From the NCBI GenBank assembly GCA_035645145.1, contig DASQNC010000036.1, forward strand, positions 62,001-126,000: DNA of 64,000 bases. The letters run 5' to 3'. A program made the translations under genes and the position numbers. The notes under the pieces were generated by a model. The model had not been told where the DNA came from, made no database searches, and saw only the letters and a program-made list of their open reading frames with translations. Positions within the stretch are counted from its first letter, which is position 1; each line of letters opens with the position of its first letter. The DNA comes from Azospirillaceae bacterium (GTDB lineage Bacteria > Pseudomonadota > Alphaproteobacteria > Azospirillales > Azospirillaceae). Below are positions 1-64,000 of this stretch, in pieces.

Positions 1-10
1 GCAGCGGCGC

Positions 11-439
11 ATGCAGATGCAGCAGCAAACGCAGCAGCGTGACACCATGCAGCCGGTCCCCGGCGCGGGCGCGATGAGCGGCGGCCAGTCCACCGACACC
101 ACGACCATGGGCAGCCAGACGCCCCGCCAGGACCAGATGCGGACCCCGGGAACGACAATGGGCACGACGACGGGCACGACGACGGGCGGAACGGCCACGG
201 GCGGGTCCATCACCGGCACGGAGCGCGGTTCGGCCCAGACCCGGATGGGTCCCGCACAGCGCGAAATGGAACAGGCCCAAACCACACTGCTCAACCGCTT
301 CGGCCAGATGGGCTTCTCCCGGCTGACCGACTTCCGGAAGGAGGGGGAGAACTACGTCGCCCAGGTGGTCACCCGCGAAGGGGAAAGCATGACGGTCCTG
401 ATCGATCCGCGGTCCGGCTCGGTCACGCCGCAGCGCTGA
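11..439 (+). CDS. PepSY-like domain protein, N-terminus probably outside window
   Basis: The first 80 residues are low-complexity: Gln-rich, then Thr/Gly-rich with a twice-repeated 12-base unit near 160-187 that encodes GTTT repeats. The last 55 residues form a compact alpha/beta segment (LLNRFGQMGFSRLTDF, then YVAQVVTREGESMTVLID) that resembles a PepSY-type domain, a fold usually found in periplasmic or membrane-linked proteins. The frame stays open to the left edge (bases 2-10 code for QRR), so the true start and any signal peptide are probably upstream. The function is unknown. The C-terminal fold call is by pattern only. Confidence 0.6.
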   Translation: MQMQQQTQQRDTMQPVPGAGAMSGGQSTDTTTMGSQTPRQDQMRTPGTTMGTTTGTTTGGTATGGSITGTERGSAQTRMGPAQREMEQAQTTLLNRFGQMGFSRLTDFRKEGENYVAQVVTREGESMTVLIDPRSGSVTPQR

Positions 440-473
440 TCCTGCACGGCTCGGCCCGATAGGGTGAGCCGGG

Positions 474-502
474 AAAGGGGTGGCGGCCATCCGCCCCCCT
501 TT
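474..502 (+). terminator. Stem-loop terminator after the PepSY-like gene
   Basis: AAAGGGG and GGCGG (separated by a one-base T bulge) pair with CCGCC and CCCCTTT across a CCAT loop. The right arm ends in only three T residues, so the U tract is short. It lies 35 bases after the stop codon. Confidence 0.6.
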
Positions 503-618
503 CGCCAGCCTCCAGGCCCAGCCTGTGCTATTTAAGGCACATATGAAGCAAATCAGCGACACCCCCTTTCAATAGGTCGACGCCGAAGTATCATGGGGCG
601 TCGTTCGAGGAGGGTCGC

Positions 619-2319
619 ATGTCACTCCTGCCGCGCCTGTTCTTCGCCGCCGTGCTGATCCTGGGCTCGGCGTCGCCGATGGCGGTCATCGCCGGGCCTT
701 CCGCTGGCGTGGGCGCGGTCATCGCCGGCCTGCTCGGCCCGGACGAAGCGTCCAATCCCGACGGAATGTTGAAGCTCGCCGGGCGCCCCGTGGACCGGGC
801 GGTGATCGAGCGCATCTACGCACCCCGGCAATACGCGCCCGTATGGTTGAACGAGGGGTCGGACACATCGGGTCCGGCGCTGCACCCGCGCGGCGAGGCC
901 GTGTTGCGGCATCTCGGCCACGCCGAGACCGAAGGCCTGGATCCCGCCGACTATCATGTCGGGGATATCGCTGCCCGCGTTGGTGGCGCCGATGCCCGCG
1001 CCCTGGCCGAGTTCGACCTGCTGCTGACGGACGCTCTGGCCCGCTTCGCACGCGATGTTCGGATCGGCCGGGTGGCGCCACGGTCGGTGGATGGCGACAT
1101 CCTCATCGTTCCACCATCCCTGGATCTTGCGGAGACGGTCCTTGCGGTGGTCGAGGCCCCCGATGTCGAGGCACGCCTGGCCGCATTGCCGCCACCCCAC
1201 CCCGAATACGCCAATCTCCGCGCCGCGCTTGCGCGGATGCGCAAGGTGGCCAAGGCGGGCGGGTGGGCCGTGGTCGGCGAGGGGCAGGTTCTGCGCCCGG
1301 GCATGCAGGATCCGAACGTCGCCGCCGTGCGCCGCCATTTGATCGCGACCGGGGATCTGCAGGGGCCGGCGAAGGGCCCCGACAAGGGCGGGGATGTCTA
1401 CGACCCGAAGCTCGAGGGTGCGGTTCGGCGCTTTCAGGCACGCCACGGAATTGATGTGGACGGCGTGGTCGGCGTGCAGACGCGTGCGCACATGAACATC
1501 ACCGCCGCCGAGCGCACGGGCCAGATCCTTGCAAACATGGAGCGTTGGCGCTGGATGCCCGACGACCTGGGGCGCCGCCATGTGGTGGTCAACGTCCCGG
1601 CCTTCACCCTGGCGGCACGGGAGGGCGGCGAAACCAAGCTCGATATGCGGGTCGTGGTGGGCACAAACACCCGGCGCACACCCATGCTCGCCAGCCGGAT
1701 CACCGGCACCACGTTCAACCCGACCTGGACCGTTCCCCCGCGCAACGCCAAGGAGGATGTCCTTCCCAAGCTTCAGCGCAATGCCGGTTACCTGGACGAG
1801 ATGGGCATGCGCGTCTACGCCGGATGGCAGGCCGATGCGCCGCTGGTGAACCCCCGGACCGTGGACTGGCGCGGGGTCGGTACGAGGATCACCCGCTACC
1901 GCCTGGTCCAGCAGCCCGGACCGCTGAATGCGCTCGGCCGTTTCAAGTTCAACATTCCGAACGAGCAGGACATCTACCTGCACGATACGCCCCAGCACGA
2001 TAAGTTCGCACGGAGCCAGCGGACCTTCAGCTCCGGCTGTGTGCGGCTGAGCGAGCCCGATGCCTTGAACACCTGGTTGTTCGCCACCCAACCCGACTGG
2101 GACGAGTCGCGTACGCAGACCATGGTGGAAAGCGGAAAGACCCGAACCGTGCGCCTCCCCGAGGCCATCCCCGTCTACCTTCTCTATCAGACGGCCTGGA
2201 TGGACGCGGCCGGTGTTTTCCATTTCCGCGAGGACATTTACGGCCGGGACGCGCAATTTTCACAAATTTTCGAAAGAAAACGAGAGATGCCGGTCCGGAC
2301 AGCTCGTTTGGCGAGTTGA
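619..2319 (+). CDS. YcbB-type L,D-transpeptidase
   Basis: This 566-residue exported enzyme should form 3-3 (mDAP-mDAP) peptidoglycan cross-links or attach proteins to the wall from the periplasm. It has an N-terminal signal peptide (about residues 1-25) and an L,D-transpeptidase scaffold region. A peptidoglycan-binding domain lies near residues 255-295 (GAVRRFQARHGIDVDGVVG), followed by a YkuD catalytic domain. That domain carries His455 in YLHDTPQHDKF and the nucleophile Cys474 in TFSSGCVRLSEP. The length matches the YcbB/LdtD class rather than the short ErfK class. The ATG follows a GGAGGG ribosome site. The next gene is a MepK-like hydrolase, as in E. coli ycbB-ycbK. The long antisense frame across it is a shadow. 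Confidence 0.93.
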   Translation: MSLLPRLFFAAVLILGSASPMAVIAGPSAGVGAVIAGLLGPDEASNPDGMLKLAGRPVDRAVIERIYAPRQYAPVWLNEGSDTSGPALHPRGEAVLRHLGHAETEGLDPADYHVGDIAARVGGADARALAEFDLLLTDALARFARDVRIGRVAPRSVDGDILIVPPSLDLAETVLAVVEAPDVEARLAALPPPHPEYANLRAALARMRKVAKAGGWAVVGEGQVLRPGMQDPNVAAVRRHLIATGDLQGPAKGPDKGGDVYDPKLEGAVRRFQARHGIDVDGVVGVQTRAHMNITAAERTGQILANMERWRWMPDDLGRRHVVVNVPAFTLAAREGGETKLDMRVVVGTNTRRTPMLASRITGTTFNPTWTVPPRNAKEDVLPKLQRNAGYLDEMGMRVYAGWQADAPLVNPRTVDWRGVGTRITRYRLVQQPGPLNALGRFKFNIPNEQDIYLHDTPQHDKFARSQRTFSSGCVRLSEPDALNTWLFATQPDWDESRTQTMVESGKTRTVRLPEAIPVYLLYQTAWMDAAGVFHFREDIYGRDAQFSQIFERKREMPVRTARLAS

Positions 2320-2478
2320 CGTCCAAAACCCTTTTCTTGTCCCAGGAACTTTGTTACGGAAAACCCACCCGTGCGAACGGGGCGGGTGGTCCAGGCATCG
2401 CCGTACGACCATTCCCGGCCGCGTCCGCACCTGACGCGGTGCATGCGGCGCTGCGGACACCACGGGAATGGGGGCTTC

Positions 2479-3201
2479 ATGCAGGACGGATCCGACCGCA
2501 AGGACAATCGGCCGGCCTTTTCGCGTCGAGGCTTCCTTCGCGCGGGCTTCGGCCTGGCAGCGGCGGCCACCGTTCTGGATCCCCTGGATGCGTTCGCGCA
2601 GCGGCTTCCGATCAGCCGGCCCAGGGTTATTTCACTCCTGAATGTGCAAACCGGCGAGCGGCTGAACAACGTCGAGTACTGGAGCCGCGGACGCTACCAA
2701 CTGGATGCGGTCGAGGCCCTCAGCCGCCTGATGCGCGACCACCGGACGGACACGGTTCATCCGATCGAACCGGAATTGTTCGATCTCGTGCATTCGTTGC
2801 AGCAGCGCATGGGCCACCGGGGGCCGATTCACATGATCTCGGGCTACCGGTCCCCGGAGACCCAGGCCATGCTGCACGCCCAGGATCCGGTGGGCGCGGC
2901 ATCGAACAGCTTCCACACCAAAGGCCAGGCGATGGACCTGCGCATTCCCGGCGTGCCGACGCGGACCCTGTACCGTGCCGCGATCACCGGCCAGGAAGGC
3001 GGGGTCGGTTTTTATCCCCGGACCGATTTCCTCCACCTCGACGTCGGACCCGTGCGGACCTGGGTGCCCGGCGGCGATCCGGCGGCCGCCCCGGCCAAGC
3101 GCACCCGCAACGCCCAGGCACAGGCATCGCCCCCTCAGGTGCGCACCGGGCGGGTCCAGCCACTCCGGCCCGCCGAGGCGCGGCGCCCCCGCGGACGCTG
3201 A
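2479..3201 (+). CDS. DUF882/MepK-like peptidoglycan hydrolase (peptidase M15 fold), Tat-exported
   Basis: The protein of 240 residues begins with a twin-arginine signal (SRRGFLRAGFG followed by an Ala-rich hydrophobic stretch), so folded, metal-loaded export is likely. The body has the M15/YcbK zinc pattern: His146 and Asp153 in SFHTKGQAMDLRIPG, and His186 with Asp188 in FLHLDVG. The E. coli relative MepK (YcbK) is an endopeptidase that cuts the 3-3 cross-links made by L,D-transpeptidases, which fits the gene just upstream. I chose the ATG at 2479 because it directly precedes the Tat signal. An upstream in-frame ATG at 2371 adds 36 residues that look non-coding. The C-terminal 40 residues are basic and Pro/Ala-rich. 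Confidence 0.88.
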   Translation: MQDGSDRKDNRPAFSRRGFLRAGFGLAAAATVLDPLDAFAQRLPISRPRVISLLNVQTGERLNNVEYWSRGRYQLDAVEALSRLMRDHRTDTVHPIEPELFDLVHSLQQRMGHRGPIHMISGYRSPETQAMLHAQDPVGAASNSFHTKGQAMDLRIPGVPTRTLYRAAITGQEGGVGFYPRTDFLHLDVGPVRTWVPGGDPAAAPAKRTRNAQAQASPPQVRTGRVQPLRPAEARRPRGR

Positions 3202-3230
3202 TCCCGGCCGGGGTTTGCCCGAAACAGGAA

Positions 3231-3254
3231 GGGGCCGGTTTCCCGGCCCCTTTT
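3231..3254 (+). terminator. Intrinsic terminator after mepK-like gene
   Basis: GGGGCCGG and CCGGCCCC pair across a short TTTC loop and are followed by TTTT. It sits between two convergent genes and probably stops the rightward transcript. Confidence 0.8.
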
Positions 3255-3273
3255 CATTGGGATCACCCGAACC

Positions 3274-5067
3274 TCAGAATGCGTCCTCGGACATGGCCAT
3301 CACGGACCGATGGCCATGGGTGACGACGGGGGTCAGGCCCCCGACCTGGGGGAGCATCTGCTCGGCGTAGAAGCGCGCCGAGATCAGCTTGGCGTCGTGG
3401 AAGGCGGGATCCCCCTCCCCCGCCGTCATGGCATCCAGGCAGGCAACCGCAGCCCGGCCCATCATGTGCCCGCCGGCTGTAAGCCCGAACATCCGAAGGT
3501 AGTTCGCCGCCCCGGCGGCGGCGGCGGCCGGATCCGCCTGAACCTGCTCGACCATCCAGGCCGTCGCCGCCTTGAGTGACTCGATGGCTTCGGCCAAGCG
3601 GTCGGCGATCACCTGCGCGTCATCGCCGCGATGGCCGCGCAATCCCTCGACCGTGGCCGACATTTCGGCCGTAAACGCCCCGGCGGCTGCGCCGCGGTCG
3701 CGGCCCAACTTGCGGAACACCAGGTCGTTGGCCTGGATGCCGTTCGTGCCCTCGTAAATCGGCAGGATGCGGGCGTCGCGCAGATGCTGGGCAGCGCCGG
3801 TCTCCTCGATGAACCCCATTCCGCCATGAACCTGCACACCGATGGACGCGACTTCGACGCCCATGTCCGTGGACCATGCCTTGCACACCGGCGTCAGCAG
3901 GTCGACCCGGGCCTGCGCCGCCCGGCGCGCGGCCGGATCGGGATGCCGCTTCGCTTCGTCGAGCGAGACCGCGGCCGAGTAGAGCAGCGCCCGCGCGGCC
4001 TCGGTCTGGGACCGCATGACGAGCAGCATCCGGCGCACGTCGGGATGACGGATGATCGGGACCCCTTCGGGCTTGGCCGAACCCAACTCGCGCGACTGCA
4101 CGCGGGCGCGGGCATAGTCGCGTGCCTGCTGGTACGCACGCTCGGCGATGGCGACGCCCTGCAGGCCGACCGACAACCGGGCATTGTTCATCATCGTGAA
4201 CATGTACTCGATGCCCCTGTGCGGCTCGCCGATCAGATAGCCGATCGCCCCCTTGTCGTCGCCGTAGGCCATCACACAGGTCGGACTGGCGTGGATGCCC
4301 AGCTTGTGCTCCAGCGACACGCAACGCAGGTCGTTGCGCGCGCCCAGGGAACCGTCCGGATTGACCAGGAACTTCGGCACCAGGAACAGGGAAATGCCCT
4401 TCACCCCGGACGGCGCGTCCGGCAGGCGGGCGAGGACCATGTGCACGATGTTCTCGGCCATGTCGTGCTCGCCGTAGGTGATGAAGATCTTCTGGCCGCG
4501 GATCCGGTAATGGCCCCCATCCGGCTCCGCCCGGGTACGGACCGCGCCCACGTCCGAACCCGCCTGGGGTTCGGTCAGGTTCATGGTCCCCGTCCACTCG
4601 CCCGAAACCAGCTTCGGCAGGTACAGGGCTTTTTGTTCCGGGCTGCCATGTTCGGTCAGCAGTTCCACTGCCCCCTGGGTCAGCAGCATGGACAGGCCGA
4701 AGCTCATGTTGGCGGCCTGCCACATTTCCTGGACCGCAAAGGCGAGTGCCCACGGCAACCCCTGCCCGCCATGGTCGGGTTCGAACGGCACCGAGTTCCA
4801 GCCGCTCCCGACGAACTGGCGGTACGCGTCCTTGAAGCCGGGCGCGGTGCGCACGATACCGTTCTCCAACGTCGCCCCAACCTGGTCGCCAGCCCTGTTG
4901 AGAGGTGCCAGCACGTTGCCGGCGAACTTCGATGCCTCATCCAGGACGGCCCCGACCAGGTCGGTCGTCACCTGCTCCAGTCCCGGCAGTTCGGAGACGC
5001 GATCGAACCCGGCGACATTCGCCAGGGTGAAGCGCATATCCTGGACGGGTGCGGCATAGGTGGTCAT
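3274..5067 (-). CDS. Large acyl-CoA dehydrogenase with C-terminal extension (DmdC-like class)
   Basis: At 597 residues this is longer than the usual 380-residue acyl-CoA dehydrogenase. It matches the class with an extra C-terminal domain that includes methylthiopropionyl-CoA dehydrogenase DmdC and related fatty-acyl enzymes. Family motifs are clear: NLTEPQAGSDVGAVRTRA in the middle domain, and DARILPIYEGTNGIQANDL with the probable catalytic base Glu439. It is an FAD enzyme that oxidises an acyl-CoA to the 2-enoyl-CoA and passes electrons to ETF. I chose the ATG at 5067 because a GGAGG lies just upstream and the protein then starts MTTYAAPVQDM, as in relatives. The open frame continues upstream to 5496 without homology. 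No electron-transfer or thioesterase partner is adjacent, so the substrate is unknown. Confidence 0.9.
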   Translation of the reverse strand: MTTYAAPVQDMRFTLANVAGFDRVSELPGLEQVTTDLVGAVLDEASKFAGNVLAPLNRAGDQVGATLENGIVRTAPGFKDAYRQFVGSGWNSVPFEPDHGGQGLPWALAFAVQEMWQAANMSFGLSMLLTQGAVELLTEHGSPEQKALYLPKLVSGEWTGTMNLTEPQAGSDVGAVRTRAEPDGGHYRIRGQKIFITYGEHDMAENIVHMVLARLPDAPSGVKGISLFLVPKFLVNPDGSLGARNDLRCVSLEHKLGIHASPTCVMAYGDDKGAIGYLIGEPHRGIEYMFTMMNNARLSVGLQGVAIAERAYQQARDYARARVQSRELGSAKPEGVPIIRHPDVRRMLLVMRSQTEAARALLYSAAVSLDEAKRHPDPAARRAAQARVDLLTPVCKAWSTDMGVEVASIGVQVHGGMGFIEETGAAQHLRDARILPIYEGTNGIQANDLVFRKLGRDRGAAAGAFTAEMSATVEGLRGHRGDDAQVIADRLAEAIESLKAATAWMVEQVQADPAAAAAGAANYLRMFGLTAGGHMMGRAAVACLDAMTAGEGDPAFHDAKLISARFYAEQMLPQVGGLTPVVTHGHRSVMAMSEDAF

Positions 5068-5253
5068 GAAGCGGCATCCTCCCGTTCGCGGTGCGTTCGA
5101 TGGCACCTTCCCAGGACAAATGGCAGGACCCACCCGCAGGGGCAAGCGCGCGGGCGGCGCACCAGGATTGGCATTGGGCTTGCATGCCACAGGATCGAGA
5201 TTGGTCGGCGGGGACCGGTTCGGGCCCCCTCGAAGACATCGGAGCGTCGACAC

Positions 5254-6174
5254 GTGAACCAAGCCGCCGCCCTGCGCCAAGCCGAAGCCATCGCTGACCG
5301 CTTTCGCAACGCGCCCGAGAACGTGACGACCGCGATCCGACAGGCAAGCGCCAAGACCGGGGTCGAATTTTCCTACCTGATGGAAAAAGCTTCCGTCGAA
5401 AGCGGCTTTCGCACGGACGCCAAGGCAACAACGTCCTCCGCCGGCGGACTTTTCCAGTTCGTCGAGGGCACTTGGCTCGACATGCTGAAGAGCCACGGTG
5501 GCAAGTACGGGTACGAGAAGGAAGCCAACGCCATCGTCCGGCGCACCGACGGCACATACACCGTGCCCGACGCCGAAATGCGCGCACGGGTTATGGAGCT
5601 GCGCAACGACCCGAGGGCATCCTCACTGCTTGCCGCCGAATACGCGCGCGAGAACCGGGACTACCTGCAGTCCAGCACCGGGGGACAGGTCGGCGCGACC
5701 GAATTGTACATGGCCCATTTCCTCGGTCCCCAGGGTGCGACCCGGTTCCTGAACGAGATGCGCAAGAACCCGGACGGCACGGCGGCAACCGTCCTGCCGG
5801 AAGCCGCGCGAGCCAACAAGAGCGTGTTCTACAGCAAGGATGGCCAGGCGCTCAGCCTGAAGGACATCTACAACCGCTTCGCCGCGCGTTTCGGCACCGA
5901 CGCCGGATCCGGGGCCGTGTCCGCCCCGCCGTCCGCCATCGCCCAGGTTTCTGCGGACAATGGCATTGCCCGCGGGCCCGCGAAGTTCGGGAACTTGGCG
6001 CTGCCAACCCCCGATGCAACCCCGTATTTCACGGTCATGATGCTGGCCCAGCTGGGCAACCCGCTGGATGCGGACAAGAATCCCCCGGCCGCGTTGCAAA
6101 AGAATGGCGACCGCCGAGACGACCGGAAGCCCAACCAGGCACCGCGGATGGTCATGCCGAGCATCGGAACCTGA
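5254..6174 (+). CDS. SLT-type lytic transglycosylase domain protein
   Basis: The protein has 306 residues from a GTG start preceded by GGAG at 5241. The N-terminal half carries a lysozyme-like SLT fold with the probable catalytic Glu49 in MEKASVESGF and the following SSAGGLFQFVEGTW segment. This class cleaves the glycan strand of peptidoglycan to 1,6-anhydro products. There is no obvious N-terminal signal peptide, so export may use a non-classical route or a flagellar or secretion apparatus. The C-terminal third is Pro/Ala/Gly-rich and probably disordered. It is transcribed divergently from the acyl-CoA dehydrogenase. An open frame runs far upstream (from 3631) only because it is antisense to that gene. 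Confidence 0.82.
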   Translation: MNQAAALRQAEAIADRFRNAPENVTTAIRQASAKTGVEFSYLMEKASVESGFRTDAKATTSSAGGLFQFVEGTWLDMLKSHGGKYGYEKEANAIVRRTDGTYTVPDAEMRARVMELRNDPRASSLLAAEYARENRDYLQSSTGGQVGATELYMAHFLGPQGATRFLNEMRKNPDGTAATVLPEAARANKSVFYSKDGQALSLKDIYNRFAARFGTDAGSGAVSAPPSAIAQVSADNGIARGPAKFGNLALPTPDATPYFTVMMLAQLGNPLDADKNPPAALQKNGDRRDDRKPNQAPRMVMPSIGT

Positions 6175-6274
6175 GACCCGGTCGGAGATCGTTCCGGCCG
6201 GATCCGGGCCGGGCATCAAAGCCCGGACCGCCCGACCCTTCCAACGAACCACCCGACATCGCCGTGTGGTCCAA

Positions 6275-6303
6275 CATCCCGATGCGAACATCACATCGGG
6301 ATG
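6275..6303. terminator. Hairpin between convergent genes
   Basis: CATCCCGATG and CATCGGGATG form a perfect 10-base-pair stem with a 9-base loop. It lies between the transglycosylase and the histidine kinase, which converge here. There is no T run, so Rho-independent activity is uncertain. Confidence 0.5.
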
Positions 6304-6359
6304 CGGCGCCCCTTCCTATATCCCCGGTGCGGGACGCCTCGCTCCCGGGTGCCGCACCA

Positions 6360-8882
6360 TCAGTCGGCCATCCCGACCATTATCGGCCTTAAGAGAGGGG
6401 AGGAGGGTTCGAGCACGCGCGCGGGCGGAATCCGGACGGTCACCCGGGTGCCTTTTCCAGGCTCGCTCTCCAACTCGAACCCGGCGCCGTGCAATTCCGC
6501 CAGTGCCCGCGCCAGCGGCAGGCCGAGACCGGTCCCGTCATGGCAGCGGACCATGGCGTTCGCGACCTGGCCGAACGGTTCCAACGCGATCTGGATTTCC
6601 CGGGCCGTCATTCCAATGCCGGTGTCCGAAACGCCGACGGCGATGCCGCCGTCCGCGTCGCGTTCGGCCGTCACATCCACGCGACCGCCACGTGGTGTGA
6701 ACTTGACCGAGTTGGACAGCAGGTTGAGCAGGATCTGACGGATTTTGAGCGAGTCCACCAGCACCGGCGGGAGGTCATCGCGAAGGTGGAGGTGGACGGC
6801 GACGCCGGCTTCGTCCGCCCGACCCATTACGACACGCCGCGACCCGGCGATCAATTCGGCCAAATCGACCTTGGTCTCGGACAATTCCTGGCGTCCGGCC
6901 TCGATCTTCGAATAGTCGAGAATGTCGTTGATGATCGCCAGCAGATGGCGCCCGCTGACATGGATGTCGTTGGCGTATTCCAACCGGCGCTTGCCATCGG
7001 CTGCCATATCAAGCCCCAACAGCTCGGCGAAGCCGATGATGGCGTTGAGAGGCGTGCGCAGTTCATGGCTGATGTTGGCAAGGAACTGCGTTTTCGCGCG
7101 GTTGGCCAGTTCGGCGGCGTCCTTCGCCATGCGAAGGGACTGCTCGATCTCGAGCCTCTGGGTCATATCGCGGGCGATCAGGAGGTCGCCGGCCAGGCCG
7201 ACGCCCTTCATGGGAAGCCGGACGATCTCCACCTTCACAAGCGCGCCGTCCAGCCCCTTGATGTCGCAAACCTTCCAGTGGAATCGGCCACATTCGATGG
7301 ATGCGGTGGGCGGCGGCAAATCCTGGTCGACCAGGAAGTCGCTGAACGGCCGGCCGAGAAGGGCGTCCGCGTCCGGCGCTCCCAGCATCAGGCCGCCCGT
7401 CGGGTTGATGTACCGGATCACCCCCTCGTCCAACTGCGCGACGAGTTCGGGAACGGCATCCAGCAGGAAACGATGCCTGGCCTCGCTGGCACGCAGCTCC
7501 TGTTCGGCCCGGCGGCGTTCGGTGACATCCGAGAACGTTTTGATATAGCGGTTGTCCGGCAACTGACGGGTGACGACCTCGATGATCGTGCCGTCCGGGC
7601 GAACGCCCTCGCACATGTTGTCGCCGCCGTGTTGACGCTCCAGGATATCGCGGAGCTTGGCTGCGGCGACGGTGTCCGGATCGCCCGGCCCCAGATCAGC
7701 CTGGGCGGCCAAGCGCCGGAAGAACACGTCCATGTGCGCACGCTTGGCGAAAATGTCCTCTGGCAGGCCGAACATGTCCAGAAGACGCCGGTTGTACGCG
7801 AGGATCCGGCCCTGGTTGGTGGTCAGTATGACGCCCTGGTCGATGTTGTCGAACGTATGCCGCAGAATGTCCGAGCGTTCGGCGATCTCCTCTTCCCTTT
7901 TCTTGAAATGGGTGATGTCCATGCAGACCTGGACAACCTCGCCGAGGGGCGTGTGCTGCTCGGTATAGCTGGTCCATCGCCCGTCCCGCAGTTGGCAGGT
8001 GCCCGCCCCCCCGTTCCGGCGGAGGGCGGTCCAGTTGGCGACGAATGTCTCGAGGTCGACCCCTCCGGTCTCGATCCGCTGCTCCCCGATGCGCCGGACG
8101 AGCTGTTCGAAAGGCAAGCCGGGCACCAGGATGCCCGCCGCCTCGGGCCACATGCCCTGGTAATGGTCGTTGCACCAGACCAGGCGGTCCTCGGCATCCC
8201 ACAGGGCGAACCCCGCCTGTGCCCCGGACAAGGCGGCGCGAAGCTGCTGCTCCATGCGCTCGGCCCGTGACGTGGCCTCCCGCGGCTCGGTCACGTCACG
8301 CACCATGCCGATATAGCCCGCGAAGGTGCCATCGGCATCGAACTTGGGCTGGGCGCTGGCTCGCAGATGGCGAATGCCGCCGTCCTTGTCCCGATAGGTG
8401 TATTCGAATTCCGGGATCGGCGCGTGCGCCGCCACCAACTCCATCAGTCGGTCCCAAGGCGGCGTCCGGGGATCGCCGCCGGCCGCACGAATTGCGTTGG
8501 CACCGATGAGGACCGCAGGGTCAGTGCCGATCGTCTCCCGCAATCGCCCGACAAACTGGGTTACGCGCAAATCGGCATCGCATTGCCAAAGCCAATCCGC
8601 CCCCCCCTCGGCCAGTGCATGGTAGGCCTGCCATTGCGCAAGCAGGTCGGCCGTTTCACACTCCCTCGCACGGAGGGAGGCCCGCAGCGCCGCTCTCTCG
8701 GCCCATAATCCCGCTGCCGCGCCCGTTGCAAGCCCCGCCAGGGCCAGAAGCGATTGATCCGCCAGAGTGAGCGGCACCAGCGCCAATCCGGCACAGGCTG
8801 CAATGATGGGCGAGGCTGTCGCCAGAAGAGTGTACTTCCCCAACCTCGTCCGGCCTACGACCGCTTGCCCGACGCTCGTCAC
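6360..8882 (-). CDS. Membrane multi-PAS sensor histidine kinase
   Basis: This protein of 840 residues is anchored by two N-terminal transmembrane segments (about 17-38 and 42-62) with almost no periplasmic loop, so it probably senses cytoplasmic or redox cues. About four PAS/PAC repeats follow (about 88-590; ends marked by GYIGMVRDVTEP, VCMDITHFKKR, TFSDVTERRRAEQ, LIARDMTQRLE). Next come a HisKA dimerisation domain (ANISHELRTPLNAIIGF) and a HATPase domain (LLNLLSNSVKFTPRGG, DTGIGM, GTGLGLPLARALAELHG). No receiver domain is fused and no response regulator is adjacent, so the partner is unknown. The start is GTG at 8882 with only a weak GGGG upstream. Confidence 0.9.
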   Translation of the reverse strand: MTSVGQAVVGRTRLGKYTLLATASPIIAACAGLALVPLTLADQSLLALAGLATGAAAGLWAERAALRASLRARECETADLLAQWQAYHALAEGGADWLWQCDADLRVTQFVGRLRETIGTDPAVLIGANAIRAAGGDPRTPPWDRLMELVAAHAPIPEFEYTYRDKDGGIRHLRASAQPKFDADGTFAGYIGMVRDVTEPREATSRAERMEQQLRAALSGAQAGFALWDAEDRLVWCNDHYQGMWPEAAGILVPGLPFEQLVRRIGEQRIETGGVDLETFVANWTALRRNGGAGTCQLRDGRWTSYTEQHTPLGEVVQVCMDITHFKKREEEIAERSDILRHTFDNIDQGVILTTNQGRILAYNRRLLDMFGLPEDIFAKRAHMDVFFRRLAAQADLGPGDPDTVAAAKLRDILERQHGGDNMCEGVRPDGTIIEVVTRQLPDNRYIKTFSDVTERRRAEQELRASEARHRFLLDAVPELVAQLDEGVIRYINPTGGLMLGAPDADALLGRPFSDFLVDQDLPPPTASIECGRFHWKVCDIKGLDGALVKVEIVRLPMKGVGLAGDLLIARDMTQRLEIEQSLRMAKDAAELANRAKTQFLANISHELRTPLNAIIGFAELLGLDMAADGKRRLEYANDIHVSGRHLLAIINDILDYSKIEAGRQELSETKVDLAELIAGSRRVVMGRADEAGVAVHLHLRDDLPPVLVDSLKIRQILLNLLSNSVKFTPRGGRVDVTAERDADGGIAVGVSDTGIGMTAREIQIALEPFGQVANAMVRCHDGTGLGLPLARALAELHGAGFELESEPGKGTRVTVRIPPARVLEPSSPLLRPIMVGMAD

Positions 8883-8950
8883 GAGCTACCCCATCGGTGG
8901 TACACCCCAAAGGTGAGAGTATCGAACTTGCCCGGGTGGAGGGAAGAAAC

Positions 8951-9508
8951 TTACTTCCGTCCCGAATATTCATTCGCGGCGGGGCCAGGGCCGGGCACCG
9001 TTTCGGAGGCCGGCCCTGGTTTGGTGCGGCGCCGAAGCATGCTGTCGGCATAGGTCACGCGAACATCCTGGGGCATTCGCGCGGCGGCGGCGGACAGCCC
9101 GGCATGGGTCACCGCCTGCACCTCCGACGAGCGCTGCCGCAGGGCGGCAAGCGCCGCATCGAACCGCGCCGGGTCGTAGGGCTCGGTCTTAAGCGCCGCC
9201 GACATCTCGCGGCGGGCATCGCCGACCGCCCGCAGCCGGGTGTGCAAATCGTCCTTGAGCGCTTCCATCCCTTCGCGCAGGTAGGGCCGGGCCTCCGCCG
9301 GCGCGGCATGCAGGTAGAAGTCGATGCCGAAGCCGACCGGGTGGCGTGGCGCCCCATCGCGGCGCTCCCCCCACGACCGAATCGTCTTCGAGGCCACGTC
9401 GCGGCCAAACCAGTCACCGGCAAGGATGCCGACGGCAAGGGCGTTGAGACAGACGGACAGCACCAGCGCGCCGACAAGAAGGGCCGCCCGAGGGCCGAGG
9501 ATCATCAT
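8951..9508 (-). CDS. Periplasmic heavy-metal-sensor / Spy-CnrX-like protein
   Basis: The protein of 185 residues has one N-terminal membrane anchor (about 8-28) and an alpha-helical, Arg/Glu/Ala-rich body. That body (EALKDDLHTRLRAVGDARRE, then FDAALAALRQRSSEVQAV) matches the Metal_resist/Spy-CnrX pattern. CnrX-type proteins sit in the periplasm and pass a metal signal to a membrane anti-sigma factor. Here the gene overlaps the anti-sigma gene by ATGA, so the two are translationally coupled. The metal ligands of CnrX cannot be placed with confidence, so the signal may be metal or envelope stress. Confidence 0.72.
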   Translation of the reverse strand: MMILGPRAALLVGALVLSVCLNALAVGILAGDWFGRDVASKTIRSWGERRDGAPRHPVGFGIDFYLHAAPAEARPYLREGMEALKDDLHTRLRAVGDARREMSAALKTEPYDPARFDAALAALRQRSSEVQAVTHAGLSAAAARMPQDVRVTYADSMLRRRTKPGPASETVPGPGPAANEYSGRK

Positions 9509-9939
9509 AGCTCGTAGTCCTCCGCCACCGGGCCGAACAACAATTCCGCAATTTCGGCATCCGGGATCGCGGCTCCCGCACGGGATGCGTTGCCAAGGCC
9601 GATCACCAGGCCACCAAGCAGGGATGCCGCCACCGCCGCGGCCCCGACCGGCCCCCAACGGACGAACCGCCTGGCGGGCTGGACTCGGCGCACCGTTGCC
9701 TGTGCCGTCGCCGCGGCCAGAATGCGCGCCCGCAGTTCGGCGGACGCGGGTGGACCCGGCGGCGCCGACAGATACGCCTCGACCGCCTGCGCCGCTTCCA
9801 GCAATCCGCGTGCGGCCCCGGAAGACGCAAGCAGGGCCTGGGCTTCGGCCGCCAAGTCCACCGGCCAACGCCGAAGGTCGGGGCCGTGGACGTCCAGACC
9901 GTCGCGGAACCGCTCGATGTCCATTCCGATCGCCATCAT
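9505..9939 (-). CDS. Putative single-pass anti-sigma factor
   Basis: The protein has 144 residues: a cytoplasmic N-terminal helical region of about 90 residues (DIERFRDGLDVHGPDLRRW), one transmembrane segment (about 92-113, GPVGAAAVAASLLGGLVIGL), and a short periplasmic tail ending AEDYEL. Size and topology fit membrane anti-sigma factors. The start ATG overlaps the sigma-factor stop (ATGA) and is preceded by GGGAGGG. Its position between an ECF sigma gene and a CnrX-like sensor is the main evidence for the role. No zinc-binding anti-sigma motif is present. Confidence 0.7.
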   Translation of the reverse strand: MMAIGMDIERFRDGLDVHGPDLRRWPVDLAAEAQALLASSGAARGLLEAAQAVEAYLSAPPGPPASAELRARILAAATAQATVRRVQPARRFVRWGPVGAAAVAASLLGGLVIGLGNASRAGAAIPDAEIAELLFGPVAEDYEL

Positions 9940-10541
9940 GGTCCCTCCCCCGCCCACACCCGCAACGCCGAACGCAGGGTGCGGCGGGCGCGCACCAGAA
10001 GACTTTCCAACGATCCGATGCTGACACCGAGGGCCGCGGCGGCATCCTGGTTGGAAAGGCCGGAGTCGTATGTGAGCGCCACGGCCGCGCGTTGGCGTTC
10101 GGGCAGGACCGCGACCGCTTGTGCCAGGGCGGCCTCCTCCTCGGCGCGGGCAATGCGCTGAACCGCATCATCGGACGGGTCGATCGGCTCGGACGCCGCG
10201 TCCAGCCCGTCATGGACCGGACGGCGCCGATGATCGAGGCACAGGTTCACCGTGATCCGGTGAAGCCATGTGGACACCTTGCCGTGGCCGGGCTCCCACT
10301 GCCCCGCACGCGTCCAGACCCGCAGGAACACCTCCTGGGCGATGTCCTCGGCGTCGGCGCGCCGGCCCGTGATGCGCTGGGCGACCGCCACCGTCCGATC
10401 CAGGTGCCGGTCGACGAAATGGGCATAGGCCAGCCGGTCGCCGGATGCGATCCGGCGCATCAGGTCGGCATCCGGATCGACCACGGAAGGCGGGGACGGT
10501 GACGCCAGTGCCGGGGACCGGGTGAACGGGTCGCCGGACAT
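9936..10541 (-). CDS. ECF-type RNA polymerase sigma factor
   Basis: The protein has 201 residues from the ATG at 10541. Region 2 (AYAHFVDRHLDRTVAVAQR, DAEDIAQEVFLRVW) binds core polymerase and the -10 element. Region 4 (LPERQRAAVALTY, LGVSIGSLESLLVRARRTLR) reads the -35 element. It heads a three-gene unit with an anti-sigma factor and a periplasmic sensor, each joined by ATGA. A GGAGGC lies 15 bases upstream of 10541, which is rather far. An in-frame ATG at 10598 would add 19 residues but has no ribosome site. Such units usually control their own promoter, but I cannot identify that promoter by eye. Confidence 0.9.
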   Translation of the reverse strand: MSGDPFTRSPALASPSPPSVVDPDADLMRRIASGDRLAYAHFVDRHLDRTVAVAQRITGRRADAEDIAQEVFLRVWTRAGQWEPGHGKVSTWLHRITVNLCLDHRRRPVHDGLDAASEPIDPSDDAVQRIARAEEEAALAQAVAVLPERQRAAVALTYDSGLSNQDAAAALGVSIGSLESLLVRARRTLRSALRVWAGEGP

Positions 10542-10748
10542 CGTGAAAATCCATCCGCCTCCGGCACCCTCAAGGGGGGGGTCCGAAGCCCCCGTCATGA
10601 TCGAACCGGCGTCATGGCCGCCCCGGCCAGCCGCGCAACGCGTTCCGGCGTTTCCGCACGATCATCTCCACCCCGTGCCAAACGGTCCGGCTCAAAACCC
10701 GCCGGCCTGCCTGATACGAGTGGACGGGCGAAACCCTGCGCGGTTGCG

Positions 10749-11690
10749 TCAGCCTTCGGCCGTCCGAACCCCGCCCTCGATCGGCTTGACGGCATCGGCC
10801 CTGCGGACGGGCGGCAGATAGAGCAGGACGGCGGCCGCCACGTAAACCGACGAGAACGCGCCGATCAGGATGCCCCAGACCATGGCGACGGTGAAGCTCG
10901 CCAGCGCGCTGCCGCCGAAAATCAGCAGGGGCAGGATCGCGACCATGGTGGTGGCCGCGGTCATGACCGTGCGCGAAAGTGTCTGGTTGACGGAAACGTT
11001 GATGATTTGCTTCAGCGGCATGACCTTGTGCTTGCGCATCGTCTCGCGGATGCGATCGAAGATCACCACCGTGTCATTGATGGAATAGCCGGCCAGCGTC
11101 AGCAGCGCCGCAACCGCGGTCAGGCCGAACTCCAATTGCAGTACGGCGTAGAGACCCACCGTCACGAAGACGTCGTGGAACGTGGCGATCAGTGCGGCGA
11201 CGCCGAACTGCCATTCGAAGCGGAAGGCGACGTAGAGCGCGATGGCGACGATGGACAGGACCGTGGCGATGACGCCGGCGCGCAGCAGCTCGTTGCCGAC
11301 GGTCGGGCCGACCAGTTCCACCCGGCGGTACTCGTAGGTGGGGCCCAGGGTGTCGCGCACCTTCTGAACGGCCGCCTGCTGCGCGGCGTCGCCGCCTTCC
11401 TGCTGCTGCAGCCGGATCATCACGTCCCGCGGCGACCCGAACTCCTGGAGCGAGACCGCCCCGAGTTGGAGCCCCTCCAGCCGTTCGCGGAGTTCGCCCA
11501 CCTTCACCGGCTCGGGCGCCCGCGCCTCGATGAGGATGCCGCCCTGGAAGTCGATGCCGTAGTTGAGGCCCGGCCAGACCAGGGACACCGCGGTGATCAC
11601 CAACAGGGCAGCCGTGAATGCGAACGCGAGAATGCGCTTGCCGACAAAGTCGATGTTGGTGTTGTCAGGCACAGGCCGGATCAAGCGCAT
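10749..11690 (-). CDS. secF: Protein translocase subunit SecF
   Basis: The protein has 313 residues, the usual SecF length, with six transmembrane segments and a periplasmic loop after the first. Diagnostic motifs are GLNYGIDFQGGILIEA near residue 45 and the RND-type stretch TLAGYSINDTVVIFDRIRE. SecF works with SecD and SecYEG, using the proton gradient to help release exported proteins into the periplasm. secD and yajC normally lie directly upstream, but here the upstream neighbour is a divergent, unrelated gene. SecD must therefore be encoded elsewhere. The ATG has only a weak GGAAC upstream. Confidence 0.96.
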   Translation of the reverse strand: MRLIRPVPDNTNIDFVGKRILAFAFTAALLVITAVSLVWPGLNYGIDFQGGILIEARAPEPVKVGELRERLEGLQLGAVSLQEFGSPRDVMIRLQQQEGGDAAQQAAVQKVRDTLGPTYEYRRVELVGPTVGNELLRAGVIATVLSIVAIALYVAFRFEWQFGVAALIATFHDVFVTVGLYAVLQLEFGLTAVAALLTLAGYSINDTVVIFDRIRETMRKHKVMPLKQIINVSVNQTLSRTVMTAATTMVAILPLLIFGGSALASFTVAMVWGILIGAFSSVYVAAAVLLYLPPVRRADAVKPIEGGVRTAEG

Positions 11691-11837
11691 CGCGTTCCAC
11701 TGCCGTCATTGCGGATTTTCATGGACGGGCCACCCGTCCACGGCGCGATCAATAGCCGAAGCCCACCGCCGGGACAACGATGCCGTGGCGGCCGGGCAAC
11801 GCCCCACCACCCGAAGGACTTGAGGAAACCGAAGCCC

Positions 11838-12350
11838 ATGGTTCGCATCCTTCCGACGTTTGCGGGCGCACTCCTGCTGGTACTGCCGTCCGCGGCCCTC
11901 CCCGAACAGACGGCCCAGCGGACCGCCCCCCGGTCGGCGGTCGCGGATCTGCCCTTCCCCGATCCGCCGCAGGCCGCCGACGATCCTGCGGCCACTTCGG
12001 TCCTGTCGACCCTGGCCATTGCGCTCGGACGCCGGTGCGGCACGGCCGAGGCATTCGTCTGGCGGCACCCGGCCGGGACGCCCAGGCAGGATGCCGTGGT
12101 CGCGACCGCCGAGGACCGCTTGGCCGACCAGGGGCGGACGTTGTCCCGCCTGCCCGTCGAAGGCGGCACCGGGACAATGGGCGGCGCAGCGGGCGGCGCG
12201 GCGGGAAACCGCCCCGTCGATCTGCGCGCGGTTCTGGCGGAAGGGCCGCCCGCCGATCTGCTGCTGCTGTGGTCGGCCACGTCCGAGACGCTCACGCTGG
12301 CGGTCTGCGACCTGGGGTCGTCCGGCCGACCATCGTCCGGCGTCGGCTGA
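11838..12350 (+). CDS. Hypothetical exported protein
   Basis: The protein has 170 residues with a short N-terminal signal-like segment (MVRILPTFAGALLLVLPSAA). I recognise no family. The middle is Pro/Ala-rich. A Gly-rich patch (GGTGTMGGAAGGAAG) precedes a C-terminal beta-like segment (DLLLLWSATSETLTLAVCDL) that ends with one Cys; another Cys lies near residue 66. A GAGGAAA ribosome site lies about 10 bases before the ATG. It is followed after 53 bases by the EpmC-like gene on the same strand. Localisation to the periplasm is inferred from the signal only. Confidence 0.6.
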   Translation: MVRILPTFAGALLLVLPSAALPEQTAQRTAPRSAVADLPFPDPPQAADDPAATSVLSTLAIALGRRCGTAEAFVWRHPAGTPRQDAVVATAEDRLADQGRTLSRLPVEGGTGTMGGAAGGAAGNRPVDLRAVLAEGPPADLLLLWSATSETLTLAVCDLGSSGRPSSGVG

Positions 12351-12403
12351 CGCGGCAATCGGGCGCTTGCGTATCCGGCCGGCATCCCGTACCAGCGCCG
12401 CCC

Positions 12404-13042
12404 ATGATCCTGACCCCCATTCCGCCGGAGGAGCTGCCCACGGCCCTGGCCGCCGTCGAGGCACGCCTTGCCGGCGACGCGACCGCGCTCGCCGCCTTTC
12501 GCCGCATTGCCGCAACCCAGGCCCTGGTGCCGCTCGGGGTGGACCTGCCCGAACACCGCGCGGCCGCCATCGCACTGGCGCAGGCGCTCGGCATCGGCAC
12601 CCTGGACGAAGAGCCCGCGCAGGGCTTCTCGTGGGATGGACAGGTGGTGCGCACCCGCAGCGAGGCATGGGTCCTGCTGCACGAGATTGCGCACTGGCAA
12701 CTTTGCCCGCCGGGGCGTCGCCACCTCCCCGACTTCGGCCTGGGAGCCGGCCCGGAGACCGGGTTGCGCAGTGAGGCGGATGCCGCCTGCTGCACGGACT
12801 TCCACGAGCGCGAGCGGGAGGAACAGCTCTCGTCCCTGCTGGGCATCCTGTGGGAAGCGGAGCTGGGGCAGCCCGCCATCCTCGCCTTCCAGGAACAGAA
12901 CTGGCTGGAATCCTGGGACCGGCCCGCCTGCGCGGCATTCTTCCAGGGTGCGGTCGCCGAATTGTTGGAGCGCGGGCGGATCGGCCCGGACGGACGCCCG
13001 GTGGAACACGGGCGGATCGTCGGACTGAACCGCGCGGCATAG
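12404..13042 (+). CDS. EpmC-like (elongation factor P hydroxylase family) metalloprotein
   Basis: The protein has 212 residues and a metal-site motif LLHEIAHWQLCPPGRRHL followed by PDFGLGAGPE. This matches the order HEI(S/A)HW, RR, DFG seen in EpmC/YfcM of E. coli, which hydroxylates the modified lysine of elongation factor P. The C-terminal part (EEQLSSLLGILWEAELGQPA) also parallels that family. An HExxH motif alone could mean a peptidase, so the assignment rests on the surrounding pattern. No epmA, epmB or efp is adjacent, and the N-terminal 75 residues are not obviously EpmC. Confidence 0.55.
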   Translation: MILTPIPPEELPTALAAVEARLAGDATALAAFRRIAATQALVPLGVDLPEHRAAAIALAQALGIGTLDEEPAQGFSWDGQVVRTRSEAWVLLHEIAHWQLCPPGRRHLPDFGLGAGPETGLRSEADAACCTDFHEREREEQLSSLLGILWEAELGQPAILAFQEQNWLESWDRPACAAFFQGAVAELLERGRIGPDGRPVEHGRIVGLNRAA

Positions 13043-13095
13043 GCCCCCCAGCCCCGTGGCGGCTTGGCCGCCACTTGCCGACATCCGGCAACACG

Positions 13096-13108
13096 ATCAA
13101 CATTGACG
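13096..13108 (+). promoter_or_regulatory. 13-base motif upstream of the HTH-citrate synthase gene, shared with the second citrate synthase gene
   Basis: ATCAACATTGACG ends one base before the ATG at 13110. The core TCAA-CA-TTGA is an imperfectly spaced inverted repeat. An unrelated perfect inverted repeat TTGCCG-N5-CGGCAA precedes it at 13075-13091. The identical 13-mer occurs at 47057-47069 before the other citrate synthase gene. It may be an operator. TTGACG could also act as a -35 box, but a matching -10 would then fall inside the coding region. Confidence 0.5.
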
Positions 13109-13109
13109 G

Positions 13110-14312
13110 ATGGTCGACCCCCGTTACCTCAGCGCGCGGGAGGCGGCAGCGGAATTGGGAATTTCGCTGCCCACCCTCTACGCCTATGTCAGCCGCGGCC
13201 TCATTCGATCGGAAGGCAAGTTCGGCAGCCGCCAACGCCTCTACCGCGCCGAGGATGTCCGCGCGCTGCTGGACCGGCGCGACCGGGACCGGGGTGCCGA
13301 AGAGGAAGCGCGCGCGGCCCTCAAGGCCGGCCCGCCGGTTCTGGACTCGGCCATCACCCTGATCACCGCCGACCGCATCTACTACCGGGGCCGGGATCTG
13401 GCGCGGCTGGCGGAAGACGGTTCGGTCGAAAGCGTGGCGGCGCTCCTTTGGGATTGCGATGCCGAGGATCCCTTCGCCCAGCCGCCGCCCGTCGCCCCAG
13501 CCGGCTTCGAGGCGGCCCTGGGGGCGGCGTCGGGTCTGGCGCCGATCGAACGGGCGCAGGCGCTGCTGCCCATCGTGCTCGGGGCCGAACCGACCAGCTT
13601 CAATCTAACGCCGGCCGGTGTCGCCCGCACCGGCGCGCGGGTGGTGCGATGGCTGGCGGCGCTCCTGGCGGGCCGCACGGTGTCGGCGGCCCCGATCCAT
13701 TCCGCCCTGGCCGAGGCCTGGAACGTGGACGGACCCGCGGCGGCGCTGGTCCGTGCGGCGCTGGTGGCCTGCATGGACCACGAACTCAATGCTTCCACCT
13801 TCACCGTGCGCGTGGTCGCGTCCACCGGTGCCACGCCGGTGGGCGCGGTGGCGGCGGGCTTGGCGGCGCTGCGCGGCCCGCGGCATGGCGGCATGACGGA
13901 GCGCGTGGGGGCCGTGCTTCCGGCCCTGCTGGCGGAGGCCGATCCGGCGGCTGCCCTGGCGGACCGGCTCAGGCGTGGCGACGACCTGCCCGGCTTCGGC
14001 CACCCCCTGTACCCGGACGGCGATCCGCGCGCCCGGATCCTGCTGCACCTGCTCGACCGCGCCTACCCGCGCGATCCCATGCTGTCGTCGGCCAAGCGGC
14101 TGGCCGCCGCCGCCCGCGACATCGCGGGACAGCCGCCGACGATCGACTTCGCATTGGTTCTTCTGGCCCACCGGCTGGACCTGCCGGCATCCGCCCCGTT
14201 GACGCTGTTCGCAACCGGGCGGTCGGTGGGCTGGATCGCGCATGCGATGGAGCAGTACCAGACCGGTTCCCTCATCCGACCGCGGGCCCGCTATGTCGGG
14301 GCGCACCCTTGA
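13110..14312 (+). CDS. Citrate synthase-family protein with N-terminal MerR/excisionase-like HTH domain
   Basis: This protein of 400 residues combines a DNA-binding-like N-terminus with a citrate/2-methylcitrate synthase body. Residues 1-50 read YLSAREAAAELGISLPTLYA then RLYRAEDV, the pattern of MerR/excisionase winged helix-turn-helix domains. The enzyme part keeps the substrate-binding His in MDHELNASTF, the catalytic His in GFGHPLYPDGDPRA (Pro replaces the usual Arg after His), the probable catalytic Asp in PTIDFALV, and the C-terminal GWIAHAMEQY and IRPRARYVG. It could condense acetyl- or propionyl-CoA with oxaloacetate, regulate transcription, or do both. Its stop overlaps the next gene's start (TTGA). 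The ribosome site is weak. A second citrate synthase lies at 47127. Confidence 0.9.
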   Translation: MVDPRYLSAREAAAELGISLPTLYAYVSRGLIRSEGKFGSRQRLYRAEDVRALLDRRDRDRGAEEEARAALKAGPPVLDSAITLITADRIYYRGRDLARLAEDGSVESVAALLWDCDAEDPFAQPPPVAPAGFEAALGAASGLAPIERAQALLPIVLGAEPTSFNLTPAGVARTGARVVRWLAALLAGRTVSAAPIHSALAEAWNVDGPAAALVRAALVACMDHELNASTFTVRVVASTGATPVGAVAAGLAALRGPRHGGMTERVGAVLPALLAEADPAAALADRLRRGDDLPGFGHPLYPDGDPRARILLHLLDRAYPRDPMLSSAKRLAAAARDIAGQPPTIDFALVLLAHRLDLPASAPLTLFATGRSVGWIAHAMEQYQTGSLIRPRARYVGAHP

Positions 14313-15190
14313 CCGCCGGGTTAAAGCCCGAGGTCCACGGTGCCGGCTACATCCTGCTGGCCGGACTGATCTTCATCACCTCCACCGGGATCATCAAGCA
14401 CCTGACCACCGGTTTGCCGGAAGCCGTCGTGGTGCTGCTCCGCAGCGTGTTCGCCGCCGCCGCCTTCCTGCCCCTGATCCTGAAAAGCCGCGGGCGCATC
14501 CTGCGCACCGCCCGGCCCTTCGGCCATGCGTGGCGGACCTTCGTCGGCATGGCCAGCTTCTTCGCCTATGTGCATGCGGTGGCGCATCTGCCGATGGGCG
14601 ATGCCGTCACGCTGTCCTTCACCACACCGATGTGGTCCACGCTGCTCGGCGTGCTGATGCTGGGCGAACGGCTCGGAGCCGGACGTGTGCTGGCGCTGCT
14701 GGCCGGGTTCGGAGGCGTGATGTTGATCGCCAAGCCCACCGGCTCCGTGGCCGACATACAGCCGGCGGTGCTCGTCGCGCTCGGCGGAGCCGCCTGCACC
14801 AGCCTGGCCATGCTGTCGGTGAAGACGTTGTCGCGCACCGAGCCGCCCGACCGGATCGCGCTCTATTTCCTGCTCATCGGCATCCTGTTCGCGGCCCCGC
14901 CCGCGGTCCTCGACTGGCGCACACCCGACGAGGTGGAGTGGCTGTGGCTGGTCCTGCTGGGCCTGATGACGGCCGTCGGCCAAGTGGCGCTGTCGCGCGG
15001 CTATGCGCTGGGCACCTTTTCCCGCATGGCACCGCTGGACTTCGCCCGGCTGCCGATGGCGCTCCTGATCGGTTTCGCCGCATTCGGCGAGGTGCCCGAC
15101 ACTTGGTCGGGATTGGGAATGGCGGTGATCGCCGCGGCGTCGTTGTACGTGGTCCTGGGCGGCGCCACGGCCGCGAAGCCGCGGGCCTGA
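14309..15190 (+). CDS. DMT-superfamily EamA transporter
   Basis: The protein has 293 residues and about ten transmembrane segments in two five-helix EamA repeats. Family features include LRSVFAAAAFLPL, FFAYVHAVAHLPMGDAVTLS at the end of repeat one, and QVALSRGYALGTFSRMAPLD in repeat two. Members of this group export amino acids, nucleotides or other metabolites. The TTG start overlaps the stop of the HTH-citrate synthase (TTGA), so the two are probably co-translated, and export of a carboxylate-linked metabolite is a reasonable guess. The substrate cannot be read from sequence. Confidence 0.85.
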   Translation: MTAGLKPEVHGAGYILLAGLIFITSTGIIKHLTTGLPEAVVVLLRSVFAAAAFLPLILKSRGRILRTARPFGHAWRTFVGMASFFAYVHAVAHLPMGDAVTLSFTTPMWSTLLGVLMLGERLGAGRVLALLAGFGGVMLIAKPTGSVADIQPAVLVALGGAACTSLAMLSVKTLSRTEPPDRIALYFLLIGILFAAPPAVLDWRTPDEVEWLWLVLLGLMTAVGQVALSRGYALGTFSRMAPLDFARLPMALLIGFAAFGEVPDTWSGLGMAVIAAASLYVVLGGATAAKPRA

Positions 15191-15207
15191 CCCCGCCGGC
15201 CCGGGGC

Positions 15208-16182
15208 TCAAGCCTTAGGATCGGCCAGTCCCGGCATCCCGTTCCGCCGGGCGATCTCCCGGATCAGGGCGCTGTGGTCGAGATCGGCGCCGCCGTTGTC
15301 GCACAGGTCGGCGTAGAGTCCTTCCAGCAACTCCGCCGCAGGCAGCCGAAGGCCGAGCGAGCGGGCAAAGGCGACAGCCGTGCGCATATCCTTCAACTGG
15401 TATTTGGACGGCCCGCCCGGCACCCAGTCGCCCCGCAGCATGCGGGCGCCATGGACGTCCAGGATGCGGCTGTCCGCGAACCCACCCATCAATGCCGTCC
15501 GCACGCCTTCGGGGTCGGCACCACCGGCACGGGCCAGCAGCATGGCCTCGGCCACGGCACCGATCGTGACGGCCACGATCATCTGGTTGCACAGCTTGGC
15601 CAGTGATCCCGCCCCCGGCCCACCGACAAGGGTCGGACGCCCCAGGGCGCGCAGGACGGGTTCCACGGCGGCGAAGGTGTCCGGATCGGCACCGGCCATG
15701 ATGGACAGGGTCGCCGCCTTCGCCCCACCCTCCCCGCCCGAGACCGGGGCATCCACGTAGCGGAGGCCCAGTGTCGCCGCGCGTTGGGCCTGGGCACGGG
15801 CGGTTTCCACGGGGATGGAACTCATCACGGCCACGACGGCCCCACGGGGCAGCGCGTGGGCGGCCCCCCTGCCCCGTGCCGCATCGCCGAACAGCACCCG
15901 GTCGCAGGTCGGGCCGTCGGACAGCATCACGATGCAGACGTCGGCGCCGCGGCAAGCGTCGTCGGCGTCGGCCACGACCTGAACGCCGTCACCGGCGAGC
16001 GCCGCCGCCTTTTCCGGCGTTCGGTTCCAGGCGTGCACGCGGTGCCCGGCGAGCGCCAGGTTGCGGGCCATCGGCCCCCCCATGATCCCGGTGCCCAGCA
16101 CGGCGACCGCCACGGGTCCGCCGGCCGGGGGGGTGCCGGCCGAAGCGGCGTGGGTCGGTGATCCGTCGGTCCGGCCGGTCAT
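15208..16182 (-). CDS. NAD(P)-dependent beta-hydroxyacid dehydrogenase (3-hydroxyisobutyrate dehydrogenase family)
   Basis: The protein has 324 residues. After a nonconserved Pro/Gly-rich lead of about 25 residues comes a Rossmann motif, VAVLGTGIMGGPMARNLALA. The substrate-binding motif DAPVSGGEGGAKAATLSIM and the catalytic-Lys region SLAKLCNQMIVAVTIGAVAE follow. The family includes 3-hydroxyisobutyrate dehydrogenase, tartronate semialdehyde reductase and related imine-reductase-like enzymes, so the substrate is open. The gene lies 13 bases after trcR on the same strand and is probably co-transcribed. The start at 16182 lacks a strong ribosome site. Confidence 0.86.
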   Translation of the reverse strand: MTGRTDGSPTHAASAGTPPAGGPVAVAVLGTGIMGGPMARNLALAGHRVHAWNRTPEKAAALAGDGVQVVADADDACRGADVCIVMLSDGPTCDRVLFGDAARGRGAAHALPRGAVVAVMSSIPVETARAQAQRAATLGLRYVDAPVSGGEGGAKAATLSIMAGADPDTFAAVEPVLRALGRPTLVGGPGAGSLAKLCNQMIVAVTIGAVAEAMLLARAGGADPEGVRTALMGGFADSRILDVHGARMLRGDWVPGGPSKYQLKDMRTAVAFARSLGLRLPAAELLEGLYADLCDNGGADLDHSALIREIARRNGMPGLADPKA

Positions 16183-16195
16183 GGGCGGGCCCGGC

Positions 16196-16774
16196 TCAGC
16201 CGTCCGCCTGCTCCTCCACTTCCGCGGCCTCGTCGCCACCGGCAACGGCGGGGACACGGCGACCGGCCACATCGAGCATCTCGTCCAGCTCGCGCTGGCT
16301 GCACATGCCCAGCAGGACCGGGTTGCGCGGCTTGATGTTGGCGGCATTCCAATGGCTGCGGTCGCGCACCGACTGAATGGTCTGCTTGGTGGTGCCGATC
16401 AGCTTGCCGATCTGGGCATCCGACAGTCCCGGGTGCGTCTTGATCAGCCACGCGATGGCGTCGGGCTTGTCACCCCGCTTGGTCACCGGCGTGTAGCGCG
16501 GCCCCCGGGCGCGCACGGACACGTCGGGCAGATCCGTGGTGCGCAGCTTGAGGCGGGCAGCGGGATCCTTCTCGCACCGCTCGATCTCCTCGCGGGTGAG
16601 CTGGCCGTTGGCGATGGGGTCGAGCCCGATCATGCCGGTGGCCACGTCGCCGTCCGCGATGGCCTGCACCTCGAGCGCGTGCAACCCGCAGAATTCGCCG
16701 ATCTGATCGAACGTCAGGGCCGTGTTCTCCACCAGCCAGACGGCGGTTGCCTTCGGCATCAACGGACGCGGCAT
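16196..16774 (-). CDS. trcR: Cell-cycle transcriptional regulator TrcR (DUF1013)
   Basis: The protein of 192 residues matches DUF1013/TrcR along its whole length: MPKATAVWLVENTALTFDQI at the start, then FCGLHALEVQAIADG, DPIANGQLTREEIERCE, GPRYTPVTKRGDKPDAIAWL, and TTKQTIQSVRDRSHWN. The family is nearly confined to alphaproteobacteria and contains two helix-turn-helix-like segments. Members are annotated as cell-cycle regulators of the CtrA network. The C-terminal tail is acidic. The gene is divergent from tctC across a 206-base region. Confidence 0.9.
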   Translation of the reverse strand: MPRPLMPKATAVWLVENTALTFDQIGEFCGLHALEVQAIADGDVATGMIGLDPIANGQLTREEIERCEKDPAARLKLRTTDLPDVSVRARGPRYTPVTKRGDKPDAIAWLIKTHPGLSDAQIGKLIGTTKQTIQSVRDRSHWNAANIKPRNPVLLGMCSQRELDEMLDVAGRRVPAVAGGDEAAEVEEQADG

Positions 16775-16980
16775 GACATCTCCTGTCGCAAAAACACGGA
16801 ATGCCCGGCGCCGGCCTCCCGGCCGGCCGGGGCATGCCCCAAACCAGATTCACTTCAATATAGAAACCCGCGGCACGGGATCAAACCCGTGCAACCGCGC
16901 AGGGCCTCGCACGTTGCCAGTGTTATGCACGGGGTCTACCATCCCGGCAACGAAAACAACCAATGTCCAGGGAGGACGCA

Positions 16981-17982
16981 ATGACCCTCAATCGCCGCGA
17001 TCTGGTGCGGGGCGCGCTCCTGGGCGGTGCCGCCACGGCCGCGTTCGGCGCCGGATTGACCGCCGGGGTCCATCGCGCCGCAGCACAACAGACGATCGAC
17101 ACGCTGCAGTTGTTCGTGCCGGCCGCGCCCGGCGGCGGTTGGGACCAGACCGCCCGCACGATGGAGCTGGTGCTCCGGCAGATGAACGCCATCGGCGCGG
17201 CCCAGGTGACCAACGTGCCCGGCGCCGGCGGCGCCGTCGGCCTGCCCCAATTCGTCAACCAGTGGCGGGGCCGCCAGAACACGTTGATGGTGGCCGGCAT
17301 GGTGATGGTGGGGGCCATCATCGCGAACAAGTCGCCGGTCAACCTGACCATGACGACCCCGATCGCCCGCCTGACCGGCGAGTTCGAAGTGATCGTCGTC
17401 CCCGCGGAGTCCCCGCACAAGGACATGCGCAGCCTGACCAATGCGCTGAAGCAGAACCCCGGCGGGGTGTCGTGGGCCGGCGGCTCGGCCGGGGGCACCG
17501 ACCACATCCTGGTGGGCATGATCGCGCAGGCCGTGGGCGTCAATCCGACCCAGGCCTCGTATGTCGCGTTCGCCGGCGGCGGCCCCGCCCAGGCGGCCCT
17601 GCTGGGCAACCAGGTGACCGCGGGCGTGTCGGGCTACGGCGAATTCGCGGAACAGGTGAAAGCCGGCAAGCTGCGCGCGCTCGCCATCTCGGCCGACACG
17701 CGCCAGCCCGGCATCGACGTCCCCACGCTGAAGGAGCAGGGCATCGACGTCGAACTGTTCAACTGGCGTGGGGTCTTCGCCCCGCCCGGCGTGAACGCCC
17801 AGGCGCGGCAGAACATGATTCAACTGATGGAACGGATGTCCAACTCCGACCCGTGGAAGCAGGAGTTGGCACGCCGCGACTGGACCGGCATCTTCCTGGC
17901 CGGCGACCAGTTCACCCAGTACGTTCAGCAGGAAACCGAACGCGTCACCGGCGTCCTGAAATCCCTCGGCCTCGCGACCTGA
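16981..17982 (+). CDS. tctC: Tripartite tricarboxylate transporter substrate-binding protein
   Basis: The protein has 333 residues with a twin-arginine-like signal (NRRDLVRGALLGGAATAAFG) and a TctC/Bug fold. Typical segments are FVPAAPGGGWDQTARTMEL near the start, TNVPGAGGAVGLPQFV, and GTDHILVGMIAQAVGVNPTQ. It binds a carboxylate in the periplasm and delivers it to TctAB. A strong GGGAGGACGCA precedes the ATG at 16981. It heads a tctCBA operon. The ligand is unknown; citrate, tricarballylate, terephthalate and others occur in the family. Confidence 0.93.
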   Translation: MTLNRRDLVRGALLGGAATAAFGAGLTAGVHRAAAQQTIDTLQLFVPAAPGGGWDQTARTMELVLRQMNAIGAAQVTNVPGAGGAVGLPQFVNQWRGRQNTLMVAGMVMVGAIIANKSPVNLTMTTPIARLTGEFEVIVVPAESPHKDMRSLTNALKQNPGGVSWAGGSAGGTDHILVGMIAQAVGVNPTQASYVAFAGGGPAQAALLGNQVTAGVSGYGEFAEQVKAGKLRALAISADTRQPGIDVPTLKEQGIDVELFNWRGVFAPPGVNAQARQNMIQLMERMSNSDPWKQELARRDWTGIFLAGDQFTQYVQQETERVTGVLKSLGLAT

Positions 17983-17995
17983 GGCCGGATCGGGC

Positions 17996-18496
17996 ATGAG
18001 GGAGCCCTCCGGGACGGTCGCACCGCGGCCGCGCCAGTGGCCGCAATTGCTGGTCGCGGCGGGTGTGACCGGGCTCGGGGTGCTGGTGCTGCTGCAAAGC
18101 CTCCGCATCCCGACCACCCCCATTTACGCCCAGGTCGGCCCCAAGGCGTTCCCGTTTGCCGTGGCGGGCGGGCTGATCGCCCTTGGCATCGCCCTCGCCG
18201 TGGCGTCGTTGACGGACCGTTGGGTGGACGAGGAGGGAATCCAGTCCGAAAGCGTGGACTGGCCGGCCATGGGCTGGCTTCTTCTCGGCCTGACCCTCAA
18301 CCTCGCACTGATCCGGACACTTGGCTTCATCGTCGCATCCACGTGCATGTTCGTGTGCGTGGCCCGCGCGTTCGGCAGCCGAACCGTCCTGCGGGATCTC
18401 GGCGTTGGCATCCTGCTCGCCTCGGCGGCCTATTTCGGCTTCGACCGGCTGCTTGGGATCAACATCGGCGCCGGCATCCTCGACCACCTGTTCTGA
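17996..18496 (+). CDS. tctB: Tripartite tricarboxylate transporter small permease subunit
   Basis: The protein has 166 residues and four predicted transmembrane segments, with the family motif TTPIYAQVGPKAFPFAVAGG near residue 40 and a final segment AAYFGFDRLLGINIGAGI. It is the small membrane partner of TctA. It starts 14 bases after the tctC stop, and tctA follows 22 bases later, so the three genes form one operon. Confidence 0.9.
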   Translation: MREPSGTVAPRPRQWPQLLVAAGVTGLGVLVLLQSLRIPTTPIYAQVGPKAFPFAVAGGLIALGIALAVASLTDRWVDEEGIQSESVDWPAMGWLLLGLTLNLALIRTLGFIVASTCMFVCVARAFGSRTVLRDLGVGILLASAAYFGFDRLLGINIGAGILDHLF

Positions 18497-18517
18497 CCCC
18501 GCGCGGAGGCCGGCCCC

Positions 18518-20020
18518 TTGGACACGCTCGCCAACCTCGCCAACGGCTTCGCCATCGCGCTGACGCCGATCAACCTCATGTGGGCGGTGGTCGGCGTGAC
18601 CCTCGGTACGGCCATCGGCGTGCTGCCCGGGCTGGGTCCCGCCCTGACCATCGCGCTTCTGCTGCCGCTCACCTACCAGGTGGACGCGACGTCCATCTTC
18701 ATCCTGTTCGCCGGCATCTACTACGGCGCCATGTACGGCGGCTCGACGACCTCGATCCTGCTGAACACCCCCGGCGAGAGCGCGACGATCATCACCGCGC
18801 TGGAAGGCAACAAGATGGCCCGCCGCGGCCGGGGCGCCGCGGCGCTCGCCACGGCGGCCATCGGATCGTTCGTGGCCGGCACCGTGGGCACGGTCGGCCT
18901 GACGTTCCTGGCGCCGGTGGTGGTGGAATTCGCACTTCGGTTCGGCCCGGCCGACTATTTCGCGCTGATGGTCCTGGCGTTCGTGACGGTGTCGGCGGTG
19001 CTGGGCAGTTCGGTCATCCGGGGGTTGGTCAGCCTGTTCTTCGGCCTGTGGCTCGGCCTGATCGGCATCGACATGCAGACCGGCCAGCCCCGCTTCTGGT
19101 TCGGACTGACCGAACTCCTGGACGGGGTGAACGTCATCATCGTCGCCGTCGGCCTGTTCGCCGTGGGCGAAACGCTTTACATGGCCGCGCGGCGCAAGCA
19201 CGGCGCGGACGAGGTGCTGCCGGTCGAAGGCTCGCTCTGGATGAGTCGCGAGGACTGGCGGCGTTCGGCGGGACCGTGGGTCCGCGGCTCGCTGCTGGGC
19301 TTCCCCATCGGCGCCCTGCCCGCGGGTGGTGCGGAAATCCCCACATTCCTGTCCTACTGGCTGGAAAAGAAACTGTCGAAGAATCCCGAGGAGTTCGGCA
19401 ATGGCGCCATCGAGGGCGTTGCCGGCCCGGAGGCGGCCAACAACGCCTCGGCCGCGGGCGTCCTGGTGCCGATGCTGACCCTGGGCCTGCCGACATCGGC
19501 GACCGCGGCGATCATGCTGTCGGCCTTCCAAAGCTACGGGATCAATCCGGGACCGCAGTTGCTGCAGAGCCAGCCGCAACTGGTGTGGGGCCTGATCGCC
19601 AGCCTCTACATCGGCAACGTGATGCTGCTGGTCCTCAACCTGCCGCTGGTGGGGCTGTGGGTGAAGATCCTGAAGATCCCCGCGCCGCTGCTGTACGCCG
19701 GCATCCTGATCTTCGCCACCATCGGGACCTACGGGATCAGCCAGTCCCCGATCGACCTCGTGATCCTCTACCTGATCGGCGGCGTGGGCTACCTGATGCG
19801 GCGGTTCGACTTCCCGACCGCCCCGGTCATCATCGGCATGATCCTGGGCCCCTTGGCCGAGCAGACCTTCCGCCAGGCCATGACCATTGCCCAAGGGGAT
19901 CTGAGCACGTTCGTGACCCGGCCGCTTTCGGCGACGCTGCTGGCACTTTCGGCCCTGCTGGTGCTCGGGCCGTTGGTCTGGCGCGTGCTGGCCGTCCGGG
20001 AACGGACCCGGACGGGGTGA
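18518..20020 (+). CDS. tctA: Tripartite tricarboxylate transporter large permease subunit
   Basis: The protein of 500 residues has about 11-12 transmembrane segments. Two inverted-repeat family signatures stand out: [20 protein letters not shown] with [20 protein letters not shown], and [20 protein letters not shown] with [20 protein letters not shown]. It forms the ion-coupled channel of the uptake system. The start is TTG at 18518, with GGAGGCC about 10 bases upstream. No TctDE two-component system is adjacent. Confidence 0.95.
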
Positions 20021-20053
20021 CGGGGGCGGAGCAAAGGGAAGGCCGCCCGGCCC

Positions 20054-21061
20054 CTATGCCGCCAGCAGGATGATCTTGCCGATGTGCGTGCTGCTTTCCA
20101 TCAGCGCATGGGCCTTGTCCGCCTCGGCCAACGCGAACGTGGCGTGGACCGGCACGCGCACCCTGCCGGCGTCGATCAGGGGCCAGACCGTGGCGCGCAC
20201 GGCCCGGGCGATGGCGCCCTTCTGTTCGACCGTGCGGGGGCGCAGGGTCGAGCCCGTGATGGTCAGACGCTTGGCCATCACCACGGGGATCGGGAATTCC
20301 GCCTTCCCTCCGCGCAGGCTGGCGATGGAGACATGCCGCCCCTCGACCGCCAGGCATTCCAGGTTGCGGGGGAAATAGTCGCCGCCCACCATGTCGAGGA
20401 CCACGTCCACACCACGCCCGCCGGTCTCGGCCTTCACCACCTGGACGAAGTCCTCGGTGCGGTAATTGATGCCGCGCTTCGCCCCCAGCCCCTCGCAGGC
20501 GCGCGCCTTTTCATCCGATCCCGCCGTGGCGAACACGGTGGACCCCAGCGCCGCCGCCAGCTGCACGGCCGTGGTGCCGATGCCCGACGTGCCGCCATGG
20601 ACCAACAGGCTTTCCCCCGGCTTCAGGGCGCCGCGCTCGAACACGTTCGTCCACACGGTGAAGACCGTTTCCGGCAGGCCGGCGGCCTCGACCGGCGACA
20701 GGCCCTTGGGCACGGGCAGGACCTGGGGCACGGGCGCCACCGCCCACTCGGCATAGCCGCCGCCGGCCAGCAAGGCGCAGACCGGATCGCCAACCTCGAA
20801 CCCATCGGCCCCGGGGCCCAGGGCGGCAATCGTACCCGCAACCTCCAGCCCGGGGATGTCGGTCACGCCCGGCGGCATGGGGTAGAGCCCCAGCCGTTGC
20901 AGGACGTCCGGCCGGTTCACGCCGGCCGCCGCCACCTTGATCAGCACCTCGCCGTTGCCCGGCTGCGGCACGGGGCGCCGGGTCGGCTTCAGGACATCTG
21001 GTCCGCCGCCGGGCCGGGTGATCTCCACGGCGGTCATGGTGGCGGGAACGGATCCGGTCAT
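20054..21061 (-). CDS. Zinc-independent quinone oxidoreductase (PIG3/QOR-type MDR)
   Basis: The protein has 335 residues of the medium-chain reductase family. It shows GVNRPDVLQRLGLYPMPPGV and GLEVAGTIAALGPGA in the catalytic domain and LLVHGGTSGIGTTAVQLAAA as the NADPH-binding Rossmann motif. It lacks the Cys/His ligands of zinc alcohol dehydrogenases and ends STHIGKIIL, typical of PIG3-like NADPH:quinone reductases. The ATG at 21061 has a clear GGAGGC. It is divergent from the DUF1192/GST operon, which suggests shared control of redox or electrophile stress. Confidence 0.9.
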   Translation of the reverse strand: MTGSVPATMTAVEITRPGGGPDVLKPTRRPVPQPGNGEVLIKVAAAGVNRPDVLQRLGLYPMPPGVTDIPGLEVAGTIAALGPGADGFEVGDPVCALLAGGGYAEWAVAPVPQVLPVPKGLSPVEAAGLPETVFTVWTNVFERGALKPGESLLVHGGTSGIGTTAVQLAAALGSTVFATAGSDEKARACEGLGAKRGINYRTEDFVQVVKAETGGRGVDVVLDMVGGDYFPRNLECLAVEGRHVSIASLRGGKAEFPIPVVMAKRLTITGSTLRPRTVEQKGAIARAVRATVWPLIDAGRVRVPVHATFALAEADKAHALMESSTHIGKIILLAA

Positions 21062-21170
21062 GGGTTCGCCTCCGGCAAAGCGGTGCTGGCGGGCTTGCAG
21101 GAATACCCACGGGCGGGAACACTGTCCATGCCCCCCACCGACGACAACCCATGAGGAGGAGGCCTGCCCC

Positions 21171-21356
21171 ATGGATCCGGACGATCTGCTTCCCCGCAAG
21201 CCGAAACCCGCCCAACGGGATCTGAGCACGATGTCCGTGGACGAGCTTCACGCCTACATCGGCGAGATGGAGGCGGAGATCGCCCGTGTGCGCACCGAGA
21301 TCGAGCGCAAGACGGCCCACAAGGCGGCGATGGAGAACCTGTTCCGGAAAGGATGA
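21171..21356 (+). CDS. DUF1192 family small protein
   Basis: The protein of 61 residues has the family core STMSVDELHAYIGEMEAEIA, followed by a charged helix (EIERKTAHKAAMENLF) likely to form a coiled coil. DUF1192 proteins are small alphaproteobacterial proteins of unknown function. An AGGAGGAGG ribosome site lies about 8 bases before the ATG. The stop overlaps the GST start (ATGA), so the two are translationally coupled. Confidence 0.87.
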   Translation: MDPDDLLPRKPKPAQRDLSTMSVDELHAYIGEMEAEIARVRTEIERKTAHKAAMENLFRKG

Positions 21357-21994
21357 ACGCCATGGCGGGCTATACGCTCTACGGTGACAAGGGCAGCGGG
21401 TCGTTCACTCCCGAAGCCCTTTTGGCGGAAGCGGGTGCGCAGGTCGAACTTGTCGACGTGCCGCTTGCCTCGGACGCCCAGTTGCGTGCGGATTTCCTGC
21501 GCATCAATCCGTTGGGCCGCATTCCGGCACTGGTCACCCCCGAAGGCCAGGTGGTGACGGAGTCCGCGGCCATCCTGCTGACCATCGGCGATCGGCACGT
21601 GGAAGCCGACCTCCTGCCCGCGCCGGGCACGGCGGAGCGGGCGACCCTGTACCGCTGGCTGATGTTCATCGCGGGCAACGTCTACCCGGCCGTCACGCGC
21701 ATGGATTATCCGGCCCGCTTCCACCCGGACCCGGCCGCCGCCGAGACCATCAAGGCGACCGCGCGGGAGGAAATGCGCGCCTTGTGGCGGATCGTCGAAA
21801 CGCACTTGGCCCCGGGCCCCTTCGCCCTGGGCGACCGGTTCTCGGCGCTGGACGTCTACATTGCCAACCTCAGCCGCTGGGGCATCGGCCACGACTGGCG
21901 GGCCGCGCATTGCCCGCGCATCCAGGCGCTTGCGGACCGGGTGAAGGCCCGACCCGCCATCGCCCCGATCTGGGCACGGCACTTCGAGGAGTAG
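21353..21994 (+). CDS. Glutathione S-transferase family protein
   Basis: The protein has 213 residues in two domains: an N-terminal thioredoxin-like fold with INPLGRIPALVTPEGQVVTE and ESAAIL for glutathione binding, and a C-terminal helical domain with RFSALDVYIANLSRWG. The first strand reads YTLYGDKGSGSF, so the activating residue is probably one of the Ser residues there. It may conjugate or detoxify electrophiles in the cytoplasm. It is co-translated with the DUF1192 gene. Confidence 0.9.
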   Translation: MNAMAGYTLYGDKGSGSFTPEALLAEAGAQVELVDVPLASDAQLRADFLRINPLGRIPALVTPEGQVVTESAAILLTIGDRHVEADLLPAPGTAERATLYRWLMFIAGNVYPAVTRMDYPARFHPDPAAAETIKATAREEMRALWRIVETHLAPGPFALGDRFSALDVYIANLSRWGIGHDWRAAHCPRIQALADRVKARPAIAPIWARHFEE

Positions 21995-22011
21995 CAGGCA
22001 CGCCGCCGGCC

Positions 22012-22212
22012 TCAGCCGGGCCGGCGCAGATCGTTGAGGACGAACACGCGCAACGCGCTCGACAGGTTGCCGGTGCGCGCGGCGTCCACTTCCGCGATCA
22101 ATTGGTTCAGGGAAACGCCGCGGGCGGCGGCGATGCGCTTCAGCTCGTCCCAGAACTCGGGCTCCAGCGACACGCTGGTCTGGTGGCCCGCGATGCGGAC
22201 GGAGCGCTTCAT
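22012..22212 (-). CDS. Ribbon-helix-helix (RHH_4) domain protein
   Basis: The protein has 66 residues. RIAGHQTSVSLEPEFWDELK gives the DNA-contacting strand and first helix, and AARGVSLNQLIAEVDAAR the second helix. The rest (GNLSSALRVFVLNDLRR) completes the alphaproteobacterial RHH_4 family pattern. Such proteins bind DNA as dimers; targets are not known. It lies 51 bases after fumC on the same strand and probably shares its transcript. Confidence 0.87.
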   Translation of the reverse strand: MKRSVRIAGHQTSVSLEPEFWDELKRIAAARGVSLNQLIAEVDAARTGNLSSALRVFVLNDLRRPG

Positions 22213-22263
22213 GGCCGATGGGGTCCGCGCCCCCGCCCATGACGGACGGGGGCGCGGAATGCC

Positions 22264-23664
22264 TTACCGCGGGCCGATCATCTGCTCGGGCCGGACCCAC
22301 TGGTCGAACTGCTCGGAGGTCAGCAGGCCCAGTGCCAGCGCGGCCTCCTTGAGGGTGGTGCCCTCGGCGTGGGCCTTCTTGGCGATCTTGGCCGCGTTGT
22401 CGTAGCCGATGTGCGGGTTCAGCGCCGTCACCAGCATCAGCGAGCCGAACAGCAGCTGGTTGATGCGCTCGCGGTTGGGCTCGATCCCGACCACGCAGTT
22501 GTCGGTGAAGCTCATGCAGGCGTCGGCCAGCAGTTTCACCGACTGCAGCAGGTTGTAGATCATCACCGGCTTGAAGACGTTCAGCTCGAAATGGCCGTTC
22601 GAGCCGGCGACCGTGATCGCCACATGGTTGCCCATGACGTGGGCGCAGACCATGGTCATGGCCTCGGACTGGGTCGGGTTGACCTTGCCCGGCATGATCG
22701 AGGAGCCGGGCTCGTTCTCCGGCAGGCTGATCTCGCCGATGCCGCAGCGCGGGCCCGAACCCAGCATGCGCACGTCGTTGGCGATCTTCATCAGCGACAC
22801 GGCCAGCACGTTCAGGGCGCCCGACGCCTCGACGATGGCGTCATGGGCGGCCAGCGCCTCGAACTTGTTCTCGGCGGTCACGAACGGCAGCTTCGTCATC
22901 TCCGCCACATGCCGGGCGAAGGCCACGTCGAAGCCCTTCTTGGCGTTCAGGCCGGTCCCCACGGCGGTGCCGCCCTGGGCCAGCTTGTACAGGCGCGGCA
23001 GGGTCGCGGCCACGCGCTCGATCCCGTACTCGATCTGGGTGGCGTAGCCCGAGAACTCCTGCCCCAGCGTGATCGGCGTCGCGTCCTGCAGATGGGTGCG
23101 GCCGATCTTCACGATGTCGTTGAACTCGTGCGCCTTCTTGTCGAGCGCCTTGTGCAGATGGCGCAGCGCCGGCAGCAGCGAGTTGTAGATCTCCAGCCCG
23201 GCCGCGATGTGCATGGCGGTGGGGAAGCTGTCGTTGGACGACTGCCCCATGTTGACGTGGTCGTTGGGGTGGACCGGCTTCTTCGAGCCCATCTCGCCGC
23301 CCAGGATCTCGATGGCGCGGTTCGAGATCACCTCGTTGGCGTTCATGTTGGTCTGGGTGCCCGAGCCGGTCTGCCACACCACCAGCGGGAATTCGTCGGC
23401 CATCTTGCCGTCGATCACCTCGTCGGCGGCCTTCACGATGGCTTCGCCCAGCGTCTTGTCCAGTGCGCCCAGTTCGATGTTGGCCAGTGCGGCCGCCTTC
23501 TTCTGGATGCCCAGCGCCTTGACGAGCGGGGCCGGCATGCGCTCGCCGCCGATCTTGAAGTTCTGGATCGACCGTTGGGTCTGGGCGCCCCAGTAGTGGT
23601 TCGCGGGCACCTCGATCGGGCCGAAGCTGTCGGTCTCGATGCGGGTCTTCGTCTCGGCGGCCAT
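22264..23664 (-). CDS. fumC: Class II fumarate hydratase
   Basis: The 466 residues match FumC in full. Markers are [15 protein letters not shown] at the start, [20 protein letters not shown], the [20 protein letters not shown] region, and the superfamily signature [16 protein letters not shown]. The enzyme interconverts fumarate and malate in the TCA cycle and needs no iron-sulfur cluster, so it tolerates oxidants. GGAAGGA precedes the ATG. The related aspartase is less likely given the fumarase-type N-terminus. Confidence 0.96.
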
Positions 23665-23771
23665 GGTGGGTCCTTCCGGCAGGACGGTTTTGAGTTCCGG
23701 GCGCAGGGTTTAGCGTCCCGGCGCGTGGGGGGCAAGCGGGGGCCGGGACACTTCCGGGGGAAGGGTCCGCC

Positions 23772-24788
23772 TTACGGCGATACCGGCGGCGGGCCGCACA
23801 GCACCGCCCGCAGGACCGCCGCCTCGGTGGCGAAGGCCGCCGCGCGGAATGCCGGGTCCAGCAATGGTTCGTGCAGGACCGGCCGTGTCAGCACGGCGGC
23901 ATCGCTGTCGTGCGGGATCGTGTAGGCCGTGGTGAACGCGCACGCGATGTCGCCGCTACCGTGCCCCCAGAAACCGCCGACCCGTGCCAGCCCAACCCCC
24001 GCCCGCTTGGCCAGGCGGCGAAGCTGGCGGTGGTCCAACGGCAGATCGGTGGCAAGGATCACGATAACGGAACCGCGGTCGGGCTGGTCGCCCGCCGGCG
24101 CGCCGTCCGACTCCCGCCGCAGGACGTCGCGCGCCGGCCGCCCGTCGATGCGCAGGTCGTCCGCACGTCCGAAATTGGACAGGACAAGCGCACCGACCGT
24201 CCAGGTCCGCCCACCCACGTTCACAACGCGCGAGGCGCTGCCGATGCCGCCGTTCCGTCCGAAGCTGGTCATGCCGCGTCCGGCCCCGACCGCCCCCTGG
24301 GCGAAGTCGGGCCCCGCGGCCTCCAGCGCTTCGAAGACATGCGCCTCGGTCACCGCGAACGCGTGCAGGTCGTTGCGGCGCCCGTCGTTGCATTCGAACA
24401 CCACCGGATTGACGGTGGAGGTGGTGCGACCGACCGCGGGATTGGACCGCAACGTCCACCGGACCAGGGCCGTCGCCGCCGTGCCGACGGCGAAGGTGTT
24501 GGTCAGCACCAAGGGCGTCTCGATGGTGCCAAGCTCGTCCACCTGGACCAGACCGGTGGATTTGCCGAACCCGTTCAGGACCACCCCGGCGGCCGCGACC
24601 TTGTCCTGGAACAGGTTGCCGCCATGGGGCAGCAGCGCGGTCACACCCGTGCGCACCCCGGCCCCATCCGGGGTGCGCCCGTCCAGGGTGCGGTGGCCGA
24701 CCGCGACGCCCGGCACATCGGTGATCGCATCACGCGGGCCCGCCGGCAGCTCGCCGATGCGGACGCCAAGATGGGCCAGCGGATCCAT
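23772..24788 (-). CDS. P1/S58 family aminopeptidase (DmpA-like)
   Basis: The protein has 338 residues of the DmpA/L-aminopeptidase-D-esterase family, Ntn-type enzymes that cut themselves into two chains. Matching segments are AITDVPGVAVGHRTL at the start, NLFQDKVAAAGVVLNGFGKS, and GRTWTVGALVLSNFGR, which corresponds to the region of the autoproteolytic Ser nucleophile. SVIVILATDLPLDHRQLRRL follows. The ATG at 24788 has GGAGGGGG upstream. There is no signal peptide, so it is probably a cytoplasmic peptidase for small or unusual peptides. Confidence 0.87.
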   Translation of the reverse strand: MDPLAHLGVRIGELPAGPRDAITDVPGVAVGHRTLDGRTPDGAGVRTGVTALLPHGGNLFQDKVAAAGVVLNGFGKSTGLVQVDELGTIETPLVLTNTFAVGTAATALVRWTLRSNPAVGRTTSTVNPVVFECNDGRRNDLHAFAVTEAHVFEALEAAGPDFAQGAVGAGRGMTSFGRNGGIGSASRVVNVGGRTWTVGALVLSNFGRADDLRIDGRPARDVLRRESDGAPAGDQPDRGSVIVILATDLPLDHRQLRRLAKRAGVGLARVGGFWGHGSGDIACAFTTAYTIPHDSDAAVLTRPVLHEPLLDPAFRAAAFATEAAVLRAVLCGPPPVSP

Positions 24789-24970
24789 AAACCCCCTCCA
24801 TTGCACACGAGGCGCGGAGGATCGTCCGCAAACGGGCGTTGCGCAAGCAGGCCCGGTGCGCAGGTCGAACGCCGGGGCACCCGCTCGTATCGGTTGCCGA
24901 ACGGAACCCATCCGCATCATCGCGCGTTCGAAACTCGAATCTCACCGAACCACCACGTGGGGGACGTGAC

Positions 24971-25387
24971 ATGTTCAGACTTGCCATTATCGCGGTGCCG
25001 GCCGCCCTGGCCCTGGCGGCGTGCGGCAGCACGGCCGAAGAGCGTGCCGCAACGGGTGGCGGCTCGGGTATTGTCGCCGGGGCGCTGGTCGGTGGTCCGG
25101 TGGGCGCAGCGGTCGGCGGTGCCGTGGGTGCCGCGGCGGGCACCGCGCTCGACGATCAGGCGAAGGGCGGATTGATGGACGAACAGGGGATCAACCTGTC
25201 CGGCCTGCGCCGTCCCGGATCCGGGAGCGAGGCGGCCGACCGGTCCCGGCGCGACACGATGGGCCGATCGCAAGCCACCGCGAGGGACCGGGCGCAGGAT
25301 GAACGGGCCCGGACCGAGGAGTTGAACCGGGCGCAGACGGAAGCCGCGCGCAGCGGAGGCCAACCCCCGCTGCGCCGCATGCCCTGA
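24971..25387 (+). CDS. Glycine-zipper lipoprotein
   Basis: The protein has 138 residues with a lipoprotein signal ending in the lipobox LAAC (Cys18). A glycine-zipper stretch follows (SGIVAGALVGGPVGAAVGGA), a motif that packs helices in membranes. The C-terminal half is highly charged (RDRAQDERARTEELNRAQTE) and probably helical. This resembles small outer-membrane or envelope lipoproteins of unknown role. It is divergent from the P1 peptidase gene, and GGGGGACG lies upstream of the ATG. Confidence 0.8.
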   Translation: MFRLAIIAVPAALALAACGSTAEERAATGGGSGIVAGALVGGPVGAAVGGAVGAAAGTALDDQAKGGLMDEQGINLSGLRRPGSGSEAADRSRRDTMGRSQATARDRAQDERARTEELNRAQTEAARSGGQPPLRRMP

Positions 25388-25426
25388 TCCGGGTCGCGGG
25401 GCGTGTGACGGTCCGGGCGGACCGCG

Positions 25427-26833
25427 TCAGGCCGCCCGGAACACCTTGCCCGGATTCATCAGGCCGTGGGGATCGAGTGCCGCCTTGACGGCGCGCATGA
25501 CATCCACGGCTTGGCCGTGCTCCTTTTCAACGAAGTCGATCTTGCCGTAGCCCACACCGTGCTCACCGGTGCAGGTGCCGCCGAGGGCCAGCGCCCGTTC
25601 GACCATGCGCACGTACAAGGCCTCGGCCCGCGCCATCTCCTCCGCGTCATCGGGATCGACGATCAGGCAGAGATGGAAGTTGCCGTCGCCGACATGCCCC
25701 ACCACCGGCGCCAGCAGCCCGGACGTGGCGATATCGGCCTTGGTCTCGACAATGCATTCGGCGAGACGGGAAATCGGCACGCACACGTCGGTGGCCCAGC
25801 CGCGGGATCCCGGGCGCAATGCCATCGCCGCGTAGTAGGCGTTGTGCCGCGCCTCCCACAGGCGGGAGCGTTCCTCCGGCCGCGTGGCCCATTGGAAGCC
25901 GGCCCCGCCGTTGTCGGCGGCAAATGCGGCCACCAGCTCCGCCTGCTCCTTCACGCCGGTTGGTGTCCCGTGGAACTCCAGGAACAGGTGCGGGACCACG
26001 GGCAGGTCGAGCCTGGAATATCTGTTGCAAGCGTCGATCTGGACCTCGTCCAGAAGCTCGATGCGCGCCACGGGCACACCGACCTGAATGGTCTGGATGA
26101 CCGTATCCACGGCGGCCTTCACGTTGGGAAAGGCGCACACCGCGGCCGACACCGCCTCGGGCAGGCCGTGCAGACGCAACGTGACCTCGGTGACGATGCC
26201 GAGCGTCCCTTCGGATCCGACGAACAAGCGGGTCAGGTCATAGCCCGCCGCCGATTTGCGGGCCCGGCCGCCGGTGTGGATCACCCGCCCGTCCGCCAGA
26301 ACCACCGTCAAACCCAGGACGTTCTCGCGCATCGTCCCGTAACGGACGGCGTTGGTGCCCGAAGCCCGGGTGGACGCCATGCCGCCGATCGACGCGTCGG
26401 CGCCGGGGTCGATTGGAAAGAACAGGCCGGTGTCGCGCAGGTGTTCGTTCAGACGCTTGCGGGTCACGCCCGCCTGGACCGTGCAGTCCAGATCGTCCGG
26501 GCTGACCCGGAGCACGCGATCCATGCCGGAAACATCGATGCACACGCCGCCCCGCAGTGCGGCCACGCCCCCTTCCAGCGCGGTGCCGGTCCCGAACGGA
26601 ACCATCGGCGTGCGGTGCCGGAAGCACGCGCTCGCAACGGCCGAAACCTCGGCCGTGGAGAGCACGAAGGCGACCGCATCGGGCGGGACCACCGGGTGGT
26701 AGGACTCGTCCCGGCCATGCTGTTCGCGGACCGCCCCGGATGTCGACAGCCGGTCCCCCAGGAGTTCACGCAACTCCACTTCCAAGCCCGGATGAAGAGC
26801 CGTCGCGGCCTCGGTGTTGGTCGGGCGGGCCAT
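25427..26833 (-). CDS. FAD-linked oxidase of the D-lactate dehydrogenase (cytochrome) / GlcD family
   Basis: The protein has 468 residues. The PCMH-type FAD domain is marked by [40 protein letters not shown], and [20 protein letters not shown]. The C-terminal substrate domain contains [15 protein letters not shown] and [15 protein letters not shown]. Enzymes of this type oxidise D-lactate, glycolate or other 2-hydroxy acids and pass electrons to cytochrome c or quinone. It looks like a stand-alone Dld-type protein since no glcE or glcF is adjacent. AGGAGGCAACGC precedes the ATG. Confidence 0.92.
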
Positions 26834-26996
26834 GCGTTGCCTCCTGGCGGCGGTTGACGCAGGAACACGCTAGGGCGCCAGCGGCCAAGCGGCAAGCCGG
26901 GGGCGCATAGCCCCCACCCATCAAAGGGAGTAGAATGACGTTCCCGCCGGGACCGTTCTCGTCTATGGTCCTGCAGGAATACGGCAAGAGGGTCCT

Positions 26997-28058
26997 ATGT
27001 CGGAAGCATCCGCGTCACCCCGGACGGGTGCCGATGATGCGTCGGAGTTGCAGAGCGACGATCTTGCCCGGGACAGCCTCCACATGCTGCCCATGGGCAT
27101 GCTGCCGGTACGCACCCCCGGCCTGAAGCGTGCCCGGCTGATCAAGAACCACCGTCTCGCGACGATGGTGGAACTGTTCCGCGACGATGCGACCGGCAGC
27201 GGTCAGGTGGAGCCGACCGATCTGCCCCGCCTGTTCCAGGGCTGGCCCGAGGAGGTCGAAGAGGACCTCCATATGATCCGCCGGCTGGCGAGCATTCCCA
27301 GCTTCGACGTCTATTCCCTGCGCATCCAGCTCCGGCACCTGGACATTCCGGTGGACAGCCAGGAATCCCTGTGCCTGTCCGGCCGCAAGCGGCAGGAGCT
27401 GACCAATGCCATGAAGCGGTTCACGCGACCGCTGATCTGGCACATCTACGGGACGGAGGAGACCGACGTCTCCGACGTCTCCGAGATCCTCCACCTCCTC
27501 CAGCATCCGAACCGGGAGGAGGCGCTGCGCAATCTCAAGCTGATGGCGCAGAGCCTGAAGGTGACCCTGCCCGAGATCCCCCGGTTCCTGGAGGATTACG
27601 GGGACATCTTCCTGTCCCTGGCCTATTTCCGCGAAATCCTGGACCAGGTGGTGCCCGAGATCACCGATTTCCTGGCCTGGATCCGCGAGGCCACGGAAAG
27701 CTGGCAGATGCGCGAGAACCGCCACGCGGTCCGGGCGATGGAGGCGGTGGACTCCAAGCTCACCTACATCACCGGCTCGATCGTCGGGCGATTCCAGAGT
27801 TTCGACCGGCGCACCAAGGACTTCTGGGACGACATCACGGCCGAGCAGTTCCACGGGGTGCGCGACATGATCACCTCGCACCACACCACCATTGGGGGCG
27901 TGCTGTGCGGGCTGGTGCTCAAGATGGACCTTTGGCGCGCCCGCCACCCGGATCCGGGCTCCGTCGGGCCGCGCAAACGGGCCGACTTCGTGCAGGCCGA
28001 AATCGCTCCGGGCCTGAATTGGGTGTTCGACCTGGAACGCAGCGCCGCCGGGGTTTGA
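26997..28058 (+). CDS. Conserved-looking hypothetical protein, all-helical
   Basis: The 353 residues show no motif I recognise. The sequence is rich in charged, probably helical segments (RFTRPLIWHIYGTEETDVSD, IPRFLEDYGDIFLSLAYFRE, GSIVGRFQSFDRRTKDFWDD). There is no signal peptide or membrane segment, so it should be cytoplasmic. An AAGAGGG ribosome site precedes the ATG, and codon use fits its neighbours, so it is a real gene. It is divergent from the FAD oxidase and convergent with a GNAT gene. Confidence 0.75.
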   Translation: MSEASASPRTGADDASELQSDDLARDSLHMLPMGMLPVRTPGLKRARLIKNHRLATMVELFRDDATGSGQVEPTDLPRLFQGWPEEVEEDLHMIRRLASIPSFDVYSLRIQLRHLDIPVDSQESLCLSGRKRQELTNAMKRFTRPLIWHIYGTEETDVSDVSEILHLLQHPNREEALRNLKLMAQSLKVTLPEIPRFLEDYGDIFLSLAYFREILDQVVPEITDFLAWIREATESWQMRENRHAVRAMEAVDSKLTYITGSIVGRFQSFDRRTKDFWDDITAEQFHGVRDMITSHHTTIGGVLCGLVLKMDLWRARHPDPGSVGPRKRADFVQAEIAPGLNWVFDLERSAAGV

Positions 28059-28070
28059 CGCGGCCCCGCC

Positions 28071-28625
28071 TTATGCCCAATGGAGCGGCTGGAAGCGGTC
28101 GATCAGGCCGGACACCAGCGCCGTCCAGTCCTCAATTCCCTCCTGCAACAGCGACAACTGGTCCGGAAGGCCGGGCTCGAACGCGCTCCGCACCTCGCCG
28201 CAACCGAGACGGACATCGGCACGCAGGGTCCGCGCGATGCGCTGCATGCGGGAATTGTCCATCAGGCAGACCATGGTCACGGGCGCAAGCCGCCGGTTGC
28301 GGGCCAGGTTCAATGCACGCCGGGTGAGCTCGGTCCCGATGCCGCGGCCCTGGAACGGCCGCTCCACCGAAACCGCCAATTCGGCCCCGCCGGGGCGCCA
28401 CAACGGGACGTCCGCAGACAGTTCGGCCGCACCGCGCAGGATGCCGTCCACAAACGCGCCCACCACGATGGTCCGCGTCCAATCCAGCCGTCCGCACCGC
28501 AGGTCGATACCGGCATCGCCGACCGCACCCGTGAACCGCGAACGGCGGTCGGCACCTTCCAACCGCTTGAGATGCAATGCGTAATCGTTCCGCTCGTTCA
28601 GCAGAAGCTTGCGGTAAGCGACCAT
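28071..28625 (-). CDS. GNAT family N-acetyltransferase
   Basis: The protein has 184 residues from the ATG at 28625, which has an ideal GGAGG five bases upstream. An in-frame ATG at 28691 lacks any ribosome site. The GNAT core is visible in ELAVSVERPFQGRGIGTELT (beta-4 and the acetyl-CoA pyrophosphate loop Q/RxxGxG/A) and RALNLARNRRLAPVTMVCLM. The acceptor is unknown. It converges with the preceding hypothetical gene, with only 12 bases between stops. Confidence 0.83.
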   Translation of the reverse strand: MVAYRKLLLNERNDYALHLKRLEGADRRSRFTGAVGDAGIDLRCGRLDWTRTIVVGAFVDGILRGAAELSADVPLWRPGGAELAVSVERPFQGRGIGTELTRRALNLARNRRLAPVTMVCLMDNSRMQRIARTLRADVRLGCGEVRSAFEPGLPDQLSLLQEGIEDWTALVSGLIDRFQPLHWA

Positions 28626-28876
28626 CCGATCCTCCAGGTCCCGCGTTCCCACGCAGCCCTCGAAGCGCCCCACCCCTAACGGTTTAATCATTTTGGCATC
28701 ACCGGTCCGACCCTGCCTCCGCCTCTTGCTGCAACGCAACAGACAAAGCCGGAAACCGGTCCTGCACGGCGGGCATGGCTATGCGGTCGATCGGACCATC
28801 ACAGCCCACCCCCTTGCCCCGCGTGCCCTACCCCGTATTCTTGCCCGAGTGGCGATGGGGGCCCGCGGACCGGCGG

Positions 28877-29638
28877 ATGAGCATCTGGGGTAAGATCGTG
28901 GGCGGGGCGGCCGGATTCGCCGTCGGTGGGCCGATCGGCGCATTACTTGGCGCCATGGCCGGTCACGCCGTGGACAGCCTGCAGACGGTCGACGCCCCGC
29001 CGGGCGGGGAGGTTCTCGCCAGACAATCCGACACCGAACGGGACGAGACCCGTCATATCGCCTTCACCATCGGCGTGATCGTCCTCGCCGCGAAAATGGC
29101 AAAGGCGGATGGGGCGGTGACGGTGGACGAGGTGGCGGCGTTCCGCGAGGTCTTCCACGTTCCGCCGGAGGAGCTGGGCAACGTCACTTGGCTGTTCGAC
29201 CGCGCCAAGCGCGACAGCGCCGGCTTCGAACCCTATGCACGGCAGATCGCCCGTCTGCTGCGCCATCGCCGACCGGTTCTGGAGCGGTTGCTGGACGGGC
29301 TGTTCCACATTGCCCGCGCCGATGGCGGCATCCACGATGCCGAGGTGGAATTCCTGCGCGACGTGGCCCGGATCTTCGGCTTTTCGGATATCGAGTTCGA
29401 ACGCATCCGCACCAGCAACGGAGCGAACGGAACCCCGGACCCTTATGCATTGCTGGAGGTTGATCCCTCGGCCACCGACGCCGAGGTTCGGGCCGCATAC
29501 CGCCGGCTGGCCCGCGAGCACCATCCCGACCAGTTGATCGCCCAGGGCGTGCCGCCGGACTTCGTGGCACTCGCCAACCACCGGATGGCCGTCATCAACG
29601 AGGCCTGGGCCGCGATCCGGCACGAGCGCGGAATTTGA
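28877..29638 (+). CDS. djlA: DjlA-like TerB/J-domain co-chaperone
   Basis: The protein of 253 residues begins with a Gly-rich hydrophobic segment (IVGGAAGFAVGGPIGALLGA) that serves as a membrane anchor in DjlA. Next is a TerB domain (HIAFTIGVIVLAAKMAKADG, HIARADGGIHDAEVEFLRDV). The C-terminal J domain spans about residues 190-253 (DPYALLEVDPSATDAEVRAA) and contains the DnaK-activating HPD motif in REHHPDQLI. The order matches DjlA, an inner-membrane DnaK co-chaperone. The Clp1-like gene follows after 13 bases and is probably in the same operon. Confidence 0.9.
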   Translation: MSIWGKIVGGAAGFAVGGPIGALLGAMAGHAVDSLQTVDAPPGGEVLARQSDTERDETRHIAFTIGVIVLAAKMAKADGAVTVDEVAAFREVFHVPPEELGNVTWLFDRAKRDSAGFEPYARQIARLLRHRRPVLERLLDGLFHIARADGGIHDAEVEFLRDVARIFGFSDIEFERIRTSNGANGTPDPYALLEVDPSATDAEVRAAYRRLAREHHPDQLIAQGVPPDFVALANHRMAVINEAWAAIRHERGI

Positions 29639-29651
29639 GGGACCGCCCGCG

Positions 29652-30533
29652 ATGGACACGCCGGGGCCGCGCAATCGAGTGGACGTCCCGGCGGACTGGG
29701 CCGCCGCCGCCGCCCGCCTGACCAAGGGCGGAGCCCTCCGCGTCCTGGTGTTGGGCCCGGCCGATTCGGGCAAGACCACGGTGTGCACCCTGCTGCTCTC
29801 CATCGCATCGGACCGGGGACGATCGGCGGTGCTGGTCGATGCGGACGTGGGCCAGAAGATGTCCGGGCCACCGGCCTGTGTGACCCTCGGCCGGACACCG
29901 GGGCAGGCGATGCCGGATGCGCTTTGGTTCGTCGGCACGACGGATCCGGTGCATGGCTGGGACCGCACGGTGGCCGGCCTCGGCCGCCTGGGACGGCACA
30001 CGACGGCAGATCTGGTTCTGGCGAACACGGGCGGCCTCCTGGCCGGACCGGGCCGGCGGCTGAAGGCCGCCAAGATCCGGGCATTCGGTCCCGATCTGCT
30101 GCTGGCCCTGGGCGCGGGGCCGGATCTGGACCTCATCCTGGCGGACCATCCGCACATACCGGCCCTGCGGCTCGCCCCCTCCGCGCAGGCACGCCGGAAG
30201 ACGCCGGGCGAGCGGCGGCAGGCCCGCCAAGCCGCCTTCGCACGGTACTTCGCCGACGCAACGACGTGGACGTTCCCCGGCATGCCCCCGGGAACACCCG
30301 CAGTCCCGGTCCCGGGGCTCCTGGTCGGCTTGGCGGACCATGCCGGCCGCGACATCGGCATGGGCATTGCCAGCGGCCTGGACCCGGTTTCCGGAACCGT
30401 GGCGCTGCGGACGCCGGTGCCCGCACGGATGGTGGACCGACTGTCCTGGGGGGCCATTCACCTCGACGCGGTCTTCCGTGAGACGCGCCCGGCCAGGCCG
30501 CCGGCGAGTGCACCGCCCACCACCGAGCGATGA
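29652..30533 (+). CDS. Clp1/Grc3-like P-loop polynucleotide-kinase-family protein
   Basis: The protein has 293 residues. The Walker A motif VLGPADSGKTTVCTLLL (Lys41) has the extended GPxDSGKT form typical of CLP1_P proteins. The second motif, LVDADVGQKMSGPPACVTLG, corresponds to the DxDxGQ..PPG segment of Clp1/Grc3 5'-OH polynucleotide kinases. The C-terminal part (VGLADHAGRDIGMGIASGLD) fits the small beta domain of that family. It may phosphorylate RNA or DNA 5'-OH ends. It follows a djlA-like gene by 13 bases. Activity is inferred from motifs only. Confidence 0.75.
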   Translation: MDTPGPRNRVDVPADWAAAAARLTKGGALRVLVLGPADSGKTTVCTLLLSIASDRGRSAVLVDADVGQKMSGPPACVTLGRTPGQAMPDALWFVGTTDPVHGWDRTVAGLGRLGRHTTADLVLANTGGLLAGPGRRLKAAKIRAFGPDLLLALGAGPDLDLILADHPHIPALRLAPSAQARRKTPGERRQARQAAFARYFADATTWTFPGMPPGTPAVPVPGLLVGLADHAGRDIGMGIASGLDPVSGTVALRTPVPARMVDRLSWGAIHLDAVFRETRPARPPASAPPTTER

Positions 30534-30611
30534 TCGGCGCGGCGTTTTGACCGGACGGGACCTTTGCCCGATACGTGCCGTTGGTAGCGGGCACGGAAAA
30601 AAGGCCCCCGC

Positions 30612-31424
30612 ATGGATACAAACAGCCCCGGCCAAGGCCACCCCGGATCGGGCAACGCGAGCGCCCCTCCCTTCCGGTCCCTGGTGGTGTTCGGCGACAG
30701 CCTGTCCGACACCGGCAATGCCGGCCGCTTCTGCGACGGACCGGTGTGGGTGGAGGTGATGGCCGAGCAGTTCGGGGCCTCGGTGCCCCCCAGCCACATG
30801 GGCGGTCCGAACTACGCCGTCGGCGGCGCCCGCCTTTCGGACGGCGTCAATGCCCTGCCGCAGCAGGCCGAGCGCTACCTGTCCGCCCTTCACGCCGCCG
30901 GGCCGGCGTCAAGACCGGCGCCCGGCACGCTGCACATCGTCTACGGCGGCGCCAACGACCTGCTGGCGGCCCCGTGGGCGCCGAACCAGACGACGCTGGT
31001 GCGCGACGCCATCGCGGCACTCCGGTCCATTCTGGACGGGCTGGCGTCCGTGGGGGCGGTGGACGTGCTGGTGCCGAACCTGCCGAACATCGGCTATGCG
31101 CCGCTGGTCCGCAGCCTTGGCCCGGTGGCCGAAGGGTTCGCCCGCGCACTCACCCGGGACTTCAATGCCCATCTTGCGGCCCTGCTGGACGAGGCCGGGA
31201 CGCGCCATCGGCCGATGCGGCTGCACCGCCTGGACGTGCACCAATTGGCCGAAACGCTGATGGCCGATCCCGCCGCGGCCGGCTTCCGGAACACCACCGT
31301 GCCCTGCCCCAGCCGCAGCGGCTGCGACGGCTACCTGTTCTGGGACAACCTGCACCCCACGGCCGCCGCCCACGCGCGCTTGGCGGATGCCGCCCTGCGC
31401 GCCCTACCCGCAGGCATCCGGTAG
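30612..31424 (+). CDS. SGNH/GDSL-family hydrolase
   Basis: The protein has 270 residues. All four SGNH blocks are present: Ser in VVFGDSLSDTGNAGRF, Gly in NYAVGGARLSDG, Asn in YGGANDLL, and the Asp-His pair in FWDNLHPTAAAHARLA. This is the subclass of thermolabile-hemolysin/phospholipase-like esterases. It has no signal peptide or autotransporter domain, so it may act in the cytoplasm or need another export route. The substrate is not predictable. The upstream spacing is 78 bases with a weak purine stretch before the ATG. Confidence 0.88.
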   Translation: MDTNSPGQGHPGSGNASAPPFRSLVVFGDSLSDTGNAGRFCDGPVWVEVMAEQFGASVPPSHMGGPNYAVGGARLSDGVNALPQQAERYLSALHAAGPASRPAPGTLHIVYGGANDLLAAPWAPNQTTLVRDAIAALRSILDGLASVGAVDVLVPNLPNIGYAPLVRSLGPVAEGFARALTRDFNAHLAALLDEAGTRHRPMRLHRLDVHQLAETLMADPAAAGFRNTTVPCPSRSGCDGYLFWDNLHPTAAAHARLADAALRALPAGIR

Positions 31425-31439
31425 GACGCCGCCACCCGC

Positions 31440-32825
31440 TCACACGTTCAGCAACAGGTTCTCGCGTTCCCAACTGGAGATGACACGGTTGTAGGCCTCG
31501 TATTCGGCCTCCTTCACCGCCGTCAGCGCGTCCACGAACCGCTCGCCGAAGATCTCCTTCAGCGGACGCGAGGCCTGGAATTTGGCGAGCGCCTCGTTCT
31601 GGTGGCGCGGCAGGGTGAAGGCGAGCCGGTAGGCCGAGCCCTTCACCGGGTCGGTGGGCTCCAGGTCCTGGACCATGCCGAGATAGCCGCAGGCCAGCGA
31701 CGCGGCGATGGCGAGATAGGGGTTGGCATCGGCCCCGGCCACGCGGTTCTCCACCCGCCTTGCGTCGGGCGTGGTCACCGGGACGCGCAGGCCGGTCGTC
31801 CGGTTGTCGCGCCCCCAATGCACATTGATCGGCGCATCGGCGTTCGGCACCAGCCGGCGATAGGAATTGACGTTGGGGGCCAGCAGGGGCATGGCGGCCG
31901 GCAGGAATTTCTGAAGCCCGGCGATGTGGGCCATGAACAGGTCCGTGTCGCGCCCCTCGTCGTCGGAAAACAGGTTCCGGCCGGTCTCCAGGTCGATCAG
32001 GCTCTGGTGGATGTGCATGGCGCTGCCCGGCTCGTTCTGCATGGGCTTCGCCATGAACGTGGCGTACACGTCGTGCCGGAAGGCGGCCTGGCGCACCGTG
32101 CGCTTGAACAGGAAGACCTGGTCGGCCAGTTCCAGCGGGTCGCCGTGGTTGAAGTTGATCTCGATCTGGGCGGCCCCGGCCTCGTGGGTCAGGGTGTCCA
32201 CGTCGATCTCCTGCGCCTCGCAGAAGTCGTAGACCTCCTCGAAGATCGGGTCGAACTCGTTGACGGCATCGATCCCGAACGCCTGCCGCCCGCTTTCCTG
32301 CCGGCCCGACCGGCCGACCGGCGGCTGCAGGGGATAGTCGGGATCCTTGTTCACCTGGACCAGGTAGAATTCCAGTTCGGGCGCCACGACGGGCTTCCAA
32401 CCCCGCGCCTCGTACAGCGCGAGCACCCGCTTCAGCACATGGCGCGGCGAGAAGTCGACCGGGCTGCCGTCGGCCTGCACGCAGTCGCCGATCACCTGCG
32501 CGGTGGGTTCCTGGTACCAGGGGACGAAGCGGATCGTGCTCTCATCGGGGATCAGGTAGACGTCCGAATTGGCATCCGAGGTCACGTCCTCGTCCGACGG
32601 GTATTCGCCGGTGACGGTCTGGACGAAGATCGCCTCGGGCAGACGAATGCCGCGGTCCCGCAGGATACGCAGGAACTTCTCCGCCGGCAGGATCTTGCCG
32701 CGGGCGATGCCGTTCATATCCGGCACCAGGCACTCGATCTCGGTGATGCGGTTTCTGTTGATGAAGTCTTGAAGGATTTGCATTGCCGACGCGGCTTCGG
32801 CCGCACTCCCCGTTGCTGACGCCAT
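31440..32825 (-). CDS. Glutamine synthetase-family gamma-glutamyl-amine ligase (PuuA-like)
   Basis: The protein has 461 residues from the ATG at 32825; starts at 32891 and 32783 are also in frame and none has a clear ribosome site. Glutamine synthetase landmarks are present: VAPELEFYLVQVN, THEAGAAQIEINF, GSAMHIHQSLIDLETG, and RDNRTTGLRVPVTTPDARRV. The size and the lack of a GlnA adenylylation loop match gamma-glutamylputrescine synthetases. It should ligate glutamate to putrescine or another amine using ATP. The divergent neighbour is a PuuB-like oxidase, supporting the pathway. Confidence 0.88.
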   Translation of the reverse strand: MASATGSAAEAASAMQILQDFINRNRITEIECLVPDMNGIARGKILPAEKFLRILRDRGIRLPEAIFVQTVTGEYPSDEDVTSDANSDVYLIPDESTIRFVPWYQEPTAQVIGDCVQADGSPVDFSPRHVLKRVLALYEARGWKPVVAPELEFYLVQVNKDPDYPLQPPVGRSGRQESGRQAFGIDAVNEFDPIFEEVYDFCEAQEIDVDTLTHEAGAAQIEINFNHGDPLELADQVFLFKRTVRQAAFRHDVYATFMAKPMQNEPGSAMHIHQSLIDLETGRNLFSDDEGRDTDLFMAHIAGLQKFLPAAMPLLAPNVNSYRRLVPNADAPINVHWGRDNRTTGLRVPVTTPDARRVENRVAGADANPYLAIAASLACGYLGMVQDLEPTDPVKGSAYRLAFTLPRHQNEALAKFQASRPLKEIFGERFVDALTAVKEAEYEAYNRVISSWERENLLLNV

Positions 32826-32891
32826 CGTACAGGAACCAGTGTGGGACCGGTGGGAACCGCGCGCCAGTGGTAAAGGAGGGGTCCCCGCCAT

Positions 32892-34169
32892 TTGACGGAG
32901 ATGCTAAACGACCGCATGGTCCCTCCCATCGAACAGCCCGCCCCCACACGTCCGCCGCTCGCCGGGTCGATCCGCTGCGACGTGGCCGTGGTCGGCGGCG
33001 GCCTGCTGGGCCTGTCCGCCGCGCTCGAACTGGCCACACGCGGACGCGACACGGTGGTTCTGGAGGCCGACCACGTCGGCAGCGGCGCGTCGGGCCGCAA
33101 CGGCGGCCAGATCGTCACCGCCTACGCCCCCGGCATGGCGCGAATCGAGGCCTGGGCGGGGACGGACGACGCACGGGTCCTGTGGGACATCGCCGAGATC
33201 GGCAAGCGCCTGATCGTGGAACGGGTCGAACGCCACGGCATCGACTGCGGACTCCGGCGGGGTCTGGTTTATGCCGGCCTCAAACCCCGCCACGCCCGCG
33301 AGGCGGCGGAGCTTGTGGCCGAATGGCGCCGCTACGGGCACACGGACGCGCGGGTGTTGGACCGGGATGGGGTGCGCGCACTCGTCGCCAGCGAGCGGTA
33401 CACCTGCGGCGTTTGGGACGGTGGAGGCGGCCAACTCGAACCCCTGGCCTATTGCCGCGGTCTGGCCCGGGCCACCGAAGCCTCCGGTGCCCGCATCTTC
33501 GAGGGAACCCGCGTGCAGCGGCTGCGCACGGCGGGGTCCGGCTTCCACCTGGAGACCGGGGGCGGCATCGTGGATGCGCGGACGGTGGTGCTGGCCGGCA
33601 ACGCCCTGCTCGGTCGGGTGGAACCCCGGATCGCGGGCCTCATCCTGCCGGTCACCACCGGGATGATCGCCACGGCGCCGTTAGGCCGGGATCTGGCCGA
33701 CCGCCTGATCCCGGCCGGCGTGCCGGTGTCGGACATGAACCTGGTGCTCGACTATTTCCGCATCGACCACGAGACCCGGCTCCAGTTCGGGGGCGGGGTC
33801 AGCTATTCCGGGATCGCTCCCCCGCGGCTTGCGGCCAATCTCCGCCGCAAAATGCTGCGGGTGTTTCCCGCGCTGCGTGACGTGCCCGTCGAACGGTCGT
33901 GGACCGGCCGGATCGACATCTCCTTGAACCGCATGCCGCAGACCGGCCTGTTGGACGGCCGCATCTACTACGCGCAGGGCTTCTCCGGACATGGGGTGGC
34001 GTTGACGCAATCCATCGGCCTTGCCATCGCCGAGGCCGTCACCGGCGCGCCGGCGCGGTTCCAAACCCTCGCCCGCCTGCCCCACCATCCCTTCCCCGGC
34101 GGCCCGCTGCTGCGCCGGCCGTCGCTGATCATGGGCATGGCCTGGGCCCGGCTGTGGGACGCACTGTAG
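32892..34169 (+). CDS. FAD-dependent amine oxidase (PuuB-like, DAO family)
   Basis: The protein has 425 residues from a TTG at 32892, chosen because AAAGGAGGGG lies about 10 bases upstream; later ATGs at 32901 and 32916 are poorly placed. The FAD site is CDVAVVGGGLLGLSAALELA, with GSGASGRNGGQIVTAYAPG after it and the closing FAD motif IYYAQGFSGHGVALTQSIG. It matches gamma-glutamylputrescine oxidase (PuuB), which oxidises the amine to gamma-glutamylaminobutyraldehyde and releases hydrogen peroxide. The paired PuuA-like ligase is divergent from it across the same control region. Confidence 0.88.
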   Translation: MTEMLNDRMVPPIEQPAPTRPPLAGSIRCDVAVVGGGLLGLSAALELATRGRDTVVLEADHVGSGASGRNGGQIVTAYAPGMARIEAWAGTDDARVLWDIAEIGKRLIVERVERHGIDCGLRRGLVYAGLKPRHAREAAELVAEWRRYGHTDARVLDRDGVRALVASERYTCGVWDGGGGQLEPLAYCRGLARATEASGARIFEGTRVQRLRTAGSGFHLETGGGIVDARTVVLAGNALLGRVEPRIAGLILPVTTGMIATAPLGRDLADRLIPAGVPVSDMNLVLDYFRIDHETRLQFGGGVSYSGIAPPRLAANLRRKMLRVFPALRDVPVERSWTGRIDISLNRMPQTGLLDGRIYYAQGFSGHGVALTQSIGLAIAEAVTGAPARFQTLARLPHHPFPGGPLLRRPSLIMGMAWARLWDAL

Positions 34170-34413
34170 ATGAACAGCGTGGCCCCGATGAAGCAGCCCC
34201 AAAGCGCCGCCAGGACAAGTTGAACGTACACTTGAGGCATCAAGGACCAGATCGCGAAGGAGACCGCGACCGCAGTGCCCACCGTGCCGATCCACAGCGT
34301 GGTGCCGGCCGTTCCATTTCCCCCGCCACCGGCTCCCATGGCGGTCGCACCAACGGCTGCCCGCCGACGAGCCGCATGGCCCATTTTTCGAAGCGGCTGC
34401 GATAGGGTTCCAT
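34170..34413 (-). pseudogene. Frameshifted small membrane-protein gene
   Basis: A good start (ATG at 34413 after GGAGAGGCC) opens a frame reading MEPYRSRFEKWAMRLVGGQ with normal high third-position GC. After about 30 codons that signal moves to another frame, which encodes two clear membrane helices (TTLWIGTVGTAVAVSFAIW, VQLVLAALWGCFIGATLFIY). One extra G in the five-base G run at 34320-34324 would join them. The second frame then stays open into the antisense of the PuuB-like gene, to 33968, so the natural 3' end may be lost. A sequencing error in the G run is the alternative. Confidence 0.45.
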
Positions 34414-34453
34414 GGCCTCTCCGATAAGGTGCCTGGGCACCGCGACCAGGCTG

Positions 34454-34850
34454 TCAGAACACATCCAGCTCCAGGCTGAGCAGCCCCAGCGCCCACTCCC
34501 GCAGGTCCTGGGCGAAGGTTGCGATGCCGATCCCGCCCGTCACGGCCACTAGATTGCCGAAATACCCCAGGGTCCCATCCCTCTTGCGGTGGCACACCCA
34601 GGCCCCGGAGTCCCCTTGCAGCGGCCACTTTGCGTGGGCCTGTCCGACGCGCCCGCCCGTTGCCAGGGCGTCGGAGAAATCGAACATGTGCGAGAAGCAG
34701 TCGTCCTCGGCGATGATCGTCGATCAGCCGGCCCAGCCTTTGGTGGTGATGTCCCTCCCGCCATGCCATGCCGCGCAATGGATCTGGCTGGATACACCTT
34801 CCCAGGCGGGAAACTCGGCAACCTCGGCCAACGGTAGCAGCCACCCCCTC
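34454..34850 (-). pseudogene. Remnant of a trypsin-like (GDSGA) serine protease
   Basis: The frame ending at 34454 encodes WPLQGDSGAWVCHRKRDG, with the serine-protease active-site motif GDSGA, then YFGNLVAVTGGIGIATFAQD. Reading upstream, the same frame stays protein-like (WEGVSSQIHCAAWHGGRD then ITTKGWAG) but is broken by an in-frame TGA at 34724-34726, immediately before STIIAEDDCFSH. The only ATG after it (34687) has no nearby ribosome site. The N-terminal half with the catalytic His and Asp is not recognisable. It lies between the YpfJ-like gene and the frameshifted membrane gene on the same strand, so this looks like a decaying operon end. Confidence 0.5.
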
Positions 34851-34912
34851 GCACTTTCGGTGGGCCATCGAACCAGGTGGCGAGGCGTCGAAGGCGGCCG
34901 TCCGGTCAGCCC

Positions 34913-35908
34913 TTATGGCTGTGCCACCGCGAAGGTGTCGCAGGCCTGCACGTCGCCGACCTCGAACCCGCGGGCGAACCAGCGCTGACGCTGCTGCGAC
35001 GTGCCGTGGGTGAAGCTTTCCGGCACCACGCGGCCACGGCCCTGCTGCTGCAGCCGGTCGTCGCCGATGGCGCTGGCGGCGTTCAGCGCCTCTTCGATAT
35101 CGCCGGGCTCCAGTGTCCGGCGCTGGCGCTCGGAATGGTGCGCCCAGATGCCGGACAGGCAGTCCGCCTGCAATTCCAGCCGCACCGACAGCTCGTTGGC
35201 CTCACCCCGGGACACCCCCTGTTGCGCCTGCCGCACACGGTCCGAGATGCCGAGCAGCGTCTGCACATGGTGGCCCACCTCGTGGGCGATGACATAGGCC
35301 TGGGCGAAGTCGCCGGGCGCCTGGAAGCGGTCGCGCAGTTCGCGGTAGAAGCTGAGGTCGATGTAGACCTTCTGATCCAGCGGGCAGTAGAAGGGCCCCA
35401 TCGCGGACTGGGCCGCGCCGCAAGCGGATTGCACGGCGCCCGAGAACAGGACCAGGGCCGGCTCGCGGTAATCCCGGCCGGCCTGGGCGAACAATCCGTT
35501 CCAGACATCCTCGGTGTCGGCCAGCACGACCGAAACGAAGGCCTTCAATTCGTCCGGCTGTCCGTCCGGCGCCCCGGTCGTGGAGCCCGCCCCGGCATGA
35601 TCCTGGACCGGTGGTGCGTCGAGCCCCCCTCCCCGGCCCGTCTCCTGTCCGGTCTCATAGCCGGTGCCGGAGCCGTACCCGGCTCCGCCCCCACCGCCGC
35701 CGAGGAACACGGCGGGATCGATGCCGAAGACGAAGGACAGCACCAGAACAACGACTATGCCACCGATGCCGAGCCCCCCGGCGCGGCCCATGCGGACGCC
35801 CGGCCGGCCGCCGGGAATTCGTCCGAACCCGCCGGGCAGGCGCGGGCCGAAGCCCCCGCCGCGCCGGTCCTCGACGTTCTCGCTTTCCCGTCCGCCGCGC
35901 CACCGCAT
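34913..35908 (-). CDS. YpfJ-type neutral zinc metallopeptidase
   Basis: The protein has 331 residues, with a basic Gly/Arg-rich cytoplasmic N-terminus, one transmembrane segment ([19 protein letters not shown]) and a Gly-rich linker. The extracytoplasmic domain has the zinc motif [17 protein letters not shown] and the downstream [15 protein letters not shown]. This is the PF04228/YpfJ family of predicted neutral zinc metallopeptidases, whose substrates are unknown. The ATG at 35908 is preceded by GGAGGC at usable spacing; a TTG at 35914 is also possible. The two pseudogene remnants follow it on the same strand. Confidence 0.9.
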
Positions 35909-35998
35909 CCGCAATGCCTCCGCCCACTCGACGGGGAGTCAACCGGCGGGATCCGGGATCGGGTTCCCGCGCCCGATCCTCCTTCTGGCCCGATCCTT

Positions 35999-37327
35999 CT
36001 ACTGGATGGTCTTCAGCACCTCGGCGAGCGTGCCGAACATTTCGTCGATGTGCGACTTCTCCAGGATGAGGGGCGGGGACAGGGCGATGATGTCGCCCGT
36101 GGTCCGGATCAGCAGGCCCCGCTCGTAGCACTTCAGGAAGGCGTCGAACGCCCTGGCCGTCGGCTTGCCGGGAATGGACTCCAGCTCGATGCCGGCGATG
36201 AGGCCCAGATTGCGCAGGTCGATCACGTTCGGCAGCCCTTTGAGGCTGTGCACGGCCTCTTCCCAGTAGGGCGCAAGGTCGGCCGCGCGTTGGAACAGGC
36301 CTTCCTCCTGGTACACGTCCAAGGTGGCAAGGGCTGCGGCGCAGGCCAGCGGGTGGCCCGAATAGGTGTAGCCGTGGAACAGTTCGATCTGCCCCTCCGG
36401 CCCCTGCATGAAGGCGTCGTAGATATGCTTCTTCGCGAACACCGCGCCCATTGGGACGGCGGCGTTGGTCAGGCCCTTGGCCACGGTGATCAGGTCGGGT
36501 TCGACGCCGAAATGATCGGTGGCGAACGCCGCCCCCAGGCGGCCGAAGCCGGTGATCACTTCGTCGAAGACGAGGAGGATGCCGTGCTTGTCGCAGATGG
36601 CCCGGAGCTTTTCCAGATAGCCCTTGGGCGGGATCAGCACACCGGTCGAACCGGCCACCGGCTCGACGATCACGGCGGCGATCGTGCTGGGGTCGTGCAG
36701 GGCGACGATGCGTTCGAGATCATCGGCCAGATGGGCCCCCCATTCGGGCTGCCCGCGCGTAAAGGCCTGATGCTCGCGGCTGTAGGTGTGCGGCAGGTGA
36801 TCCACGCCGGCCAGAAGCGGGCCGAAGAACTTGCGGTTGTTGACGATGCCGCCGACCGAAATACCGCCGAAGCCGACGCCGTGGTATCCGCGCTCGCGTC
36901 CGATCAGCCGCGTGCGCGCGCCCTCGCCCCGCGCCCTGTGATAGGCCAGCGCGATCTTCAGGGCGGTGTCGACGGCCTCGGAGCCCGAGTTCGCGTAGAA
37001 CACGTATTCGAAGTCCTTGGGCAGCATGGCCGTCAGGCGGGACGCCAGCTCGAACGCCTTCGGATGCCCCATCTGGAAGGCGGGGGCGTAGTCCAGCTCC
37101 ATCGCCTGGCGCTGGATGGCTTCGACGATCTTGGGCCGGGCATGCCCGGCGTTGACCGCCCACAGGCCCGCGGTGCCGTCCAGGATGCGGCGCCCGTCCT
37201 GGGAGGTGTAGTGCATACCCTCCGCGCCCACCAGCATTCGCGGCGCCTTCTTGAACTGCCGGTTCATCGTGAACGGCATCCAGAAAGCTTCCAGGTTGTT
37301 GGGCTGGGGTGCGACGGGTCCGTGCAT
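35999..37327 (-). CDS. Class III omega-amino acid:pyruvate aminotransferase
   Basis: The protein has 442 residues. It begins NNLEAFWMPFTMNRQFK, the signature N-terminus of omega-amino acid/beta-alanine:pyruvate transaminases. The PLP fold shows VFYANSGSEAVDTALKIALA, VFDEVITGFGRLGAAFATDH, and the PLP-binding Lys in LITVAKGLTNAAVPMGAV. It could transaminate beta-alanine, GABA or putrescine. Proximity to the PuuA-like and PuuB-like genes suggests a polyamine catabolism role. GAGGG precedes the ATG. Confidence 0.92.
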   Translation of the reverse strand: MHGPVAPQPNNLEAFWMPFTMNRQFKKAPRMLVGAEGMHYTSQDGRRILDGTAGLWAVNAGHARPKIVEAIQRQAMELDYAPAFQMGHPKAFELASRLTAMLPKDFEYVFYANSGSEAVDTALKIALAYHRARGEGARTRLIGRERGYHGVGFGGISVGGIVNNRKFFGPLLAGVDHLPHTYSREHQAFTRGQPEWGAHLADDLERIVALHDPSTIAAVIVEPVAGSTGVLIPPKGYLEKLRAICDKHGILLVFDEVITGFGRLGAAFATDHFGVEPDLITVAKGLTNAAVPMGAVFAKKHIYDAFMQGPEGQIELFHGYTYSGHPLACAAALATLDVYQEEGLFQRAADLAPYWEEAVHSLKGLPNVIDLRNLGLIAGIELESIPGKPTARAFDAFLKCYERGLLIRTTGDIIALSPPLILEKSHIDEMFGTLAEVLKTIQ

Positions 37328-37365
37328 GGGATGTGCCCTCGGGACAGATGGCGTTGGCCATCACG

Positions 37366-39204
37366 CTAGACCCGGGCAGCGGCCTCCTTCAAGAGCGGCG
37401 CGTCGACCCTCTTCGCCCGGAAGGTCACACGGAACTCGGCCCCGGGCATGCGCGGCAGCGCTTCGGCCTGCCCGCCGATCTGGCGGGACAGGGCCACCAC
37501 AAGCTGCAGGCCCAGACCCGCCGATCGGCCCAGATCGAACCCCTCGGGCAGACCGGGCCCGTCGTCCTCCACCGAAAGCACCAGTTCGGTGTCGCCGGCC
37601 GGGCGCAGGAACACGCGCACGTTCGCACGGCCGTCGGACTTGCCGTACTTCCGTGCGTTGGTCACCAGCTCGTTGGTCACGATGGCCAGCGGCACGGCGT
37701 GATCGGTATCCACGTCGGCATCCGCTTCCAGGACGAGTTGCACACGATCGCGCCCCCCGCCCGCGCGCTCCAGGTCGGCGCACAGGCTTTCCAACAACGG
37801 GCCCAGGCGGACGGTCTCCACATCCTCGGTCCGGTACAGGCGGTCGTGAACGGCGGCAATGGAGTGCACCCGCGCCGCGGCTTCGGCGAAGCGGCGCCTG
37901 GCGTCCGCGTCGTCCACGTCCCGGCTTTCCAGGCGCAGCAGGCTGGACACCAGTTGCAGACTGTTCTTGGTGCGGTGGTTGACCTCCTTCAGCAGCCGGT
38001 CCTTCTGCTGCATGAGGGTCTCGCGCTCGGTGACGTCGCACAGCGTGCCGATGGCGCGCAGTTTCCGACGCTCCCCCCCCACCTCGCCGAAGAAGGTCCG
38101 ACCGTGCGCGGCCAGGTACCGGATGGAGCCATCGGCCGCCGACACGCGGAAACGGATGTCGATCACCCCATCGCCCGCGGGATCCCAGGACCGTTCCAAG
38201 GCCTCCATGCAGCGGTCGCGGTCGTCCGGGTGGACCAGCGTTTGAAACAGTTCGACGGACGGCGTCGCGTGCCGCGGCATCCCCATCAGATCCTTTGCGC
38301 GGTCGGACCAGTCGATGAAGCCATGGATGAAATCCTGCTCCCAGATGCCGAGGCCGGTGGCATCCACCGCGATGACAAGGCGCTCGGACACCCGGTCCGG
38401 GCAGACCCTGGCGGCGTACCGGTCGGCGAGGGCGATGACCACGCCATGGGCGCGCACGGCCCGCCCGGAGGCGTCGGCCAGGAAACGCCCGTGTTCCGCG
38501 ACGCATCGCCAGCGCCCGCCGGCCACGGCGATGCGAAATTCCACATTGAACCCCCCCGCCCCGGCGCGGGCAGCGCACAGGGCATCGTCGACGGCGGGCC
38601 CATCCTCGGGATGGATCAGCGCCCGGAAGGAGCGGGCGGTCTGCTCGAAGTGCACGCGGTCGATGCCCAACAGGGCGTAGGCATTGTCCGACAGCCGTAT
38701 TTTGTCCGTGGCCAGATCCCATTCCCAGGCGACTGCACCGGCCGCCTCCAGTGCGACGCCGAGATGTTCCCCACCGGTGGCCGACCAGCCCGGAACGGGC
38801 ACATCGCCGTACACCCATCGCCGGACCACCCGGGACACCCCCCTCAAAGGCCGAAGGACGAACCGCCGACCACCACTCCAGACCAAGGACAGAACCATCA
38901 TGCATCCGATGGCGGTCAACGGCGCCCCGGACGACGTTTCCGGCCCCGCCCCCTCGAACGCCCGGGGCGGGCCAAGGCCGGGTGCCGGGAACCGTGCGTC
39001 GCCGGAAGGAGGCAACGGCAGCACCGGTTCGGAGGGATCGGCCTGCATCCATGAAGTCTGCGCCGCGAAAGCCAACGGGTCCACGTGGCGCTCCGCCAGC
39101 CCTTCGCCAGTGCGCCGGGCGGAAGCGTTCGAACAGGTTTCGAACGCGACTGCGGACGCCAGCGCGGTGGCAACGAACAGGAAAAGGCGGCCGAGAAGGG
39201 TCAT
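37366..39204 (-). CDS. PAS-containing HisKA_2/HWE-type sensor histidine kinase
   Basis: The protein has 612 residues. Two N-terminal membrane helices (about 3-22 and 97-115) flank a Pro-rich periplasmic stretch. Two PAS/PAC domains follow (about 150-395; WEWDLATDKIRLSDNAYALL, and GIWEQDFIHGFIDWSDRAKD). The phosphoacceptor region is LLKEVNHRTKNSLQLVSSLL, the HisKA_2 form common in alphaproteobacteria. The ATPase domain carries AIVTNELVTNARKYGKSD and SVEDDGPGLPEGFD. No response regulator is adjacent. The start at 39204 lacks a strong ribosome site, and the frame is open well upstream. Confidence 0.9.
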   Translation of the reverse strand: MTLLGRLFLFVATALASAVAFETCSNASARRTGEGLAERHVDPLAFAAQTSWMQADPSEPVLPLPPSGDARFPAPGLGPPRAFEGAGPETSSGAPLTAIGCMMVLSLVWSGGRRFVLRPLRGVSRVVRRWVYGDVPVPGWSATGGEHLGVALEAAGAVAWEWDLATDKIRLSDNAYALLGIDRVHFEQTARSFRALIHPEDGPAVDDALCAARAGAGGFNVEFRIAVAGGRWRCVAEHGRFLADASGRAVRAHGVVIALADRYAARVCPDRVSERLVIAVDATGLGIWEQDFIHGFIDWSDRAKDLMGMPRHATPSVELFQTLVHPDDRDRCMEALERSWDPAGDGVIDIRFRVSAADGSIRYLAAHGRTFFGEVGGERRKLRAIGTLCDVTERETLMQQKDRLLKEVNHRTKNSLQLVSSLLRLESRDVDDADARRRFAEAAARVHSIAAVHDRLYRTEDVETVRLGPLLESLCADLERAGGGRDRVQLVLEADADVDTDHAVPLAIVTNELVTNARKYGKSDGRANVRVFLRPAGDTELVLSVEDDGPGLPEGFDLGRSAGLGLQLVVALSRQIGGQAEALPRMPGAEFRVTFRAKRVDAPLLKEAAARV

Positions 39205-39462
39205 GGACAACACCCGTGCACCAATCCGCTTATAGGCGGGCGGCCACGACGCCACTACTCTCCCATCGGAGCCTGACCCGGCGCATGGGAGGCAGCGAAG
39301 GCGATCCACGAAGGAAGAGCCCCGAAGGCTCGATCTGCGCGCATGCGGCCCGCCCCTGGTTGCGCCGGGACCGGTGCAACCCGTTCCGAAGCAATGGATG
39401 GAGGCTTGCCCGGTGCCCTGGCGAGGGTACACTCCCGGCCTTTTTCCAAGCGGACCCCGGAC

Positions 39463-39813
39463 ATGCGCAAGATCCTTCTTCCCGCCGCACTCATGGCGCT
39501 GGCCGCCGGCGCCGCGCAGGCACAGCAATCCCAGCCACCCGGAGCCGGTGCCGCGGCGCAACAGGACCTGGGACCGCAAATGCGACGCCTGATGGCGCCC
39601 GCGCAGCCGCAGGACATGACGCTGCGCCCGCTCGGCGCCCCCCTGTCCGCCCTGCTGAACCAAGGGTGGGAGATGGTGGCCGCAAGCGTCACCAACGGGG
39701 CGGAGATGTATGTGCTGCGCCAGCGCGGCAAGCACGTGCGCTGCCTGTTGCTGCCCACCGACCTCAGCGCGGCCCGCCCCGAACGCCTTTCGCTGTGCGC
39801 CGAACTGAATTGA
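39463..39813 (+). CDS. Hypothetical secreted protein
   Basis: The protein has 116 residues with a clear signal peptide (MRKILLPAALMALAAGAAQA, cut after AQA). The mature part has a Gln/Pro-rich lead and then a compact segment (ALLNQGWEMVAASVTNGAEM, YVLRQRGKHVRCLLL) ending with Cys residues at 94 and 113. Two Cys residues in a secreted protein suggest a disulfide. No family is recognised. It is divergent from the HisKA_2 kinase, across 258 bases in which I see no other gene. Confidence 0.75.
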   Translation: MRKILLPAALMALAAGAAQAQQSQPPGAGAAAQQDLGPQMRRLMAPAQPQDMTLRPLGAPLSALLNQGWEMVAASVTNGAEMYVLRQRGKHVRCLLLPTDLSAARPERLSLCAELN

Positions 39814-40003
39814 GACCGGCCACAACCAAATGAAGTAACCCAAAAGTTATGCAATTGCGGCGCCTTGCGGGTTTTTAGCATTTTATTGCAAGAGGGTGGC
39901 GAGACGGGCACACTTCGCCCAAAGCGTGGGCGCTTCAACCTATGGCGATCCACGGACAAGGACGGCTCCACCGAAAGGCCGTCCCGACAGGGAGGAGACC
40001 CGA

Positions 40004-41143
40004 ATGACGACGACGCCCGAAAAGCGCACGGCGAAGGGCCGCCGCAGCTTCCTGAAAACGGTCGGCGCCGGCGCGGCGGCCGCAGCGGCCGGCGGAGCGG
40101 TGTTGGCGAAACCGAACGTCAGCCGCGCCCAAACGGTGGTGTTCCGCTTCCAATCCACTTGGCCCCAGCGCGACATCTTCCACGAATACGCGCAGGATTA
40201 CGCCAAGAAGGTCAACGAGATGAGCGGCGGCCGCCTGCGCCTGGAGGTGCTGGCGGCGGGCGCGGTCGTGGGGGCGTTCCAGCTTATGGACGCGGTTAGC
40301 GCGGGTGCGCTCGACGGCGGCCACGGCGTTGCGGCCTATTGGTACGGCAAGAACAAGGCGGCATCCCTGTTCGGCACCCCCGCGCCGTTCGGCTGGAACG
40401 CCAACGAGCTTCTGGGCTGGGTCAACTACGGGGGGGGCCAGCAGCTCTACGACCGGCTGCTGAAGGACATCCTGAAGGTCAACGTCGTCAGCCACTTCTA
40501 CGGCCCGATGCCGACCCAGCCGTTCGGCTGGTTCCGGCGCGAGATAAATTCGGCCGACCAGTTGCGCGGCCTGAAGTACCGCACCGTCGGTCTGGCGGCC
40601 GACCTGTACCAGGCCCTGGGGGTGGCGGTGACCATCGTTCCAGGCGGCGAAATCGTACCCGCCATGGATCGCGGCCTGATCGACGCGGCCGAATTCAACA
40701 ACCCGTCCTCGGACCGGGTGCTGGGCTTCCCCGACGTCAGCAAGCTCTACTATGTGCAGAGCTATCACCAGGTCATCGAATGCTTCGAGGTCATGTTCAA
40801 CGCCATCAAGTACAACCAGTTGGCGGCTGAGCAGAAGGCCATGCTGAAGTACGCGGCCGAAGCCGCCTCGGCCGACATGTCCTGGAAGGCGATGGACCGC
40901 TATTCCAAGGACCTGAACGAAATGCGCGAGAAGCAGGGCGTCCGGGTCATCAAGACCCCCGACAGCATCCTGCAGGCACAGCTCCAGGCCTGGGACCAGG
41001 TCATCAACAACCTGTCCAGCGATCCCTTCTTCAAGGAGGTCGTGGAAAGCCAGCGGGCCTGGGCGCGGCGCGTGGTTGCGCTCCGCCAGGAGATGGAGGT
41101 GCCGAGCGACGTGGCCTACAACCACTTCTTCCGGCGCGGCTGA
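40004..41143 (+). CDS. dctP: TRAP transporter substrate-binding protein
   Basis: The protein has 379 residues, with a twin-arginine signal (RRSFLKTVGAGAAAAAAGGA). The body belongs to the DctP class that binds 2-oxo or other carboxylic acids: FRFQSTWPQRDIFHEYAQDY, AGAVVGAFQLMDAVSAGALD, GLKYRTVGLAADLYQALGVA, and the family helix VPGGEIVPAMDRGLIDAAEF. It captures ligand in the periplasm for the DctQM permease. GGGAGGAGACC precedes the ATG. The 190-base leader upstream is AT-rich for this genome and probably holds the operon promoter. Confidence 0.93.
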   Translation: MTTTPEKRTAKGRRSFLKTVGAGAAAAAAGGAVLAKPNVSRAQTVVFRFQSTWPQRDIFHEYAQDYAKKVNEMSGGRLRLEVLAAGAVVGAFQLMDAVSAGALDGGHGVAAYWYGKNKAASLFGTPAPFGWNANELLGWVNYGGGQQLYDRLLKDILKVNVVSHFYGPMPTQPFGWFRREINSADQLRGLKYRTVGLAADLYQALGVAVTIVPGGEIVPAMDRGLIDAAEFNNPSSDRVLGFPDVSKLYYVQSYHQVIECFEVMFNAIKYNQLAAEQKAMLKYAAEAASADMSWKAMDRYSKDLNEMREKQGVRVIKTPDSILQAQLQAWDQVINNLSSDPFFKEVVESQRAWARRVVALRQEMEVPSDVAYNHFFRRG

Positions 41144-41216
41144 AGCCCGGTCGAGGGGCGGTCCCAAAGGGCCGCCCCTTTCGCATGGGCGCTTCCATCC
41201 TGAACGAGGTCCCCGC

Positions 41217-41807
41217 GTGCAGACGTTCCTGCTCCTGATCGACCGCGTCAACACATGGGTCGGCAAGACTTTCGCCTGGGCGATCGTCCTGCTGACCATA
41301 CAGGTCACCTATGAAGTGATGATGCGGTACCTCTTCAATTCGCCCACCAACTGGGGTTTCGACGCCAGTTACATGCTGTACGGCGCGCTGTTCATGATGG
41401 CGGGGGCCTATACGCTGGCACGCAATGGGCATGTCCGCGGCGATTTCCTGTACCGGAACTTCGGTGTGCGCGGGCAGGCCTGGATGGACCTGATCCTCTA
41501 CTTCCTGTTCTTCTTCCCGGCCATCTTCGCTTTCATCTACTATGGGTATTCCTTTGCGCGGCTGAGCTGGCTGATCAACGAGCACTCGATGTTCAGCCCG
41601 GCCGGCCTGCTGATCTGGCCGTTCAAAGCACTGATTCCCGTCGCCGGGATCCTGCTGCTGCTGCAGGGCGTGGCCGAGGTGATCCGCTGCGTGATCGCCA
41701 TCCGCACCGGCCGGTGGCCCGACCGCCTCCACGACGTGGAGGAAACGGAACGCATCATCCTGGAACATGCCAACAAGGCGGCCGCGGGCGAGGAGGCCGT
41801 CCGATGA
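41217..41807 (+). CDS. dctQ: TRAP transporter small permease
   Basis: The protein of 196 residues has four transmembrane helices of the DctQ fold (WAIVLLTIQVTYEVMMRYLF, MLYGALFMMAGAYTLARNGH, LILYFLFFFPAIFAFIYYGY). The motif NGHVRGDFLY fits family members. The start is GTG at 41217, with GAGG upstream. The stop overlaps the dctM start (ATGA). This subset with a long second loop is typical of mannitol/chloroaromatic-type TRAP systems. Confidence 0.9.
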   Translation: MQTFLLLIDRVNTWVGKTFAWAIVLLTIQVTYEVMMRYLFNSPTNWGFDASYMLYGALFMMAGAYTLARNGHVRGDFLYRNFGVRGQAWMDLILYFLFFFPAIFAFIYYGYSFARLSWLINEHSMFSPAGLLIWPFKALIPVAGILLLLQGVAEVIRCVIAIRTGRWPDRLHDVEETERIILEHANKAAAGEEAVR

Positions 41808-43123
41808 CCGACCCGATGCTCGGCATCCTGATGCTGGTGCTGTTCCTCGGCTTCATCCTGCTGGGGTTCCCGATCGCCTTCACGCTCATGGCCATGGGCC
41901 TGGGCTTCGGCTACCTGGGCATGGGCCCGATCGTCTTCGACCTGCTGGTGCAACGCGCCTACGGGACCATGACGAACGACGTGCTCATCTCGGTCCCGCT
42001 GTTCGTGTTCATGGGCTATATCATCGAGCGGGCGAACATCCTCGACCGGCTGTTCCGCAGCCTGCAGCTCGCCTCCGGCGCGCTGCCGGGAGCGCTCGCC
42101 GTGGCAACGCTGATCACCTGCACACTGTTCGCCACCGCCACGGGCATCGTCGGCGCGGTGGTCACGCTGATGGGCCTGCTGGCATTCCCGGCGATGCTGC
42201 GCGCTGGCTACGACACCCGGCTGTCGGCAGGCGTGGTGTGTGCGGGCGGGTGCCTGGGCATTCTGATCCCGCCGTCGATCATGCTGATCCTGTACGGGGC
42301 CACCGCCGGCGTGTCCGTCGTCCGCCTGTACGCGGCGGCCTTCTTCCCGGGCCTGCTTCTGGCCGGCGGCTACGTCCTGTACGTGATCGTGCGGGCCATG
42401 CTGCGGCCCCACGAGGCGCCGAGGCTGCCCGCGGAGGAGCGCAACGTCCCGGTGGGCACGGTCTTCTACGAGCTGGCGGTCTCGTTCTTCCCGCTGGCCC
42501 TGCTGATCGCCACTGTGCTGGGTGCCATTCTGTTCGGGCTCGCATTGCCGTCCGAAGCGGCGGCCCTCGGGTCGCTCGGCGCGTTGGTCCTGGCCATGGC
42601 CTATCGCGCCCTGACCGTCGAGAAGCTGAAGGAGTCCGTGTTCCTGACGGCCCGCACCACCGCCATGGTGTGCTGGCTGTTCGTTGGCTCCAACCTGTTC
42701 TCGGGCGTATTCGGTTTCCTGGGCGGGCAGCAACTGGTCGAGCAGTGGATCCTGTCGCTGAACCTGTCGCCGTTCCTGTTCATGGTGCTGGCCCAGATCG
42801 TCATCTTCATCCTCGGCTGGCCGCTGGAGTGGACGGAGATCATCATCATCTTCGTGCCGATCTTCCTGCCGCTCCTGGATGATTTCGGGATCAACCCCGT
42901 CTTCTTCGGCGTCCTTCTGGCGCTGAACCTGCAGACATCGTTCCTTTCGCCGCCGGTGGCCATGGCGACCTTCTACCTGAAGGGCGTGGCGCCTCCCCAC
43001 GTGAAGCTCGAACAGATCTTCTCCGGCGTGATGCCGCACATCTACATCGTCATCGGCATCATGCTGCTGGTCTACCTGTTCCCCGGCCTGGCGCTCTGGC
43101 TACCGGAGCAGGTGTACCGGTGA
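41804..43123 (+). CDS. dctM: TRAP transporter large permease
   Basis: The protein of 439 residues has about 12 transmembrane segments. DctM hallmarks are GFPIAFTLMAMGLGFGYLGM, TATGIVGAVVTLMGLLAFPA, and the loop LGILIPPSIMLILYGATAGV. The second half carries LALPSEAAALGSLGALVLA and QTSFLSPPVAMATFYLKGVA. It is the ion-driven transport subunit. Its stop overlaps the start of the downstream hydratase (GTGA), which ties that enzyme to the transporter. Confidence 0.95.
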   Translation: MTDPMLGILMLVLFLGFILLGFPIAFTLMAMGLGFGYLGMGPIVFDLLVQRAYGTMTNDVLISVPLFVFMGYIIERANILDRLFRSLQLASGALPGALAVATLITCTLFATATGIVGAVVTLMGLLAFPAMLRAGYDTRLSAGVVCAGGCLGILIPPSIMLILYGATAGVSVVRLYAAAFFPGLLLAGGYVLYVIVRAMLRPHEAPRLPAEERNVPVGTVFYELAVSFFPLALLIATVLGAILFGLALPSEAAALGSLGALVLAMAYRALTVEKLKESVFLTARTTAMVCWLFVGSNLFSGVFGFLGGQQLVEQWILSLNLSPFLFMVLAQIVIFILGWPLEWTEIIIIFVPIFLPLLDDFGINPVFFGVLLALNLQTSFLSPPVAMATFYLKGVAPPHVKLEQIFSGVMPHIYIVIGIMLLVYLFPGLALWLPEQVYR

Positions 43124-43899
43124 CGCGCGCGAGGCTTGCCGCCGCCCTGCCCTGGCTGCAGGAGGCCTGGGAGACCGGCGCCCCCCTGGCCGCCCTGCCC
43201 GAGGATGCCCGGCCGCGCACCCTGGCGGAGGGATACCGCCTCCAGGCAATGATGGCCGGTGTCCTCGGGCACAAGGTGGCCGGCTGGCGCATCGCCGGTG
43301 TGGGCAAGGCCGCACGCGCACTCGTGGGCGCCCGCCGCCCCTTCGCCGGTCGGATTTTCGCTTCGCGCATCCTGCGCTCGGGCGCGGTCCTGCCCGGCCG
43401 CGCCATGCGGGTGCGCGGCGTGGCGCCGGTGTATGCCGTCGAACTGTCGCGCGATCTGCCGCCCCGGGCGGCCCCCTACACAAGCTGGGAGGTGGCCCAG
43501 GCCGTGGGATGCATCCGGCCGGCGATCGAGGTGGTCGAGCCGCGCTGGACCGAATGGCGGAATGTCGGTCTGCCCGGCATCGTCGCGGATTTCGCGGCCA
43601 CGGGGTTCCTGGCCCTTGGCCCCGCACGCAGGCCGGCGGACACCGACCATGGCGACGTGGAGGCCGAACTGAAGGTGAACGGCGAAGTTGCCGCCCGGAG
43701 CACCAGGGCCGCAGCCGGCGAAGGTCCGCTTGCCGCACTCGTTTGGCTTGCGAACCTGCAGCGCCGGAGCGACGGCCTCGGCGCCGGTCAGGTGGTGTCC
43801 ACCGGATCGCGCACCGGCCTGCACCTTGCCGCACCCGGCGACCGGATCACGGTCCGCCTCCAAGGCGCGGGAGTGGCTTCGCTCGCCTTCACGGGCTGA
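43120..43899 (+). CDS. 2-keto-4-pentenoate hydratase-like enzyme (MhpD family)
   Basis: The 259 residues follow the MhpD/hydratase pattern: RTLAEGYRLQ, VYAVELSRDLPPRAAPYTSW, GCIRPAIEVVEPRWTEW, VADFAATGFLALGP, and GLGAGQVVSTGSRTGLHLAA. Relatives hydrate 2-hydroxypentadienoate-type intermediates in aromatic meta-cleavage, or act as decarboxylase partners. It starts with GTG overlapping dctM, so it is part of the TRAP operon, and it may act on the imported acid. No ring-cleavage genes are in the window. Confidence 0.82.
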   Translation: MTRARLAAALPWLQEAWETGAPLAALPEDARPRTLAEGYRLQAMMAGVLGHKVAGWRIAGVGKAARALVGARRPFAGRIFASRILRSGAVLPGRAMRVRGVAPVYAVELSRDLPPRAAPYTSWEVAQAVGCIRPAIEVVEPRWTEWRNVGLPGIVADFAATGFLALGPARRPADTDHGDVEAELKVNGEVAARSTRAAAGEGPLAALVWLANLQRRSDGLGAGQVVSTGSRTGLHLAAPGDRITVRLQGAGVASLAFTG

Positions 43900-43976
43900 C
43901 AGTTCCCGTTCTATGCTCGACGGCAGTGCGGACGGACGGACCGCCATAGGAACAACGTTTTGGGGGGAACAGGCAG

Positions 43977-45749
43977 ATGTGGTTGACGGGTCTGGGAGTG
44001 CGCCGCCGGCTGGCCTGCGGCATCGCCGCGGCAGCACTGGGCATGATGACGTGGCAAGGCGCGTCGGCGCAGGACCGCCCTGCGCCGGAACCCGCGACGG
44101 GCACCCAGGCCAAGCCGTTGGTCACCGCCCGGACCCAGATGGTGGTCGCCAACAATCCGCTGGCCGCGCGGGCCGGACACGAGATCCTCAAGGAAGGCGG
44201 CAGCGCCGTCGATGCCGCCATCGCCGTCCAACTCGTCCTGGGGCTCACCGAGCCGCAATCGTCCGGCATTGGCGGGGGTGCCTTCCTCCTGCACTACAAC
44301 GCGGCCGACGGCACGCTCGCAGCCTATGACGGCCGCGAAACGGCACCGGCCGAAGCCACGCCCGAGCTGTTCCTGAACAACGAAGGCAAGCCCTTGACCT
44401 TCTACGACGCCGCCATCGGCGGTCGGTCGGTCGGGGTGCCCGGCGCCATCCGGCTGATGGAGGACGTGCACAAGATACATGGCAAGCTGCCCTGGGCGCG
44501 CCTGTTCCAACCTGCCATCCGCCTCGCCGAGGAGGGCTTCGAGGTCTCGCCGCGGCTGGCCGCGCTGATCGAGGGCGACAAGGAGCGGCTGGGCCGCCAC
44601 CCGTCCACCCGCTCCTACTTCTTCAACCCGGACGGCACGCCGCTGAAGGCGGGCACCCGGTTGAAGAACCCGGCCTACGCCGCGACGCTGCGGACGGTCG
44701 CCGAGCGCGGGGCGGTCGCCTTCTACACGGGCGAGATCGCCCGGGACATCGTGGATACGGTGCGCAACCATCCCACGAACCCCGGCAAGCTCGACGTCAA
44801 GGACCTGGAGGGCTACAAGATCGCCGTGCGCGAGCCCGTGTGCGGAAGCTACCGCATGTACGAGGTGTGCGGCATGGGCCCGCCCAGCTCCGGTGGCCTG
44901 AGCGTGCTGCAGATCCTGGGCATGCTGGAACATTTCAACCTGGCGGCCATGGGGCCGAAGTCGCCGGACGCCCAGCACCTCATCGTCGAGGCGATCAAGC
45001 TGGCCTTCGCCGACCGCGCGCTCTACATGGCCGACGCCGACTTTGTGCCGGTGCCCACCCGCGGACTGATCGATCCCACATATCTGACGCTGCGCGCGCA
45101 GCAGTTGGACATGGACAAGGCGATCGAAACGCCGAAGGCCGGCAACCCGCCCTGGCGTGAGGCGATGCTGTACGGCCCGGACTCCTCGCCGGAGTTCCCG
45201 GCCACCACCCACATGTCCATCGTCGACAAGGACGGCAACGCGGTCTCGATGACCACGACCATCGAGGACGCGTTCGGCTCGCGGACGATGGTCCGTGGTT
45301 TCCTGCTGAACAACCAGCTCACGGATTTCTCGCTCGCCCCCGTCGCCAACGGCCGGCCGGTGGCGAACCGCGTGGAACCGGGCAAACGCCCGCGCTCGTC
45401 CATGGCGCCGACCATCGTGTTCGACCGGTCGGGTGAGCCGGTCCTGGTGGTTGGGTCTCCGGGCGGCGCCCGCATCATCGGCTACGTTGCGCGGGCCGTC
45501 ATCGGGGTTCTGGATTGGGGCATGGATGTGCAGGAAGCCGTGTCCCAGCCGCACATCCTCTCGGTCGGCACCACCGCCGAACTTGAGGAAGGAACCCCGG
45601 CGGCGGATCTGAAGCCCGTGTTCGAAGCCCGCGGCCACAAGGTGTCCGTGCGTGAACTGAACAGCGGCCTCAGCGCCATCCATCTCAAGGATGAGCGCCT
45701 GTTCGGAGGCGCCGACCCGCGCCGCGAGGGCATCGCGGTGGGCGACTGA
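43977..45749 (+). CDS. ggt: Gamma-glutamyltransferase
   Basis: The protein has 590 residues with a signal peptide (about 1-31, ending GASAQ), so it is periplasmic. GGT is made as a precursor that cuts itself before a Thr; here that residue is Thr410 in FPATTHMSIVDKDGNAVSMT. Other motifs are GLTEPQSSGIGGGAFLLHY, GMGPPSSGGLSVLQILGM and VVGSPGGARIIGYVARAVIG. It cleaves gamma-glutamyl bonds in glutathione and related compounds. It lies 77 bases after the hydratase. Gamma-glutamyl-amine genes about 10 kb upstream hint at linked metabolism. Confidence 0.95.
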   Translation: MWLTGLGVRRRLACGIAAAALGMMTWQGASAQDRPAPEPATGTQAKPLVTARTQMVVANNPLAARAGHEILKEGGSAVDAAIAVQLVLGLTEPQSSGIGGGAFLLHYNAADGTLAAYDGRETAPAEATPELFLNNEGKPLTFYDAAIGGRSVGVPGAIRLMEDVHKIHGKLPWARLFQPAIRLAEEGFEVSPRLAALIEGDKERLGRHPSTRSYFFNPDGTPLKAGTRLKNPAYAATLRTVAERGAVAFYTGEIARDIVDTVRNHPTNPGKLDVKDLEGYKIAVREPVCGSYRMYEVCGMGPPSSGGLSVLQILGMLEHFNLAAMGPKSPDAQHLIVEAIKLAFADRALYMADADFVPVPTRGLIDPTYLTLRAQQLDMDKAIETPKAGNPPWREAMLYGPDSSPEFPATTHMSIVDKDGNAVSMTTTIEDAFGSRTMVRGFLLNNQLTDFSLAPVANGRPVANRVEPGKRPRSSMAPTIVFDRSGEPVLVVGSPGGARIIGYVARAVIGVLDWGMDVQEAVSQPHILSVGTTAELEEGTPAADLKPVFEARGHKVSVRELNSGLSAIHLKDERLFGGADPRREGIAVGD

Positions 45750-45751
45750 TA

Positions 45752-45785
45752 CCACCGTGCAAAGGACTTGACCTTTGCACGGTGG
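45752..45785. terminator. Perfect 14-base-pair hairpin after ggt
   Basis: CCACCGTGCAAAGG and CCTTTGCACGGTGG pair perfectly around the loop ACTTGA, two bases after the ggt stop codon. There is no T tract. It may be a transcription stop, an mRNA-stabilising hairpin or one end of a small repeat element. Confidence 0.6.
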
Positions 45786-45885
45786 AGGGTGCGACCGCAC
45801 CCCGCGCCGGAGGCGCGGCTGGAAATCCGGGGGCCAACTGGCGCGCGAGCCAAGCTCCACAGAAGCGCCGGCGCATGAGGAACCT

Positions 45886-45915
45886 CGCCGGGCACATGGA
45901 TCCATGTGCCCGGCG
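45886..45915. repeat. Perfect 30-base palindrome between convergent genes
   Basis: CGCCGGGCACATGGA is followed directly by its reverse complement TCCATGTGCCCGGCG, with no loop. It lies between ggt and the phytase-like gene, which converge here. It could be a two-way terminator, a protein-binding site or part of a REP-like element with the hairpin 100 bases to the left. I see no second copy in the window. Confidence 0.6.
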
Positions 45916-45979
45916 GTATGAGACAACGCCCTCCCGCCGCCGCATCCCAGGTCGGGGCGCGGCGGCGGGGGCACCTCTC

Positions 45980-46945
45980 CTACTCCGCAAGCTCGAAGCA
46001 GATTATCAATGTGGGCAGGACAGCCGAGAAGTTGTCGTCGCTGACCAGGTAAAGGAACAGCCGTCCGTCGGGACGGCGCGCGATGGAAATTCCTTCGAAG
46101 TTGGCCATCGGCAACGGCCAGTCCAGGCGCCCGATTTCCCGCCCTTCGACCACCGCGCCGGATCCGATGTCCCTGGCCGCGACCCGGGTGATCCGCCCGA
46201 GCAGGCCGGAAAAGAACGAAAACTTCCGCTCCAGGACCAGGATGTCGCCGTTGGGCAGCGTGGCCGCCGCCGTCGGGCGGAAGTCGGGGGCCGCACGATA
46301 GGTCCAGCGCACCCAGCCGTTCGGGCCGCCAATGGCGGCGGAACGTTCCGGCTGGCCATTGTCGCGCCCTTCCGCAATCACCACCAACCGACCATCGGGC
46401 AGCGCCGTCACCGCTTCCAGCCCGCCGTTGGGGGACAGGTTTCCAAGCCCGGTCGGGTAGAGGATGCGTTCCGCCGGACCAGCGGGTGCCGGTCCGGCCG
46501 GGTAGAGGACGATGTGCTGGACCCGCTCCGCACTGACCGCCCAGCGTCCATCGGGCAGTCGTGCCAGACCTTCGGTGTCCGACGCCGGGCCGGTGAACCG
46601 TTTGCCGTCCCTACCCAGCAAGGGCCGGATCTCGAAATCTTCCACATCGGACAGCCCTCCGGTGGCGTCGTAACGCATCCGGCCGGTGACCACCCGTCCC
46701 GCATCGGACACGGCGACGAACCGCGCACCGCCGTCCATCACCTCGATCGCCGACAGCCCCCCGACCTGCTCGTCGGAGGAAATCGCCACGGCCCCGCGGA
46801 AAGCCAGGTCGCCGAAAACCCGATCCGACAGACGCCCAGGATCGACGGCGACCGGGCGCGAGGACGTCCCCCCCACGGCGGCCCCGCAGGCGGTCAAGAA
46901 CAGCACGCTCAAAGCGAGCGTTCGAACACCGGGAAGCACAGGCAT
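45980..46945 (-). CDS. Esterase-like activity of phytase family lipoprotein
   Basis: The protein has 321 residues. The ATG at 46945 gives a short lipoprotein signal ending LTAC (Cys20). An upstream in-frame start at 46990 would lengthen the signal by 15 residues. The body is a beta-propeller-like repeat protein of the phytase-esterase-like family: GGLSAIEVMDGGARFVAVSD, FTGPASDTEGLARLPDGRWA, NGGLEAVTALPDGRLVVIAE, MANFEGISIARRPDGRLFLY. Such proteins are predicted phosphoesterases tethered to the membrane in the periplasm; the true substrate is not known. Confidence 0.85.
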   Translation of the reverse strand: MPVLPGVRTLALSVLFLTACGAAVGGTSSRPVAVDPGRLSDRVFGDLAFRGAVAISSDEQVGGLSAIEVMDGGARFVAVSDAGRVVTGRMRYDATGGLSDVEDFEIRPLLGRDGKRFTGPASDTEGLARLPDGRWAVSAERVQHIVLYPAGPAPAGPAERILYPTGLGNLSPNGGLEAVTALPDGRLVVIAEGRDNGQPERSAAIGGPNGWVRWTYRAAPDFRPTAAATLPNGDILVLERKFSFFSGLLGRITRVAARDIGSGAVVEGREIGRLDWPLPMANFEGISIARRPDGRLFLYLVSDDNFSAVLPTLIICFELAE

Positions 46946-47043
46946 TGGCAAGCAGACATAGCAGGCAGGGGCCATCACATCTGCCCGCACATTGGGGCGG
47001 TGGCGAGGCGCATCCGCGACGCCCGCCAGATGGTCGCCATATA

Positions 47044-47069
47044 GTTGATTGCATTAATCAACATTGACG
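47044..47069 (+). promoter_or_regulatory. Inverted repeat plus shared 13-mer upstream of the second citrate synthase gene
   Basis: GTTGATT-GCATT-AATCAAC is a perfect 7-base inverted repeat at 47044-47062. It overlaps ATCAACATTGACG (47057-47069), which is identical to bases 13096-13108 before the HTH-citrate synthase gene. Half-sites TTGA/TCAA occur three times here. It lies 57 bases before the ATG and is AT-rich against the GC-rich background, so an operator or promoter is likely. Confidence 0.6.
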
Positions 47070-47126
47070 ACCTGGACTCGGAGCCCGACGATTCCGGCCG
47101 TAGTCACCTTGCCGAGGAGCACACCC

Positions 47127-48248
47127 ATGTCCGGCGTCCCCACCGTCGCGAATTCCGGCCTTGATGGCGTCATCGCCGCGGAGACCGTCCTGAGTCACGT
47201 GGATGGTGAACGCGGATTGTTGATCGTCTGCGGCGAACGGATCGAGGATCTGGCCGGCCGGATCGGGTTCGAGGAGTTGGCGGCCGCTCTCTGGACCGCA
47301 GCCGGAACCCCGACCACCGTGGCGGCCGCCCGCCCAGCCATCGGCGAAGCGCGGGCGGCGGCGGCCCGGCTCGTGCCGGCCCTGCTCCCCGCCGTTGCGG
47401 GCCTTACCCCAGTGGAGGGATTGCGGCTGATGCTGGCCGCCCTCCCCGATGCCGCCCCCATGCCCCCCCATATCCTGGCGGTCGGCGCGATTCCCGTCTT
47501 CATCGCCGCCCAGGCCCGCGCGGCACGCGGGCTGGAGGCGCTGACACCGGATCCGGGCGCGGGGCACGCGGCCGACTTCCTGCGCCTGCTGGCCGGAACG
47601 CCCCCTTCCGCGGCGGCGGCACGGGCGCTCGATGCCTATCTGGTCACCGTCGCCGACCATGGCCTGAACGCTTCGACCTTCACCGCGCGGGTGGTCGCCT
47701 CCACCCGGGCCGGCACGCCTTCCGCAATCGTGGCGGCGCTCTGCGCGCTCAAAGGCCCGCTGCACGGGGGCGCACCGGGACCGGTGCTCGACATGCTGGA
47801 CGAGATCGGCACGCCCGAACGGATCGAGGGCTGGATCGAGGCACGGCTTGCCGCGGGCGAACGACTGATGGGATTCGGGCACCGCATCTACCGGGTCCGC
47901 GACCCGCGTGCCGACGTGTTGAAGCGCGCCGTCACCGAATTGCGGGTGGCCGGAACGGATGCGGAGTCCACCCACCGGCTTTCCTTCGCCGAACAGGTGG
48001 AACACGCGGCGCACGCGGCGCTTGCCCGCCATCGGCCCGGCCGGCGGCTGGATACCAACGTGGAGTTCTACACGGCGCTGCTGCTGGAGGCACTCGGCCT
48101 GCCGCGGGCCCTGTTCACCCCGGTGTTTGCCATGGGCCGGGCCGCGGGATGGACCGCCCATGTCATGGAACAGGTGGGGACGGGCCGCATCATCCGGCCG
48201 GACAGCCGCTACATCGGCGCTTGGCCGAGAAACGCCGAAGCGGCCTGA
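47127..48248 (+). CDS. Citrate synthase / 2-methylcitrate synthase-family protein
   Basis: The protein has 373 residues from the ATG at 47127, which follows GAGGAG. Citrate synthase landmarks are ADHGLNASTFTARVVASTR, LCALKGPLHGGAPGPVLDML, the catalytic His in RLMGFGHRIYRVRDPRADVL, and AAGWTAHVMEQ with IIRPDSRYIG at the end. The catalytic Asp of the usual PNVDFY motif is Glu here (DTNVEFYTALLLEALGL). The protein is a paralogue of the HTH-fused enzyme at 13110 and lacks its N-terminal DNA-binding domain. The substrate may be oxaloacetate with acetyl- or propionyl-CoA. Confidence 0.9.
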   Translation: MSGVPTVANSGLDGVIAAETVLSHVDGERGLLIVCGERIEDLAGRIGFEELAAALWTAAGTPTTVAAARPAIGEARAAAARLVPALLPAVAGLTPVEGLRLMLAALPDAAPMPPHILAVGAIPVFIAAQARAARGLEALTPDPGAGHAADFLRLLAGTPPSAAAARALDAYLVTVADHGLNASTFTARVVASTRAGTPSAIVAALCALKGPLHGGAPGPVLDMLDEIGTPERIEGWIEARLAAGERLMGFGHRIYRVRDPRADVLKRAVTELRVAGTDAESTHRLSFAEQVEHAAHAALARHRPGRRLDTNVEFYTALLLEALGLPRALFTPVFAMGRAAGWTAHVMEQVGTGRIIRPDSRYIGAWPRNAEAA

Positions 48249-48258
48249 AGCGTTGCGC

Positions 48259-48287
48259 GCCCCGAAAGGTCTGCGGCCTTCCGGGGC
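48259..48287 (+). terminator. Hairpin after the second citrate synthase gene
   Basis: GCCCCG-A-AAGG pairs with CCTT-C-CGGGGC around a 7-base loop, with one A-C mismatch. It starts 11 bases after the stop codon. A C run follows instead of T, so intrinsic activity is uncertain. Confidence 0.5.
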
Positions 48288-48406
48288 CGCCCCCCAACCT
48301 TTGGCCTACGCCCCAAGTCTGGATTTCGGCGTGGCAATCGGCACGCTAAGAACCCATCTGAACATGTGTCCTGCAAATCGGGACGCAAGGAACGAAGGGC
48401 CGTGGC

Positions 48407-49069
48407 TTGGATAGTCGGCTGATGGATCCCGAACAGAGGATCCGCGAGTTGGAAGCTGCGTTGCGCCAGAAGGAAGCGGCGCTGCGCGAAGTCCAGCATC
48501 GCGCGAAAAACGGTCTGCAACTGGCAATCAGCCTTCTGCGCCTCCAGGTTGGCCGGATGCGCGATCCGGAGGCGCGTGCCGCGTTCGAGGACACGCTGCA
48601 CCGCATCGAGGCATTGACCCTGGTCTACCGGCAGCTCCACCAGTCGGGAGCGGAAGCCGACGTCGATCTGGGCGCCTACCTGGGCGAACTGGCGCAACTG
48701 GCGGCCACCCCGCCCGAAGACGCCATGCGTGGTCCCACGCTGGCCGTCGTCGTGAATGCCGAGCCCATGAGCGCCAACCTGACCACGGCCATGACGCTGG
48801 GGCTGTTGGTGAACGAATTGATCCTCGCCAGCCAACGCCATGCGTTTGCCGGCGATCCCCGGATCGAGGTGAGCCTGGTATCGGCGGGCAACAATCTTGC
48901 GCGCCTTTCCGTGTCGGACAACGGCCGTCCCTTGCCCGTTGGGTTTGATCCGGCCCACGAGGATGCGATGGTGCTGGTCCAGGCCCTTGCCGGGCAATTG
49001 GGCGGCGACATCGACCTTCAGACCACGGGCGGCACCCGCGCCGTCGTCACCTTCCCGCTGCGACAGTAA
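48407..49069 (+). CDS. Small sensorless HisKA_2-type histidine kinase
   Basis: The protein has 220 residues and no sensor or membrane domain. A short coiled-coil lead (RIRELEAALRQKEAALREV) runs into a HisKA_2 phosphoacceptor helix, VQHRAKNGLQLAISLLRLQV. A reduced HATPase domain follows (LGLLVNELILASQRHAF, LSVSDNGRPLPVGFD, LAGQLGGDIDLQTTGGTRAV) whose glycine-rich lid is weak. It could be a kinase driven by a partner protein, or a phosphotransferase or phosphatase. Starts at TTG 48407 (GAAGGG upstream) or ATG 48422 are both possible. Confidence 0.78.
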   Translation: MDSRLMDPEQRIRELEAALRQKEAALREVQHRAKNGLQLAISLLRLQVGRMRDPEARAAFEDTLHRIEALTLVYRQLHQSGAEADVDLGAYLGELAQLAATPPEDAMRGPTLAVVVNAEPMSANLTTAMTLGLLVNELILASQRHAFAGDPRIEVSLVSAGNNLARLSVSDNGRPLPVGFDPAHEDAMVLVQALAGQLGGDIDLQTTGGTRAVVTFPLRQ

Positions 49070-49081
49070 ACCCCGCCACCC

Positions 49082-49117
49082 CACTCACCGGCGCTCGAGG
49101 GCGCCGGCAGGTGAGTG
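49082..49117. terminator. Hairpin between convergent kinase and LigD-polymerase genes
   Basis: CACTCACC-GGCGC pairs with GCGCC-GG(CA)-GGTGAGTG around a short loop. It sits 13 bases after the kinase stop and 40 bases from the stop of the converging gene. It may serve both transcripts. Confidence 0.55.
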
Positions 49118-49156
49118 AGGAAACGGGGTGCCTGTACCGTGCGAAAGCCGGCGGGC

Positions 49157-50071
49157 CTATACCCCCACGGCCTTCTTCGCGGCAGCGCTGATCGACTGCT
49201 GCAGCGTCAGCACGGGCGCCCACGGATCACCGAGGCTGCGCATGCGTTCGGGCACGGTCTTGACCGTGAAGACACCCGGACCGGCCAGATTACCGAGTTC
49301 ATCCCAATCGACCGGCGTGGCCACCGTTGCGCCGGCCCGTGCACGCGGGCTGTAGGGGGCGACGGCGCTGGCCCCCCGGGCATTACGCATGTAGTCGATG
49401 AAAATGCGTCCGATGCGGGCGTTCTTCAGCGGCGAGATGGTGAACCGTTTCGGGTCGGCATCGGCCACTTGCCCGGCCACACCCTTGGCGAAGCCGGCCG
49501 TTGCGTCCCAGTCCAGGCGCCGGACCATCGGTACGGCCACATGGATGCCGCGCCCACCGGTCACCATGGCGAAGCTTTCCAACCCCAACGCCTTGAACCG
49601 GTCGCGCAGGCCGTAGGCGGCCTCGACCACCATCGCCCAGGGAACGCCGTCCGCCGGGTCGAGATCCAGCACAAGGCGGTCCGGCCGGTCCGGCCGGTCG
49701 GCGCGTGCACCCCAGGGGTGGATCTCCAGGACCCCCAACTGCACCAGGTGCAGCAAGGCCCTCCGGTCCTCCACCATTAGGTATTCGACCATGCCCCGGG
49801 CTTCCTTGATCTGCACACGCTTGACCGCGGGGGCCACACCGTCTGCGCCATGGCGCTGGATGAAGCATTGGGCCTGCCGCCCCGACGGGCAGCGCAGCAG
49901 GGTGACCGGCCGGTGCGCCAAATGGGGCAGGATCCGCTCGGCCATCTTGTTGTAATAGCCGACGAGGTCGCGCTTGGTCACGCCCTGCTCGGGCCACAGC
50001 ACCTTGTCGGGGTGAGTGAACCGGATTCCGTCGATCAGAACGGACTCCGCGTCGCCAAGCTGGACAGCCAC
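49157..50071 (-). CDS. Stand-alone LigD-type polymerase/primase domain protein
   Basis: The protein has 304 residues from a GTG at 50071 preceded by AAGGGGGG. An ATG at 50089 would add six residues but lacks a ribosome site. It matches the archaeo-eukaryotic primase-like polymerase domain of bacterial NHEJ ligase D: FTHPDKVLWPEQGVTKRDLV, YYNKMAERILPHLAHRPVTL, LVLDLDPADGVPWAMVV (metal-binding DxD), and SFAMVTGGRGIHVAVPM. No ligase or nuclease domain is attached and no ku gene is near. It may fill ends in double-strand break repair or act in trans with LigD. Confidence 0.9.
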   Translation of the reverse strand: MAVQLGDAESVLIDGIRFTHPDKVLWPEQGVTKRDLVGYYNKMAERILPHLAHRPVTLLRCPSGRQAQCFIQRHGADGVAPAVKRVQIKEARGMVEYLMVEDRRALLHLVQLGVLEIHPWGARADRPDRPDRLVLDLDPADGVPWAMVVEAAYGLRDRFKALGLESFAMVTGGRGIHVAVPMVRRLDWDATAGFAKGVAGQVADADPKRFTISPLKNARIGRIFIDYMRNARGASAVAPYSPRARAGATVATPVDWDELGNLAGPGVFTVKTVPERMRSLGDPWAPVLTLQQSISAAAKKAVGV

Positions 50072-50171
50072 AATTCCCCCCTTCGTCATTGCGCACGAAT
50101 ACAACACTCGGCCGCCTAACGTGGTCGCTCGCACCGTGCGCCGCCAGAGGAAAGTGCCTCCGAATCCGTCC

Positions 50172-50780
50172 TTAACGCCCCCTTTCAAGCCTCGAGGAAA
50201 GGTGCGCGCGAACCGCTGGCCATTCGGACGCGATGATGCTGTAGACGCACGTGTCGCGGAGCGTGCCGTTCCGCGCCCGCTGGTGGCTGCGCAAGACCCC
50301 GTCCAGCTTGGCCCCCAACCGTTCAATCGCACGCCGGCTTTGATGGTTGAAGAAGTGGGTCCGGAACTCCACCGCCAGACAGTCGAGGTGGTCGAACGCG
50401 TGGGCCAGGAGAAGAAGCTTCGCTTCCGTGTTCAGCGCCGTTCGTTGAACGCTCTGCGCATACCATGTCGATCCGATCTCGACGCGGGGACCAGCGACGT
50501 CGATGTTCATATAGGTGGTCATCCCCACGATGCGGCCGCTTGGCCGCTGGACGACCGTGAAGGGCAGCATGGAGCCCGCCGCCTGCAGGGCGAGCCTACG
50601 TTCGATCTCAGCCTCCATGTGGTCGGGGGCCGGGATGTTCGTATACCAGAGCTGCCAGAGATCCCCGTCGCTTACGGCTGCCGCAAGGCCGTCCCTGTGG
50701 TCCATGGAAAGGGGGACCAATTCGACGTGGTGCCCGGTCAGCGTCGTCGGTCGAATCCGGCTGGTCGGTGTCTCAACCAT
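50172..50780 (-). CDS. RimJ/RimL-type GNAT acetyltransferase
   Basis: The protein of 202 residues resembles the RimJ/RimL subgroup: TLTGHHVELVPLSMDHRDGL at the start, GRIVGMTTYMNIDVAGPRVE, IGSTWYAQSVQRTALNTEAK, and the closing AIERLGAKLDGVLRSHQRA. This subgroup modifies protein N-termini, small amines or antibiotics. I chose the ATG at 50780; an in-frame ATG 17 codons upstream lacks similarity. The ribosome site is weak. It lies 100 bases upstream of the LigD-like gene on the same strand. Confidence 0.86.
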   Translation of the reverse strand: MVETPTSRIRPTTLTGHHVELVPLSMDHRDGLAAAVSDGDLWQLWYTNIPAPDHMEAEIERRLALQAAGSMLPFTVVQRPSGRIVGMTTYMNIDVAGPRVEIGSTWYAQSVQRTALNTEAKLLLLAHAFDHLDCLAVEFRTHFFNHQSRRAIERLGAKLDGVLRSHQRARNGTLRDTCVYSIIASEWPAVRAHLSSRLERGR

Positions 50781-50889
50781 CTGAAGACCTGCTGGAATTT
50801 GGGGCCTTTGTTGAGGCGTTCGGCGGTTCAAGTGCCTGACGGTTCATCCCTTACCCCCGGATTCCGGCCCGGTTCCATAAACGACCGCC

Positions 50890-51591
50890 TTACACCGAGA
50901 GGTACTGGGATTTGACCGCGTCGTCGGCCATGAGTTCGCCAAGGGTGCCCTGGTAGCGGATACGCCCCTTTTCGATGATGTAGGCGCGGTCCGACACCGC
51001 GCGGGCGAACCGCAGGTTCTGCTCGGACAACAGGATGGCAAGCCCCTCCCGCTTCAGGGCGAGGATCGTCCGGGCCATCTGCTCGACCACCACCGGGGCC
51101 AACCCTTCCGAGGGTTCGTCCAGAAGCAGAAGGCGCGGGTTTCCCATCAATGTACGGGCGATGGCCAGCATCTGCTGCTCACCACCGGACATGCGCCCGC
51201 CCGGCCGGTCGCGCATCGCGGCCAAATTGGGGAACAGCTCGAACAGCCGCCCGGGCGTCCAGGCCGGAACACCGGGGCGGGGTGCCCGGCGCCCGACCTC
51301 CAGGTTCTCGGCCACGCTGAGATCGGCGAAGATGCGCCGCTCCTCGGGCACATAGCCGATGCCGGCACGCGCGATCTCGTAGGGTTCGAGTCCGGCCAGG
51401 TCGCGTCCGTCGAACAGGATCCGGCCCCGGGCGGGCGGAACCAGCCCCATCACCGCCTTCATCGTGGTGGATTTGCCGGCACCGTTGCGGCCCAGCAGGA
51501 CCGCCACCTCGCCCGGCCGTACATCGAACGCGACGTTGGCCAAAACCCGGGCACGCCCGTAGTAGGCGTCCAACCCTTCCACGGAGAGCAT
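50890..51591 (-). CDS. livF: Branched-chain amino acid-type ABC transporter ATPase
   Basis: The protein has 233 residues. Motifs are Walker A VAVLLGRNGAGKSTTMKAVM, Q-loop/LivF region YVPEERRIFADLSVAENLEV, signature GGRMSGGEQQMLAIARTLMG, and Walker B LLLLDEPSEGLAPVVVEQMA. The LivF-type ending (SEQNLRFARAVSDRAYIIEK) distinguishes it from LivG. Its start overlaps the livG stop (TGATG). It is the last gene of the livK-livHM-livG-livF operon. Confidence 0.95.
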   Translation of the reverse strand: MLSVEGLDAYYGRARVLANVAFDVRPGEVAVLLGRNGAGKSTTMKAVMGLVPPARGRILFDGRDLAGLEPYEIARAGIGYVPEERRIFADLSVAENLEVGRRAPRPGVPAWTPGRLFELFPNLAAMRDRPGGRMSGGEQQMLAIARTLMGNPRLLLLDEPSEGLAPVVVEQMARTILALKREGLAILLSEQNLRFARAVSDRAYIIEKGRIRYQGTLGELMADDAVKSQYLSV

Positions 51592-52355
51592 CAGGCGGCC
51601 TCCCCGTCGAGGCCGCCGGCCCCCAGATAGACCGCCTGAACCATGGGATTGGCGCGCACGGCTTCGGGCGGCCCCTCGGCAACCAGGCGGCCGCGGTCGA
51701 GCACGAGGACGCGGCGGGCATGGGTGAAGACCACATCCATGTCGTGTTCGGTGAACAGGACGGCGACCCGGTCCCGTTCGGCGAAACCGGCGACCAAACG
51801 CATCAGGGACGCGCGCTCCTGCGGCGCCATGCCGGCGGTGGGCTCGTCCATCAGCAGCAGCCGCGGCCGGTGCGCGACCGCCACCGCCAACTCCAACCGC
51901 TTCAGGTCGCCGTAGGCCAGCACACCGCAGGGCCGGTCCGCCTGTGCAACCATGTCCACCTGGGCCAGAAGCGCATCGGCCTCGTCCACGTACAATTCGC
52001 GCGCCGGAACCCAGGGCGACCACAATCGCCGCCTGTGGGACAGCAACGCCATCTGCACATTCTCGCGCACCGTCATCGAGGCGAAGGTCGCCGTCACTTG
52101 GAACGTCCGCCCCACCCCCATCCGCCACACCTTGCGCGGTGGCAGCCCCGTGACGTCGCGGCCGTTCAGCAGGATCCGCCCCGTGTCCGGCCGCAATTGA
52201 CCGTTCAGCATGTTGAAGCAGGTGCTCTTGCCGGCACCGTTGGGTCCGATCAGGGCCACCACCTCGCCTTCGGCCACGGCAAAACCGACCCCGTCCACCG
52301 CACGTACGCCGCCGAAGGCCTTGGCAAGCCCCTGCGCCTCCAGAACGGGTGTCAC
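51591..52355 (-). CDS. livG: Branched-chain amino acid-type ABC transporter ATPase
   Basis: The protein has 254 residues from a GTG that overlaps the permease stop (GTGA). Motifs are VVALIGPNGAGKSTCFNMLN (Walker A), VGRTFQVTATFASMTVRENV, a diverged signature GVLAYGDLKRLELAVAVAH, and LLLMDEPTAGMAPQERASLM (Walker B). The C-terminal VLFTEHDMDVVFTHARRVLV is typical of LivG. It powers import with LivF through the fused LivHM permease. Confidence 0.95.
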   Translation of the reverse strand: MTPVLEAQGLAKAFGGVRAVDGVGFAVAEGEVVALIGPNGAGKSTCFNMLNGQLRPDTGRILLNGRDVTGLPPRKVWRMGVGRTFQVTATFASMTVRENVQMALLSHRRRLWSPWVPARELYVDEADALLAQVDMVAQADRPCGVLAYGDLKRLELAVAVAHRPRLLLMDEPTAGMAPQERASLMRLVAGFAERDRVAVLFTEHDMDVVFTHARRVLVLDRGRLVAEGPPEAVRANPMVQAVYLGAGGLDGEAA

Positions 52356-54247
52356 GTTGCGGCTCCCCCGGATGCGTCCCTGGCCGGCGCCCCTCCACGC
52401 CGGCGATCCCATGCCAACCGCACCGCTCCGGCGATGCCCGCCGGGAAGGCCAGCACCAATCCGAGGATGGCCAGCCCAAGGACAAGGCGCCAATAGTCCG
52501 TCAGCCGGGCCAACTGCTCCTGCAGGCCCGTATAGGCGACGGCGCCCACGATCGGGCCCGTCACCGTTTGCACCCCGCCCAGCAGCACCATCAGCAAGGC
52601 GTCGACCGACCGCGGAATGCCCATGGCCGTCGGGAAGACGCTCCCCTTCGAATAGGCGAACAGCCCGCCGGCGATCCCGGCCATCACCGCCGCCACGGCA
52701 AACGCCGCCCATTGCACCCGCGGCACATGGATGCCCAGCGCCTCGGCCCGCAGCGGGCTGTCCCGTCCGGACCGCAGGGCATAGCCGAACGGGGCGTGGA
52801 TCATGCGTCGCAGCAGCAAGGTTCCGGCCAGGCAAAGGGCCAGCGCAAGGTAGTAGTAGACGAGCTTGCCGGCCGCCCAGGACGACGGCCACACGCCCAG
52901 GATGCCATTGTCCCCGCCCGTGACCTCGGCCCATTGGAATGCGACCGACCACGCGATCTGGGCAAAGGCCAGCGTCAGCATCGCCATGTAGACGCCGGAC
53001 AGCCGCACACAGAACCACCCGAACACGATGCCCGCGAGTCCGGCGGCCAATGGAGCGGCGGCGAGGCCGACCGCCATGGGGGCCTGCAGATGCTTCGCCA
53101 CGAGCGCCGCGCCATAGGCGCCCATGCCGAAATAGGCGGCATGCCCGAACGACGCCATCCCGCCCGGCCCCATGATGAAGTGCAGGCTGGCGGCGAACAG
53201 GACGAAGACCGCCATGTCCGTCAGGACCACCTGCGCATAATCGCTGGCGAACGGTGGAACCAGGACCGCCAACGCCAGGGCGGCAAGACCGGCCATCCGC
53301 AAGGCCCGCGGCGCCGGTCGAACGACCCGCTCGCCACCCCCGCCGGCTTCGGCCCGCGCGGCGGTCGCCGGCGCCCCCAGCAGGCCATGCGGGCGGACCA
53401 CCAGCACCACCGCCATCACAAGGAACACCAGGACCAGGGTGATCTTCGGGAACAGCAGGATGCCGAAGGCGTGCATCTGCCCGATCAGCAGGGCTGCAAG
53501 GTAGGCGCCCGGAATGCTGCCGAGCCCGCCCACCACCACGACCACGAAGGCCTCGGTGATCGCCGCCATGTCCATGTGCAGGGTCACGGCCTCGCGCGGA
53601 AGCTGGAGCGCCCCGCCCAGTCCCGCCAGCACCGAGCCCAGGGCGAAGACCGAGGTGAACAGCCACCGCTGGTTCACGCCAAGCGCCCCCACCATCTCGC
53701 GGTCGAGGGTCGCCGCGCGCACCAGCGTGCCCCAGCGGGTCCGGCGCATCAGTAGCCACAAGAGGCCCAGGACCACCGGACCGACGAGGATCAGGAACAG
53801 CTCATAGCGCGGAAAACGCAGCCCGAAGACGTCGACCGCGCCGCGCAGACCGGGCGCGCGTGGCCCCAACAGGTCCTGCGGCCCCCAAATCCAAAGCGCC
53901 AGATCCTGGATGACCAGGACCAGGCCGAAGGTGGCGAGCAATTGGAAAAGCTCGGGCGCACGGTAGATCCGCCGCAGCACGGCCATCTCCACCGCGGCTC
54001 CGATCGCCCCGACGGCCAGGGCCCCGCCCAGGACGGCCCCCCAGAAGCGCAGGTGCCCCCCCGCCGGCTCGACCGGAAGGACCTGCGCCAGCGTCCACGC
54101 CAGGTAGGCCCCCAGCATGTAGAAGGACCCGTGGGCGAAGTTCACCACACGGGTCACACCGAAGATGATGCTGAGCCCGGACGCAATCAGGAACAGGGAC
54201 GACGCACTGGCGAGCCCGTTCAACGCCTGGACGAAGACGAACTCCAT
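52352..54247 (-). CDS. Fused LivH-LivM branched-chain-type ABC permease
   Basis: One 631-residue chain contains both permease halves. Residues 1-290 are LivH (FLIASGLSIIFGVTRVVNFA, HGSFYMLGAYLAWTLAQVLP, VVVVGGLGSIPGAYLAALLI). After a linker rich in Ala/Gly/Arg, residues 330-610 are LivM (FIMGPGGMASFGHAAYFGMG, GFCVRLSGVYMAML-type segment, LLMVLLGGVQTVTGPIVGAV). In most operons, and in the second cluster of this window, these are two genes. The fusion fixes a 1:1 pairing. The substrate is unknown; related fused systems are often annotated as urea or amino acid transporters. Confidence 0.92.
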   Translation of the reverse strand: MEFVFVQALNGLASASSLFLIASGLSIIFGVTRVVNFAHGSFYMLGAYLAWTLAQVLPVEPAGGHLRFWGAVLGGALAVGAIGAAVEMAVLRRIYRAPELFQLLATFGLVLVIQDLALWIWGPQDLLGPRAPGLRGAVDVFGLRFPRYELFLILVGPVVLGLLWLLMRRTRWGTLVRAATLDREMVGALGVNQRWLFTSVFALGSVLAGLGGALQLPREAVTLHMDMAAITEAFVVVVVGGLGSIPGAYLAALLIGQMHAFGILLFPKITLVLVFLVMAVVLVVRPHGLLGAPATAARAEAGGGGERVVRPAPRALRMAGLAALALAVLVPPFASDYAQVVLTDMAVFVLFAASLHFIMGPGGMASFGHAAYFGMGAYGAALVAKHLQAPMAVGLAAAPLAAGLAGIVFGWFCVRLSGVYMAMLTLAFAQIAWSVAFQWAEVTGGDNGILGVWPSSWAAGKLVYYYLALALCLAGTLLLRRMIHAPFGYALRSGRDSPLRAEALGIHVPRVQWAAFAVAAVMAGIAGGLFAYSKGSVFPTAMGIPRSVDALLMVLLGGVQTVTGPIVGAVAYTGLQEQLARLTDYWRLVLGLAILGLVLAFPAGIAGAVRLAWDRRRGGAPARDASGGAAT

Positions 54248-54261
54248 GCCGGCAACGGGCG

Positions 54262-55476
54262 TCAGGCGCCCTGCGGCCGGAGTTGGCGAACCGCCTCGTC
54301 GGGCGGCAGATAGGACCGGCCGTCGGCATAGCGCCAATCCACCATCACGCCCCCTCCGCCCTTCAGCGCGGTGCGGCCGACGAAGGCCCCCATGGTGGAC
54401 TGATGGTCGATCGACCGGAACTCGATTCCGCCGAATACGCCTTCGAAACGCACGCCGCGGAACGCCTCGACCAACTTCTCCGTCTCGGTCGTCCCCGCCT
54501 TGCGCAGGGCGGCGGCGATGGCCTGGACCGTGTCGTAGCCGACGACCGAGCCCAACCGCGGATGATCCTTGTGGGCCTGGCGGTACGCGTCCCGGAACCG
54601 GGCATGGACCGGCGTTTCCAGATCCCGCCAGGGATAGCCGGTGACGATCCAGCCTTCCGGCGCCTCTTCGCCCAATGGCTCCAGATACTCGGGTTCGCCG
54701 GTCAACAGGCTGACCACCTGCCGGCCCTCGAACAGGCCGCGGGTGTTCCCCTGGCGCACGAAGCTGGTCAGGTCGGCCCCGAAGGTGACGTTGAAGATCG
54801 CCTCGGGATTGGCCGCCGCGAGCGCCTGCACCGTGGCGCCCGCGTCTATCCGGCCGAGGGCCGGGAACTGTTCGGCCACGAACTGGACGTCGGGCTTCGC
54901 ACGGAACAGGAGTTCCTTGAACCAGCGCACGGCCGACTGGCCGTATTCGTAGTTGGGCGCCACCACCGCCCAGCGGCGGGCCGGCAGCTTGGCCGCCTCC
55001 TCCACCAGCATGGCGGCCTGCATATAGGTCGAAGCCCGCAGGCGGAAGGTGTAGCGGTTTCCCTTCGACCAGACGAGCGCGTCGGTCAACGGTTCGGATG
55101 CAACGAACAGGCGCTTGTTCTGGTTGGCGAAGTCGGACAGGGCGAGCCCGACGTTCGACAGGTAGGCGCCGGCCAGGATGTCCACCCGCTCGGCGCCGAT
55201 CAGTTCACCCGCGAAGCGGACTGCGTCCTCGGGGCGGCCACCGTCGTCCCGGAACACGGTTTCCAACGGCCGTCCAAGGACGCCGCCGGCGGCGTTGATC
55301 TGGGCCTGGGCCAACAGCCAGCCGTTGCGGTACGGCTGCAGGAACGCGGGTTGCGCCGTGTAGCTGTTGACCTCGCCGATGCGGATCGGCGCGGGTTGCG
55401 CCCGCACGACCGCAGGTGCCGCCAGGGCCGCAGCCCCGCCCGCGAGAAACGACCTGCGCCGGATCAGGGATTTCAT
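54262..55476 (-). CDS. ABC transporter substrate-binding protein (Leu/Ile/Val-binding family)
   Basis: The protein has 404 residues with a signal peptide (MKSLIRRRSFLAGGAAALAA; also fits Tat). The periplasmic-binding fold is shown by IRIGEVNSYTAQPAFLQPYR, AQINAAGGVLGRPLETVFRD, and GAYLSNVGLALSDFANQNKR. It heads the operon with the fused permease 14 bases downstream. The ligand cannot be told: this family also binds amides, urea and aromatic acids. GGAG precedes the ATG by about 10 bases. Confidence 0.93.
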   Translation of the reverse strand: MKSLIRRRSFLAGGAAALAAPAVVRAQPAPIRIGEVNSYTAQPAFLQPYRNGWLLAQAQINAAGGVLGRPLETVFRDDGGRPEDAVRFAGELIGAERVDILAGAYLSNVGLALSDFANQNKRLFVASEPLTDALVWSKGNRYTFRLRASTYMQAAMLVEEAAKLPARRWAVVAPNYEYGQSAVRWFKELLFRAKPDVQFVAEQFPALGRIDAGATVQALAAANPEAIFNVTFGADLTSFVRQGNTRGLFEGRQVVSLLTGEPEYLEPLGEEAPEGWIVTGYPWRDLETPVHARFRDAYRQAHKDHPRLGSVVGYDTVQAIAAALRKAGTTETEKLVEAFRGVRFEGVFGGIEFRSIDHQSTMGAFVGRTALKGGGGVMVDWRYADGRSYLPPDEAVRQLRPQGA

Positions 55477-55607
55477 GATGGCACTGCTCCACGCGATGCG
55501 TCCGATACTCGGACGCCTGCTGTGCCACACATAAGGCGCGGGCGCCACAGGTACGCGACGCCCGGCATCCACCCGCGGCACGGTTTGCGAAGCGGAATCG
55601 GCCGGTC

Positions 55608-55886
55608 TCAGAAATCGACCGGCCCCGACGGTCCGCCCAACCGCCAGCCGTCCCGGCCGGCGGACCGGCCGCGGAAATCAGGTCCCCATGGCTCCGGGGC
55701 AGGCCCGAACCCCTCGGACTGCGGAACGACGGCCAGGGCTCGTTTGGCACGTGCCAAGCATTCGGCGCAGGGCCGCGCACGGCACAGCGGATCATCCGCG
55801 CGGTCGCAAATCGCGGCAGCGACCCGTCGCTCGAGGGCCGTGGCGGACTCGGCCGCCGGTGCGCCCGCACGCATCGCAGCGTTCAT
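55608..55886 (-). CDS. Small Cys-rich hypothetical protein
   Basis: The protein has 92 residues and an excellent GGAGGCGTCGC before the ATG at 55886. Four Cys residues at 27, 35, 40 and 43 are spaced C-x7-C-x4-C-x2-C (AAAICDRADDPLCRARPCAE), which could bind a metal ion. The C-terminal half is Gly/Pro/Trp-rich and probably flexible. I recognise no family. It lies on the strand of the ABC operon, 131 bases upstream of its first gene. Confidence 0.65.
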   Translation of the reverse strand: MNAAMRAGAPAAESATALERRVAAAICDRADDPLCRARPCAECLARAKRALAVVPQSEGFGPAPEPWGPDFRGRSAGRDGWRLGGPSGPVDF

Positions 55887-56108
55887 GCGACGCCTCCATT
55901 CCAATACAGGGTGGGAGTCCAACAAGGGCAGGCCTGCAACGGCCCGTTCGAACCATGCGGAGACTTCTTCCGGCTTTGGGCCGAACCGTCACGGCCGCCC
56001 GACACCATTGCGGTTCAGGAGGCGACCCCGGCGCCGGTACCGCCGGGGTCTGGACGGACACGCGATCATTGCTCACGCGTCCGCCGATGCGGACGGGTGG
56101 ATTGGTTT

Positions 56109-56774
56109 TCAGGCAGCCAGCACCGGGGTGCCGCGCTGGTCGGAACCGACGCCGTTGTTCAGTGCCCAGATGGCTGCCTGGGTGCGATTGCTGCACCCGA
56201 TCTTGCGCAGCAGGCTCTTCAGGTGAACCTTCACCGTCGCCTCGGTGATGTCGAGGTCGATGGCGATCTTCTTATTGCTGTGGCCCTTCACCAGACCTTC
56301 CAGGATCTGGGTCTCGCGGCCGGACAGGCCACGCGGCGTGCGGGTCCCGACCACCGGCTCCGGGCGACGGAGCAGGATTTCGGTCACATCCGGCGGCAGC
56401 ACCTTTTCGCCGATCATGACCAACCGCAGGCTCTGGGCGACGGCCTCGGGCGAGCGGTCCTTGGACACGAAGCCGTCCACGCCGGCTTCCAGCGCACCGA
56501 CGATCCGGTCGGCATCCAGCGTGTTCGCCAGATGCACGATGCGCGCCGACGGGGCGGCCTCACGCAGGGCGCGGATGCCACCGACGATCGTTTGCAGATC
56601 GGCGGCATCGAACAGGATGAGATCCACCGTCACTCCCTGCTGCAGCGTCGCGAGCGCGTCCTGGTAGCGGGCAGCCTCGATGACAATCTCGAATTCCGGC
56701 CGGGGCAGCAGATGCCGGAACCCCTGGCGGAAAAGCGTGCTGCTGTCGATCAGCATGACAGATACCGTCCGCAT
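56109..56774 (-). CDS. NarL/FixJ-family response regulator
   Basis: The protein has 221 residues. The receiver domain has Asp10 in VSVMLIDSS, the phosphorylation Asp56 in DLILFDAADL, and the conserved Lys in GFVSKDRSPEA. The C-terminal LuxR-type helix-turn-helix reads LSGRETQILEGLVKGHSNKK then DLDITEATVKVHLKSLLRKI. The ATG at 56774 is preceded by GGAGGTGATTG. No kinase is adjacent, but the window holds three orphan kinases. Targets are unknown. Confidence 0.92.
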   Translation of the reverse strand: MRTVSVMLIDSSTLFRQGFRHLLPRPEFEIVIEAARYQDALATLQQGVTVDLILFDAADLQTIVGGIRALREAAPSARIVHLANTLDADRIVGALEAGVDGFVSKDRSPEAVAQSLRLVMIGEKVLPPDVTEILLRRPEPVVGTRTPRGLSGRETQILEGLVKGHSNKKIAIDLDITEATVKVHLKSLLRKIGCSNRTQAAIWALNNGVGSDQRGTPVLAA

Positions 56775-57339
56775 CAATCACCTCCATCGTTCGTGATGCG
56801 CTGGCATTGTGCTCGTGCGAACGGCGCCGACAATCTGGACGATGCGCAGATTTCGATGCGCATTCCGGCTAGGTATATGCCATTGGCATGGCCAAGGGTC
56901 GTATGCCCGTCGTAGGTCCCGGAGGACCGGCGGCTCCCGATCTAAAGTAGGCAATTAGGTGCAGACCTCGCCTTTTCGAGCAATCATACCGTCGTGATCC
57001 CCCCTTTCGGACATGCGCATCGGTCATCCCCTTGATCCGGCTCGCCCGTTGGAAGGCGGCCGGGGACGCTCCACCGGAAACCGATTGGTTAACCCCTGCG
57101 GGCGATTCCCGGAGCGGCCCCTTCCCGAGCCCACCGCCGTGGATCCCGCCAACTCCTTGGGAAGGCTTGAAATCCCACGGCACCCCGGTTCCAGGCCACA
57201 ATGTGTGTCCCTGAAGCAACACTCGTTGGCACATCGGCATCTTTGGAGTGCATCGCTTGCGCCGCGCCCCTTGGAGCGAGGGCCCGCCTCGTGTATCGCC
57301 GTTCCGGGAGGTCATCCCGGCATCTAACGGAGGACAGCC
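56775..57339. other. 565-base intergenic region between divergent regulator and HU genes
   Basis: It must hold promoters for the NarL-type regulator (left) and HU (right). Several short open frames occur, the longest 57013-57327 on the plus strand, but their translations are Arg/Pro-rich and unlike proteins. I see no RNA gene or repeat. An unseen small RNA is possible. Confidence 0.5.
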
Positions 57340-57603
57340 GTGAACAAGGGCGAATTCATCTCTGCGGTCGCGGAGAAGGCTGGCATGTCGAAGGCGGACG
57401 CGACGAAGGCGGTCGATGCCGTCATCGACGTGATTGGCAGCGCCATGAAGAAGGGCGAGGAGGTTCGCCTCGTCGGTTTCGGGACCTTCTCGGTGAAGGA
57501 CACCCCGGCGCGCACGGGCCGCAACCCGCGCACCGGTGAGGAAATCAAGATTCCGGCCGGCAAGGCTGTGAAGTTCAAGCCGGGCGCCCAGCTGTCGGCT
57601 TGA
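57340..57603 (+). CDS. hupB: HU-family histone-like DNA-binding protein
   Basis: The protein has 87 residues and matches HU throughout: MNKGEFISAVAEKAGMSKAD, MKKGEEVRLVGFGTFSVKDT, and the DNA-wrapping arm ARTGRNPRTGEEIKIPAGKA. HU dimers bend and compact DNA. The start is GTG at 57340 after CGGAGGACAGCC. HU and IHF share the fold; the arm sequence and the stand-alone setting favour HU. A strong terminator follows. Confidence 0.95.
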   Translation: MNKGEFISAVAEKAGMSKADATKAVDAVIDVIGSAMKKGEEVRLVGFGTFSVKDTPARTGRNPRTGEEIKIPAGKAVKFKPGAQLSA

Positions 57604-57676
57604 TGCCTCGGGTCCGGGCTGCCGGAGCGGCCGGAACGCCGCACTGACTTCCTCGGATTTTGAGCAAGACTCGTAA

Positions 57677-57713
57677 AGCGCCCCCGCCGGGTTCCGGCGG
57701 GGGCGCTGTCGTT
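57677..57713 (+). terminator. Strong intrinsic terminator after HU
   Basis: AGCGCCCCCGCCGG and CCGGCGGGGGCGCT pair perfectly (14 base pairs) around a GTT loop and are followed by GTCGTTT. It lies 73 bases after the HU stop. Confidence 0.85.
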
Positions 57714-58175
57714 TCGATCCGGGCATGTCCGCCGGATGAATCCGCTCGGGCCCGCCAGGTTTGCGCGCAACGGCGCACCCCACCCGCAGACGTTGCGCAT
57801 GCTTGGGCCGCGCATACGCCGGCGGTGACCCTTACCGGGATCCCGGCGCGTAGAGTCCGTTCCGGGCGGCGGGACGAGAGTCGAACTCGTACCGCTGCGG
57901 CCGAAAGCGGGCAATCAGATCCTATTCTTCCGGGAGTCGACCTGGTCGATCATACCCTGCCGGCAAAATCATTCCGTTCGGCTGCCAAGGCACCGGTCAA
58001 GCCAATCGAACGGATACGATCTTTGTTCGGTAGCTCACTAATCAATATACACGACAAGTTCGATTGAATTTATTCGACAACTCACTATTGGTAAGAGAAA
58101 ATTAAATTACGCACACCACCATACGGTGCCAGTCGGCCTCGAATGACCGAAGCCAACCTCATAGAGGTAGTTACG
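57714..58175. other. Gene-free region with AT-rich tract before the Cache gene
   Basis: No convincing ORF is present. On the minus strand near 57868-57892, ACGAG-TTCGACT-CTCGT resembles a tRNA T-arm, but I could not fold a full cloverleaf. From about 58020 to 58130 the sequence is strikingly AT-rich (for example CTAATCAATATACACG and GAGAAAATTAAATTACG), unlike the rest of the window. It probably contains the promoter of the Cache gene. Confidence 0.5.
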
Positions 58176-58634
58176 ATGCGCGCCCGCACCCTGCTCACCG
58201 CCGCCATTTCCATCCTGCTCGCCACCGCCCCAGCGACCGCCTCCGAATTCGGCTCCGCCGAAGAAGCGAAGGCCCTCATGTTGAAGGGCGTTGAACATGC
58301 GAACAAAGTCGGTCTGGAAACCGCCTACAAGGATTTCAGCGACACCAAGGGTGCGTTCGTGGATCGCGACCTCTACATCTTCTGCATGGAGGGCGACGGC
58401 ATGATGCGGGCCCACGGCGCGCAGAACGGCCTGATTGGACGGAACCTGAAAAACCTCAAGGACACCGAGGGTAAGGAATTCATTCTCGAGGCCTTGCAGA
58501 TTGCCGCCACCTCCGGCGAGGGATGGGTGGACTACAAGTGGTCGAATCCCGTCAACAAGAAAATCGAAGCCAAGTCCAGCTTCATCAAAAAGGTGGGCAC
58601 CGGTTTCTGCGCCGTTGGGTTCTATAAGAAATAA
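58176..58634 (+). CDS. Secreted single Cache-domain protein
   Basis: The protein has 152 residues with a signal peptide (MRARTLLTAAISILLATAPA, cleaved after TAS). The mature part is one Cache-type sensor domain: EEAKALMLKGVEHANKVGLE, DRDLYIFCMEGDGMMRAHGA, NLKNLKDTEGKEFILEALQI, GWVDYKWSNPVNKKIEAKSS, with Cys at the end region GTGFCAVGFYKK. Cache domains bind small ligands outside the cell, but here no membrane or signalling domain is attached. The chemoreceptor gene follows 66 bases later. AGAGGTAG precedes the ATG. Confidence 0.87.
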   Translation: MRARTLLTAAISILLATAPATASEFGSAEEAKALMLKGVEHANKVGLETAYKDFSDTKGAFVDRDLYIFCMEGDGMMRAHGAQNGLIGRNLKNLKDTEGKEFILEALQIAATSGEGWVDYKWSNPVNKKIEAKSSFIKKVGTGFCAVGFYKK

Positions 58635-58700
58635 GCTCACGGACTTTGGAAACCGAGACGAGGCAGGCGGGCTGACGGCCCGCCTGCAGGGGATGGAACC

Positions 58701-60449
58701 ATGACGCGAATACTCCGCCTGTCGGATTGGCGCATCTCCGCCAAGGTGCTGCTGGCCCCCGCCCTGGGCTTGGCCGCCCTGCTGGGCATCGCCGGATACG
58801 GAAGCCACGTCCTTTACGGCGAGCAGCGGGTACTCGACGCACTGGTTGCCGACGTCTTCGAAGATGCACGTGCCGTCAGCGAGTTTCAGGGCCGCCTGTC
58901 CGGCTTGCATGCCGACCTCTACCGCGTTCTCGGAGTCGCGGCGAACTACTCCGACCTGAGCGCACTCAAGAAGGACGCCGACACCGCTTCGGCGCGGCTG
59001 AACGAGCTGGAAGCCGCCATCGGCCAAATCCGGGCCGTGGCGCACAATCCCGATGTCGCCGGCGTGTTCGGCCTGCCGGCACGCACCCAGGCCGGCGACG
59101 CCCAAAAGGAACTGGAGGCGGTCCAGGCCGAGCTGGCGGCGTACAAGGCGGGTGTGATCCAGGTCACCGACATACTGACTGCGGACGCCGGGGTCGCGAT
59201 GATCCTGATGAGTTCCGCGGAGGACGCCTATGCGGTTCTGCTGAAGCGGCTTGTGGAACTTGAACGGCGAACGCAGGATCTGAGCCGGGAGGCTTCATCG
59301 GCCGCCCAGAAGGGGCTGAGCGGGGCGACCGTCACCTTCTTTGCATTGGCCTTCCTCGGAGTGATCTTCACGTCGGCCCTGACCCTGTTTGCCGCGCGCG
59401 CGATCAGCCGGCCGGTGGTGCGGCTGACCGGCGCCATGCAGGAGCTGGCCGGCGGCACCATCGACATCGCCGTGCCCTTTGCCGAGCGCGCCGACGAGAT
59501 CGGCGCCATGGCGCGTGCGCTGGCGGTGTTCCGCGACGGCGCCACCGAACGCCAACGCCTGGAGGCCGCCCAGGCCGAGGAGCGCCGGGCCAAGGAGGAG
59601 CGCGCCAGGGCGATCGACGGCCTGCTCCGGGCCTTCGACGGCAAGGTGTCCGACGCCCTGGCCGAAGTGACGGCGGCGGGCGAGCAGATGCGGCAGGCCG
59701 CCGAGCGCATGGCCCAGGTCGCCCTGGTCACCGACGAGCAGTCCCGTGCCGCCGCCGCCGCCTCGGAAGCGACCTCGGGGAACGTCCAGACCGTCGCCGC
59801 GGCGACCGAGGAGCTGTCGAGCTCGATCCAGGAGATCGGGCAACGTGTCACCCACAGCACCCAGATCGCGCAGCGCGCAGTCGGCGAGGCCGAGGGCGCC
59901 GAGGGCACCGTGCGCAGCCTGGCCCACAGCGCCAACCGGATCGGCGAGGTGGTGGACCTGATCCAGTCCATTGCCGGCCAGACCAACCTTCTGGCGCTGA
60001 ACGCGACGATCGAGGCGGCGCGCGCCGGCGAGGCCGGCAAGGGCTTCGCGGTGGTCGCCAGCGAGGTCAAGAACCTCGCCGCCCAGACGGCCAAGGCCAC
60101 CGAGGAGATCCAGCAGCAGATCGACGGCGTGCGCGGCGAGACCGGGCGTGCGGTGGCCGCCATCCGCGAGATCGGGGGCACCATCGCGCGCATCAGCGAG
60201 ATCACGACCGGCGTGGCGGCTGCCGTCGAAGAGCAGGCGGCGGCCACCAGCGAGATCGCCCGCAACACCCAGCAGGCGGCCGCCGGGACCACCGAGGTGG
60301 CGCAGAACATCACCGGCGTGACCCAGGCCGCACAGGAAACCGGCGCCGCCGCCGCGCAGATGCTCGACGCCGCCGGCGGCTTGGCCGAGCAGGCGCAGGC
60401 GCTCAAGGTCGCCGTCGAACGCTACGTGGCCGACAACAAGGCCGCCTGA
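58701..60449 (+). CDS. Methyl-accepting chemotaxis protein
   Basis: The protein has 582 residues. Membrane helices lie at about 13-33 and 205-230. Between them is a helical periplasmic domain of the four-helix-bundle type ([20 protein letters not shown]). A HAMP domain follows ([20 protein letters not shown]) and then the signalling domain with the hairpin tip [20 protein letters not shown] and [20 protein letters not shown]. It should bind CheA/CheW at the inner membrane. There is no C-terminal CheR-binding pentapeptide. GGGGATGGAACC precedes the ATG. It pairs with the upstream Cache protein. Confidence 0.94.
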
Positions 60450-60458
60450 CGCGGGCGG

Positions 60459-60488
60459 CCGAGCCGTGGCGCCGCCGCCACGGCTCGG
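60459..60488 (+). terminator. Hairpin after the chemoreceptor gene
   Basis: CCGAGCCGTGG and CCACGGCTCGG form an 11-base-pair stem around CGCCGCCG, ten bases after the stop codon. No T run follows. Confidence 0.6.
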
Positions 60489-60551
60489 CGGCGGCAATCA
60501 CCGATCCGACAGGCTCCCCGCCCCGACGGGTTCAATCCATCGAGGCGGGGA

Positions 60552-61499
60552 TTACACCGCGTCGGCGGGCTTGGGCGGCTTTTCGCCGATCAAGCCTTCG
60601 GGACGGTGGATCAGGATGAGCTGCAACGCCAGCCCGATCAGGAACAGGCGCAGATAGGCCGCCCGGGTGGCGAGTTCCGGGGGCAGATAGGCGGTCAGGA
60701 AATCCGTCGCCGCCCAGATGCCCCAAACAAGGAAGGCCCCCAGCACGGCGCCGCGATTGTTGCCGCTGCCGCCCGCAATCAGCATCACCCAGACCAGGAA
60801 GGTGGTGACGAGCGGATCCACCGCGTCGGGGCTCATGAACTTGCTGGCATGGGCGATCATCGCACCGCCCAGGCCCATGAAGGCCGCGCCAAGGACGAAG
60901 GATTGCAGGCGGAACGACCGCACATCCTTGCCCATGGCGGCCGCCGCCGCCTCGTTCTCGCGGATGGCGCGCTGTGCCCGCCCCCAGGGGCTGCGGATCG
61001 CCCGCTCCGCCAGCCAATAGACGGCCAGGATCAGGGCCGCGAGCAGGGCCAGGAACAGAACCGGCGCCCAGGGCTGCCCCAGGCCCTCGAACGGCCGGGG
61101 AAGGTTCGAGATGCCGAGCGGTCCGCCCGTCAACCAATCCTCGTTGCGGACCACCAGACGCAGGATTTCGGCGATGCCGATGGTGGCGATGGCGAGATAG
61201 TCGGTCCGCAGCCTCAGCGTGATCAGCCCCACCGGCACCGCCAGGAACCCGGACACGAGCATCGCCAGAAGCCAGCCCACCGGAGCCGGCAGGCCGAATC
61301 CCCCAAGATGCGATGCGCTTTCCGGCGCGGTGGCGATGGCGCTGGCATAAGCCCCCACCGCCACGAAGCCGGCGATGCCGGCGTTCATCAGGCCGGTGAA
61401 GCCCCAGTGGACATTCAAGCCCAGGCACAGGAGCGCGTAGACCGCCCCCAGCGTGGCGATCTGCACGACGTAGAGCAGAAGGCCGAGATCCAAGCTCAT
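60552..61499 (-). CDS. livM: Branched-chain amino acid-type ABC permease
   Basis: The protein has 315 residues and about nine to ten membrane segments. LivM markers are CLGLNVHWGFTGLMNAGIAG, TLRLRTDYLAIATIGIAEIL, and VTTFLVWVMLIAGGSGNNRG. The start overlaps the livH stop (ATGA). It is the last gene of a livG-livF-livH-livM cluster transcribed leftward. No binding protein is visible; it probably lies beyond the right edge or elsewhere. Confidence 0.94.
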   Translation of the reverse strand: MSLDLGLLLYVVQIATLGAVYALLCLGLNVHWGFTGLMNAGIAGFVAVGAYASAIATAPESASHLGGFGLPAPVGWLLAMLVSGFLAVPVGLITLRLRTDYLAIATIGIAEILRLVVRNEDWLTGGPLGISNLPRPFEGLGQPWAPVLFLALLAALILAVYWLAERAIRSPWGRAQRAIRENEAAAAAMGKDVRSFRLQSFVLGAAFMGLGGAMIAHASKFMSPDAVDPLVTTFLVWVMLIAGGSGNNRGAVLGAFLVWGIWAATDFLTAYLPPELATRAAYLRLFLIGLALQLILIHRPEGLIGEKPPKPADAV

Positions 61500-62386
61500 G
61501 CCGGGCTCCGGAAAATGCCGGTCGGACGGACCACCAGCACAAGGATCAGGATCGTGAACGCGACCCCGGTCTTGTACGCCGGGTCCAGCAGCGGCGCGCC
61601 GCCCACGAGCGGCAGGCTCGACAGTTCCTCCGCCAGACCGATGACCAGACCGCCGAAAATGGCGCCGTAGGGCTTGCCGATGCCGCCCAGGATCGTCGCG
61701 GCGAACACGGGCAGCAGCAGGTTGAAGCCCATGTTGGGCGAAAGCTGGGTGTCCACGGCGACGAACACGCCGGCCATCGCCGCCAGCGCACCGCTCAGGG
61801 CCCAGGTCACCAGCACGACGCGGGTGATGGGGATCCCGCTGATGCGCGCGAGGTCGGTGTTGTCGCTGACCGCGCGCATGGCCTTGCCGGTGCGGGTCCG
61901 GGTCAGGAACAGATGCAGGGCGACCACGGCGGCCACGGTCGCGCCGATGAAATAGAGGTGGCGCCATTGCAGACGCAGACCGTTCCAGACGAACGGCATC
62001 CGGATGCCCTGCTCGTAGACGACCTCGGTCGGGCCGAAGACGGCGAACACGATCGCCCGGATCATCAGCGCCACACCGAAGCCGGAGATCAGCAGCACCA
62101 CCGGGGGCGCGTTTCGCAACCGGCCGTAAAAGGCGCGGTCGGCCACCAGCGCCAGCGCGATGGTGGACAGCATGGCTACGGGAATGGCGGCCCAAGGGCT
62201 CCAGCCCCAAGCGGTGACCACCACGAAGGCGGTGTAGGCCCCCCAGGTCATCAGGTCGCCGTGGGCGAAGTGGGCGAAGCGCAGGATCCCGAACAGAAGC
62301 GAGAGTCCGACCGCGCCCAGCGCATAGATGCACCCCAGCACCAGCCCGGGGATGATGTGGAAGTTGACGAGTTCGAGCCAGCCCAC
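61496..62386 (-). CDS. livH: Branched-chain amino acid-type ABC permease
   Basis: The protein of 296 residues has LivH features: GCIYALGAVGLSLLFGILRF, AHFAHGDLMTWGAYTAFVVV, and FAATILGGIGKPYGAIFGGL. The start is GTG at 62386, three bases after the livF stop, so translation is probably coupled. It forms the channel with LivM. Unlike the cluster at 50.9 kb, the two permeases are separate genes here. Confidence 0.94.
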   Translation of the reverse strand: MGWLELVNFHIIPGLVLGCIYALGAVGLSLLFGILRFAHFAHGDLMTWGAYTAFVVVTAWGWSPWAAIPVAMLSTIALALVADRAFYGRLRNAPPVVLLISGFGVALMIRAIVFAVFGPTEVVYEQGIRMPFVWNGLRLQWRHLYFIGATVAAVVALHLFLTRTRTGKAMRAVSDNTDLARISGIPITRVVLVTWALSGALAAMAGVFVAVDTQLSPNMGFNLLLPVFAATILGGIGKPYGAIFGGLVIGLAEELSSLPLVGGAPLLDPAYKTGVAFTILILVLVVRPTGIFRSPA

Positions 62387-62389
62387 GCT

Positions 62390-63094
62390 TCAGCCCCCCA
62401 GGAACATTTCGGCCACTTGGGGATTGGCCAGCAGACCGGGGCCGGTATCGGTGAAGCGGTTCCGCCCGGTCGCGAGCACGTAGCCGCGATCGGCGATGGC
62501 CAGTGCCTGTCGGGCGTTCTGCTCGACCATCAGCACCGCGATCCCGGCACCGATGATTCCGCGCACACGCTCGAAAATCTCGTCCATGTACTTCGGCGAC
62601 AGGCCGGCGGTCGGCTCGTCCAGCATCAGGAGCCTGGGTTCCTGCATCAGGGCGCGCCCCATGGCCACCATCTGCCGCTGCCCGCCCGAAAGCGAGCCGG
62701 CGGGCTTATGCCGCTTGTCCGCCAGCGGCGGGAAGATCTCGTAGACGCGGGCGAGCGCACCCGACCAGTCGTCCCGCCGGGCGAAGGCGCCCATCTCCAG
62801 GTTCTCCTGCACGGTAAGCGACGGGAAGACGTTGCGCTCCTGCGGGACGTAGGAGAGGCCGTGCCCCACCAGCGTCTCCGGCTTTGCATTGGTGATCGGC
62901 TTGCCTCCCAGGAGGATGTCGCCGCCGCGCACGGGGACCAGTCCGAACACCGCCTTCATCAGCGTGGACTTGCCGGCACCGTTCGGGCCGATGATCACCA
63001 CCGCCTCGCGGTCCTCCACGGTCAGGTCGACCCCCTGGAGGATGTCGGCCTCGGTGTAGCCGCCGCGCACCTGCCGCACTTCGAGCAACGGCAT
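62390..63094 (-). CDS. livF: Branched-chain amino acid-type ABC ATPase
   Basis: The protein has 234 residues. Motifs are VVIIGPNGAGKSTLMKAVFG (Walker A), LSYVPQERNVFPSLTVQENL, PAGSLSGGQRQMVAMGRALM (signature), and LLMLDEPTAGLSPKYMDEIF (Walker B), with the LivF ending VEQNARQALAIADRGYVLAT. The start overlaps the livG stop by one base (TGATG). Confidence 0.95.
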   Translation of the reverse strand: MPLLEVRQVRGGYTEADILQGVDLTVEDREAVVIIGPNGAGKSTLMKAVFGLVPVRGGDILLGGKPITNAKPETLVGHGLSYVPQERNVFPSLTVQENLEMGAFARRDDWSGALARVYEIFPPLADKRHKPAGSLSGGQRQMVAMGRALMQEPRLLMLDEPTAGLSPKYMDEIFERVRGIIGAGIAVLMVEQNARQALAIADRGYVLATGRNRFTDTGPGLLANPQVAEMFLGG

Positions 63095-63897
63095 CAGCGC
63101 CCCCCGTTCACCCGCACGGATCCGGAGCGGGAGGTCCCCGCGGAGGCCCCCGTGCCCAGATACGCTTCCCGCACGGCCGGGTTGGCGCGGACCTCCGCCA
63201 TCGTGCCCACCGTCAGCACCCTGCCTTCGGCCATCACGTAGACCGGATCGCAAAGGGCGGCGATCATGTCCATGTCGTGTTCGATCAACAGGAACGTGTA
63301 TCCTTCCGCGTTCAGGCGCTGGATATCCTCGATGAGGGTGCCGAGCAGCGTGCGGTTCACGCCGGCCGCGGGCTCGTCCAACAGGATGGTGCGCACGCCC
63401 GACATCATGGCCCGGCCGATCTCCACCAGCTTCTTCTGCCCGCCGGACAGCTTGCCGGCCGGATGATCGGCGACATGGGACAGTTTCAGGAAGTCCAGCA
63501 CCTCGCGCGCGCGCGCGCGCACCCGCGCCTCGTCCGTGCGCACACGGCCCCACCGGAACCAGGCGTTCCACAGCGACTCCCCGCTTTGGCCGGGTGCCGG
63601 GACGCACAGGTTCTCCGTCACGGTCATCCGCGCGAACTCGTGCGGAATTTGGAAAGTCCGCACCAGCCCCTTGCGGAACAGGATGTGCGGGGGGAGCCCG
63701 GTGACGTCCTCGCCGTCCAGCATCACCTGCCCGCCGTCCGGCGTGTAATAGCCGGCCACCGTGTTGAACAGCGTTGTCTTGCCGGCGCCGTTCGGGCCGA
63801 TCAGCCCCGTCACCGACCCCGTCGCCACGGTCAGCGAGCAGCCGTCGACGGCGGTGAAACCGTTGAACCGCTTCACCAGGTTGCGGATTTCGATCAT
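63094..63897 (-). CDS. livG: Branched-chain amino acid-type ABC ATPase
   Basis: The protein has 267 residues from the ATG at 63897. Motifs are VTGLIGPNGAGKTTLFNTVA (Walker A), LVRTFQIPHEFARMTVTENL, AGKLSGGQKKLVEIGRAMMS (signature), and ILLDEPAAGVNRTLLGTLIE (Walker B), with LLIEHDMDMIAALCDPVYVM as in LivG. A 17-base CG-alternating run at 63504-63520 lies in the coding region (VRARARE). The operon start is probably to the right of the window; bases 63898-64000 show no further gene I can support. Confidence 0.94.
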   Translation of the reverse strand: MIEIRNLVKRFNGFTAVDGCSLTVATGSVTGLIGPNGAGKTTLFNTVAGYYTPDGGQVMLDGEDVTGLPPHILFRKGLVRTFQIPHEFARMTVTENLCVPAPGQSGESLWNAWFRWGRVRTDEARVRARAREVLDFLKLSHVADHPAGKLSGGQKKLVEIGRAMMSGVRTILLDEPAAGVNRTLLGTLIEDIQRLNAEGYTFLLIEHDMDMIAALCDPVYVMAEGRVLTVGTMAEVRANPAVREAYLGTGASAGTSRSGSVRVNGGR

Positions 63898-64000
63898 GGG
63901 GCGGGACCGTTGCCCTTTCCTGAAGCCGACCGGGACCGTCCGCCCCGCCCTGCGGGTGTTCCCCAACGGAACGGGCGCGGACGGTCCCGCATCGGCCGCC

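Follow-up and report, generated by a model that had tools for sequence, protein, structure and literature searches.

A 13-mer shared by two citrate synthase genes as the core of a predicted operator for a candidate regulator with a citrate synthase fold

Background

The protein described here, which we call HTH-CS, has its closest described relatives in two groups. With MerR/HTH_17 (excisionase-like) proteins it shares an N-terminal HTH_17 domain and a weak similarity to SoxR, whereas its C-terminal domain has a citrate-synthase fold and is not a known MerR effector domain. With citrate synthase and 2-methylcitrate synthase (PrpC) it shares the fold and the catalytic residues, but HTH-CS has an added HTH, and it lies next to true CS2 or PrpC genes, which it probably controls, CS2 being the second citrate synthase gene of the window (the whole stretch of 64,000 nucleotides analysed here).

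A citrate synthase paralogue in a regulatory role is known from Caulobacter, where CitA is a moonlighting citrate synthase with the paralogues CitB and CitC (eLife 2020, PMC7083601). In contrast to the proposed role of HTH-CS, CitA acts on CtrA, and a helix-turn-helix is nowhere mentioned (PMC7083601). The citB gene is functional, citC failed to complement an E. coli gltA mutant, and their locus tags are consecutive (PMC7083601). By analogy, citB and citC may be a CS2/HTH-CS pair.

The known regulators of prp genes are PrpR of the Fis family and GntR-family factors (PMC9765439). As we propose for HTH-CS in Xanthomonadales loci, where it is divergent from such genes, they control genes of the methylcitrate cycle, but they belong to other protein families. 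Our literature search for an HTH-citrate synthase regulator found no paper; an earlier prediction is possible, a 2012 study of propionate regulators having been outside the search. That comparative study reportedly covers the regulators and regulons of both malonate and propionate. Here we computed the site upstream of the two genes, its conservation, its co-occurrence with HTH-CS and the domain architecture of the protein.

Results and discussion

An AT-rich 13-mer occurs twice in the genome, at two citrate synthase genes

A sequence-only reading of the window had reported that one 13-mer, ATCAACATTGACG, stands upstream of two citrate synthase genes on the same strand and in the same orientation, and exact copies were found at both positions (Table 1). 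A single base separates the first copy from the HTH-CS ATG at 13110, and 57 bases lie between the end of the second copy and the start of CS2 at 47127. Searching the whole genome (3.89 Mb) returned two exact matches, both in the window, and the reversed control of ATCAACATTGACG returned none in the same search. The claim that such a pair is unlikely to arise by chance is borne out as well: a first-order Markov model puts the expected number at 0.001 for 64 kb and at 0.065 for the genome, compared to the two copies observed, and 372 different 13-mers are repeated in the window with ATCAACATTGACG being the only one that has at least eight A or T.

The same reading had proposed a genome-wide search for the motif and for relaxed versions of its dyad. 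The relaxed dyad RTCAANNTTGAY matches both 13-mer sites and two more sites lacking a pyrimidine at the fifth core position, and the number of its matches in the whole genome is not above that of the reversed control pattern. The motif is not scattered, its exact copies being found only at these two genes. The genome contains four citrate-synthase-family genes (one on contig C25, two on C36 and one on C51), and the box is present at only the two genes of the window. It is also missing from the CS2-like paralogues of genus g3, which are 51-52% identical. CS2 itself carries a Glu at the Asp362 position, a replacement that our alignment also places in B. subtilis citrate synthase 2c6x. As a separate observation, a citrate-synthase-family gene without an operator is found beside a CaiB-type CoA-transferase frame (G000:C51:11785-12486; L006, L007).

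A longer predicted operator contains the 13-mer as its core

We compared the regions upstream of HTH-CS orthologues, where the motif is strongly conserved, and this comparison identifies the 13-mer as the core of a longer predicted operator, TCAAYNTTGAT-N7-ATCAA. In these regions TCAAYNTTGAT is followed by seven bases and ATCAA, often with an AT-rich ATAT thereafter, and the 13-mer corresponds to the reverse complement of the operator core CGTCAATGTTGAT. The sequence at 47044-47069, GTTGATTGCATTAATCAACATTGACG, contains an additional perfect 7-bp inverted repeat, GTTGATT-GCATT-AATCAAC.

The site directly upstream of HTH-CS is different. Its core dyad has the orientation opposite to that of the orthologues and occupies the position of their gene-proximal half-site. 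The idea of an equal motif at both genes is thus right for the 13-mer, which is identical, and does not extend to the sites, which are not equivalent since the full operator is present only at CS2. With only a core box in reversed orientation relative to the orthologues, autoregulation of HTH-CS in the window may be weak or lost. One possible history is that the half-site ATCAACAT survived and regained a TTGA partner after the pair had separated.

Table 1. Positions of the genes and predicted operator elements in the window
Feature	Position	Strand	Description
13-mer ATCAACATTGACG	13096-13108 and 47057-47069	+ (both)	Exact copies
Core operator box, predicted (TCAACATTGA dyad)	13096-13108	+	Directly upstream of HTH-CS; second operator half absent
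HTH-CS, proposed regulator	13110-14312	+	HTH_17/MerR-like DNA-binding domain (residues 6-57) fused to citrate-synthase fold; Pfam, AlphaFold and PDB matches
Full operator, predicted, GTTGATTGCATTAATCAACATTGACG (reverse complement CGTCAATGTTGATTAATGCAATCAAC)	47044-47069	.	Upstream of CS2; 0 mismatches to family pattern
Core of CS2 operator, predicted (second exact 13-mer)	47057-47069	+	Exact match
CS2, second citrate synthase, proposed target	47127-48248	+	B. subtilis CitA-like; Glu replaces catalytic Asp362

The hexamer TTGACG at 47064-47069, inside the second 13-mer, resembles a −35 hexamer and may be the −35 element of the CS2 promoter. A sigma-70 promoter scan at both 13-mer sites gave no full match. 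The resemblance to a −35 box would be in line with the repeated 13-mer being a promoter element without a specific regulator, an explanation that, like a plain chance match, we find very improbable. The 0.065 copies expected per genome, the lack of a sigma-70 match at either site, the conservation, across classes, of a dyad about 23 bases long and its absence from related genomes without HTH-CS all argue against it.

HTH-CS combines an HTH_17 domain with a citrate synthase fold

HTH-CS has an HTH_17 domain scoring 37.7 bits against Pfam PF12728 (cut-off 27) and a citrate synthase domain scoring 204.8 bits against PF00285 (cut-off 27), while its scores against the MerR models PF00376 and PF13411 are below their cut-offs. 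The AlphaFold model has a mean pLDDT of 89.5 with a low-confidence linker at residues 62-77, and its residues 69-391 match citrate and methylcitrate synthases in a fold comparison that barely tests the HTH part. The match to 3hwk has a VIA Z of 34.9 and an rmsd of 3.0 with 320 aligned, and 1ixe also reaches a Z of about 35. Using the HTH part alone, a PDB sequence search gave weak matches only (E about 0.3), namely SoxR and another MerR-family chain. Across 40 diverse members, L23 to G30 (LYAYVSRG), R41 and Y45 in the recognition-helix region are invariant or nearly so, as expected if these residues read a constant DNA site.

Downstream, the frame of an EamA-type transporter (14309-15190) has a possible TTG start overlapping the HTH-CS stop codon, and this frame is possibly co-transcribed with HTH-CS.

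In the HTH-CS of the window, the E. coli citrate synthase residues His264, His305, Arg314, Asp362, Arg387 and Arg407 all have their equivalents. Of the 104 HTH-CS aligned, 101 keep these six catalytic residues, so many members may also be enzymes. It is conceivable that HTH-CS is a trigger enzyme, that is, not purely a sensor but an active (methyl)citrate synthase isozyme which in addition binds the operator and couples catalysis to regulation. The conserved active site and the closeness of the modelled fold to citrate and methylcitrate synthases are consistent with this explanation, which we regard as possible though doubtful: conservation of the active site is also expected for ligand sensing, HTH-CS falls far below every NCBIfam citrate synthase cut-off, and a 39%-identical HTH-CS subgroup (L032-L034) has lost the catalytic residues yet keeps the HTH and the core box.

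The predicted operator usually lies between HTH-CS and a divergent partner

The HTH-CS loci were drawn from three sources, namely the window's family, a 289-genome sample of its class, and a set of named genomes in which Burkholderiales and Xanthomonadales predominate. The operator core is present within 250 bp upstream in 124 of the 131 loci, mostly alpha-, beta- and gammaproteobacterial, with the remaining seven having no recognisable core within this distance. For the first locus set the core was found in 100 of 104 loci compared to 0.1% of upstream sequences in which single letters had been shuffled.

The usual position of the operator elsewhere is between HTH-CS and a divergent target. 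The divergent neighbour over the 131 loci is CaiB/BaiF in 63 (labelled from the NCBIfam matches of one member, all under equivalog cut-offs), CS2 in 27, PrpB in 23 (labelled by NCBIfam on an N-terminal stretch) and another gene in 18. CS2, CaiB or PrpB is thus divergent from HTH-CS in 113 loci, giving the relatives the arrangement of a divergon around one conserved predicted operator. The partner varies with the taxon: most alphaproteobacteria have CS2 there, whereas a CaiB/BaiF CoA-transferase takes this place in Burkholderiales and in some of the alphaproteobacteria, and prpBC in Xanthomonadales. A PrpC-like citrate synthase follows PrpB in both loci read. HTH-CS and CS2 form a divergent pair in six g11 genomes, where about 93-103 bp separate the two matches.

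Several further observations concern the partners and the taxa. HTH-CS is divergent from prpBC in L059, L080 and other Xanthomonadales loci, where it may control the methylcitrate cycle alongside PrpR or in its place. In the L032-L034 subgroup the divergent gene has about 478 codons and is taken as AtuA-like by eye only. HTH-CS with a proteobacterial-type operator is also found in MAGs labelled Anaerolineae, Bacteroidetes and Bryobacterales (L047, L048 and L102), labels that may reflect binning error or horizontal transfer.

Operator and HTH-CS occur together across genomes

In the window's family, the exact full operator RTCAAYNTTGATNNNNNNRATCAA is confined to genomes with HTH-CS. It is present in 15 of 19 such genomes compared to none of 58 without (Fisher p 1.1e-12), and allowing one mismatch gives 19/19 compared to 5/58 (p 8.4e-14), where 'without' means that no HTH-CS was found at E<=1e-30 and where the p-values overstate independence because the family genomes are related. 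Most family genomes have a single operator match, adjoining HTH-CS.

Two genomes are informative for the relation of the site to its target. In G073 the operator is lacking at HTH-CS (L011); the genome has a single one (L149, G073:C219:41654-41677), on another contig upstream of a CaiB-like gene, which was identified from its translation by eye. An operator before this unlinked gene and none at HTH-CS suggests that the site goes with the target. In the window's congener G052, no HTH-CS was found at E<=1e-30. Its CS2 (L137, G052:C126, around 6564-6587 and downstream) is reduced to a fragment with about 30 recognisable codons, flanked as in the window by the phytase-like and histidine kinase genes, and its operator has a core changed to GTGAATATTGAT.

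Co-occurrence of this kind would also be seen if another regulator, co-inherited with the locus, binds the box while the HTH of HTH-CS reads something else. Such a regulator, whether co-inherited or unlinked, would be compatible with the footprints, the HTH-CS site of the window is atypical, and TTGATT-N-AATCAA dyads resemble the sites of other families such as MarR. We nevertheless judge this explanation unlikely: the presence of the operator tracks HTH-CS across genomes and across changing divergent partners, and in the loci read the operator has no other regulator gene as a recurrent neighbour. The reading of one regulator for both citrate synthase genes is supported by the rarity of the motif in the genome and its conservation upstream of orthologues. 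HTH-CS itself, which had been hinted at as a possible regulator, is the best candidate given the co-occurrence, the divergent arrangement and the near-invariant HTH residues.

The HTH-CS/CS2 pair is split in the window

The divergent arrangement of the relatives is not seen in the window. With HTH-CS and CS2 lying 34 kb apart on one strand, the window is a split version of it. The gene order phytase-CS2-histidine kinase is common to the window and the G052 locus of the CS2 fragment, and thus the separation of HTH-CS and CS2 may be older than the divergence of the two species.

A 34-kb inversion could have split the pair, but we found no support for this. The gene at 12404-13042, upstream of HTH-CS, is conserved in relatives, and their loci have no neighbour of this gene in common with the HTH-CS, CS2, EamA or phytase regions of the window. 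A staggered-break origin of the two 13-mer copies is unlikely since the boxes are direct and not inverted repeats.

Proposed regulation by HTH-CS

Taken together, we consider it highly likely that the 13-mer is the core of a predicted HTH-CS site and that HTH-CS is a one-component regulator of its own gene and of CS2. The MerR-like/HTH_17 domain would bind TCAAYNTTGA-type dyads, and HTH-CS would control its own gene together with a target making or using the same kind of metabolite, CS2 here and a CaiB/BaiF CoA-transferase or prpBC elsewhere. The ligand of the citrate-synthase domain is probably acyl-CoA, oxaloacetate or (methyl)citrate, which would alter DNA binding. We infer HTH-CS as the binder, the identity of the ligand and the sign of control. 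Repression relieved by the ligand is somewhat more likely than activation, as the core is found next to the start codon of HTH-CS and overlaps the −35-like TTGACG before CS2.

Conclusions

The initial reading was correct on the site and, as far as the present comparisons support it, on the shared control of both genes, and the finding is broader than first seen. The sequence evidence makes a well-supported case for an operator of a little-studied regulator family. It is probable that this family is widespread, that its metabolite sensor is an entire citrate-synthase fold whose active site is usually intact, and that it controls a neighbouring acyl-CoA/oxaloacetate step (CS2, prpBC or CoA-transferase) through one operator conserved in three classes of Proteobacteria. 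For a regulator that would sense through a citrate synthase fold, the analysis provides a defined candidate pair of protein and DNA site together with a consensus and predicted targets, and it makes a transcriptional reading of acetyl-CoA, propionyl-CoA, oxaloacetate or citrate directly testable. Finally, it points to a role for many "citrate synthase family protein" genes otherwise taken for enzymes.
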